Positions 1 through 35,652 of a stretch of DNA of 35,652 nt are shown here, in pieces (position 1 is the first letter of the stretch; each line of letters begins with the position of its first letter). The DNA is from a virus. The notes under the pieces are model-generated. The model had not been told where the DNA came from, searched no databases, and was given only the letters and a program-made list of their open reading frames with translations. The position numbers and the translations under genes were made by a program. The stretch lies in IMG/VR virus record IMGVR_UViG_3300007542_000076, positions 1 through 35,652 of that record. One strand, given 5' to 3'.

Positions 1-75
1 CAGGACGACGAAGACCAGGACGACGAAGACCAGGACGACGAAGACCAGGACGACGAAGACCAGGACGACGAAGAC
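1..75 (+). repeat. 15-bp coding minisatellite, left end
   Basis: Five perfect tandem copies of CAGGACGACGAAGAC (QDDED), followed by a truncated unit. The first 56 bases are identical to 35597-35652, which is where the contig closes on itself. The true copy number cannot be known from a sequence that ends inside the array. Confidence 0.95.
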
Positions 76-93
76 CAGGACGAAATTCTGTAG
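1..93 (+). CDS. C-terminal end of the acidic-repeat protein that begins at 35177
   Basis: The frame starting at base 1 is open and reads five repeats of the pentapeptide QDDED followed by QDEIL and a TAG stop at 91-93. It continues the gene that runs off the right end of the window at 35652, so this is the last part of one protein split by the linearisation of a circular sequence. Direct concatenation of the two ends would break the frame. Merging the 56-bp overlap restores it. The terminase small subunit gene starts three bases after the stop. Confidence 0.85.
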   Translation, partial: QDDEDQDDEDQDDEDQDDEDQDDEDQDEIL

Positions 94-96
94 GCG

Positions 97-522
97 ATGG
101 CTGCGAAAGTTGGACGCCCAAAATTGATACCGACCCCAGAAGCTTTCTGGGGTTTGTTTCTTGACTACAAAATAGACGCAGAACTGAACCCCGTTTTAGT
201 GCACGACTTTGTAGGAAAAGACGGCAATTCGTGTCACAGAGAAAAGCAGCGATGCTTGACTATGGCAGGCTTTGAGAACTATTTAGAAGATGTGTACGGC
301 ATCGGTGCGGTGCAGCAATATTTGGAGAATCGCGACAAAAGATACGACGAATTTGTGTCCATCGTCGCGCGGGTGCGCAGGGAAATTCGCGAAGATCAGA
401 TAACCGGCGGCATGGTTGGTATCTATAATTCGAGCATAACCGCACGACTTCAAGGCCTTGCAGAGAAGACCGAATCCGTAGTCGATAACAACGTGAAACT
501 GTTAAACATTGATCCGCTTTAA
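97..522 (+). CDS. terS: Terminase small subunit
   Basis: 141 residues. It would recognise phage DNA and hand it to the large terminase subunit for packaging. The N-terminus (VGRPKLIPTPEAFWGLFLDY) and the C-terminal segment with GGMVGIYNSSITARLQGLAEK-like sequence (about residues 107-127) match the pattern of small terminase subunits in many Bacteroidota and other phages: a helical DNA-binding start, then an oligomerisation region ending in a short acidic/hydrophobic tail. It lies directly upstream of the large subunit, which begins immediately after its stop. The assignment is from family pattern and synteny, not from a search. Confidence 0.8.
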   Translation: MAAKVGRPKLIPTPEAFWGLFLDYKIDAELNPVLVHDFVGKDGNSCHREKQRCLTMAGFENYLEDVYGIGAVQQYLENRDKRYDEFVSIVARVRREIREDQITGGMVGIYNSSITARLQGLAEKTESVVDNNVKLLNIDPL

Positions 523-1773
523 ATGATAAAAGTAACGACCGCACTACGCAAAATTTCCGCGATGGTTAAACGCATTCGCGTAATACGTGGCGGCCAAGGT
601 GCGGGCAAGACTATTGCTATACTCATTTTGATTATTAATTCCTGCAGTTGGACTGCCGGCCGCGAATGGGTCATAGCTTCTGAGGAACTTACAAAAATGA
701 AGGGCACAGTTATTAAGGACTTCTTAAAAGTAATGTCCTGGTTCGGCATTTTTCAGGACCACAGATGGAACAAAACGGACTACCTGTACACATTCAAAAA
801 CGGGTCCACGATCAAATTTTTATCGCTCGATAAGGAAGACGCCGGGAAGGGCTACCGGGTGTACGGTTTTTACTGCAACGAAGTGAACAAATGTAAGTTT
901 GAAGCTTACAACCAATTTGCGTCCAGGGCAAAAGTAGTCATAGTCGACTACAACCCAGACGCGCCCTTCTTCATTGACGACGAAGTAATACCACGCGACG
1001 ACTGCGAATACTTGCAGTTAACATTCGAGGACAACGAAGAACTGGACCACGTAGAACGCACTGAAATTCTAAGCTATTTAGAGCGCGGCTACAAAAACAA
1101 GAAACTACCAGAGGGCACCGGCAAAGGCCAACGGTACCACGCGGACAATATCAAAGACGCATACTGGGCGAATAAATGGCAGGTTTACGGCCTGGGCAAC
1201 GTTGGCGCGTTGATCGGTGCAATTTTCAGCAATTGGCAAATAACGCCGGACATTCCCGAAGGCGCTCGACTTCGTAACGGTGGTGGCGATTTTGGATTTA
1301 CGAACGATCCTACGGCAGTTATCGCGGTTTATGAGTGGACCGACCACAAAGGCATTTTGGGGAAACCTGGCACGCCTTACAAGGTCCTGGACGAAGAAAT
1401 CTACGAAACTGGCTACCTGAATGCAGACATAGCCCGCGAAGTCAAAAAAACCGTACTGGCAAAAAAGAAGATCTACTGGGACAGCAACGAGCCGAAGTCT
1501 GTCGCAGACCTCAAACGCACGCACAGGCTCAAAGCTGTGGGCGTTGGGGCCAAAGATGTTAACTACGGCATAGACTTAATGCAGCAACAAAATTACCTAG
1601 TAACTGCACGAAGTAAAAATCTTATTAGTAACTTTCGGTTTTATGTTTGGGGCGTGGACCGTAACGGGAAACCAACCAACAAGCCGAAAAAAGAGAACGA
1701 CCACGGAATCGACGCCGTGCGATACGAAGAAACAGGACAAGCAAAATACTCAGGAAAATATACCGTGCGATGA
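523..1773 (+). CDS. terL: Terminase large subunit (packaging ATPase-nuclease)
   Basis: 416 residues, normal length for PBSX/Terminase_3-type large subunits. It pumps DNA into the prohead and cuts it. The ATPase domain shows Walker A GGQGAGKT at residues 23-30, a Walker B-like FYCNEVN around 116-122 with the likely catalytic Glu120, and the VDYNP coupling motif near 141-145. The C-terminal RNase H-like nuclease domain shows Asp256 (GGGDFGFTNDPTA), Asp320 (YWDSNEPKS) and Asp393/Asp397 (NDHGIDAVRYE). It abuts the small subunit and overlaps the next gene by four bases (1770-1773). Confidence 0.95.
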   Translation: MIKVTTALRKISAMVKRIRVIRGGQGAGKTIAILILIINSCSWTAGREWVIASEELTKMKGTVIKDFLKVMSWFGIFQDHRWNKTDYLYTFKNGSTIKFLSLDKEDAGKGYRVYGFYCNEVNKCKFEAYNQFASRAKVVIVDYNPDAPFFIDDEVIPRDDCEYLQLTFEDNEELDHVERTEILSYLERGYKNKKLPEGTGKGQRYHADNIKDAYWANKWQVYGLGNVGALIGAIFSNWQITPDIPEGARLRNGGGDFGFTNDPTAVIAVYEWTDHKGILGKPGTPYKVLDEEIYETGYLNADIAREVKKTVLAKKKIYWDSNEPKSVADLKRTHRLKAVGVGAKDVNYGIDLMQQQNYLVTARSKNLISNFRFYVWGVDRNGKPTNKPKKENDHGIDAVRYEETGQAKYSGKYTVR

Positions 1774-2396
1774 TCGAATACAAAATGCCGAAAGGCCCAA
1801 ACGAATTAAGAATAAAGCACTTTGCCTGCTTGCCGTTGCTGCCCAAAGATGGATTCAGTACAGACCGCGAACGCGTTTCGTTCCTTGCTGAGTTTACCGG
1901 CCTGCGCTATGGACAAATTCTCGACTTCACCGAACCGGATATACACAAAATGGCCGCGCACGCTGTCAACGCTATAAGCAAACTAGACCTGAAAACAGAA
2001 CTGCCGAAACGAATTAAGCTAGGCGGCAAAGCTTTTGTGCTTGTGGACCCGGAAAAAATCGGAATTGGTTGGCATATCGATTTTCGGAATTCGTCTATAG
2101 CTACAGATCCGGTTCGCCTTGCGTGCCTGTTCTACATTCCCGAGAATTTCAACTATTCCGACATCGACGAAAACGGAAACCTAGTGCACGATATTGCTTC
2201 TAGGCACGAACTGTTCGAAGCCGAATTCCCACTGGACCTTTTTATGAGAAGTTCCACTTTTTTTTTGAACAAATCTCTGCACTCAATACGTCGGTCAATG
2301 GTCCGGCAGATAATAGCAAAGAAGGCAAAAAGAAAAATCGTTTCGCTACTGAGAAGCCTGCACCTTTTCAATGGGAAACGTCGATCGAAGCCGTAA
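1770..2396 (+). CDS. Tail assembly chaperone, zero-frame product
   Basis: 208 residues if no frameshift occurs. Residues 1-165 look like the small chaperone that coats the tape measure during tail assembly in Bacteroidota siphophages: a helical start (FLAEFTGLRYGQILDF), a KRIKLGGKAFVLVDPEKIGIGWHIDF segment, and a helix ending in LFMRSSTFF. After the T-run at 2258-2266 the zero frame becomes a basic tail rich in Arg, Lys and Ser, while the -1 frame stays open and reads like normal protein. Stop TAA is at 2394-2396. The gene lies far from the tail tube gene (10977), the more usual neighbour, so the role is inferred from sequence pattern and frameshift architecture. Confidence 0.6.
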   Translation: MIEYKMPKGPNELRIKHFACLPLLPKDGFSTDRERVSFLAEFTGLRYGQILDFTEPDIHKMAAHAVNAISKLDLKTELPKRIKLGGKAFVLVDPEKIGIGWHIDFRNSSIATDPVRLACLFYIPENFNYSDIDENGNLVHDIASRHELFEAEFPLDLFMRSSTFFLNKSLHSIRRSMVRQIIAKKAKRKIVSLLRSLHLFNGKRRSKP

Positions 2397-2509
2397 TGAA
2401 CACGTACAATTTGACATGGAACGAAACGTTAAAGCTGAACTACAGAACGTTTTCGCAGCGGTGCAAATATATACTACACAAGAATAAGCCAAAGCCGAAA
2501 AAGAAATGA
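1770..2509 (+). CDS. Tail assembly chaperone, -1 frameshift product
   Basis: A -1 slip on T TTT TTG at 2261-2267 gives 166 zero-frame residues followed by 80 new ones, 246 in total. The new part begins EQISALNTSVNG, passes a Lys-rich linker, then has the helical segment FQWETSIEAVMNTYNLTWNE and ends NKPKPKKK with a stop at 2507-2509. The -1 frame is open for about 240 bases and is protein-like, with a Trp-containing helix typical of the extended chaperone (the T part of lambda gpG-gpT). Its stop overlaps the start of the next gene (ATGA at 2506-2509). If no frameshift occurs, an ATG at 2396 would give a separate 37-residue protein. Confidence 0.6.
2261..2267 (+). other. Probable programmed -1 ribosomal frameshift site
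   Basis: Zero-frame reading is T TTT TTG, which fits the X XXY YYZ slippery heptamer and lies in a run of nine T (2258-2266). After slipping, the next codon is GAA at 2267-2269, and the -1 frame stays open to 2509. I did not find a strong downstream hairpin by eye. Confidence 0.6.
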
Positions 2510-3069
2510 GCGTCCGCGACCTGGTAGAGAAAATGAATATAGGCGTTTCGAAACGCGCTATAAATGCGGATTTAGGTTCGCCAATGCACACGCTCGTAAT
2601 AGGTTTGAACCAGGAAGTTATCGACCGGCTCGGCAAATCGATTGAGCGGTACGACATCAGCGCTTCGAACCGTTTGAAACAGTCCATAGTAACTGTGGAC
2701 CAGTCGCAAAAAGGCACCATAATTGTAGCCGTCCAGGCAGACTTCTACTGGAAGTACGTACAGTACGGCGTTAACGGTACCGAACGAAACAACGGTGCAC
2801 CCACCTGGGGCAAAGCGCCCGGCGGCACGCCCACGTTCAAAGAAGCTATACTGGGTTGGATTCGTGACAGGGGCATAAAGGCGAAGCCGGGCCAGACTTA
2901 CGACCAGTTAGCGTTCGCCTTTATGACAAGCATACGCAAAAAAGGAATAGTGCCGCGGCCGTTCTTCACTGACGTAGTTAATGCGGATTTAGTGGAGTAC
3001 TTAGAAAAAAGCATTTCGGCAGTTTACAAACAAGCAATAACAGTTCAAATTCGTGACCCATGGCAGTAA
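2506..3069 (+). CDS. HK97 gp10-like neck / tail completion protein
   Basis: 187 residues, typical length for HK97 gp10-like proteins, which sit at the head-tail interface and help the tail attach. Family-type features are the YWKYVQYGVNGTE segment (about residues 81-93), a segment in which FKEAILGWIRDRGIK is recognisable, and a C-terminal part with AFAFMTSIRKKGIVPRPFF, where the RPFF-type loop precedes a last helix. It begins in an ATGA overlap with the frameshift product and overlaps the next gene by ten bases, so the three genes are translated as a unit. Confidence 0.7.
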   Translation: MSVRDLVEKMNIGVSKRAINADLGSPMHTLVIGLNQEVIDRLGKSIERYDISASNRLKQSIVTVDQSQKGTIIVAVQADFYWKYVQYGVNGTERNNGAPTWGKAPGGTPTFKEAILGWIRDRGIKAKPGQTYDQLAFAFMTSIRKKGIVPRPFFTDVVNADLVEYLEKSISAVYKQAITVQIRDPWQ

Positions 3070-4211
3070 GCATTTTACAACAACCCGCAGCAAATAGCAT
3101 TCAGTCGTCGGACGATCCGCTAGTATTCGTATTTTCGAGTAACCAGACAGGGCAGCCCAATTTTAGTTTCATTGTAGAAACGACGTACAATTCGCAGATA
3201 GTTTCCGAAGATCAAGTCTTCCCAGAATTGATTGGCGGCATAGCACAGTTCGACGTCGAACAGGTACTGCGACCACTTTTGAAAGCACAGAAGCGCGGAC
3301 CAGTCGGACTGTTCAACGGCGAAAACCTGCGCGAATTATCCGTAACAGTATTCGAGCGATACGGTACGCCTGCAGGCCTTCAAAGTTTGGCCGTTACCAA
3401 CGTGTGCAAAATAATGAAAGCGGCAACGGACGAAGAAACCTACGCGCCTGGATGGTTGGCGGCCAATTATCCACCGGGGCAAAAGTGGTTAACCAATGCG
3501 CCCGAAGGCGTTATGCTTGTGGGCCGTGGCAACCCGGTCTATGGTTCGATACTAAACACAGACGCGCAATGCCTGGTAGAAGCCCAGTACTTCGATTTAG
3601 CGGGGGCGTACGTGACGTCTGGCACTTCGGGAGTACAAACGGGCACCGACAAAGTTAATGTGTGCTTAGACGAAGCCTTAATGCTTTCGCACATTTCGCC
3701 CGCAACACTGGACCAGATTTCCAGGGTAGACGTTTATTTGAACCAGTCGAACCGTATTAGCTTTCAATTTGTGGACCAAGAATGCACGCAGGCTGTGCAG
3801 CTTAACTGGCTCAACAATATAGGCGCGGTCGATCAGTTCATATTCACACATAACCGCGAGCGGGAATTTACTTCCGAGATTAGCGAGTACACGAAACAGT
3901 TCGGCCAATGGCAGGAAACGCCTTCGCCTGGAAACTACTACACGCACAACGCTTTGACCAGTGGAGTAACGCACTACCTGAAAGTAATATCCGCAGCCGG
4001 TTCGATACATACTGGATGGATCAACGAAGCGAACCAAAACTGGCTAGCTGAGATTTTCCAAAGCGTAGAAGTGCACGCGGTTGTCGGTTCGGAATCTGAA
4101 AAGCTACCAGTTACCAACACGAAAAGCACACTAGACCAGAGCAGGTTCGAAGATCTTCTTAATTTTACGGTCAACTACAAAAAAAGTAACTTCAAATCTA
4201 TAACGGCTTAA
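3060..4211 (+). CDS. Putative tail / baseplate protein with N-terminal Ig-like fold
   Basis: 383 residues. The first ~75 residues (from AVSILQQPAANSIQSSDDPL) read as alternating beta strands ending in GGIAQFDVEQVLRPLL, a pattern seen in Bacteroidota phage tail proteins that lie just before the large baseplate protein. The rest has no motif I can name. It lies between the gp10-like gene and the 709-residue tail protein, all on one transcript, so a distal tail or baseplate role is inferred from position. The start codon ATG at 3060 lies inside the end of the previous gene. Confidence 0.5.
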   Translation: MAVSILQQPAANSIQSSDDPLVFVFSSNQTGQPNFSFIVETTYNSQIVSEDQVFPELIGGIAQFDVEQVLRPLLKAQKRGPVGLFNGENLRELSVTVFERYGTPAGLQSLAVTNVCKIMKAATDEETYAPGWLAANYPPGQKWLTNAPEGVMLVGRGNPVYGSILNTDAQCLVEAQYFDLAGAYVTSGTSGVQTGTDKVNVCLDEALMLSHISPATLDQISRVDVYLNQSNRISFQFVDQECTQAVQLNWLNNIGAVDQFIFTHNREREFTSEISEYTKQFGQWQETPSPGNYYTHNALTSGVTHYLKVISAAGSIHTGWINEANQNWLAEIFQSVEVHAVVGSESEKLPVTNTKSTLDQSRFEDLLNFTVNYKKSNFKSITA

Positions 4212-4214
4212 ATT

Positions 4215-6344
4215 ATGGACAGATTAGTAACTGCAGACGGCACGCAAATAGACTTGAAAGAACGCATTCCGGTGCCCTTGAATTTGTCTATAGCAGATTT
4301 CAAGGAACCCAACAAGCGGCAGCGCAATTTCTCCAAAGAAATAGAACTGCCCGGCTCGGCCAATAATCAACTATTTTTCAGTTCCGCTTTCAGTCTTACA
4401 AAGATCGGCGGGTCCTATAATTTCAACAGTAGTAAGAAGGTAAACTGCACGTACTACAAACGCGGCACGGCCGTACTGCCTAACGCCGTTTTGAAACTCA
4501 ATAAAGTGATTATCCGAAAGGGAAAAATAATTTTCAAAATAGGTCTGTTCTCGGACTTCGTGGACATTTTTCTGCTACTGAGTAATTTAAGCGTTCGGGA
4601 CCTCGGATGGGACGCGTACAACCACACGATGGACAACCCGACGATAATCGATTCCTGGACCACGCCAATAGGCGAGGGCTATTACTACCCATTGATCGAA
4701 CGAAAGGCACGACCAGTGAACACAACCTGGCAAAATACAGAAATGATTCCGTACGTTCATTATGTCGATGTCTTCAAAAAGTGCATGGAGTTCGTCGGGC
4801 AGGAATACACAAGCGAACACCTGGAAACCGACCGCATGAAAAGTATGCTATTTGGCTACGGCGGCGGGTCCTACGTAGACGCGGCACTATCGGACGCCGA
4901 GCGAAACAACCGCAAAGTGCTAACGAATAACGGCAACTTTTCGAAGACGCAAAGCGCTGCAGCTACAGGCACGCAGGTTTCTACTTCTGGGCCGGCAAAC
5001 TTTCCGCCGGTTCCGTTCGCAGGCAACACGACGAACACAGAAGTGCAGGACATCTTTAACCAAATGAACGTAGTTTCTTTCGTGGCTGCGCGTAGCGGTT
5101 CAATGCGAATCGAGATAATCGGCCAGGTGCGCTTCACGTATTCAGGTCCCGAAACTACATACGTGAGCGGCGGCAATAGAATACTATACTACCAGAAAAA
5201 CGGCGTGCAGTTTCCTATCGTAGAACTCGTGCAGACAAGCGCCGCGCAGGTCTTCAACCTCAGCACTTCAACGGCTATCGATCTGCAGCAAGGGGACCAA
5301 ATAGAACTATTCTGGGGCGTTGCTTCGGTGCAGGTTAGTTGGCCCATTCCTGATGATTCCGATACTACGGTAAATTTGGCGATGGTAACCACGGTGCCGC
5401 TGCAGGTTAATTTCATCAGTACGCAGACGGCTATAACGGAAGGCGCGACAATGGAGATGCGACGATTTCTTCCAGACATGAAGTGCAGCGAATTCATTCT
5501 GGGCGCGTTGCTTTTCCAGAATTTAATGGTTTCAGATGCGGACCTTTACGGCGTCGTGCGAATCGAACCTGTTCGCGACTTCTACCAGGGCACAGACGTT
5601 TTCACCAAAATAGACGAAGAAGTAGACCACTCGAAAGACATCGAGATCCGTTCTTCTGCGAACGCCTACGCAAAAAATCTGCAGTGGATCTTCGCACCTG
5701 GTACTGAAAGCGACGCGACGAACTACGTTATAGAATGGGAACAGGCCTACGGCGATTTAGCCTTCGACCAACCTTCATTTTTTGCCAAAGGCAAACAGGA
5801 AATAAAGCTGCCCTTTGGAACTATACTGCCGTATCAAATATACGCGGACGGTGCCGGGCCAATGATCGTGCCGCGCTTCATAAACGTAGACGAGAACGGC
5901 AACGTTAAGCCAACCAAAGGAACGCCGCGCGTAATGTTCAGAAATGGCATGAAGGGCGCTAAATGGTTCCTGCGCGGCGACGCTATCGAAGACGCTTTCA
6001 CGACCTACCCTTCGGTGCATCATTTTGATAACTGGGAATTCCCGCTGTTCGACCTCAACTTCCAACTGGTCCCGGAAGTACTCTACGCCGCAACTTATCG
6101 AACTACGGTAAACACGTACAGTGAATACTACAAAGACGAAATAGAAGAAATAATCGACCCGAACGGAAAATACGTGCAACTGTACAGAAAGTTAAACGAC
6201 CAACAGGTTAAGAACTTGGACTGGTCCAGGCTACTAATGTGGAACGGCGCACTATTCAAATTTAATAAAGTTGTGGACTTTGATTCCGCGATAACTGAAA
6301 TAACACAAATAGAAATGCTGCAGGTATTGAAAGCGAAAAACTAG
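4215..6344 (+). CDS. Large tail / baseplate protein
   Basis: 709 residues. The N-terminal part carries a pattern common in large tail proteins of Bacteroidota phages: a statement of zero-order geometry (LKERIPVPLNLSIADF), then RQRNFSKEIELPGSANNQLF, a beta-rich YYKRGTAVLPNAVLKLNKV segment, and a segment ending SVRDLGWDAYNHTM. Residues ~230-410 look like an inserted beta-rich domain, low in Lys and rich in Thr, Ser and Val, possibly surface exposed. No signal peptide or membrane segment. It is followed six bases later by the tape measure gene. A host-contact or baseplate hub role is inferred from family pattern and neighbours. Confidence 0.55.
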   Translation: MDRLVTADGTQIDLKERIPVPLNLSIADFKEPNKRQRNFSKEIELPGSANNQLFFSSAFSLTKIGGSYNFNSSKKVNCTYYKRGTAVLPNAVLKLNKVIIRKGKIIFKIGLFSDFVDIFLLLSNLSVRDLGWDAYNHTMDNPTIIDSWTTPIGEGYYYPLIERKARPVNTTWQNTEMIPYVHYVDVFKKCMEFVGQEYTSEHLETDRMKSMLFGYGGGSYVDAALSDAERNNRKVLTNNGNFSKTQSAAATGTQVSTSGPANFPPVPFAGNTTNTEVQDIFNQMNVVSFVAARSGSMRIEIIGQVRFTYSGPETTYVSGGNRILYYQKNGVQFPIVELVQTSAAQVFNLSTSTAIDLQQGDQIELFWGVASVQVSWPIPDDSDTTVNLAMVTTVPLQVNFISTQTAITEGATMEMRRFLPDMKCSEFILGALLFQNLMVSDADLYGVVRIEPVRDFYQGTDVFTKIDEEVDHSKDIEIRSSANAYAKNLQWIFAPGTESDATNYVIEWEQAYGDLAFDQPSFFAKGKQEIKLPFGTILPYQIYADGAGPMIVPRFINVDENGNVKPTKGTPRVMFRNGMKGAKWFLRGDAIEDAFTTYPSVHHFDNWEFPLFDLNFQLVPEVLYAATYRTTVNTYSEYYKDEIEEIIDPNGKYVQLYRKLNDQQVKNLDWSRLLMWNGALFKFNKVVDFDSAITEITQIEMLQVLKAKN

Positions 6345-6349
6345 GAACC

Positions 6350-8596
6350 ATGGAAGAATTAATCTTTAGAACGAAAGTTGAATCCGGCAAATCTGTAAAG
6401 GAAACGGAAGAACTAGAAGACGCGATAAGCGGCGTAGGTTCCGCGGCCGAGGAAGCCGGCGAAAAAGGTGCAGCGGCGCTCGCAAAACTGAACAAAGAAA
6501 CACAGGAAGGCGCACACAGTTTCGAGCACGCGAACGAACTCGTAGCAAAGTACATAGAAATTTCACGCGTAGCGGGCGAAGAAACGCCAGTAGGCCAGGA
6601 AGCCATACGCATAGCGAAAGAACTCGCCGAAGCTATCGAGCACATCGGTACAGTTTCCGCAGACACGGCGGCGCATTCAGGAAATCTTGAAGCGTCCCTG
6701 GCAACGTCCGAAACACTTGTGCAGGGTTACGGCGCCATCGCAGGTGCACAGGCGGCCGTCGGTATTGAAAGCGAAGCGCTCACAGAATCGATGGAAAAAC
6801 TGGAAGGTGTGGAAGCGCTTCTGGTAGGTATAGAGCAAGTGCGTGCCGGCTTATCGAAAGAAGGCGTAGTCCTGACAAAAGCAAAGGTTATATGGTCCAA
6901 AGCGGCTACGGCTGCAGAGTATATCTACGCCTTAGCCGTAGGGACTACCACAGGCGCTATGAAGGCACTTCGTATCGCGATGCTCGCTATACCCCTAATC
7001 GCTATTATCGCGCTTATCGTGGCGGCTGTGGCAGCCCTAGCGTCGTTTTTCAGTGCAGCCGAAGTAGCCGAAGACATAAACAACAAACTAAACGCGTCTT
7101 TTGAGCGCCAAACAGAACTGCTCGAAGCGAACGAACGTGCATTCCGTAGGAACGCAAAGAACAAACGCGATTTAATGGTATCGCAGAACGCCACTGCAGA
7201 CGAACTTTTCGAAGCGGAAAAAGAACGCCTGGAAGGTGAAGAAGTTCTGCGGAAAAAGAATCTGAAAACCTTAAAAGCGATAATTCCTGTTAAGACTTTG
7301 GCCTACAAACAAGCACTGGCAGAGGAAAACTGGGAACTTGCAAAGACGATCCGCGAAGAAACCAAAGCGATGCGCGACAAGTACGCAGGCTTTCGCGAGT
7401 TGGACGGCCAATACGCCATAGATCGACAGATCCTGGAAAACGAACGCCGCAACGAAATAGCGAAGGAAGCAGAACAGGAAGAAAAAGAGCGTGCGCAACG
7501 GGGCCGAACGTACGCCAAAAAAGCGGCGGACCGTCGAGCGGCCGAAGCGAAAACGCGACTGGAAGAACAGCGACTTTTTGAAGATCTTCTGGTCGAAAAT
7601 ATCGAAGATTCCGAGGACCGCCAGTTAGCCAAATTGAAGCTAGCCAATAAACGCGAACTCGAAGAGATAAAAACGAAGTATGGCGAGAACAGCAAAGTAG
7701 TAGCCGAAGCCGAAGCAAAACAACTTACAGAATATTACGCTTTGCTTGAAACTTTCCGCGTAGCAAGGGACCGCGCCAACGACGCCGAAGAACTTAAAAA
7801 GCGGCAGAACGAACAGACTGCAGCCGAAGCAGCTCGACGCAGCGAAAAAGCACGCCTGGAAGGCAAACTTATTCAGATGCGCGAAGACGCCGAAGCTGTC
7901 CTGGAAATTGAAAAGGAATTAGCCCTTTTTGTAATGGAACAAGCACTGGCCCAGGAGAACGCAACCGAGGGCGAAAAGTTCAAAATTCGACAGGAATATG
8001 CAGAGAAGATCGACGCACTAAATGCGCAAGTAGTTGACAAGGAAAAGCAACGGCAGAAGGACTTGGCCGAAGCTACGCGCACCACTACAGAAATGGGACT
8101 GGACGCAGCGCAAGGACTTGCAGACGCGTTCTTCGATTGGAAAATAGGCAAAGCCGAAGAAGGTTCGAAAGCAGAATTGGAAGCGGAAAAAAAGAAATTC
8201 GCCATTAACAAGAAACTGCAGATAGCACAAGCCATCATGCAGGGAATACAATCTGTACAGGCGGCCTACAGTTCTGGTTCGGCTATTCCGATAGTCGGGG
8301 CCGTTACCGGTCCGGCGTTCGCTGCGGCTGCGGGAATCGCTGCGGCGTTGAACGTTGCGAAGATCAAAAATACAAGTTTCAGCGGTGGCGGTTCTGGGTC
8401 CGTAGCTTCTGCAGCTACGCCCTCAGTGAGCATTCCCACCGTGCAGGGCCAGACCGAAGACAATTCGACAACGACCGAAACGCAAGGCCTAGAAGATACA
8501 AGCACAGTAACTTCGCAGGTGGTAATTTTGCAAAGCGAATTAGATTTGTCTTTCGCCGAAAATGAGGAAGTTAGTATCGTTTCAAATGTAGGCTAG
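6350..8596 (+). CDS. Tail tape measure protein
   Basis: 748 residues, highly helical and rich in Ala, Glu and Lys. It has a hydrophobic stretch at about residues 207-234 (IAMLAIPLIAIIALIVAA), long coiled-coil segments through the middle, and a second hydrophobic Ala/Gly-rich region near 640-680 followed by a Gly/Ser and Thr-rich tail. This is the usual layout of a siphovirus tape measure, which sets tail length inside the tube and is ejected with the DNA. By the general rule of about 0.15 nm per residue the tail would be roughly 110 nm. The stop TAG shares CTAG (8593-8596) with the stop of the opposing gene. Confidence 0.8.
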   Translation: MEELIFRTKVESGKSVKETEELEDAISGVGSAAEEAGEKGAAALAKLNKETQEGAHSFEHANELVAKYIEISRVAGEETPVGQEAIRIAKELAEAIEHIGTVSADTAAHSGNLEASLATSETLVQGYGAIAGAQAAVGIESEALTESMEKLEGVEALLVGIEQVRAGLSKEGVVLTKAKVIWSKAATAAEYIYALAVGTTTGAMKALRIAMLAIPLIAIIALIVAAVAALASFFSAAEVAEDINNKLNASFERQTELLEANERAFRRNAKNKRDLMVSQNATADELFEAEKERLEGEEVLRKKNLKTLKAIIPVKTLAYKQALAEENWELAKTIREETKAMRDKYAGFRELDGQYAIDRQILENERRNEIAKEAEQEEKERAQRGRTYAKKAADRRAAEAKTRLEEQRLFEDLLVENIEDSEDRQLAKLKLANKRELEEIKTKYGENSKVVAEAEAKQLTEYYALLETFRVARDRANDAEELKKRQNEQTAAEAARRSEKARLEGKLIQMREDAEAVLEIEKELALFVMEQALAQENATEGEKFKIRQEYAEKIDALNAQVVDKEKQRQKDLAEATRTTTEMGLDAAQGLADAFFDWKIGKAEEGSKAELEAEKKKFAINKKLQIAQAIMQGIQSVQAAYSSGSAIPIVGAVTGPAFAAAAGIAAALNVAKIKNTSFSGGGSGSVASAATPSVSIPTVQGQTEDNSTTTETQGLEDTSTVTSQVVILQSELDLSFAENEEVSIVSNVG

Positions 8597-8772
8597 CTTT
8601 CTGACCTCAGCACGTCCAGGTTGTCTTCTATGTAGTCCAGTAGATCTTTGTCGCGCGGGTCTTTCGCATCGTTGCGATACCATAGTAACCAGGACGCCGG
8701 TACTTCGATTAAGTAGCGGCCTTTGTGCTTACCGAAAAGCATAGTACTTTCGTCTGTTATTTTTCCTGCCAT
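8593..8772 (-). CDS. DUF3820-like small protein, inserted in reverse in the late arm
   Basis: 59 residues starting MAGKITDESTMLFGKHKG. The MLFGKHKGRYLIEVPASWLLWYRND segment (from residue 11) and the ending LLDYIEDNLDVL are characteristic of the DUF3820 family, small proteins common in phages and related to domains attached to exonucleases. The exact role is unknown. An upstream in-frame start at 8829 would place the N-terminus inside the promoter, so 8772 is preferred. It is the only leftward gene between the sigma-like and holin genes. It has its own promoter (8793-8824), and its stop overlaps that of the tape measure gene in CTAG. Confidence 0.75.
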   Translation of the reverse strand: MAGKITDESTMLFGKHKGRYLIEVPASWLLWYRNDAKDPRDKDLLDYIEDNLDVLRSES

Positions 8773-8792
8773 AATGTGTGCGGTTTTTTGCA

Positions 8793-8824
8793 CGAAGGTA
8801 CAAATATTTTTAGAATGTTGCAAC
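8793..8824 (-). promoter_or_regulatory. Early-type promoter of the DUF3820-like gene
   Basis: On the minus strand GTTGC (8820-8824) is followed after 19 bases by TACCTTCG (8793-8800), close to the Bacteroidota TAnnTTTG element. The plus-strand block TTAGAATGTTGCAAC matches the early-arm TTTGAATCTTGCAAC at 13 of 15 positions and stands at the same distance (nine bases) from the -7 element. The opposing rightward gene at 8949 shows no equally clear promoter in the 8773-8948 interval. Confidence 0.6.
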
Positions 8825-8948
8825 GGCATTTCAATAATTTAGCAGGTAATAACCGCATAAAAATTGAGTGCAAAAAGTTAAACGGCTGAGCGCGTGCGGC
8901 TTAGGTCTTCTTAAAAAAGTACGTCGCGGAATTTTGACTTATATAGGT

Positions 8949-9956
8949 ATGGAAATACGAGTGTACGACATGACGATAAATGCGAACGACGAAACGGGGG
9001 TGGATTTTAATTCCTTCGTTGACGGTCCGGCGCACATTCGTTCTTTCGAAATGTATAGTAAGCAAAAAGTGAAATTCGCTATAGACGAAGAAAAACGCAT
9101 TGTTACAGGTGTGTTTATTATGGCGGACTTTTTGATCTACAGACGCGACGAACAGCACGGCGAACACTTCGTGAAGTTCTCACCGGACACGATTTGGGCC
9201 ATTCGAAACAAGTTCTTTAAAAAAGGGTACAACGTTAACACGAACGTGCAGCACAAAACGACCGTAAAAGGTGCAGTGCTTGTGGAAAGTTACATCGTGC
9301 ACGCTACAGACCCGCGCTTCACAAAAGTGCCGGAGATCTTGGCGAAGCAAAAAGTTAACGACGGGTCCTGGATTGGAAGCTATCACATTGAAAACGACGC
9401 ACTCTGGCAGGACTGCAAAAACGGAATTTTCAACGGCTTTTCAATCGAAGGCTATTTCGACAAAACAGCAACTAATATCAAAACAAATATGAGCAAAAAG
9501 AAAAAAGGGCTTTTCCAAAGCATTTTTGGGTCGGAAGGCGGCAAAGATACGATGGGTGAAGTAACAACCGTAGACGGCATTGTGCTTTCTTTTGAAGGTG
9601 ATTTAGCGGTAGGCACTGCGGTTACTATCGAAATCGACGGTAAACCGACAGCCGCACCCGCAGGCGACCACCAGGTAGAAATCGACGGGACCGTGTACGC
9701 AGTGACTTTGGACGACGAAGGAAAAGTAGCCACGATGGACGAAGTAGAAGCCATGAGCGAAGAAGCTGAAATCCTGGCGGAAGCTATGCGGAAAATCGTA
9801 AAAGAAGCTAAGACAGAATTCGCAGAAATGCGAAAAGAAAACGTGGCTTTGAAAGCACGCGTGCAGGTCTTGGAAGCGGGCGGAAAGTTTAACAAGGACC
9901 CTAAAAAATCCGGTGAAGAAACTGGCAAAAAAGGATTCCAAAAAATCTTATCGTAA
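8949..9956 (+). CDS. Prohead serine protease fused to scaffold domain (XkdF-like)
   Basis: 335 residues from the ATG at 8949. An upstream GTG (8868) would add 27 basic residues not expected in the family. Residues ~15-175 resemble XkdF-type prohead proteases: DETGVDFNSFVDGPAHIRSF, candidate catalytic His102 (NVQHKTTV), VLVESYIVHAT (113-115 region), and GIFNGFSIEGYF with candidate nucleophile Ser165. Residues ~203-265 are beta-rich (two similar segments around VDGIVLSFEGDLAVGTAV), and ~265-312 form a coiled coil typical of scaffolds. It is directly upstream of the capsid gene, sharing the A of TAATG. The protease would mature the prohead and remove the scaffold. Confidence 0.75.
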   Translation: MEIRVYDMTINANDETGVDFNSFVDGPAHIRSFEMYSKQKVKFAIDEEKRIVTGVFIMADFLIYRRDEQHGEHFVKFSPDTIWAIRNKFFKKGYNVNTNVQHKTTVKGAVLVESYIVHATDPRFTKVPEILAKQKVNDGSWIGSYHIENDALWQDCKNGIFNGFSIEGYFDKTATNIKTNMSKKKKGLFQSIFGSEGGKDTMGEVTTVDGIVLSFEGDLAVGTAVTIEIDGKPTAAPAGDHQVEIDGTVYAVTLDDEGKVATMDEVEAMSEEAEILAEAMRKIVKEAKTEFAEMRKENVALKARVQVLEAGGKFNKDPKKSGEETGKKGFQKILS

Positions 9957-10972
9957 TGGCGAGAACTAAAAAAGTGAAACAGAAATTCCACGCCCGGTTA
10001 AAAGACGAATTCGATTTCGACGTATCGAACATCGGGGCCTATGTGGACGAACAAAGCGAAGATATTCTGGTCGCGTTGATTGAAGGCGGAAGCCTAGTTA
10101 GCCGCGTTCAGGTTATGGAAGGCGTAAAGGGTAGCGAGAAAATCAAACTGCTCGAAATGGACACGCCTTTGCAGAGCGCAGAGAACTGCGGAAAAACGCC
10201 GGACGGAAATATCATTTTCCACGACAAGACGATTAGTTCTGTGCCTGTCAAAATTGACATGTCAACTTGTAACAAAACGTTGAAAAGTACGTGGGCGCAA
10301 ATTCTCCTATCTTTAGGAAAACGAGCGGAAAAAGAAGATTTGCCTTTGGACGACGTAATCGCAGCATTCGTAATCAAGCGCGGACGATTGAAAAATCAAG
10401 ACATCATGTTCAAAGGGGACACGGCTTCGGCCAACCCGGATTTGGTGCACTACGACGGTTACATCAAAAAATGGAAAGCAGATCCGCTCATCCCGGCTCA
10501 AACTTTCGCAGGTCCTACAACGGCGGCGAATGCTTTCGCACGTTACGTGCAGGTCGCGAATGCGGCTTCCAGTAAATTGTTGGACAACGGAATCAAACCT
10601 GAACTGATTATGCCACGCGCGGAAGCGAAAAAAATCGTAGCAAACATCTGGGCAGATAAAGACTACAACGCTTTGTTGAATGTAAAAGAAGAAGGCGCGG
10701 AAATGTCTTTCGAATTGCCTACAACGAACATCACTGTGCGTACTTATTCGCAGCTAGCAGAAGGCACGTTAACCGAAGTAGGAGCGAACGCGCCGGAAGT
10801 GTACTTAGTACCTTACGAGTTCATGTTTTTCGCTACCGATTTGGAAGGCGACATCGACGAATTCTGGTTGAAGTACGAAGAAATTCAGGAAAAGCTATTT
10901 TTTGGTGCCGAGTGGGGTTCTGGCGTAGAATACGTCTACCCTGAGTACTTCGGTAAAATCGTTTTAACTTAG
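9956..10972 (+). CDS. Major capsid protein
   Basis: 338 residues, the expected size for an HK97-fold capsid protein without a large N-terminal delta domain. That is consistent with a separate scaffold on the preceding gene. It has an N-terminal arm, a beta-rich E-loop-like region (SRVQVMEGVKGSEKIKLLEM, VPVKIDMSTC), a long spine helix region and a C-terminal part EVYLVPYEFMFFATDLEGD typical of the axial domain. Position between protease-scaffold and tail tube genes supports the call. The ATG overlaps the previous stop by one base. Confidence 0.8.
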   Translation: MARTKKVKQKFHARLKDEFDFDVSNIGAYVDEQSEDILVALIEGGSLVSRVQVMEGVKGSEKIKLLEMDTPLQSAENCGKTPDGNIIFHDKTISSVPVKIDMSTCNKTLKSTWAQILLSLGKRAEKEDLPLDDVIAAFVIKRGRLKNQDIMFKGDTASANPDLVHYDGYIKKWKADPLIPAQTFAGPTTAANAFARYVQVANAASSKLLDNGIKPELIMPRAEAKKIVANIWADKDYNALLNVKEEGAEMSFELPTTNITVRTYSQLAEGTLTEVGANAPEVYLVPYEFMFFATDLEGDIDEFWLKYEEIQEKLFFGAEWGSGVEYVYPEYFGKIVLT

Positions 10973-10976
10973 TATT

Positions 10977-11510
10977 ATGTGCGAATTCACAGAAGGAAAA
11001 GCTACTTTTTGCGATGCGCCTGGAGGTTCTAAAAGAGCCTTCATGTGGTCGCTTAAAGATTCGCTCGGATTGAGCAATTATGCTACGGCCCCTGTGGTCG
11101 TAGATGGTGAAATTACTGCAATGGCGTTAAAACCTACGAAGTACATTTACCAGTTCAATGTTGAGCCTGAAACTATCGAAGCCAATGCGGACAGCATAGG
11201 CGAAGCCGCGAAAAATTCGACGGCTCACGAGCACAAGACTGTAGTAACCTTGGCCGGTAATACGGCAGAGGACATCGCTGCAGGCGTTAAAGCTATCAAA
11301 GGGCGCGTGGGTGTCGCTTTGGAGTTAAACGACGGCTCGTTCGAAGTTTACCACTACGAAGAAGGCCGCGGCGGAAAAGTACAACGCTCGCGAAGCCCTG
11401 GAAAAATGCTAGACGACGCGAACGGGTCTGTGTGGACAATCACTTCCAGACAAATAGGACCAGAAGCGAAAATCTCGTCTGTGCTTCTCTTAGGCATGTT
11501 GGCGCCGTAG
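10977..11510 (+). CDS. Putative tail tube (major tail) protein
   Basis: 177 residues. It matches the pattern of small major tail proteins in Bacteroidota phages: a short Cys-containing start followed by GGSKRAFMWSLKDSLG, a beta strand MALKPTKYIYQFNVEPET, a central strand-helix-strand block (HKTVVTLAGNTAEDIAAGVK, GRVGVALELNDGSFEVYHYE), and a final SVWTITSRQIGPEAKISSVL strand. It lies four bases after the capsid gene and just before an intrinsic terminator, as expected for a protein needed in many copies. A head decoration or head-tail joining role is the alternative. Confidence 0.6.
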   Translation: MCEFTEGKATFCDAPGGSKRAFMWSLKDSLGLSNYATAPVVVDGEITAMALKPTKYIYQFNVEPETIEANADSIGEAAKNSTAHEHKTVVTLAGNTAEDIAAGVKAIKGRVGVALELNDGSFEVYHYEEGRGGKVQRSRSPGKMLDDANGSVWTITSRQIGPEAKISSVLLLGMLAP

Positions 11511-11547
11511 TATCGGCCTGCGATAGTCTAACTAATCACAATTAAAG

Positions 11548-11576
11548 GCGGACTCTATAACGGGGTCCGCTTTTTT
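11548..11576 (+). terminator. Intrinsic terminator after capsid-tail tube genes
   Basis: Stem GCGGACTC (11548-11555) and GGGTCCGC (11563-11570), loop TATAACG, followed by six T (11571-11576). One G-U pair, otherwise perfect. It lies 37 bases after the tail tube stop and would lower transcription of the portal and connector genes relative to capsid and tail tube. Confidence 0.85.
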
Positions 11577-11580
11577 GTGT

Positions 11581-11588
11581 TAAATTTG
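11581..11588 (+). promoter_or_regulatory. Possible -7 element in front of the portal block
   Basis: TAAATTTG fits TAnnTTTG exactly and is followed after four bases by the ATG at 11593. It lies immediately after the terminator. No TTG lies at the expected distance upstream, because the terminator stem occupies that place, so the call is weak. Confidence 0.3.
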
Positions 11589-11592
11589 AAAT

Positions 11593-11943
11593 ATGGTAAC
11601 GATCAAAAAGGACATGTTAAACAAAGTTGGTTTCACCCTCAGTGAATTATCCATCTGCGGCGAGCCGGCCGAATACCGCATGGTATTTGTTTCTGAGAAC
11701 AGCAAAGACGTTACCTACGAATTAACCAAAATTCCGATTAACCTCAGCACAAGATTGCAAGTTTTCGAGATCGACGAAGGCACCGAAATTGATTTCGCAG
11801 TCGAAGGCTTCTACACGTACGAAATATACCAAACCCAGTCCGATAACCTGGTCGAAGTAGGACTGCTTCGCGTTCAAGGCGCAGGCGAAAACCTACAGAC
11901 GGTAACGACTACCAAAAACCCCCAAGTATATGCCAGAGACTAA
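11593..11943 (+). CDS. Small structural-region protein, unknown function
   Basis: 116 residues, all-beta in appearance. Segments such as FVSENSKDVTYELTKIPINLS, FEIDEGTEIDFAVEGFYTYEIYQTQ and LVEVGLLRVQG follow a pattern I associate with small proteins encoded near capsid or tail genes of Flavobacteria-type phages, which suggests an Ig-like or head-fibre-like fold. No catalytic motif is visible. It starts just after the terminator and overlaps the portal gene by 14 bases. A minor virion component is the best inference. Confidence 0.5.
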   Translation: MVTIKKDMLNKVGFTLSELSICGEPAEYRMVFVSENSKDVTYELTKIPINLSTRLQVFEIDEGTEIDFAVEGFYTYEIYQTQSDNLVEVGLLRVQGAGENLQTVTTTKNPQVYARD

Positions 11944-13675
11944 AACAGAAACGAAGAAACGAATTCGCGTAGGGCGTGCGGCTTTTAGGGCTGCAGAGAA
12001 TCCAGAAGCTAGCGAAAAAGTTTCGCGCGGAACCGGCTTCGGAAAAGGCATCGTTAAATGGGGCAAAAAAAATCTTTATCCGCACGAACTTGTCGCGTAC
12101 AGACAAGACAATCCTATCCACGGCGGAATCATTAACCAGAAAGTTACTTTTATGTCTGCAGCGGGTGTGGATATTACAGGCCTAGACGAAGAAATCCGGC
12201 AGGCCCTGGAAGACGCCCTGGAAGACGTAGTGGACGACTTCGAAACGTTCAACGGCTTCGCCGTACGATTTAAGCGAGTAGGCGAAACCTGGAAACCTTC
12301 GCACGTGGATTTCGAATCTGTTCGGTATAAGTCCGAAGGAAACCTGTTCGCCATTTCTGACGATTGGAGTGCATCGAAACAAACTGCAGAACTCACGAAT
12401 TATGAAGAAATAATAGACCTGAGATACGCGCAGCTATCCGGCGAAGGTGACGACCGGGACGACGAAGCGCTACTGTATTGCAAAGTGAAGCCAAAACAGC
12501 GGATCTTGAAAAATGGCCGGCTTTCGCTCGGCTACTATCCGGTGCCTGTTTACGTTGGCGCTATCGTTTCCATTCTTGCAGGAATAGAGCAGGACTACTT
12601 CGCCTATTCAGAATCGATGAACGGGTACAAAGGCGGCACGCTTGTTAGTCTCAACAATGGCGAGCCGGACACCGAAGAAGAAGCGGACGAAATAGCGGAC
12701 GGCATCAAAGGCGATTCGACGGACCGAGACACCCAGGGCGGCGTAACTGTTGTATTCGCAGACGGGTCCGAAAATGCAGCGACGGTTCAATCTTTGAACG
12801 GCAACAATTTAGATAAAAGGTACATTGCTTCAAATAAGGAAATTCGAAGCAAAATTCTTATAGGCCATTCGGCCGGCTCGCCTACTCTTTTCGCAGTGAA
12901 TAGCGAAACTATGTTTGGATCGAAAGAAGAAATGGAAATTTCTTACACCCTGTTTTCGAACAACTACGTTAACAAGCGCCAAAAATTCATAGCCGGTTCG
13001 CTCGAATGGGCTTTCGCTCGTTTAGGCAAAGTTGGCGCCGTGGTCGCTTTTAGAAAATACGTTTTAGATTTGGGCGTTTCTACAGAGGTGGCCGCTACGA
13101 AAATGGCCGTAAAAAAGAAAGATCCAGTTTTGCAAATGTTGTCCACGATGGGCAAGCCGCGCAAAGGTGCAAACGTTATCAAAAGTAGAACTTTCGACCA
13201 GGAAACCACAGACGAAGATTTCCTGGCCGAAGCACAAACCGAAAATTTCGCGTCGCTTTCAAAGAATCAAAAAATGATCGTGAAAATGATCGGCGAAGGC
13301 AAAACGTTTTCGGAAGTCTCGAAAGCACTCGGAAAAGGTGCCCTGGGCCTTAGCCTGGAAATCGCCAGACTGAACCTCAAAGGCGTTCTGGACGGTTGGA
13401 AACTTTCGGAAGCTGAGGACGTGAAACTGGAAGTGCGCTATAGTTACGAAGTCAAAGCCGGAATGGGCGAAATACTCATACCTACGTCGCGCGATTTCTG
13501 CGTAGACATGGTAGGCCTGGACAGGTTATACACCCGGGACGAAATAGAACGCCTTTCGGCGGCCTTAGATACGGACGTGTGGCGTTATCGCGGCGGTTGG
13601 TACACAGACCCAGACACGGGCATAACGAAGCCGTCCTGTCGTCACGAATGGAAACAAAACGTAGTTAGATTATGA
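11930..13675 (+). CDS. Portal protein
   Basis: 581 residues, somewhat long but within the range of phage portal proteins, which form the dodecameric channel at one capsid vertex. Portal-type features are the early segment KWGKKNLYPHELVAYRQDNPIHGGIINQKVTFM-like sequence (about residues 44-75), the VPVYVGAIVSILAGIEQDYFAYSESMNGYKGG region with a helix before the crown, and the IASNKEIRSKILIGHSAGSPTLFAV stretch followed by FGSKEEMEISYTLFSNNYV. The C-terminal ~170 residues (from about 410) contain a Lys/Glu-rich extension ending in a YRGGWYTDPDTG segment. It overlaps both neighbours. Confidence 0.8.
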   Translation: MPETKTETKKRIRVGRAAFRAAENPEASEKVSRGTGFGKGIVKWGKKNLYPHELVAYRQDNPIHGGIINQKVTFMSAAGVDITGLDEEIRQALEDALEDVVDDFETFNGFAVRFKRVGETWKPSHVDFESVRYKSEGNLFAISDDWSASKQTAELTNYEEIIDLRYAQLSGEGDDRDDEALLYCKVKPKQRILKNGRLSLGYYPVPVYVGAIVSILAGIEQDYFAYSESMNGYKGGTLVSLNNGEPDTEEEADEIADGIKGDSTDRDTQGGVTVVFADGSENAATVQSLNGNNLDKRYIASNKEIRSKILIGHSAGSPTLFAVNSETMFGSKEEMEISYTLFSNNYVNKRQKFIAGSLEWAFARLGKVGAVVAFRKYVLDLGVSTEVAATKMAVKKKDPVLQMLSTMGKPRKGANVIKSRTFDQETTDEDFLAEAQTENFASLSKNQKMIVKMIGEGKTFSEVSKALGKGALGLSLEIARLNLKGVLDGWKLSEAEDVKLEVRYSYEVKAGMGEILIPTSRDFCVDMVGLDRLYTRDEIERLSAALDTDVWRYRGGWYTDPDTGITKPSCRHEWKQNVVRL

Positions 13676-14175
13676 AAAACGTAATGCTTATCGATGCCGA
13701 AGGCGTCAAAAAACTAGGCTATGTGCAGAGCAACGTACTGCCGCACACCGTAGACGTGACGATCCAACGCGTACAACGTACAATGCTAAAAAAGGTAATG
13801 GGCAAAACGCGTTACATAGACCTGCTAGACAAGGTTTCCGCTTCGCTTCCACCTACGGCCGTTATCGTGCCACTAGACCCGGAAACGTCCGAACTTTTAT
13901 ACGACTATGTGCACCCGTATATCGCCGCAGCGGTGGACTACAAAATAGTTCTGCCATTGACAGTGCAACTGCGAGCGGCCGCAGCGGGAAAATCCAAAGA
14001 CGAAAACTTCGACGCGTCCGAACTTACAGAACTGCTTCGACTTCGCGACCAACTGAAACAGGACGTGGCCGCGTTCACCGAAGACCTGCAGGAAAAATTG
14101 GAAGAAGACAACAACTGCGAAACCCCTGCAGCAAAGAAAGGAAATTCACCCTGGCGAAACATCAAATTTAAGTAG
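13672..14175 (+). CDS. Putative head-tail connector protein
   Basis: 167 residues. The helical part (VQSNVLPHTVDVTIQRVQRTML, then a TRYIDLLDKV segment, and LLYDYVHPYIAAAVDYKIVL at about residues 64-83) follows the pattern of small connector or head completion proteins (DUF6712-like) located after the portal in Bacteroidota phages. A C-terminal coiled coil (about 105-145) rich in Asp and Glu follows. The start ATG overlaps the portal stop (ATGA). The role comes from position and a weak family pattern. Confidence 0.5.
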   Translation: MKNVMLIDAEGVKKLGYVQSNVLPHTVDVTIQRVQRTMLKKVMGKTRYIDLLDKVSASLPPTAVIVPLDPETSELLYDYVHPYIAAAVDYKIVLPLTVQLRAAAAGKSKDENFDASELTELLRLRDQLKQDVAAFTEDLQEKLEEDNNCETPAAKKGNSPWRNIKFK

Positions 14176-14177
14176 AA

Positions 14178-14303
14178 ATGCAAAGACCTAAGCTGAGCAA
14201 AAAGACCGTACAAAAATTAAAAACTGCACATGAAAACAACACTGCGACAAATCGACAAAGGACTGGAAAAAATAGCCGCAGGACTAAAACTGCAAGTAGC
14301 TGA
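14178..14303 (+). CDS. Possible very small basic protein (uncertain)
   Basis: An ATG two bases after the connector stop opens a 41-codon frame (MQRPKLSKKTVQKLK...), very rich in Lys, Arg and Thr, ending at TGA 14301-14303. Its second half lies inside the start of the next gene in another frame. It fills an otherwise empty 54-base gap, but nothing else supports it. Confidence 0.2.
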   Translation: MQRPKLSKKTVQKLKTAHENNTATNRQRTGKNSRRTKTASS

Positions 14304-14706
14304 TTATTTCTGGGGCGACTGGCCGGATTCTTACAACCATCGCGCGCAGAAATACCCTGCAGTCGTGTGCAACGTTCCGCCGGGCCTTTCTTTCACTAAG
14401 ATAACTACCCTGCAGCTTAACATAATTTGCGTGGACCAGGTGGCCGAAGGGCAAACAAACCTAAAAGAAGTTGAATCCGATACACTGCAGACGCTTCACG
14501 ACATCTACAAAGTGCTGAAATTCTCGCCGAACTGGCAGGAATTCTGCGTCGTGTCTTCGTGCTCGGTCCCGTTGAAGTTCAAAGATTCGTGCCCGGACGT
14601 TGTGGCCGGTTGGCAGGCGACCTTGACTATGAAACTGATCGAAACCGTAGGCCTGTGCGACATAGAATTGCAGGACTACGACACTACTGAAAAAATAAAA
14701 TGCTAA
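14230..14706 (+). CDS. Putative tail completion / tail terminator protein
   Basis: 158 residues. The layout resembles tail terminator proteins of Bacteroidota phages: an N-terminal helix, then beta strands (YPAVVCNVPPG, KITTLQLNIICVDQV), a long helix LKEVESDTLQTLHDIYKVLK near residues 78-97, and a final strand region DVVAGWQATLTMKLIE. Such proteins cap the tail tube and join it to the head. It follows the connector gene on the same strand. Confidence 0.55.
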   Translation: MKTTLRQIDKGLEKIAAGLKLQVADYFWGDWPDSYNHRAQKYPAVVCNVPPGLSFTKITTLQLNIICVDQVAEGQTNLKEVESDTLQTLHDIYKVLKFSPNWQEFCVVSSCSVPLKFKDSCPDVVAGWQATLTMKLIETVGLCDIELQDYDTTEKIKC

Positions 14707-14725
14707 CCAATAAAAAAGTGAAATT

Positions 14726-14977
14726 ATGACTGGTACCGGGTTCCTCAATTTGATTAAAACGCATGGCCTTTCCATAGCGTTAATGCTAGGCGGGCTATAT
14801 TTCTTAAATGATAAGCTAAATAACGCCGAAGCGCGGATCTTGGCCGTTGAAGAACGACTGCACAACTGTTACGAGAAATTAATAGTGCCTAAAACATCGA
14901 GCAGAACGGCTCAAAATAGCGAAACAGTTGTATTCGTTAAGCCGAAGGACCTCGAAATCGTCCCGGAAGACGTCTAG
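14726..14977 (+). CDS. Small membrane protein, holin candidate
   Basis: 83 residues with one hydrophobic segment at about residues 13-28 (HGLSIALMLGGLYFL), then an amphipathic helix LNNAEARILAVEERLHN and a polar tail. No signal peptide cleavage site is evident. A single-span protein with a coiled coil, placed last in the late operon and directly facing the spanin and endolysin genes, fits a holin or holin accessory that releases the endolysin. It ends in the same CTAG as the opposing gene. It could instead be an unrelated membrane protein. Confidence 0.5.
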   Translation: MTGTGFLNLIKTHGLSIALMLGGLYFLNDKLNNAEARILAVEERLHNCYEKLIVPKTSSRTAQNSETVVFVKPKDLEIVPEDV

Positions 14978-15429
14978 GGCTTCGCTGTGCGTCGTTTCCA
15001 TAGAATGTAGGCTACTGCTACCAGTAAGGCTGCGAAAGTCCAGTAGAACGCCCAATTTGAGCCTGTTTTATTTTCTTGTCTGGTTTCTGTGCGGTCCGTT
15101 TTTGCTTCCTGGCGGATTTTCACCCGGTCTTCTTTCGCCTGCAGCTTCTTTTCCTGTCGTGTGCTCACCTTGCTAGGGTCCAATACCGTTTTCGACGTAA
15201 TCACTTCGTAGATGGTGTCTTTCACATAGTACCACATGTAGTTTGTATCGCCTATTGTTACGGTCATTGAATCAAGTACCTGTACTTCTACCAGAGTAGT
15301 ATCGTTATACGACGCGACGACTTCCGGGTGCTTTTCCAAGATCCGCGAAATGCGTTTTTCGGCGTTACAACTGAGCGAGCAAAGCAGCACCATAGCTGCG
15401 AGCAAAAATGTAAGTTTTGAATTTTTCAC
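14974..15429 (-). CDS. Candidate unimolecular spanin (lipoprotein with C-terminal membrane anchor)
   Basis: 151 residues. An N-terminal hydrophobic signal with lipobox-like SLSC places the lipidated Cys at 21, followed by EKRISRILEKHPEV. The middle part has beta strands and a charged coiled coil (about 88-122, many Lys, Glu, Arg, Gln). A C-terminal membrane segment lies at about 125-143 (WAFYWTFAALLVAVAYILW) with positive residues after it. A protein anchored in the outer membrane by lipid and in the inner membrane by its C-terminus is the layout of u-spanins such as T1 gp11, which fuse the two membranes at lysis. It starts with GTG in a GTGA overlap with the amidase stop. Confidence 0.6.
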   Translation of the reverse strand: MKNSKLTFLLAAMVLLCSLSCNAEKRISRILEKHPEVVASYNDTTLVEVQVLDSMTVTIGDTNYMWYYVKDTIYEVITSKTVLDPSKVSTRQEKKLQAKEDRVKIRQEAKTDRTETRQENKTGSNWAFYWTFAALLVAVAYILWKRRTAKP

Positions 15430-16019
15430 GATAGGTGTTTTTGTATGTTAATCATTCCGTTGAAGATCGCTTCTGCGAATTGGTCCGGGTTTTCGAGCAT
15501 CATTCTGCAGTCGGGTTCCCAGGTGTCCATAAATGCGCACTCGATCAAAAAGGCCCGGCACTTCACTGTTCGGATTATGTGGAAATTCGCTTCTTTGTCC
15601 CTGTCGCCGTCGGACGTGTCCGCACGTAGTTTGAAAGGGCGCAAAGTTCGTTCCATGGAATCGATCATCATTTCGGCCAAAGGGTCGCTGCCTGTTTCGC
15701 CCACCGAAGTGAAGACCTCGAAGCCGGTTCCTTTGCCTGCGTTCGCGTGTATCTCGATTAGTACGAAATCTTTATGGACTGCGTAGAGCGCGTCTGTTCT
15801 GCGTATTCTTTCAGTTCTGGAAATGTCCTGCAGTTCCGGCACTATGTCTGTGGCCGTGTAGCCGTGAAGGGCGCAAAGCGCCATAATTCGTGCAACTACT
15901 TTGCGGTTAAAATCACCTTCGTAAATGCTTCGCCCGTTCGGGTGGTGGAATTGTTTTCCGCTTGTCTGGTAGACGAAATCAATTATGCCGCCGTGCCCGT
16001 TTATTAAACCAAAGTGCAT
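15426..16019 (-). CDS. N-acetylmuramoyl-L-alanine amidase (endolysin)
   Basis: 197 residues, a single Amidase_3-type domain with no cell-wall-binding module. It cleaves the bond between N-acetylmuramic acid and the stem peptide. The zinc ligands and catalytic residue are visible: His9 (INGHGG), Glu34 (IYEGDFNR), His91 (IEIHAN) and Glu160 (LIECAFM). No signal peptide is present, so release to the periplasm would depend on a holin. It is the second to last gene of the leftward arm and is followed by the spanin candidate with a four-base overlap. Confidence 0.9.
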   Translation of the reverse strand: MHFGLINGHGGIIDFVYQTSGKQFHHPNGRSIYEGDFNRKVVARIMALCALHGYTATDIVPELQDISRTERIRRTDALYAVHKDFVLIEIHANAGKGTGFEVFTSVGETGSDPLAEMMIDSMERTLRPFKLRADTSDGDRDKEANFHIIRTVKCRAFLIECAFMDTWEPDCRMMLENPDQFAEAIFNGMINIQKHLS

Positions 16020-16032
16020 ACTTTTTTTTCTG

Positions 16033-16287
16033 CTAATCTACAAAATTATTCTGATTTCTGGGACGATGCGCACAACCCCATATAGGCATAACTGTGCCGC
16101 CCCAGTGTCGCGACTTAGCCACAGAATCGCGAATAATCAAAACGCGGTAACCTAAACGCTTTTCCCAAATTTTCTTATAGCGCTTTTTTATTTTTCTAGG
16201 AATGCGCCCGCGCTGCACGTAGGTGCTTAATCCTGCTACGTCGTAGCTGAAATCGTCTTTCAGTTTTTGCGTCAAGTTTCTTTTCAT
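16033..16287 (-). CDS. Small basic protein, unknown function
   Basis: 84 residues, strongly basic (KIKKRYKKIWEKRLGYRVLII in the middle). It has an N-terminal helix and a C-terminal part with Trp, Cys and His (GGTVMPIWGCAHRPRNQ). No family recognised. The start codon overlaps the helicase stop (ATGA at 16284-16287) and the amidase gene follows 13 bases after its stop. It therefore links the replication and lysis genes. A nucleic-acid-binding role would fit the charge, but that is only inference. Confidence 0.6.
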   Translation of the reverse strand: MKRNLTQKLKDDFSYDVAGLSTYVQRGRIPRKIKKRYKKIWEKRLGYRVLIIRDSVAKSRHWGGTVMPIWGCAHRPRNQNNFVD

Positions 16288-17681
16288 GCTATGTTTTTTA
16301 GGTGTTTGAAGGCTCGGTCCCTGGCAGCTTTTACGGCTTCCATTAACGCGTTTTGCCCATCTGCTTTCGATTCCTGGCGTGCGATAACTTGCATGTCCAT
16401 GGTACCTTTCAGAATCAGTTTATTTATTACGACCTGTTCGGCCTGGCCCTGGCGGTCTAGTCGTGCGTTAAGCTGTTCCAATAATTCCAGGGACCAAGTT
16501 TGGCCGAACCAAATTATTATATTTCCGCCGTCCTGTAAGTTCAAGCCGTGGCCGCCGCTAGCCGGGTGCATTATTAGAAGCTGAATTTTTCCGGCGTTCC
16601 AGTCCAGTATATCTTCGTCGGTTTTCAGGCGTCGAGGTTTGTACTTTTTCAGTCGCTTTTCGATCCGTAGGGCGTCGCTTTTGTATGTGTAGGCGAGCAG
16701 CACCGGTTTGCCGTTTGCAGCTTCCATGAGTTCTTCGAGCACGTCCAGTTTCAAATCGTGTACGACGTGGTATTCTTTGTCTTCGTCGTACACTGCGCCG
16801 TTCGCAAATTGCAGTAGTTTATTGTTCAGGGCTGCGGCGCTCGCTACCGTTATGGGCTCGTCTGCAGTGAACAGTTCCAGAACTTTTTCGCGTTCAAAGT
16901 CTTTGTACTCTGCAGCGAGTTTTGGCGGCATTTCTATAAGTATGTTATTTTCGACGGCTTCCTGTAAATCCAGGTAATCTTCGGACTTCATAGAAATGCA
17001 AATATCTTCGATAGCTTCGTAGATTTCTTCGTCCGAGTTTTCGCGCAGTCGGTAGTTGTAAACTATGTGCCCGTTCATCTGTCCAGGTTTGAAAAAATTA
17101 CGCCTGTACGCGCTTATCGTTTTGCCTAGGCGCTCGCCTTTGTCCAGTAAGTACATTTGCGGCCAGAGATCAATTAAGCTATTCGGCGCGGGCGTTCCTG
17201 TGAGTATTACGGCCCTGGGAAAATAGACAAGCCGTAAAGCTTTGAACCGTTGCGATTTATGATTTTTGAAACTACTAGATTCGTCGATCACTTCCATATC
17301 GAAAGGCAAACGGCTTCCGCCATAGTGGGCGCACAACCATTGCACGTTGTCGCGGCCAATGGTGTAGATGTGCGCCGGGACCTTCAAAGCGGCCACACGT
17401 TCGGCCGGTGTGCCTGCCACTATCGATATTTTTAAATCGCGCAGGTGTGCCCATTTTCGCGCTTCCTGTTTCCAGACGCTTTCGGCTACTCGTTTGGTTC
17501 CGATAACCAGAACTTTTTCGACCTCAACTTCTTCGAATATCAGTCGATTAATAGCCGTTAAAGTTGCAACCGTTTTGCCTAGGCCCATGTCTAGGAATAA
17601 GCCGCATTTCGAATTTTCCATAATGTGATCCACTGCAGTTACCTGGTAGTGGTGTAGGTCGAATTCGTCCAGTTCTATCAT
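16284..17681 (-). CDS. SNF2/DEAD-like helicase (phage replication type)
   Basis: 465 residues, the compact phage form of superfamily 2 SNF2-like ATPases. Motifs in order: Q-like region HHYQVTAVDHIM (10-21), Walker A DMGLGKT (31-37), motif Ia near VLVIGTKRV, DESS (133-136) as motif II, TGTPAPNS (161-168) as motif III, and the C-terminal domain with HGLNLQ near 378-383 and NARLDRQGQ (404-412) as motif VI. It translocates on DNA during phage replication or recombination. It is coupled to the VRR-NUC gene by ATGA overlap (17678-17681), a pairing repeatedly found in phages. Confidence 0.9.
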   Translation of the reverse strand: MIELDEFDLHHYQVTAVDHIMENSKCGLFLDMGLGKTVATLTAINRLIFEEVEVEKVLVIGTKRVAESVWKQEARKWAHLRDLKISIVAGTPAERVAALKVPAHIYTIGRDNVQWLCAHYGGSRLPFDMEVIDESSSFKNHKSQRFKALRLVYFPRAVILTGTPAPNSLIDLWPQMYLLDKGERLGKTISAYRRNFFKPGQMNGHIVYNYRLRENSDEEIYEAIEDICISMKSEDYLDLQEAVENNILIEMPPKLAAEYKDFEREKVLELFTADEPITVASAAALNNKLLQFANGAVYDEDKEYHVVHDLKLDVLEELMEAANGKPVLLAYTYKSDALRIEKRLKKYKPRRLKTDEDILDWNAGKIQLLIMHPASGGHGLNLQDGGNIIIWFGQTWSLELLEQLNARLDRQGQAEQVVINKLILKGTMDMQVIARQESKADGQNALMEAVKAARDRAFKHLKNIA

Positions 17682-18043
17682 GCGGATCTAAATTGGCGAA
17701 TTAGTTCGATTATGTGGTCTTCGAATCCTAAAATCCAAGCGTCGGCGCCTTCCTTGCTGTCGAAGTAGCCCACTTTGCCTTCGAAGTTCCCAACGTAGAA
17801 ACCTTCTTTTTTAAGGCGGTTAATATATGCCACCTGTAACGGGTCCGGTTTTTCGCCTGGGGCTTTCACTTCGGCGAAGCCTGTAAAACCTTTCCACAAT
17901 ACCTGCCGGTCGGGCACGCCTGCGTCGTACTGCGGGTTATTCTTTTTCGCCCACATTTCATTTGCGCGGCATTGCTTCACGAAGTATTTTTCGATAGCGA
18001 CTTCGCTCAAAGCTTTCGTTTTCTTAGTCGAGGTTTCTTTCAT
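17678..18043 (-). CDS. VRR-NUC domain nuclease
   Basis: 121 residues from ATG at 18043. This start is preferred over 18061 because the context AAAAATACTATGAA is shared with the polymerase gene start. VRR-NUC features of the PD-(D/E)XK fold are present: Glu14/Glu18 in the first helix, GVPDR with Asp45, FAEVKAPG with Glu58 and Lys60, and a Gln in the next helix (PLQVAYINRLK). These stand-alone phage nucleases act on branched DNA. It lies between the primase-helicase and SNF2 genes, overlapping both. Confidence 0.85.
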   Translation of the reverse strand: MKETSTKKTKALSEVAIEKYFVKQCRANEMWAKKNNPQYDAGVPDRQVLWKGFTGFAEVKAPGEKPDPLQVAYINRLKKEGFYVGNFEGKVGYFDSKEGADAWILGFEDHIIELIRQFRSA

Positions 18044-20354
18044 AGTATTTTTGCGTTCCATAGATTTTAAATTTTGCTGTTGTTGTTACCCCGGTCCACC
18101 CTTCCAGGCCGCGAAGTATATCGTTAACCTCGCGCGTATTGTAGCGGGTCATGTCTTCTTTTTCTTTGCCCAGGCATTCGCACCATACTTCTGCAGTGCA
18201 TACGCGGTCCCTGGTAACCTTTCCGGCGCTTTTGGTGTTGTCTAACCAGTTCCGGCGCTCGTAGACGTCTAGCAGGTCCCAACCTTCGGGCAGTAGTCTT
18301 TCGAGATAGGCCAAAATCATTCCCTGGCGTTCGTCTTTTTCGCTGTGCAGATCTTGCGTTATTCGCGCGGCAGCTTCTACCTTTTTGGATAGGTACAAAG
18401 TTTCGCCCGCTTCGTAAAGGTGAACCGCTTCGGCCCAGAGTTGGTCTACTTCTTTGGGCATGTCTGTAAACACTTCCTTTTTTACTTCGTCCTGCTCGCA
18501 CATAACCGGCCAAAATCTTCTATTCCCGGTCGGGTCTTTCAGGAATTCCCTGTTATTCGTCGTACCGAAGAAAACGCACTGCCGCTTGAATGTTTCAGGC
18601 GAGCGAGCGTAGGCCGGTCGAAAGTCGTCTTTCTGTTTTGAAACGAAATGCTTAATGGCTTCGACTTCGGATTTTTTGAAGGCTGAAAGTTCCGCTATTT
18701 CAATGATCCAGGCGCCCTGTAATTGTTCCAAAGATTCTTTGCCCTGGACAGTGGAAAAACTATCTGAAAACCAACCGCGGCCCAACGCGTTCAGAAACGA
18801 AGATTTTTTAATCCCTTGCGCCCCAACTAGCACTAGCATGTAATCGAATTTGCATCCGGGGTCCAAGATCCGCGCCACGGCCGCGACCATCATTTTTTTA
18901 AAAGCTTCACGAGTGAAAAGCGTATCTGCAGCGCCGAAGTAGTCCTGCAGTGTTGTAGTTATCCGGCTTGTGCCGTCCCATTCCAGGCCGTTCAAATATT
19001 CCCGTATAGGGTGCACGCTGTTGTTCTCGATTTCCAGGGCTAGGCTGTCGTCGATTTTATGCGCAGAACAGATCCCATATATAATTTCGACGTAGTTTCG
19101 AACGCCGGAATAGTCCACGTTCCGAACTGGCTCGGGTTCGTCGATTTCTCGCCAGGGCGCGTTTCTGTTTATGTACCTTTTCGAATCGAATTGATTATAG
19201 CTGAAAAGCTTCTGCAGGTGTTCGTCTTTTTTGAATATTAGATTTAAGTTTTGAGCCGAAGAAATAAAATTCCCTTTGGCATCTATTTCTAAATCGATCA
19301 TCCAGTCGATGTCTTCGTCTTCCTGCTCGGGTGAAGTTTTCGTCTTCTCTTTTGCTAGTGTGAATTTTACGCCTTTGTCTTCGGTGCATAACTGTTCCAT
19401 TCGCTTAAAAGACTGCGTGCCGTTTGCGTCTTTGTCCAGGTGCCCGTATAGGTGCAGCCGGACCAAATCAAACGAGTTGCAAAGCCTGCCGGAAATTGGG
19501 TCTGTGCCGTGGTGGCTATAGGCCCAAATATCGTCGTAAACCATAAGGCCCGAAGCAGTGCTGCCGCCTGAAAATGTGTACCGGTCTTCGGTAGTTGCGG
19601 AATAGACTTCCGGCAGGAATTTTTCGATAACCTCAGCGATTCCATAAGTTCTGCAGAATGCACCGACTACGCCTTTTTTCAAGCAAGGGTCTTCCTGTTT
19701 GTCTGCAGAATTCCGAACGCCTTCTGTTTGCTTTTCAGAAGTGGGCCACAAACTAGAATCGGTCCAGTCTGCGTATTCGTCCAGTACGTCGTCCGCGCAT
19801 AAAAATTCGCCTTTCTGCTCGGCCCAGTAGTACTTCACGTCTTTAGGTCTGCTCGGCCAGAACATTAACCGGTTCACGTCGAACGTGGTCGGGTCGAAAA
19901 GTTCTATGCCTAAGTTCCCGGCAACGCGTCGCGATATGGCCGAATATTCGTCCGGGCTTACTTCGCGGTCCAAGGGAATAACGAGCCGCAGTCTGGGGCT
20001 TTTTTCGCTGTGTTTGTGCGTAGCGTGAAGAAACGCGCTGCAGCTATATTCCATTTCGAAATCGAAGAAGAAATCCGCCGTGCCGAAATCTACGTCGAGC
20101 GTCAATAGTTGGCGATGTCCTACGGTGCTTTTGTTGCGTCGTCCGCCAACTAGATAGCCGCCCACGTAGCCGCCCACGTCCTTTATGGCGCTTTGCTCAG
20201 TCTTGGACGCTCGAAGGTATTCTTTTAAAGTTTCGTCAGTCTTAACGCTTCGCTTTAAGCGCTCCACGAATTCCGGCCAGGTCGTTTGCCTGTTCTTCCA
20301 CAGTTTTGTATCTGCGTGCGATCCTGTGGCTATGTCTATAGTTCCTTCGTGCAT
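18024..20354 (-). CDS. Primase-helicase: AEP-like primase fused to VirE/D5-type ATPase
   Basis: 776 residues. The N-terminal part has archaeo-eukaryotic primase motifs: LDVD (Asp87, Asp89), a His motif around 113-115 (ATHKHSEKSPRLRL), and FDVNRLMFWPSRP (Asp159). A middle segment (about 251-295, GGSTASGLMVYDDIWAYSHH, then a region with Cys282 and FDLVRLH) is typical of phage primases. The C-terminal VirE-type helicase shows Walker A GAQGIKKS (501-508), Walker B-like WIIEIAEL (539-546), a sensor-type CVFFGTTNN (583-591), then TGNRRFWPV. It would prime and unwind phage DNA at replication forks. It overlaps small genes on both sides. Confidence 0.85.
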   Translation of the reverse strand: MHEGTIDIATGSHADTKLWKNRQTTWPEFVERLKRSVKTDETLKEYLRASKTEQSAIKDVGGYVGGYLVGGRRNKSTVGHRQLLTLDVDFGTADFFFDFEMEYSCSAFLHATHKHSEKSPRLRLVIPLDREVSPDEYSAISRRVAGNLGIELFDPTTFDVNRLMFWPSRPKDVKYYWAEQKGEFLCADDVLDEYADWTDSSLWPTSEKQTEGVRNSADKQEDPCLKKGVVGAFCRTYGIAEVIEKFLPEVYSATTEDRYTFSGGSTASGLMVYDDIWAYSHHGTDPISGRLCNSFDLVRLHLYGHLDKDANGTQSFKRMEQLCTEDKGVKFTLAKEKTKTSPEQEDEDIDWMIDLEIDAKGNFISSAQNLNLIFKKDEHLQKLFSYNQFDSKRYINRNAPWREIDEPEPVRNVDYSGVRNYVEIIYGICSAHKIDDSLALEIENNSVHPIREYLNGLEWDGTSRITTTLQDYFGAADTLFTREAFKKMMVAAVARILDPGCKFDYMLVLVGAQGIKKSSFLNALGRGWFSDSFSTVQGKESLEQLQGAWIIEIAELSAFKKSEVEAIKHFVSKQKDDFRPAYARSPETFKRQCVFFGTTNNREFLKDPTGNRRFWPVMCEQDEVKKEVFTDMPKEVDQLWAEAVHLYEAGETLYLSKKVEAAARITQDLHSEKDERQGMILAYLERLLPEGWDLLDVYERRNWLDNTKSAGKVTRDRVCTAEVWCECLGKEKEDMTRYNTREVNDILRGLEGWTGVTTTAKFKIYGTQKYYERNLD

Positions 20355-20497
20355 CTGTCTGTATAGGCTTTTGCTATTTTCTGGAATGCTTCCTGTATTT
20401 CAGTTTTGTACTTCTCAGGAACGCTCGTTGTGATCCTAACTTTTTTAACTGGGTTCGGCTTTCTGCCTGCGCCCTTTCTTTTTCCACCTCTTGCCAT
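20336..20497 (-). CDS. Small basic protein with GRGGKRKGAGRKP-like start
   Basis: 53 residues: MARGGKRKGAGRKPNPVKK, then VRITTSVPEKYKTEIQEAFQKIA. The RGGKRKGAGRKP start followed by a strand (VRITTSV) and helices is a recurrent phage layout resembling ribbon-helix-helix DNA-binding proteins. It is too short for a 60-residue cutoff but has an ATG, a protein-like composition and fits exactly between the polymerase and primase genes, overlapping the primase start by 19 bases. A DNA-binding role is inferred. Confidence 0.65.
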   Translation of the reverse strand: MARGGKRKGAGRKPNPVKKVRITTSVPEKYKTEIQEAFQKIAKAYTDRCTKEL

Positions 20498-20505
20498 AAT
20501 CACTT

Positions 20506-22413
20506 TTATTTTTGAAAATATTTAACTTCTTCGCCTTTCGCATCCAGAGGAAAACCGCTCGCCCAACTGGGTAGAACTTTCATAATGTTTTCCAGTTCTT
20601 CTTTTTGGCCGTCTTCTACTACGATTTCATCGTGCACGTGCATTGCTATGTCGTGCCCTTCTTCGTGAACGCGGACCACGGCTTCGGCCATGAAATCACG
20701 GGCCACGGCCTGTACTATGTTCTCGGTCAATTTTCCGCCGTAGGAATCTACCCAGGTCCATTTTCGGGTTTTCGGGTGCACCCACATGTACTGTATTCCT
20801 TTTTTGCCATATTCGTTGAAAGCTATTCTGGCTTTGTGGTAGCTTAACGTTCGACCCGAGGGCAGTTTTATTGTCATGCTGTCGCGGTCCGTATCGAAAA
20901 CCAGTGCGCCCAGGGTTACTTTGGTTTTCAATCGAATCGACTTTGTAGCTGCATTCTGAACGGCTCGCCAGTAGTCCACTATCGCAGGATTCGCCTTGCG
21001 CCAAACTACCACTAAATTTTTCATTTCCGGTATAGTTAGGCCCATATCTTCGCCGCCCATCAATTTAAGCGCATTGTAACCGCCTTGAAAGCCCAGGGCC
21101 AATTCTGAAACTTTGCCTTTCGCCCTGTCCGCTGAGGTTATTTCTGCCACTGGTATTTTGAACATCTTCGAAGCGGATTCCTTGTATATGTCTTTCTGGC
21201 CTGCTTCGAAAACCTTCATGCGCCAACGCTCATTTGCGAGCCACGCTAGGACCCGCGCTTCGATAGCGGAGTAATCCGACATAGTTAGGTGCGATCGTCC
21301 AACAGAGGGCACGAAAGCGGTACGCACAAGCTGCGCCAAGGTGTCCTGCACGTCTGCAAATAACATCTGTAGCAGTTCGAAGTCTCGGTCCTTGACGATT
21401 TCACGGGCGCAGTCGAGATCTTCGATATAATTTCTAGGCAGGTTCTGCAACTGGATAAGCCTTCCGGCCCATCGGCCAGTATGCGCCCCGTAGAACTGGA
21501 ACAGGCCGCGCACTTTGTCGTCGTCCATTATGCAATTTAGCATAGCATCGTACTTCTTAATACTGGTACGCCCTAGCCTTTGTCGTATGCCGATCATTTC
21601 CATAACTCGCCCATCCTCAAAACTCAAATCCGCTAACGTTCCTTTAGTGAGATTTGGTAATTTTGTCCCTGTCCGGCGTTCGATCCAGTCTTGAAGTTGG
21701 GCGATGCTATTTGGGTTCTGTAACCCGGTTATTTTCTTCGCCCTTTCGAGCAGTCGCGTTCTGTTTATTTCGTTCAAATGCAGCACACTGTTAACGAATT
21801 CCAAATCGACGGTTATTCCGTTTTCGTTTATGAGTTGATCGATTTGGTACAGGTGCTGTTCGAACTCCGGTATAGAGTTATGCTTTAACCGTTCATAGAC
21901 GGCCACTTCTGCGACGACATCCTGCCGGCAGTACTCTAAAAAGTTTTCCCATTTTTCGGCGTCGTGCTCAGGTAGATTTCTTTCGCGGCCTTCGTTGGTC
22001 TTCGTCGGTTTGCAGGGAATGCAAAAATAACGGATATGTGCGGACCCGGCAGCGCTTTTCGCCTGGTCGCCTAAGTTCAAAGCTTCCGAAACGCCTTTAA
22101 GCGATAACGGCAGGCCGTTGTAACTTGCTAGAACTGCAGTGCAGGTCCATTCGTTCCCGACGTCCAGGCCCATAGCCCCAAGGCACACCCGTTCGAAAGT
22201 AGCATTGTGCGCCAACTTCCGAACGTTTGTATCTTGAAGATCCGCCAGAACTTCTTCGGGTACGTCGTCCCATTCGCACACGTGGACTTTCTTTCCGTAG
22301 GAGTATGCCAGGCAGAGTATTTCGAAATCAATCGAATCTGCGTACTTATACACCCCGGAAGTTTTCAGGTTCACAGAACTAAAAGTCTCTATATCAATGT
22401 GCAAATGCTTCAT
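20506..22413 (-). CDS. Family A DNA polymerase with 3'-5' exonuclease domain
   Basis: 635 residues from ATG at 22413. The longer frame to 22524 would overlap the previous gene, and the AAAAATACTATGAA context is shared with the VRR-NUC start. The exonuclease domain shows DIET (Asp7, Glu9), HNATFE (69-74) and YCRQD (Asp165). The polymerase domain shows motif A SDYSAIEAR (Asp380), motif B around Arg430-Lys434 to GGYNA, and motif C HVHDE (Asp595, Glu596). This is the phage replicative polymerase type found beside VirE primases and SNF2 helicases. All key residues are present, so it should be active with proofreading. Confidence 0.95.
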   Translation of the reverse strand: MKHLHIDIETFSSVNLKTSGVYKYADSIDFEILCLAYSYGKKVHVCEWDDVPEEVLADLQDTNVRKLAHNATFERVCLGAMGLDVGNEWTCTAVLASYNGLPLSLKGVSEALNLGDQAKSAAGSAHIRYFCIPCKPTKTNEGRERNLPEHDAEKWENFLEYCRQDVVAEVAVYERLKHNSIPEFEQHLYQIDQLINENGITVDLEFVNSVLHLNEINRTRLLERAKKITGLQNPNSIAQLQDWIERRTGTKLPNLTKGTLADLSFEDGRVMEMIGIRQRLGRTSIKKYDAMLNCIMDDDKVRGLFQFYGAHTGRWAGRLIQLQNLPRNYIEDLDCAREIVKDRDFELLQMLFADVQDTLAQLVRTAFVPSVGRSHLTMSDYSAIEARVLAWLANERWRMKVFEAGQKDIYKESASKMFKIPVAEITSADRAKGKVSELALGFQGGYNALKLMGGEDMGLTIPEMKNLVVVWRKANPAIVDYWRAVQNAATKSIRLKTKVTLGALVFDTDRDSMTIKLPSGRTLSYHKARIAFNEYGKKGIQYMWVHPKTRKWTWVDSYGGKLTENIVQAVARDFMAEAVVRVHEEGHDIAMHVHDEIVVEDGQKEELENIMKVLPSWASGFPLDAKGEEVKYFQK

Positions 22414-22420
22414 AGTATTT

Positions 22421-22798
22421 TTACGGTCTTGGGTTTCCACTTGTAATGTAGTCGAATTCTGAGTAGTACCAGAAATCGTCCTTATCCTGTGCGGATTCCG
22501 CGTTCGAATAGCCTGAGTTAACAAGCGTTCGAATCATGTCGTTTGGTTCCAACGAATCTACGTACGCCCTGGCTGCGATTTCGGCATTACGTAGAACGGT
22601 AGTGAATAAAGCCGCCGGCGTATCGGTGTAGCCGTAGCCGGACCATCGCTGCACGTCGTCTTTGTCGTTCTCAGGTTTCAGGTTCACAAAAGCGAAGATC
22701 CGGAAAAAGCTTCCTTCTTCGGTCCATTGTACCGTCGTCCATAGTTCGCGCCCGCCGTACGTCCATTCTTTGCGCATCGTGTTTTCTGCTTTGTTCAT
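22421..22798 (-). CDS. Hypothetical protein upstream of the DNA polymerase
   Basis: 125 residues, no family recognised. It is rich in aromatic residues (WTYGGRELWTTVQWTEEGSFFRIFAF) with a beta-like first half and a helical second half (VLRNAEIAARAYVDSL). No membrane segment or signal. Its stop is seven bases before the polymerase ATG, so the two are probably cotranslated. A second in-frame ATG (22777) is possible. Confidence 0.65.
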   Translation of the reverse strand: MNKAENTMRKEWTYGGRELWTTVQWTEEGSFFRIFAFVNLKPENDKDDVQRWSGYGYTDTPAALFTTVLRNAEIAARAYVDSLEPNDMIRTLVNSGYSNAESAQDKDDFWYYSEFDYITSGNPRP

Positions 22799-22832
22799 AA
22801 TTTTATACTGAATTAGTTAATGAATTATACTG

Positions 22833-22899
22833 CGAAAAGCGCGTGCCCCACTGTCGAAGTGTTACACGCGCTGAGGTTAAAAGTGCGACAATTTACTAT
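22833..22899 (-). repeat. Duplicated 67-bp hairpin element, copy 1
   Basis: It differs from 23246-23312 at only two positions by my reading. On the transcript it begins at the stop codon of the MazG-like gene and contains an 8-bp stem AGCGCGTG/CACGCGCT (22838-22845 with 22865-22872), an inner CACT/AGTG stem, and CTTTTCG after the stem. It could be a weak terminator, an attenuator or an RNA processing signal. Confidence 0.8.
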
Positions 22900-23222
22900 T
22901 CGAGTTTAATCGTTGTTCCTTTTTTCTCGGAAACTCTGTTAAATTCATCCTTGATGCAGTCTTTCAAACTCAGTCCAGACGCTTGACAAAGCAAGTCTAA
23001 ATAGGTCGCTATGCCTCCAACTTCTTCTTTTATAGCGGCCTGTGCTTCTTTTAACGAAAAATCGCGTCGTTTAACTTTTTTCAAAATGTTGCAGAGTTCT
23101 CCGGTTTCTCCGGCTAAAGCGTTGCCCCACTCGGCTAGGCTCCAATCGTGTAAAGTCATTCCGAAAACGGTTACGCATCGTTCTTTGTTCTTCTGCTCAA
23201 AATCTTCTAAAAAATCACTCAT
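22896..23222 (-). CDS. MazG-like nucleotide pyrophosphohydrolase
   Basis: 108 residues from ATG at 23222. The longer frame to 23264 reads through the repeat and is less likely. The MazG-like all-alpha NTP-PPase layout is clear: WGNALAGETGELCNILKKVKRRD (Glu39, Glu42) and KEEVGGIATYLDLLCQASGLSL (Glu66, Glu67, Asp76), ending KDEFNRVSEKKG. Family members hydrolyse (d)NTPs, and some phage members alter nucleotide pools or alarmone signalling. The position normally occupied by a metal-binding Asp after EEVG is Gly70 here, so activity is not certain. It is flanked by the two copies of the 67-bp repeat. Confidence 0.75.
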   Translation of the reverse strand: MSDFLEDFEQKNKERCVTVFGMTLHDWSLAEWGNALAGETGELCNILKKVKRRDFSLKEAQAAIKEEVGGIATYLDLLCQASGLSLKDCIKDEFNRVSEKKGTTIKLE

Positions 23223-23245
23223 ATCGTTCTTTGTTTTAGTTACCT

Positions 23246-23312
23246 CGAAAAGCGCGTGCCCCACTGTTGAAGTGTTACACGCGCTGAGGTTAAAAGTGCG
23301 GCAATTTACTAT
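23246..23312 (-). repeat. Duplicated 67-bp hairpin element, copy 2
   Basis: Same element as at 22833-22899. On the transcript it starts at the stop of the ssDNA-binding protein gene. The outer stem is 23251-23258 with 23278-23285. One of the two differences lies in the apical loop (GTTGA here, GTCGA in copy 1, plus strand) and the stem is unchanged. Confidence 0.8.
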
Positions 23313-23845
23313 AATAAATCGTCTTCGTCGTCGTCCAGGTCGCCGAAATCTTCATCGATTTGGTCCGCAGTGTAGGAACCGCCTAAGCTTTCGCCGTCGC
23401 GCAATTTCTGCACTGAATTAAGGCCGCAGGCTACACCTTTGTTCCCGCCAGTGTTGAAGGCGTACAGGTTCATCGAAACGCGACCGTAGCAACCACTGTA
23501 GATTTCGCGTTCTTCCATTATTTCCTGTCGGTCTTCGTCCACCAGAATAGGTTTGCTAATCGAATTCGCAGTGAAAAACATCATGCCTTCATACTCTTCG
23601 CCGTCCTTGTCTTCGTCACCGTCACGCAGCGGAGTTTTCAGGCCTTTGGTGCCTTTCAAAATGTGTTGATTTTCGGCTATGACTTTTTTCACGGCTTTTT
23701 CGAATCGCGCTATAGCGGCTTTGTCCTTTTTAGGAATTAAACCAGAAACGCTATATTTCTTCGGGCCGTCCTCTGTGATCGATCGGGGTTCGTGAACTGT
23801 TACGTAGCTTAGACGCACTTCACCTGTTACTAATTTTTCTGCCAT
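23309..23845 (-). CDS. DUF2815-like ssDNA-binding protein
   Basis: 178 residues, resembling DUF2815, phage single-stranded DNA-binding proteins related to T7 gp2.5. It has the typical start (TGEVRLSYVTVHEPRSI, then KYSVSGLIPKKD), a central block with MFFTANSISKPILVD, the YSGCYGRVSMNLYAFN segment, and a strongly acidic C-terminal tail (DEDFGDLDDDEDDLL). Such tails contact polymerase and helicase partners. It lies downstream of a promoter at 23904-23947 with a leader of about 58 bases and is separated from the MazG-like gene by the repeat. Confidence 0.85.
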   Translation of the reverse strand: MAEKLVTGEVRLSYVTVHEPRSITEDGPKKYSVSGLIPKKDKAAIARFEKAVKKVIAENQHILKGTKGLKTPLRDGDEDKDGEEYEGMMFFTANSISKPILVDEDRQEIMEEREIYSGCYGRVSMNLYAFNTGGNKGVACGLNSVQKLRDGESLGGSYTADQIDEDFGDLDDDEDDLL

Positions 23846-23903
23846 TTTACGTGTATTAATTGTTAGTATTATTTTTTATGTTTTCGAGCGTTGCTACTCT
23901 ATG

Positions 23904-23947
23904 CAAATATACTGTTTTTATTTTGATTTATGCAACTTTTATTCAAA
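23904..23947 (-). promoter_or_regulatory. Promoter of the replication genes with variant operator
   Basis: Minus strand GTTGC (23932-23936) lies 20 bases before TATATTTG (23904-23911), a full match to the Bacteroidota -7 consensus. The flanking arms are TTTGAAT (23941-23947, minus strand) and ATCAAA (23922-23927), a degenerate form of the early operator. The start codon is about 58 bases downstream, unlike the early promoters with four-base leaders. Confidence 0.75.
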
Positions 23948-23952
23948 ATTAT

Positions 23953-24366
23953 TTATTTCGTGAAGTCCGAAGCTTTCCACTTTCTGCGGGGGCCTGGTTC
24001 GTCGCGCCTGAATACGTTGTCTTTTGAGTGGGCGTAGATTATCTGGTCCGCGCTTTTTCCGGTCCGCGCTAGAACTATGTCGATAGCGTGGTAAATGTCA
24101 ACGGCCAAAACTGTTAGGCCTGTGCTTAAAAATTCTTCTGTCATGTACGAAACGTGGTAGTTCGCTGTTTTTTCTTCGACGTATATTTCCAGTAGAAGTT
24201 CCCAGGGTTGGCGGTCGTCTGGCTGTGCGGCGTTGAGCGCGTAACGAATTAAGCCTGTAACGGACCGAACAGGCGGCACGCAGTCCAGGAATTTTGCGAT
24301 AAGTTTCTGCCGGTATTCCGCAGGAAGTTCGTTCGCCCAGTCGTGTAAAGTTCTTTTTTCGTTCAT
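23953..24366 (-). CDS. Hypothetical protein in the replication operon
   Basis: 137 residues, no family recognised. The start reads LHDWANELPAEYRQKLIAKF, then a helical stretch, a beta-like part (ELLLEIYVEEKTANYHVSYM) and a basic end (EPGPRRKWKASDFTK). The start context AACTTAGAAACCATGAA is identical to that of the gene starting at 29739. It sits 13 bases after the DUF2800 stop, and the next promoter follows its own stop. Confidence 0.65.
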   Translation of the reverse strand: MNEKRTLHDWANELPAEYRQKLIAKFLDCVPPVRSVTGLIRYALNAAQPDDRQPWELLLEIYVEEKTANYHVSYMTEEFLSTGLTVLAVDIYHAIDIVLARTGKSADQIIYAHSKDNVFRRDEPGPRRKWKASDFTK

Positions 24367-24379
24367 GGTTTCTAAGTTT

Positions 24380-25633
24380 TTAGCCGAGCAGGTCGAAGTC
24401 GTCGTCGAAGTCGTCGCCCCTACTCAGTGCGGGTCTTCGGTCGGATTCGTCCACTAGCGTAGGTTTTCCGGCGTTGTAAGTAATGAAAGGCCCTAGAAAT
24501 GCTTCCATATTTTTTTTGCCTAGGCCTTTTTGTAACTCGGTTAAACCTCGCAGCTTTGTTTGTTTGTATAGGATCTCGGGCACGCTTTTTTTGCGCAAAG
24601 CGTCCATGGCCTTTTCGGCTTCTGGAATAGACCTTCGACCGCGACCGGCTACGAGTTTCAAGCCGGGCCATTTTTTGCCGCCCAGGGCAGAGTTGTAGAT
24701 ATGTTCTTCGACTGCATTTAGGTAGGACTTAACGCGGTCCGCTAGCAGGTAGATTTCCATAACGTCTTCGAAGTGTAAACTATGCACGTCGGTGTCGCCC
24801 AGTTCCACAGAATCCGGCGCGAAGTCTTCGTCTGCAAGTCTCAGCATTTCGTCTTTCAATGCAGGGCACAATACTTTTGCGTCGCAGAATCTGCACCAAT
24901 CGCCCGGCACCAATTCGCCGCGGCCAGAAAATGCAATTTTGGCCTGGGGCTTAACGAAGTTTTCCGCCCATTCCAGAAGATCTTCGCTCGAAATATCCCA
25001 CGTCGAAACGGCGTCCAATCGTGGCTGCACAACTGTAAGCCGTATAGTGTGTATTTCATGCAAAACGCTGTACTTGTCGTAGGCACCTAAGCCATATATT
25101 TTTAACTGGTCGTTATCAACTGCGCTAACTCGCACACCCATTCCGAATTTCAAGTCTGTGACGTAAAGGACGCCGGCCGATAAAGCGATAAAATCGCCAG
25201 TGCCGAAGCCTTCCGGTATGTACGCTTCTAACGAGACTTTTTCTTCTATGAGTATAAGAGCGCCAGTACTATTAGTTCGTGCTTCTGCGACCTGTTCTAG
25301 TACAAAATTCACGTAGTCTTCGACTGGTTCGAGCATGTCTAAACTGAAAAGTTCGTGCGCTTTCAGTTTTAGTTTGGTGCCGTGGTACGCTTCTTTGTCG
25401 ATCAGCTTCAAACGGTATCGCAGTTCGTTTTCAGAAATTTCATGCGCCAGGGTTCCTTCTGCGGCGAAGGTCGTTTCTTCAATGTCGCCCAAAAGTAGCG
25501 CCAGTTCGATTTCTGGCACGGGTTCGATTTCGTCCGCCATACGGGCCGAGGGTGTGCAGTTTAGCCACCTGGAAGCCGAAGAAGCGGAAAGGACCGCATG
25601 TGCCCTTTCCGCGTGATTAATCTTGCCAGACAC
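24380..25633 (-). CDS. DUF2800-like PD-(D/E)XK exonuclease with Fe-S-type cysteines
   Basis: 417 residues. It matches DUF2800, phage relatives of the RecB/Cas4 nuclease family. Features: SASSASRWLNCTPSARM with Cys26, GTLAHE (His64), Glu131 (IEEKVSL), FGTGDFIAL (Asp147), DLKFG (Asp160, Lys162), QLKIYGLGAY, and a late Cys triplet 247, 250, 256 (DWCRFCDAKVLC), which with Cys26 could hold a 4Fe-4S cluster. It likely processes DNA ends in replication or recombination with the DUF2815 protein. The start is GTG at 25633, sharing its G with the preceding TAG. Confidence 0.85.
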   Translation of the reverse strand: MSGKINHAERAHAVLSASSASRWLNCTPSARMADEIEPVPEIELALLLGDIEETTFAAEGTLAHEISENELRYRLKLIDKEAYHGTKLKLKAHELFSLDMLEPVEDYVNFVLEQVAEARTNSTGALILIEEKVSLEAYIPEGFGTGDFIALSAGVLYVTDLKFGMGVRVSAVDNDQLKIYGLGAYDKYSVLHEIHTIRLTVVQPRLDAVSTWDISSEDLLEWAENFVKPQAKIAFSGRGELVPGDWCRFCDAKVLCPALKDEMLRLADEDFAPDSVELGDTDVHSLHFEDVMEIYLLADRVKSYLNAVEEHIYNSALGGKKWPGLKLVAGRGRRSIPEAEKAMDALRKKSVPEILYKQTKLRGLTELQKGLGKKNMEAFLGPFITYNAGKPTLVDESDRRPALSRGDDFDDDFDLLG

Positions 25634-26118
25634 TACAGTGCTGTTATGAAATCGTGATATTCCTGGAAGTCGTCTTCTTCCAAAGAACTAACGTTCTTCA
25701 CTTTCAATTTTGCCAACTTCTTTTTGATCGCGTCACGGTTGGCCGTGGAAGCTTTCACCTTTTTAGCTGTCAAAGTTCGAAGCGTCGCCAGATCGATTTC
25801 AGCTTCTTCGTCGTCTAAATCGTCGAAATCTTCATCGTCTTCGTCTTCTTCCTCTGCGGCTTTTTTCGCAGCGGCTGCAGCTTCTTTTTTCTTCTTAGCT
25901 TCACGACTTTTTCGCGCACGTTCACGGGCCGCAGCTTTTTTCTTTTCTTCCGCGTCGTCTTCGTCGTCGTCCTGGTCTTCGTCGTCTGCCGCCGTTGTTT
26001 TTCGAAGTTTTTTCGTTGGGGCTTCGCCGCCGCTTAACGTGTCCATGAACGCTTTCATAGCGTCGGTCTGTTCTGTGTTGTCCAAGTCAATAGACAACGT
26101 TACTTGCATCTTGTTCAT
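25633..26118 (-). CDS. Highly charged protein of the DUF2800/DUF2815 module
   Basis: 161 residues. An N-terminal strand (MQVTLSIDLDNTEQ) is followed by alternating acidic runs (DDEDQDDDEDDAEE), a long Lys/Ala/Glu helix (about 58-90), another acidic run, and a C-terminal folded part (TLRTLTAKKVKAS then a DAIKKKLAKLKVKNVSSL helix pair). Proteins of this kind often precede DUF2800 genes in Bacteroidota phages. The function is unknown, and a charged scaffold for replication proteins is only a guess. A 23-base segment at 25964-25986 is identical, on the opposite strand, to the minisatellite of the gene at 35177. Confidence 0.65.
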   Translation of the reverse strand: MNKMQVTLSIDLDNTEQTDAMKAFMDTLSGGEAPTKKLRKTTAADDEDQDDDEDDAEEKKKAAARERARKSREAKKKKEAAAAAKKAAEEEDEDDEDFDDLDDEEAEIDLATLRTLTAKKVKASTANRDAIKKKLAKLKVKNVSSLEEDDFQEYHDFITAL

Positions 26119-26525
26119 ACTGATACTGATTGATTTATTATTATTTGATCTAATTCGCGAAAGTATTCCGCGAAAGGTTTTTGAGAAAAGCCAATAACGT
26201 GCACCGCTATTTCTTTTTCTAAATGGTAAATTTTTGTAACGCCTGTAGCGGGGGAGTATATCGCGCAGTAATTGTCTTTGCTAAATCTCACTACGTCGTC
26301 GTGCGTTGTTGTTTTCCAGTAGAGGGCGTCCATGTATAGCGCATCTATAGAAAGGCCCGTAAAAATGGACAGCCTATAAATTTGTTCCTCTTTCATTCTC
26401 GCCCTGCTGAGTAACAAGCGCGACAAGGCGGCCGCAGGGTGAAGGTTTGCAGGGAATAGAGCCTGCGCCAATTGGCCGCGGTCCAAATCTCTGTCCTCAA
26501 TTACTCGTTTTAAATCGATTCGCAT
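26115..26525 (-). CDS. HTH transcription regulator (XRE-like)
   Basis: 136 residues from ATG at 26525. An upstream in-frame extension to 26657 lies inside the previous gene. Residues 1-65 form a helix-turn-helix domain: MRIDLKRVIEDRDLDRGQLAQALF, a central helix, then EEQIYRLSIFTGLSIDALY. The second half is beta-like and may bind a partner or dimerise. It is the only clear classical DNA-binding regulator in the leftward arm and is therefore the best candidate to bind the TTTGAAT/ATTCAAA sites. It is coupled by ATGA overlap to the next gene. Confidence 0.6.
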   Translation of the reverse strand: MRIDLKRVIEDRDLDRGQLAQALFPANLHPAAALSRLLLSRARMKEEQIYRLSIFTGLSIDALYMDALYWKTTTHDDVVRFSKDNYCAIYSPATGVTKIYHLEKEIAVHVIGFSQKPFAEYFRELDQIIINQSVSV

Positions 26526-27001
26526 ATCTTGTTTCCGGCTTTTGGGAGTTCGAAAAAGGACGCAAGATCCAGGCATAGTTCCTGGCCGATTTTCGCCTGC
26601 ATTCTTTCTTGCTCGGGCAAAAATTGGTCGCGCATTGCTTCCAGGAATTTCAGGCACATGCCGGTTTCTTCTGCGCGGTTGGCTGCGAATTGGATTAGGC
26701 CGGTAGTTTGGTCCGTGAATTTGTGCGTTAATGTCTCGGCTGTGAATGAGCCGCTAACGATTTGCCGCGCTACGTTGTACCTTTTCGGCTCGTTGATATA
26801 CTCGGCCAACTTCGGCACGATGTCGCCTAAGCGCTCGGCTAGGACCCCCGTAGCGTCGTCTGAAATCGCCAGGCTTAATTCGATTAAGTATTCCGGCTGT
26901 CTGTTGGCGTACTCGGCCATCGAAGCTGCAAGCAGAATGAAACCTGTTTGCGTTGCTACGATTTCTTTCACGAGCGCCACCGCTTTGCTGTTCTGTTGCA
27001 T
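26510..27001 (-). CDS. Hypothetical helical protein
   Basis: 163 residues from ATG at 27001 (MQQNSKAVALVKEIV). The longer frame starts inside the lipoprotein gene and is rejected. It is almost entirely helical, with a moderately hydrophobic stretch (TQTGFILLAASMAEYA, about 18-33) that is probably too short and polar for a membrane span. No family recognised. Its end overlaps the start of the HTH gene by 16 bases, so the two are likely translated together. Confidence 0.6.
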   Translation of the reverse strand: MQQNSKAVALVKEIVATQTGFILLAASMAEYANRQPEYLIELSLAISDDATGVLAERLGDIVPKLAEYINEPKRYNVARQIVSGSFTAETLTHKFTDQTTGLIQFAANRAEETGMCLKFLEAMRDQFLPEQERMQAKIGQELCLDLASFFELPKAGNKICESI

Positions 27002-27006
27002 AGGTC

Positions 27007-27381
27007 CTACGGTATTAAATATGAGTGAGACAAGTACGAACCTTCGCCGGTTACCTGGTGCAAGGTTGCGCCGTTGCGCATAATGTCCAAGGCCCACTGC
27101 GAGCACTGGCCGCCATTCGCTACACAGTCCTGGACCATCGAAACGCGGATCGTGTCACCTGTGCAGGCTTCAAAGTTGCCCGCTACTGGCGCATTATTTA
27201 GAAATGCGTTGAAGGTGTGGTCCGGGTTCTGGATCGTGAAAACTACGCAGTAAATCGCGCAGGTGTCACAGGGTTGCTGCATTGCTACAGGCTCGGCGTT
27301 CGGTTTGATTTCTTCCTTTGCGCAGCTAAATAATAGTGCCGGGCATAAGACGACTAAAAGGATTTGAAATAATTTTTTCAT
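27007..27381 (-). CDS. Phage-encoded Cys-rich lipoprotein
   Basis: 124 residues. The signal peptide MKKLFQILLVVLCPALLFSC has a lipobox with the lipidated Cys at 20. The mature part has six Cys (38, 41, 45, 73, 86, 93), enough for three disulfides, and beta-like segments, consistent with a small periplasmic or surface domain. It lies in the early arm behind a promoter and a 5' hairpin. Early phage lipoproteins are known to block receptors against superinfection (for example T5 Llp). That role is inferred here from location and layout only. Confidence 0.7.
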   Translation of the reverse strand: MKKLFQILLVVLCPALLFSCAKEEIKPNAEPVAMQQPCDTCAIYCVVFTIQNPDHTFNAFLNNAPVAGNFEACTGDTIRVSMVQDCVANGGQCSQWALDIMRNGATLHQVTGEGSYLSHSYLIP

Positions 27382-27399
27382 TGGTTGTATTTTAGTTTT

Positions 27400-27417
27400 G
27401 CACCGAATAGGCGGTGC
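27400..27417 (-). other. Hairpin in the 5' leader of the lipoprotein gene
   Basis: A perfect 6-bp stem GCACCG/CGGTGC with a 6-base loop, between the -7 element (27440-27447) and the ATG at 27381. No T-run follows it on the minus strand, so it is not a terminator. It may stabilise the mRNA. Confidence 0.5.
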
Positions 27418-27439
27418 GCCTTGTTTAAATTAATGAGTG

Positions 27440-27463
27440 CAAATATATGCAATTAGTTTGAAT
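27440..27463 (-). promoter_or_regulatory. Promoter of the lipoprotein gene
   Basis: TATATTTG on the minus strand (27440-27447) and the ATTCAAA half-site (27457-27463) are separated by nine bases, exactly as in the repeated early promoters. The usual GTTGC is replaced by a TTTG about 24 bases upstream, and the outer operator arm is missing. Confidence 0.6.
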
Positions 27464-27484
27464 CTGTATTACAAAAATCGAAAA

Positions 27485-27748
27485 TTATTTTTTCAGTGCT
27501 TCGATGGCGTCCTTTTCCGCCTTCATAATCTTGTACCGTTCGTTGCGGACCTTTAGTGCGCTTTCGTGGTTGTCTGTTGAGCCTGTCCACGTTAGGAGTA
27601 TGTGCCCCAGGCGGTCCAAACTTTTGCTAATTTCTTCCAGGTCGTATTCGAAAGAACTTAGGAGGGAATAACCTTCCACGTTTTTTAACTTGTCGTGGAA
27701 TCGTGGTTGAATGTCTTGTATTGTCGAGGTATTATCTGTTTGTTTCAT
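27485..27748 (-). CDS. Hypothetical protein, early arm
   Basis: 87 residues, no family recognised. Helical throughout (FEYDLEEISKSLDRLGHILL, then RNERYKIMKAEKDAIEALKK at the end), likely a coiled-coil dimer. The start codon lies four bases after the TATATTG element of the promoter at 27753-27794. Confidence 0.65.
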   Translation of the reverse strand: MKQTDNTSTIQDIQPRFHDKLKNVEGYSLLSSFEYDLEEISKSLDRLGHILLTWTGSTDNHESALKVRNERYKIMKAEKDAIEALKK

Positions 27749-27752
27749 ACTT

Positions 27753-27794
27753 CAATATACGCATTATCTTTGAATCTTGCAACTATTATTCAAA
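27753..27794 (-). promoter_or_regulatory. Repeated early promoter-operator, copy 1
   Basis: TATATTG (27753-27759), 19 bases to GTTGC (27779-27783), and inverted arms TTTGAAT/ATTCAAA (27769-27775 and 27788-27794). The ATG at 27748 follows TATATTG after AAGT. It differs from the other copies in the spacer next to the -7 element. Confidence 0.8.
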
Positions 27795-27811
27795 GAATTA
27801 ACAGATTTTAA

Positions 27812-27943
27812 CTATTCCAGTCCTCGGATTCGTGCTTCTGTGAATCGAATTCTTTCGCGCAGCTTCCGCCGCATGTCCTCGTCTTCACTGAGGGCGTGCA
27901 GCGTCTGCATGATAATTACCTGGTTCGTCAGTACTTCTTTCAT
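27812..27943 (-). CDS. Very small hypothetical protein
   Basis: 43 residues (MKEVLTNQVIIMQTLHALSE...), helical and charged with a basic second half (RRKLRERIRFTEARIRGLE). It fills the gap between the 108-residue gene and promoter copy 1. The start ATG is 19 bases after the previous stop, with an A-rich leader. No family recognised. Confidence 0.55.
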   Translation of the reverse strand: MKEVLTNQVIIMQTLHALSEDEDMRRKLRERIRFTEARIRGLE

Positions 27944-27961
27944 TGTTCAAAATTTTAAGGC

Positions 27962-28288
27962 CTACAGGCTTGTGTAAAGTTTCGTTGTTGATTCGAAAAA
28001 CGATACCAGTTTATCGCAGTACACATTCTCGAATTCGTGCTTAGTTTTCATCTTTCCTGCACGAATAGAAATGAATTCCATTTTGTAAACGTCCATCGAT
28101 CCTAAAGTGATTCGAAGATAATTAGCACCGCTCGCGTTTCTCGCTAATTTCATAGACAGCGAATTCGTGCCGGCGATGAATTGTTTTGATCCTGTCATTA
28201 CTCGGAATTTGTTTCCGCCCAACTGGGTAAGAATCGTTTGTGCTATTTCGTTATTTCTGTTTCGGGTTGCATTGTCTGTATTGTTCAT
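27962..28288 (-). CDS. Conserved hypothetical protein (GGNKF...MTGSKQF family)
   Basis: 108 residues. The pattern GGNKFRVMTGSKQF, LSMKLARNASGANYLRITL, a VYKMEFISIR segment, and an ending CDKLVSFFESTTKLYTSL matches a conserved hypothetical family widespread in phages and conjugative elements, including the LYTSL terminus. The function is not known to me. The first 15 residues are Asn-rich and variable. The start lies four bases after the TATATTG element of promoter copy 2. Confidence 0.75.
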   Translation of the reverse strand: MNNTDNATRNRNNEIAQTILTQLGGNKFRVMTGSKQFIAGTNSLSMKLARNASGANYLRITLGSMDVYKMEFISIRAGKMKTKHEFENVYCDKLVSFFESTTKLYTSL

Positions 28289-28292
28289 ACTT

Positions 28293-28334
28293 CAATATAC
28301 GTACAATGTTTGAATCTTGCAACTATTATTCAAA
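28293..28334 (-). promoter_or_regulatory. Repeated early promoter-operator, copy 2
   Basis: TATATTG (28293-28299), arms at 28309-28315 and 28328-28334 with GTTGC between them. The leader AAGT precedes the ATG at 28288. Near-identical to copies 3 and 4 over the core. Confidence 0.8.
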
Positions 28335-28348
28335 GAATCTTCGAAACG

Positions 28349-28681
28349 TTAACGTTCCTTAACATCTGCGAGCATTTCAGGCGTATCTATTCCGAACGCG
28401 TCCGGGCCTACCGGGTCCGAGCATTTCCACTGCATCGAAAGTCTCGGTTTCTCTGCAGCGTTTTCGCTGTACGTCAGCCCCTGAAAATCGAATCCAGGTT
28501 CCCAACACAGGACAGGAAAATCGTAAACGAACAGAGTGTGCCTGCTTTCGCGGATCTCGATACGTGCGTGCGCTTTCACGGCTTCGACGTCCATCTGCCA
28601 GAGGTCGAAGACTTGCTGCGCCCGTCGCTGCATTTCGGTGTCGTAGGTGTGTTGAATTATTTCTGCTATACGTTCGTCCAT
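28349..28681 (-). CDS. Hypothetical protein
   Basis: 110 residues, no family recognised. A helical N-terminal half (MDERIAEIIQHTYDTEMQRR, then AVKAHARIEI) is followed by a beta-like aromatic part (TLFVYDFPVLCWEPGFDF) and a polar end. It is two bases from the stop of the preceding gene, so it is part of a compact operon. Confidence 0.6.
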   Translation of the reverse strand: MDERIAEIIQHTYDTEMQRRAQQVFDLWQMDVEAVKAHARIEIRESRHTLFVYDFPVLCWEPGFDFQGLTYSENAAEKPRLSMQWKCSDPVGPDAFGIDTPEMLADVKER

Positions 28682-28683
28682 GA

Positions 28684-29013
28684 TTAGTAAATTTCTAAAT
28701 CGGGGTTATCTAAGCGCATTTCGATAGCTTCGTATTCGCGCAAAACTCGTTCCCTGTGGTCCCGAAAAAGTCCGTTATTGTATTCCGTTTCGTCGATGTC
28801 TGCTATTAATTTTTCGTACTTGCTTTTCAGTTCCAGGTACTTTCTTTTTTCGCGTTCTATTCGGTCCTGGTAGTCGTGCTTTAAATCTGCGTGCCTTCGG
28901 CTTATCTCGTTAACTTCGTCCAGTTCTTCTTCGAGAATTAAAACGCTGTAGTTTTCATCGAAGGCCAGGCCGCAATTTTCGAAAGCTTGGCGCAGTTGTT
29001 CTTTCGGTTCCAT
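28684..29013 (-). CDS. Hypothetical coiled-coil protein
   Basis: 109 residues from ATG at 29013; a TTG two codons upstream is an alternative start. Residues ~30-90 form a long charged coiled coil (ADLKHDYQDRIEREKRKYLE). No family recognised. The start lies two bases after the preceding stop. Confidence 0.6.
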   Translation of the reverse strand: MEPKEQLRQAFENCGLAFDENYSVLILEEELDEVNEISRRHADLKHDYQDRIEREKRKYLELKSKYEKLIADIDETEYNNGLFRDHRERVLREYEAIEMRLDNPDLEIY

Positions 29014-29015
29014 AC

Positions 29016-29366
29016 TCAAAGCATTAAATAATCTTCGATTTTTTCTGTGATCGTTTCCAGGTGATTATCGACGAACCAATCGAAGTCCACGCGTTCGTGC
29101 AATTGCATGTTAACTTTCCAGTGCGGAAAGATCTTCTGGGCCGTTTCGGTGTCGTCTACGAAGCGAACGAACAAAGACATTACTTTGGACCCGCAGAGCA
29201 CGTCCAGGCTTATAGCTGCCTTTCCTATGCCGGTTTCCCATTCGAATTTGTTGCCCATCGCCAGGTCGAATTCGCTCGGGGACTTTTTAACCGTGGCCCC
29301 GTGGTCGATAATGTTCTGAATGCAGCGCTTTTCAATCGCTCGCTTTTGTGCTATTTTCATTTTCAT
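29016..29366 (-). CDS. Hypothetical protein
   Basis: 116 residues, no family recognised. A basic N-terminal helix (KMKIAQKRAIEKRCIQNII) is followed by alternating strands (SLDVLCGSKVMSLFVRFVDD) and a Trp-containing helix near the end. Its first 35 bases overlap the end of the gene at 29332. A second ATG two codons in is also possible. Confidence 0.55.
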   Translation of the reverse strand: MKMKIAQKRAIEKRCIQNIIDHGATVKKSPSEFDLAMGNKFEWETGIGKAAISLDVLCGSKVMSLFVRFVDDTETAQKIFPHWKVNMQLHERVDFDWFVDNHLETITEKIEDYLML

Positions 29367-29739
29367 TTTTAGGTGTGTTTTCGATAAAAGGAATAATCCA
29401 CATTTTGAAGTGATTGTGCACGATGCCTGCTTCCTCTGTGGTCTTCAAGTTGTGCGTAACTGGGTTCGAATGAATGACGCTAAAAACGTTTCGCCCGAAA
29501 TGAATCGCCCGGCTTTCGTAGTAGTCGTCCGGTGCTTTGTTCCCGCCATACCTTTGCGCAACTTCGAGCGCGTCGATTCTGTCTTCGGCGGCGATTTGGA
29601 TCATGTTTTTGAGCAGGTCCAGTTCTTTCCAGGCGTGCTGTAAATGTACCAGAGAAGCGGCCGCGTTTACGATGTCCTGCGGATCTGCTTTGCGCAGTTC
29701 TTCGTCGAAGGCTTTCAGCTTTGCTATTAATTCGTTCAT
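29332..29739 (-). CDS. Hypothetical protein
   Basis: 135 residues, no family recognised. Helical N-terminal half (LKAFDEELRKADPQDIVNAA, then a WKELDLLKNMIQIAAEDRI helix), then a beta-like part with several His (RAIHFGRNVFSVIHSNPVTH). The start context is identical over about 25 bases to that of the gene at 24366. Confidence 0.6.
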   Translation of the reverse strand: MNELIAKLKAFDEELRKADPQDIVNAAASLVHLQHAWKELDLLKNMIQIAAEDRIDALEVAQRYGGNKAPDDYYESRAIHFGRNVFSVIHSNPVTHNLKTTEEAGIVHNHFKMWIIPFIENTPKNENENSTKASD

Positions 29740-29752
29740 GGTTTCTAAGTTT

Positions 29753-29947
29753 TTAACAGGCGTAGAATTTGGTATCTGGGGACAGTTGCGCGTTGGCGTC
29801 GTCTCGAAGGCTTTTGCATACGCAGTTTTCGCCTTTGCGGCATTGCCCGTTTCTGTACAAGTGTACGCATCGTGTTTTCGGTTGTTGACGCGTTGCGCCT
29901 TCTTCGGCGATGAGGTCGTCTAGTTCTCTGCTGTTAATTCTTGGCAT
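29753..29947 (-). CDS. Small Cys-rich, probably zinc-binding protein
   Basis: 64 residues with Cys27, His29, Cys36, Cys42, Cys44 and Cys64. The CxH and QCRKGENCVC groups suggest a CCCH or similar zinc finger (CVHLYRNGQCRKGENCVC). Small phage zinc proteins often bind nucleic acid or host polymerase, but nothing here proves that. It overlaps the end of the preceding gene by 28 bases, and its own stop is 13 bases before the next ATG. Confidence 0.65.
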   Translation of the reverse strand: MPRINSRELDDLIAEEGATRQQPKTRCVHLYRNGQCRKGENCVCKSLRDDANAQLSPDTKFYAC

Positions 29948-30303
29948 TGGTCTTCTGTATTAGAGTTAAAATTTTCAGTTATAGCCGTCGCAGATTTCAG
30001 CACCGCTACGGCTCGGTTCAAACGCTTTTCGGCGTAGTCGTGTTCTTTGGTTTTCTCGGCCTGTATTTCTTGTATTAAGTCGATATATTTCTGCGTCAAA
30101 GCGGCCGCCTTTTCGAAAGCTGTTTTAGCTTTGTTTGGGTTCGCCAGTTTCCATTCGTGGAACTTATTGGCGTATTCATCCGCCGCCGATTCGTACGACA
30201 TTTCTGTGCGGCCGTAGTGCTTCTGTTTCGCTTTTAGAATCGTTTGGTAGTCCGGCTGCGCTTCGAGCCAGTCGGCCTGCGCTTTTGTGTATTGGTTGCT
30301 CAT
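29920..30303 (-). CDS. Hypothetical helical protein
   Basis: 127 residues, almost all helical, with a coiled coil around residues 57-110 (FEKAAALTQKYIDLIQEIQA). The first part is rich in Tyr and Gln. No family recognised. It is four bases from the stop of the PAPS-reductase-like gene and probably cotranscribed with it. Confidence 0.6.
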   Translation of the reverse strand: MSNQYTKAQADWLEAQPDYQTILKAKQKHYGRTEMSYESAADEYANKFHEWKLANPNKAKTAFEKAAALTQKYIDLIQEIQAEKTKEHDYAEKRLNRAVAVLKSATAITENFNSNTEDQCQELTAEN

Positions 30304-30307
30304 ATCT

Positions 30308-31063
30308 TTACGCGTTTACAATTTCTTTTAGAGTTCTTCGCCCTTTGGCCTTAGAAGGCATTATCATTACGTGGCCCGTTTTCTTTTCGAAATGGTCGTA
30401 GCGTTCGAGCAGTTTCGGTCGTAGCTTCGCGCCCAGGCACAGATCTTCTTCCGAAGCCATTATGCAGAAAACGCAACTTTTGCGGGTCATTCCTGCAGCA
30501 TACACCCAGAACGGTTCCTGGCCTTCGTTCTTAATGCCTGCGAACACTTCTGTAGTTTTCATCTTGTGTATAGGCAGCCAGTCGTACCACCTGCGCTGCA
30601 CGCGCTTGTGTACGCTTAGCGACTTGTTCCACTTCCAGGCGGCCTTCTTCTTCCGGCCAGAACTTTCCTCGGCACGAAGGCCCATGCAATTAACTACTTT
30701 TGTGAATCCGCGTTCGTTGCATATCTGGCGTACTTTCTTCTGTATGGGTCCGCGCTTCAAATCGCTTGTGCATTGGCGGTTCTCTGGTGAAGGAAACATG
30801 CCGCGGTGCTCGACCATTTCGAAGAACGTTTTAACTGCCTGGACCACGTGGAATTCGTGCGTAACTGTTTCGCGGATAAAAGCTTCTGTGCCTTCCCATT
30901 CAACCTCGGGCAAATGTGCGTGTATTACGATCAGCCTGTCCGCAGGAATGATCTTGCGCAATTCCAGGTACATTATCTGGCTGTCCTTTCCGCCAGAGTG
31001 GTTCGATACGAAAACGCATTCAGGATCTGCTATTAGTTCTTTTATCTTCTTCGTTAAGTTCAT
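30308..31063 (-). CDS. PAPS-reductase-like PP-loop ATP pyrophosphatase
   Basis: 251 residues. PP-loop SGGKDS is at residues 23-28, followed by IVIHAHLPEVEWEGT, QCTSDLKRGPIQKKV near 97-111, CMGLRAEESSGR, and a CVFCIMAS motif. This is the layout of phage PAPS-reductase-domain proteins (related to CysH and DndC), which adenylate or sulfur-modify a substrate. In phages the substrate is mostly unknown. A role in DNA or RNA modification, or in sulfur metabolism of the cell, is possible. It lies directly behind promoter copy 3, with its ATG four bases after TATATTG. Confidence 0.8.
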   Translation of the reverse strand: MNLTKKIKELIADPECVFVSNHSGGKDSQIMYLELRKIIPADRLIVIHAHLPEVEWEGTEAFIRETVTHEFHVVQAVKTFFEMVEHRGMFPSPENRQCTSDLKRGPIQKKVRQICNERGFTKVVNCMGLRAEESSGRKKKAAWKWNKSLSVHKRVQRRWYDWLPIHKMKTTEVFAGIKNEGQEPFWVYAAGMTRKSCVFCIMASEEDLCLGAKLRPKLLERYDHFEKKTGHVMIMPSKAKGRRTLKEIVNA

Positions 31064-31067
31064 ACCT

Positions 31068-31109
31068 CAATATACGCACAATGTTTGAATCTTGCAACTG
31101 TTATTCAAA
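31068..31109 (-). promoter_or_regulatory. Repeated early promoter-operator, copy 3
   Basis: TATATTG (31068-31074), GTTGC (31094-31098), arms at 31084-31090 and 31103-31109. The leader AGGT precedes the ATG at 31063. The similarity with copy 4 extends to about 31140, beyond the operator. Confidence 0.85.
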
Positions 31110-31139
31110 GAATTAACAAATTTTAACATTTGCGCACTA

Positions 31140-31409
31140 TCACGGATCGACGAAATAGAAATTATTCGGCAGCTTTTTTCTGCAGGTCGCGCCTATTGGA
31201 AAGAAGCCCTGGGAGTTATCGAAGTCCTCCGCGCTGCTTATTAGATTCCCATTCGTTAAAAGGTGCACGCTGTATTTCGGGTTCGGAACTTTTTTGCCGC
31301 AACAAATGCAGGGTTCTTTCGGGCCGCCTTTGTCTTCGTAGTTTTCCGCTCTTACGTCGTCCAGTGGTATTTCGAATAACCACTGGTGAAGGTCTATTGT
31401 GTTTTTCAT
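31140..31409 (-). CDS. Small Cys-containing conserved protein
   Basis: 89 residues. EPCICCGKKVPNPKYSVHLL followed by GFFPIGATCRKKLP resembles a small conserved protein of Bacteroidota phages and plasmids. Cys34, Cys36, Cys37, His49 and Cys76 could form a zinc site. The function is unknown. The start context (TAGAAACCATGAAAAAC) resembles that of the genes starting at 24366 and 29739. Confidence 0.65.
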   Translation of the reverse strand: MKNTIDLHQWLFEIPLDDVRAENYEDKGGPKEPCICCGKKVPNPKYSVHLLTNGNLISSAEDFDNSQGFFPIGATCRKKLPNNFYFVDP

Positions 31410-31424
31410 GGTTTCTATTTCTTT

Positions 31425-31667
31425 TTAGTTCCAGGCGTTTGATTCTCTTTGCTGAAACATTATTTTTCCGTCGATCTCTTTTTCACGATAGTGCAGACCT
31501 ACTTCGTTTCCTGTTTTGTAGTGGGCTTTGTTGGCGTCTTCCTTGGAGAAGAACCAACAGCCGGAACCTTTTATGAAAATGTGATCTAAAACGTTTTTAG
31601 TGTATTTGTTCATCTTGAATTCTCGCGATTCAATCGTAGGGGCTGCAGTGTTATTTGTATCTTTCAT
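31425..31667 (-). CDS. Hypothetical protein
   Basis: 80 residues from ATG at 31667, placed four bases after the TATATTG element of promoter copy 4. The longer frame to 31733 reads through the operator and is rejected. It has a polar N-terminus, then MNKYTKNVLDHIFIKGSGCW and FFSKEDANKAHYKTGNEVGL. No family recognised. Confidence 0.65.
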   Translation of the reverse strand: MKDTNNTAAPTIESREFKMNKYTKNVLDHIFIKGSGCWFFSKEDANKAHYKTGNEVGLHYREKEIDGKIMFQQRESNAWN

Positions 31668-31671
31668 ACTG

Positions 31672-31713
31672 CAATATACGCACAATGTTTGAATCTTGCA
31701 ACTATTATTCAAA
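31672..31713 (-). promoter_or_regulatory. Repeated early promoter-operator, copy 4
   Basis: TATATTG (31672-31678), arms TTTGAAT/ATTCAAA at 31688-31694 and 31707-31713. The leader CAGT precedes the ATG at 31667. The repeat continues to about 31743 and includes the end of the next gene upstream. Confidence 0.85.
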
Positions 31714-31726
31714 GAATTAACAAATT

Positions 31727-32245
31727 TTAACATTTGCGCACTATCGGCGAAACAATGGCGTGCCGTCGAATTATGTCGGACCTCAGCTTCTTATCGGCTG
31801 CGCTGTACTGGGTGGCTTTCTGCAGTAACGGCAGGAAACCGTCGGACCACTTACGAAAGTTTGCATAGCTGCGCAACTCCGGCAGGTCCTTATTTCGTAC
31901 ACCGTACAACGGCAGCAAGGCGCCAGGCTTTTCCTGTTGAGGTTCTTCGGTTTCTGCGTACAGAACTATCGAACTGATTATGAAAAATACATTTTCCTGT
32001 TCGTATGGCTTGAAGCCGGACCGGTACAACGGCTGTTTGAACACACATTTATTCGTGCTGAGGTCCAGAAAATTAAAACCTTTGGGCGAGGTCTGTATAA
32101 ACGCAGCGCGGATCTGCTTTGCTTTTTTGGTTCGGTTGCCTAGCACATACGTGCGGCCCAGGGTTAAATTGTACGGCGTCCGGGTTTGTTGGAAATTACG
32201 CCACTTTACGTTTTTGCCCCGTGCGGGCACTTCTGTTAGTTTCAT
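31727..32245 (-). CDS. Hypothetical protein
   Basis: 172 residues, no family recognised. It is basic overall with many aromatic residues (GRTYVLGNRTKKAKQIRAAF; NFLDLSTNKCVFKQPLYRSG; VFFIISSIVLYAETEE). The C-terminal ~12 residues are encoded within the extended repeat around promoter copy 4, including the TAA stop. It starts four bases after the stop of the 178-residue gene. Confidence 0.6.
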   Translation of the reverse strand: MKLTEVPARGKNVKWRNFQQTRTPYNLTLGRTYVLGNRTKKAKQIRAAFIQTSPKGFNFLDLSTNKCVFKQPLYRSGFKPYEQENVFFIISSIVLYAETEEPQQEKPGALLPLYGVRNKDLPELRSYANFRKWSDGFLPLLQKATQYSAADKKLRSDIIRRHAIVSPIVRKC

Positions 32246-32249
32246 GGTC

Positions 32250-32786
32250 CTACGCTTTTCGGGTTACGGTGTCACGGTAGAACTGCGGCCAGTTAGCCTC
32301 TATTTCTAAAAGCGTGTAAGCGCGGCCCGAACTAGTCGCAGCAGGTTTGCGCAGTATGTAGGCACGCAGCACAGAAAAATCGAAGGGGCTTAACTCCGTT
32401 TCCTTTTTAAGTATCTCGGGAATTAAAGCATCTATGCTGACTATCGAAAACCCTTTCATACTTTTCGGATCGCCGGAACCTTCGTTAACGTTAAAAGCTT
32501 CGATGCACATTCTTGGGTATGGGTCGCCGTGTGGGCGATGCGTGTGCAGTTGCACGGCTTCGGCTGTCATTCTTTCATGGACTACGCGAAGCAGTTCTAG
32601 TTCCGCAGCAGTGCCCTTCCATTTCTGGGGTAGTCTATATTCGTCGAAATAACACCCGCGACAATCTTCTGCAGTTAGTACGCTTTTGTACTGGCGCAGT
32701 TCATGTGCCGGGCTTTGGTGGTTCATTTTCTCGGTTGCTCGTGGTCCTATACCTACGAGTGCTATTAAAGATACGTGCTGTTTCAT
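32250..32786 (-). CDS. Hypothetical protein
   Basis: 178 residues, no family recognised. Notable parts are an LTAEDCRGCYFDEYRLPQKW segment with a Cys pair, a His-rich VQLHTHRPHGDPYPRMC segment, and the helical PFDFSVLRAYILRKPAA. It starts in an ATGA overlap with the preceding stop (32783-32786). A second in-frame ATG at 32726 is possible. Confidence 0.6.
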   Translation of the reverse strand: MKQHVSLIALVGIGPRATEKMNHQSPAHELRQYKSVLTAEDCRGCYFDEYRLPQKWKGTAAELELLRVVHERMTAEAVQLHTHRPHGDPYPRMCIEAFNVNEGSGDPKSMKGFSIVSIDALIPEILKKETELSPFDFSVLRAYILRKPAATSSGRAYTLLEIEANWPQFYRDTVTRKA

Positions 32787-33136
32787 AATTCGAATTTAGT
32801 CTGTTTGATTTTTCTAAGGTTTTCTTTCATGCGCCCAAAGCGCGTTTTTAGTTCTGGTAAAGGCATAGGCAAATCGCGTCCGGCTGTCCAGGCTTGGAAG
32901 CCCTCTGCAATTTCCGCCGCGTCTTCGAACATGTCTAATAGCGTGCGCGGCTGCAGTTCGAAAATCGCATCTATCTCGACAGCTTCCGAGAATAGTTCGA
33001 CGGCCGCTTTTGATTCTGAGCCAGACACGACGGCGATTTTTTCGTGCTCGATGTGGAATTCTTTTTCGTTAATGCGCCAAAGCGTGTAAACGTCCGCACC
33101 CTCGTGCTTCACTGTGTTTGATTTTTTAAGATTCAT
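32783..33136 (-). CDS. Hypothetical protein
   Basis: 117 residues from ATG at 33136; a longer frame to 33175 would overlap the DUF3560 gene end. A beta-like N-terminal half (DVYTLWRINEKEFHIEHEKI; AVVSGSESKAAVELFSEA) precedes helices and a basic end (KTRFGRMKENLRKIKQTKFE). No family recognised. Confidence 0.6.
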   Translation of the reverse strand: MNLKKSNTVKHEGADVYTLWRINEKEFHIEHEKIAVVSGSESKAAVELFSEAVEIDAIFELQPRTLLDMFEDAAEIAEGFQAWTAGRDLPMPLPELKTRFGRMKENLRKIKQTKFEL

Positions 33137-33165
33137 ACTTGTGTTTGTTATGCGGCTGCGCGGGT

Positions 33166-33855
33166 CTAGGACCACAAGCGCTGCGCCAGTTTAACTTTCT
33201 TGGTTAATTCCTTTACTTTCTTATTTGCGTAGCTTAGAGACATGCTGTGCGCACGTTCAATGGTTCCGGCTTTCATGCCTGCGTGCTGTGCTTTTGCTTC
33301 TTCCAGTAAGTGTTCGAAGTACTCCAAAGATTCCGGCATTGATAAGTCGATCTTATTCGCCTGGGCCTTCCAGTACTCCGCTTTGCTTAGGTGGCTTTCT
33401 GCCTTGTCGCGAAGTTCGATATTCTTGTCCATTGCTGCAGTCGCATTCGCTATCGCGCGGCGGTGTCTTCTTTCGCTGTGGTGACCCACTAGAATAGGTT
33501 GACCGAAAGGTATTCCGCTTTTGCTTTCGCTAAGGTCCGAAGCTGCGAAGCGTTCGTCTGCTTTGGTGCTCGCTGAGGTTGCCCAAGATTCCAGGCGTTC
33601 AGCTTTTGCCTTTGCGCGTTCCTGCGAGTTGTAACCGTCTGCACGCACGATTGAGTAGTGGAAGAAACCGTCTTTTACTCCTATAGAATTGAATACGATA
33701 CATTCGTGCTCGGTTCCGTATCTGGTAGTAAGCGTGATCGTGGCCCCTTTTTCATGCTGTTGCGGGCATCTGGCTATGAAGACATTCGGCGCGAATTTTT
33801 TGTACGTATTTTCTGTCGCTGTTCCTTGGTCCTGTGTGTCTGTTGCGTTATTCAT
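33166..33855 (-). CDS. DUF3560 protein
   Basis: 229 residues. The central part matches DUF3560: a charged helix with repeated Ala/Glu/Arg (QERAKAKAERLESWATSAST), the signature GIPFGQPILVGHHSERRHRR (114-133), then a helix with MDKNIELRDKAESHLSKAEY. Such proteins are common on phages and plasmids of Bacteroidota, and their biochemical role is not established. The N-terminal ~75 residues form a beta-like segment (ATITLTTRYGTEHECIVFNS). Confidence 0.8.
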   Translation of the reverse strand: MNNATDTQDQGTATENTYKKFAPNVFIARCPQQHEKGATITLTTRYGTEHECIVFNSIGVKDGFFHYSIVRADGYNSQERAKAKAERLESWATSASTKADERFAASDLSESKSGIPFGQPILVGHHSERRHRRAIANATAAMDKNIELRDKAESHLSKAEYWKAQANKIDLSMPESLEYFEHLLEEAKAQHAGMKAGTIERAHSMSLSYANKKVKELTKKVKLAQRLWS

Positions 33856-33909
33856 TTTTAGTTTTGTTTTTATGAGTGAGTAAAAAATTATCTGTTTTGG
33901 TGCTGAGGT

Positions 33910-34143
33910 CTACGCTAAGTTGTCCACTATCGCTTCGACCTTTATTCCGCCGCGTCGGTTCATGTAGTGCGGATTGGTTAAAGTGCTTTTGCTTAACATG
34001 ATGTTGTGCTTTTTTCCTTTGTAGGTGTGAAAGCCTTTGTAGTACTTCGGCGTTTCTTCTGTGACAGTCATTGCTACTGTGTGCATGTGCACTACTGTTC
34101 CTACTTTTATGTTCTTCTGGGTTGCTTGTATCATCGTTTTCAT
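33910..34143 (-). CDS. Small beta-rich hypothetical protein, first gene of the early arm
   Basis: 77 residues from ATG at 34143. The start is set by promoter copy 5 directly upstream. The sequence alternates strand-like segments (VGTVVHMHTVAMTVTEETPK; TYKGKKHNIMLSKSTL) and basic residues, suggesting a small beta-barrel. No family recognised. As the first gene after the divergent region it would be among the earliest expressed. Confidence 0.6.
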   Translation of the reverse strand: MKTMIQATQKNIKVGTVVHMHTVAMTVTEETPKYYKGFHTYKGKKHNIMLSKSTLTNPHYMNRRGGIKVEAIVDNLA

Positions 34144-34147
34144 ACTG

Positions 34148-34189
34148 CAATGTACGCACAATGTTTGAATCTTGCAACTATTATTCATT
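34148..34189 (-). promoter_or_regulatory. Repeated early promoter-operator, copy 5 (diverged)
   Basis: TACATTG (34148-34154) instead of TATATTG, GTTGC retained, ATTCAAA half-site at 34164-34170. The outer arm is degenerate (minus-strand AATGAAT in place of TTTGAAT). The leader CAGT precedes the ATG at 34143. It drives the whole early arm. Confidence 0.7.
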
Positions 34190-34232
34190 TAATTTTTGTT
34201 AAATAAACAAGAAAACAATAAAAGTGCGCTTT

Positions 34233-34477
34233 GTTTACTTTCTTGTTTACGCGTGCACGCACCATAAAACCTGGAAAATCTGTATAAGTAAACAAGTAAA
34301 CAATAAAATAAGCCTTTAACTTTATATTATTACTTTTAGTAGTAAATTAGCGTATAAATATAGGATATTACGTATATATCGCATAAAGGTTTTTCGTTTG
34401 TTTATTCGTTTACTTGTTTACTTTTCGCCTACAAGCCCCGCCACCACTGGAAAACAAAGCTAAACAAGAAAGTAAAC
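34233..34477. repeat. Nested, centre-symmetric inverted repeats
   Basis: Four sites: GTTTACTTTCTTGTTTAC (34233-34250), GTAAACAAGTAAAC (34288-34301), GTTTACTTGTTTAC (34408-34421) and CTAAACAAGAAAGTAAAC (34460-34477). The inner two are exact inverted copies. The outer two match at 17 of 18 bases. Both pairs share the same centre, 34354.5 and 34355. Further single TAAACAAG-like motifs lie at about 34203 and 34394. Confidence 0.9.
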
Positions 34478-34524
34478 GATAGTTTAGCATTGTTTCGCCG
34501 GTGGTCTATCGGGAATATTTTGCA

Positions 34525-34532
34525 TATATTTG
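34525..34532 (+). promoter_or_regulatory. Late-arm promoter element
   Basis: TATATTTG, a full match to the Bacteroidota -7 consensus, six bases before the ATG at 34539. No clear TTG stands at the usual distance, and the early operator half-site is absent. Confidence 0.55.
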
Positions 34533-34538
34533 GACTGT

Positions 34539-34964
34539 ATGCAGCACGAAAAATTATATAGAATAGCGAGTAACAGACACGGCCAATTGAACCGCGACGT
34601 AGTGCACGACACGTTCTGCCAGTTCGGCGAAGACCTACCCAATACGGCCTACCTTCGAACCTGCATAAATAACGCGAAGCCGGAACCTTTACAGGAACGC
34701 TTCGACGCGAACCAAATCGAACTAGACCAAAACGCGGACCCGTTCTTCGACGAAAGCCTGTACAGACAATTGCTTCCGGTCCTGGATTCGATACGCGAAA
34801 AGTACACGCGCGAAGTAGATACCTTTCTAGCTTGTAAAGTGAACGGCTCAATGCAGGCCTTTTCCGAGCGGTCCGGCATATCGAAATCGGTATTGGAGAA
34901 AATATGTAACTTTGTTAAATATGAAATACTTACAGAATTTTACCGACTACAGAACCTGGATTGA
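34539..34964 (+). CDS. Sigma-70-like regulator at the head of the late arm
   Basis: 141 residues from ATG at 34539. A TTG start at 34530 would lie inside the promoter. Residues ~1-50 resemble sigma region 2 (EKLYRIASNRHGQLNRDVVHDTF, then NTAYLRTCINN). The C-terminal part resembles region 4, with a helix-turn-helix (SMQAFSERSGISKSVLEKIC at about 106-125). Bacteroidota phages often carry such a short sigma-like protein before the terminase genes, where it may activate late transcription. The similarity is moderate, so it could be another HTH protein. Confidence 0.5.
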   Translation: MQHEKLYRIASNRHGQLNRDVVHDTFCQFGEDLPNTAYLRTCINNAKPEPLQERFDANQIELDQNADPFFDESLYRQLLPVLDSIREKYTREVDTFLACKVNGSMQAFSERSGISKSVLEKICNFVKYEILTEFYRLQNLD

Positions 34965-35199
34965 AACACCGACCTACAAAGTAGGCCTGCTTTTCATCTT
35001 CATTGTTTTTGTACTGGTGTACAGGCTAGGCGTTAATCGTTGGCTGTATCTCAATTATCCAAAACTAAAAAAGCGTAAAATTATCTACTGTTCTACCTGC
35101 TTTGCCTTCTGGCTTACTTTGCTAATATCGCAGAATCTTGTAATCTCGGCTACGGCCTTTTTAATCTATAATTTATATGAAAAGAATAACAACAATTGA
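34921..35199 (+). CDS. Small membrane protein with CxxCxxFW motif
   Basis: 92 residues from ATG at 34921. There are two membrane segments, about 20-36 (VGLLFIFIVFVLVYRLG) and a second around 60-80, and between them IIYCSTCFAFWLTLL. The CxxCxxFW motif at the start of a membrane helix occurs in small phage membrane proteins found next to sigma-like genes in Bacteroidota phages. The function is unknown. It overlaps the preceding gene by 44 bases and the next by 23. Confidence 0.65.
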   Translation: MKYLQNFTDYRTWIETPTYKVGLLFIFIVFVLVYRLGVNRWLYLNYPKLKKRKIIYCSTCFAFWLTLLISQNLVISATAFLIYNLYEKNNNN

Positions 35200-35652
35200 T
35201 GCGGACATCGAAACGCTTCAACCGAAATTCGAACTAGGTACACACGACTGGACCAAAGACGAAAAACTGTGCATCGAATCTGCCTATTTCGCGATCACAA
35301 AAGTAACGACAGGAAAAGGCCGAACGGTAGACCTAGGCTGCGCCGAGTGCGTTTCTTCTGCGGCTCAAATTGTGAAAAACTACATAGCTTTGGTTGAGAC
35401 TGCAGAAGCTGCAGAGAACGAAACAAAAACGCTTCGAGTTCTTCCGCCTTCACACAATTGGAAAGACACGCACAAAACGATCGACGCGGAAGCTGAGCGC
35501 GTAGGGTGTGAATTCCCGGAAGACGTCACACGAAAGGACGATAAAATCACGCACCTGGAAGCGTTCATCGTAGAGCACCCATACGCAGACGAAGACCAGG
35601 ACGACGAAGACCAGGACGACGAAGACCAGGACGACGAAGACCAGGACGACGA
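35177..35652 (+). CDS. HeH/SAP-like protein with acidic repeat tail, N-terminal part
   Basis: The ATG at 35177 opens a frame that runs off the window end and finishes at 91-93. Residues 1-85 are helical with a Cys pair (LGCAECVSSAAQ), a layout common upstream of terminase genes in Bacteroidota phages. Residues ~105-135 (DAEAERVGCEFPEDVTRKDD, then ITHLEAFI) resemble a HeH/SAP-type nucleic-acid-binding motif. The C-terminus is a tail of QDDED repeats. Its place just before the terminase genes suggests a link with packaging or late regulation, but this is inferred. Confidence 0.75.
   Translation, partial: MKRITTIDADIETLQPKFELGTHDWTKDEKLCIESAYFAITKVTTGKGRTVDLGCAECVSSAAQIVKNYIALVETAEAAENETKTLRVLPPSHNWKDTHKTIDAEAERVGCEFPEDVTRKDDKITHLEAFIVEHPYADEDQDDEDQDDEDQDDEDQDD
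35597..35652 (+). repeat. 15-bp coding minisatellite, right end; terminal overlap
   Basis: Three complete 15-bp units and 11 bases of a fourth, identical to bases 1-56. This overlap closes the molecule into a circle. It is either an assembly overlap of a circularly permuted genome or the result of repeat collapse. Confidence 0.95.

Follow-up and report, generated by a model that had tools for sequence, protein, structure and literature searches.

The gap between the two divergent gene arms of this genome is very probably the DNA replication start of a Bacteroidota phage, and it is likely to be a PICI-like iteron origin opened by a VapE initiator. In the window, i.e. the whole 35,652-bp virus record that was analyzed, we found 12 copies (0-1 mismatch) of the 8-bp word GTAAACAA (reverse complement TTGTTTAC) at 34203-34479. 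These are arranged as << >> << core >>> <<< around a centre at about 34355 (Table 1). Elsewhere the word is scarce, with 27 matches at the same tolerance in the other 34.1 kb, or 0.27 per 345 bp.

Architecture of the iteron array

The first-pass annotation had described two nested inverted repeat pairs sharing a midpoint at about 34355, with an AT-rich centre, and both observations held. The 18-mer GTTTACTTTCTTGTTTAC (34233-34250) has its inverted partner at 34460-34477 (17 of 18 positions complementary, midpoint 34355), the 14-mer GTAAACAAGTAAAC (34288-34301) has an exact partner at 34408-34421 (midpoint 34354.5), and the 89-bp core, with a GC content of 24%, carries GCGTATAAATATAGG at 34350-34364. 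The array proved to be wider than these two pairs, as it also includes 34203-34218 on the left and 34450-34479 on the right, and TAAACAAG, given earlier as the core of the sites, was replaced by GTAAACAA as the better word. Between the outer arms (the 34231-34250 set and 34460-34477) there are 211 bp.

As the words are themselves AT-rich, a chance arrangement in AT-rich DNA has to be considered, but its probability is negligible in view of the site density and of the symmetry. A motif-free mirror-symmetry scan placed the top centre of the whole window at 34360, with a score of 35 against 22 for the next best. The genome-wide maximum of 60 Markov-shuffled genomes averaged 19.2 and reached 34 at the highest, so that the real score is just above it, while in 2000 local shuffles the score never exceeded 27. 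The conservation described below already refutes chance.

Table 1. Features of the array region and of the genes discussed (window coordinates).
Feature	Position	Strand	Remarks
Distal left pair ATAAACAA GAAAACAA, <<	34203..34218	-	each 1 mismatch to GTAAACAA
Outer left pair TTGTTTAC-N4-TTGTTTAC, >>	34231..34250	+	includes 18-mer 34233-34250; partner 34460-34477
Inner left tandem pair GTAAACAA GTAAACAA, <<	34288..34303	-	
AT-rich core, 89 bp, 24% GC, presumed unwinding element	34309..34397		TATAAATATAGG at 34353-34364
Inner right triple TTGTTTAT TCGTTTAC TTGTTTAC, >>>	34398..34421	+	
Outer right set GAAAACAA..CTAAACAA..GTAAACGA, <<<	34450..34479	-	includes 34460-34477
Rightward arm, first gene, 141 aa	34539..34964	+	homologues in G001 and G004
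Putative Bacteroidota -7-like element TATATTTG before gene 34539	34525..34532	+	such matches are frequent by chance
Leftward early arm, first ORF	33910..34188	-	listed start overlaps promoter element
Leftward early-promoter-like element TGCAAGATTCAAACATTGTG, just outside array	34157..34176	-	
vapE, primase-helicase, 776 aa, proposed initiator	18024..20354	-	VapE-like domain aa 454-670, PF05272 E 2.3e-86
VapE C-terminal domain, aa 650-776, proposed iteron-binding	18024..18407	-	AF2 mean pLDDT 84.7
Family A DNA polymerase, replication operon with vapE	20506..22412	-	PF00476 E 1e-25
Gp2.5-like single-strand binding protein	23309..23845	-	phrog_112 E 9.8e-60
Cro/CI-type HTH protein	26118..26525	-	alignment, AF2 model, Foldseek

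Conservation of the layout and turnover of the word

Named phages searched with the DNA of the 2.1-kb region gave no match, and relatives were therefore sought through proteins and layout. The first-pass annotation had made its proposal depend on conservation in related phages, and both the sites and their spacing were found to be conserved. In G001/L002, with 48% identity in the neighboring protein, the spacing of the outer arms is likewise 211 bp and the inner arms flank an AT-rich core, the word being CG-AAACAA in most sites (8 of 12). The same layout occurs in G004/L006, with 212 bp between the outer arms, and in G003/L007, with the word TT-AAACAA. AT-rich cores of 85-100 bp and left sites equivalent to the distal pair at 34203-34218 are found in all three genomes. 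The inner tandem period is 7-9 bp in all relatives, in which the usual array reads <<<> << core >> <>>>. In Elizabethkingia phage TCUEAP1 the mirrored arms measure 130 and 61 nt, and the word, TGTCTCAA, is an unrelated one. That the layout is conserved while the word turns over, as seen in G001, G004, G003 and TCUEAP1, argues for an origin.

Some arrays also have a second conserved, AACCCTTATAAATACTAG-like word between the iteron sets (L007 8107-8121, L006 10982-11001), which may be a site for another factor.

When viral contigs were scanned for the bare inner layout, 28 records were obtained. Nine of these have a VapE domain and five more are fragments with other replication-module genes. The remaining 14 show no gene of the module and probably match by chance in AT-rich DNA; the bare layout pattern is by itself unspecific. 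Set against the VapE matches in 1070 of 50,697 phage records (344 at E<=1e-60), the share of layout records with VapE or the module nevertheless favors the origin reading. A terminase search of bacterial genomes gave distant prophage matches only, and these were without the array.

VapE as the proposed initiator

PDB entry 7pds (E 7.8e-89) is the only solved relative of VapE that was found by sequence. This entry is described as PriRep1 with dsDNA, and PriRep1 is named in the literature as a SaPI5 protein; by sequence comparison, VapE is a homologue of this staphylococcal-island helicase. For the C-terminal 127 residues, AlphaFold2 predicts a winged-helix-like fold, and the only PDB matches of this model in Foldseek at E<1e-3 were the six chains of 7pds (E 9.5e-6, TMq 0.69). 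The origin reading draws support from the homology to 7pds and from 7pds being the best match of the C-terminal model. It is also supported by what is known of the satellites, as PICI origins always have two iteron sets around an AT-rich region (PMC6092414) and SaPI Rep recognizes its own iterons with its C-terminal domain, the related Cch2 doing likewise in vitro (PMC7581432).

In the mechanism we propose, VapE, a self-loading helicase of the SaPI/PICI Rep type, would bind the GTAAACAA iterons via its winged-helix-like C-terminal domain. The mirrored iteron sets would position the helicase on either side of the 89-bp AT-rich core, the core would melt, and two helicases would be loaded in opposite directions, giving bidirectional synthesis started by polymerase A, the Gp2.5-like protein and the primase part of VapE. 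Of the two functions suggested in the first-pass annotation, this one, an initiator loaded in both directions, is the better supported, even if the loading itself is presumed: sites and spacing are kept in relatives, and the SaPI-Rep-type helicase encoded here has relatives in which such arrays directly follow the 3' end of the gene.

Assignment of the arrays to VapE predicts that one will be present directly 3' of vapE in phages whose gene order is PICI-like, and this was seen. Between vapE and the VRR-NUC gene of Bacteroides phage F4 there are ten GTAAAC/GTTTAC words in a << core >> layout, GTAAAC being the window's own word. Iteron arrays with an AT-rich core were likewise found in the gap 3' of vapE in phiFL4A (GGATAC), FutureBee (CTGCAACA), Emery (GTAACAG) and CL31 (GGGACAAG). 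These five placements argue for the origin reading. Where vapE abuts the next gene, namely in the window (3' end at 18024), G004, P2559Y and TCUEAP1, the arrays are situated ahead of operons instead. In BF486P3, where vapE abuts likewise, related AT-rich cores lie ahead of operons, and SJC12 has a GGATAGAT array ahead of the replication operon; no clear array was found in PM708P3. The array of the window, at the operon promoters, is about 14 kb from vapE, unlike PICI/SaPI origins, which lie directly 3' of rep, and this distance counts against the origin reading.

The genes common to the array phages are vapE, the exonuclease gene (homologue of 24380-25633), and those for the Gp2.5-like protein, VRR-NUC and an SNF2-type helicase, among which VapE would be the natural sequence-specific binder. 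Two other candidates were rejected. No homologue of the HTH protein was found in F4, phiFL4A, FutureBee, CL31 or Emery, all of which bear arrays 3' of vapE, and this rules it out as the universal array binder. The protein encoded at 34539-34964 occurs only in G001, G004 and one fragment and is absent from the other array-bearing phages. A class-sorted alignment pinned down no particular HTH or VapE residues that co-vary with the change of word.

Genomes with two arrays

A single array is present in the window, G001, G004 and G003, where the early and late arms diverge. Two arrays each were found in G012, G016, G017, G021, G026, G028, G033 and the isolate Croceibacter phage P2559Y, and TCUEAP1 has this double arrangement as well. 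One array precedes the HTH-led early operon, and the second lies ahead of the small terminase gene (terS) where this is identifiable, i.e. excluding G017 and G026. Two copies are the rule in most of the two-operon relatives. In most cases the word is common to both arrays of a genome.

The genes that flank the arrays in these genomes mostly run in one direction, and in P2559Y all run one way around the array, so the symmetry of the array is not a reflection of divergent promoters. The persistence of the mirror symmetry where all neighboring genes run one way also speaks for an origin. The other function suggested in the first-pass annotation, in which a regulator would form a loop across two divergent promoters, is disfavored, as divergent promoters fail to explain why the layout persists between operons that run the same way and immediately 3' of vapE. 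The cumulative GC skew, which had been put forward as a check, turns in the window where gene direction turns and shows no turn at the arrays of P2559Y, whose genes are on one strand; because skew follows the coding strand, it is uninformative, neither for nor against an origin.

An array ahead of each main operon would, however, also suit an operator, and this counts against the origin reading. Such an operator array would serve a transcription regulator, most likely the HTH protein, in early/late promoter control with looping across the AT-rich centre. It would account both for the arrays that precede the terminase operon and the HTH-led early operon in two-array genomes and for the single array where both arms diverge from one gap, and the HTH protein has a lambda-repressor-like fold (AF2 model, Foldseek), its gene being in relatives the first downstream of the early-operon array. 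We nonetheless regard an operator as unlikely, since HTH homologues are missing from the five phages named above, one of which, F4, has the window's GTAAAC word, and since no array accompanies the other four copies of the early promoter element that lies at 34157. Furthermore, direct repeats of 7-9 bp are ill-suited to a symmetric dimer, and the full mirror symmetry also appears ahead of single one-way promoters.

The array just ahead of terS in P2559Y, TCUEAP1, G012, G016, G021, G028 and G033 could also be taken for a packaging start (pac/cos) bound by the small terminase. This is very improbable, as the same array also occupies places far from terS, either 3' of vapE or in front of the HTH operon, and as the small terminases of the array phages belong to different PHROG families (1482, 606, 51), to which the change of word is not matched.

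A plain origin leaves the arrays at both main operon fronts unexplained, and there is room for a dual role. The origin iterons could also regulate and thereby couple replication to early/late transcription, the second array being a helper (like the P4 cis replication region) or a second origin. The position of the arrays at both fronts and the word that they mostly share agree with this; the window, however, has a single array, and a dual element is quite improbable. A possible, if tentative, scenario is a widespread phage replicon whose PICI-type origins have moved away from the initiator gene to the promoters of the early and late operons, often in two copies with one fast-changing word, so that VapE links replication firing to the early-late switch; PICI replicons would then be one of its branches. 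The two-array genomes pose a new question, i.e. why an origin copy precedes each main operon.

Some arrays contain a terminator-like hairpin, AGCCCCTATTAATAGGGGCTTTTTT, between the outer and inner iteron sets (left half-arrays of L068/L069 in G016, L070/L071 in G021, and L061), as if upstream transcription were stopped inside the array. The two related AT-rich cores of BF486P3 (L031), at 7890-7975 and 31510-31590, have AAAAGTTTCTAAGGAAAATAGTGAAAAC in common; they precede the HTH operon and gene 32009, and are known by their core and not by an iteron word.

Comparison with known origins

The first-pass annotation recognized no described phage origin of such a form. This agrees with the literature searched (mostly other than subscription papers), in which no description of PICI-type origins in tailed phages was found, but the form itself is described for PICI satellites (PMC6092414). 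Origins of this kind with a Pri-Rep initiator are those of SaPIbov1, SaPI5 and EcCICFT073 (PMC6092414, PMC7581432). As in these, the element encodes a homologous VapE/Rep helicase (SF3-type; PF05272, 7pds), with a C-terminal domain of the same predicted fold (AF2; the six best Foldseek matches are 7pds chains), and has an element-specific iteron word. In contrast to these satellites, the present genomes belong to tailed phages that encode capsid, portal and terminase themselves, and the relatives often have two arrays per genome. A further difference may lie in the mirrored << >> << core >> << order of the arrays described here. What is new, as far as the literature searched goes, is the probable occurrence of such origins, known for PICI/SaPI satellites, in tailed phages with a homologous initiator.

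The SCCmec Cch2 origin (PMC7581432) is similar in that a mobile-element helicase acts through its C-terminal domain on short iterons, and that an A-family polymerase and an SSB-like partner are present. It differs from the window in having three direct AAGTG iterons 3' of cch2, and in priming by a separate CCPol-MP pair (PMC7581432). More distant parallels come from other viruses. The alpha protein of phage P4 combines primase, helicase and origin binder in one protein, and ori1 and crr are two cis regions with alpha iterons; unlike the window, however, P4 has an unrelated word and layout, and alpha is at most a distant relative of VapE. Herpes simplex oriS and the papillomavirus and SV40 origins also have an AT-rich core flanked by inverted initiator sites and are often situated between promoters, the initiators of the latter two being SF3 proteins, but these are eukaryotic viruses with unrelated or very distant initiators, and the likeness is an analogy only. 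The lambda ori, inside gene O, has iterons beside an AT-rich unwinding region, as in the window, but on one side only, and the O protein, which loads the host DnaB, is itself no helicase. Lambdoid phages are treated in PMC7466680.

The form now turns up, together with a homologous initiator, in tailed phages of Bacteroidota, Firmicutes and Corynebacterium. An origin is thereby predicted for a large phage group, i.e. the 1070 records with a VapE match. The pairs of initiator and iteron word that nature provides could serve to work out the recognition code of SaPI-Rep-type helicases, and there is now a route, open to testing, by which satellite replicons may have arisen.

Genome context

From the array gap the structural arm runs rightward and the replication arm leftward. 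The window encodes its own terminase and portal, and the structural arm is collinear in relatives. The element TGCAAGATTCAAACATTGTG occurs in five copies (0-3 mismatches; 0.02 expected), all on the minus strand, at 27762-27781, 28302-28321, 31077-31096, 31681-31700 and 34157-34176. Situated ahead of early genes, these are apparently a family of early promoters; the four copies other than 34157-34176, all in the early arm, are without an array. The first 13 bases of the element are present at the equivalent place in G001. The listed start of ORF 33910-34188 overlaps this element, so that the true one probably lies farther downstream. As listed, this ORF and others, e.g. 31425-31733, begin upstream of TGCAAGATTCAAACATTGTG and have a common spurious N-terminus (NNSCKIQTLCV). 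The second gene of the early arm (33166-33855) encodes a DUF3560 protein (PF12083, E 5e-37).

Lastly, both ends of the window lie within one tandem repeat (1-100 and 35600-35652) that encodes QDDED, for which reason the genome map is probably circular and the assembly broken at the repeat. The near-identical contig L009, like the window record, starts in or beside the QDDED repeat.
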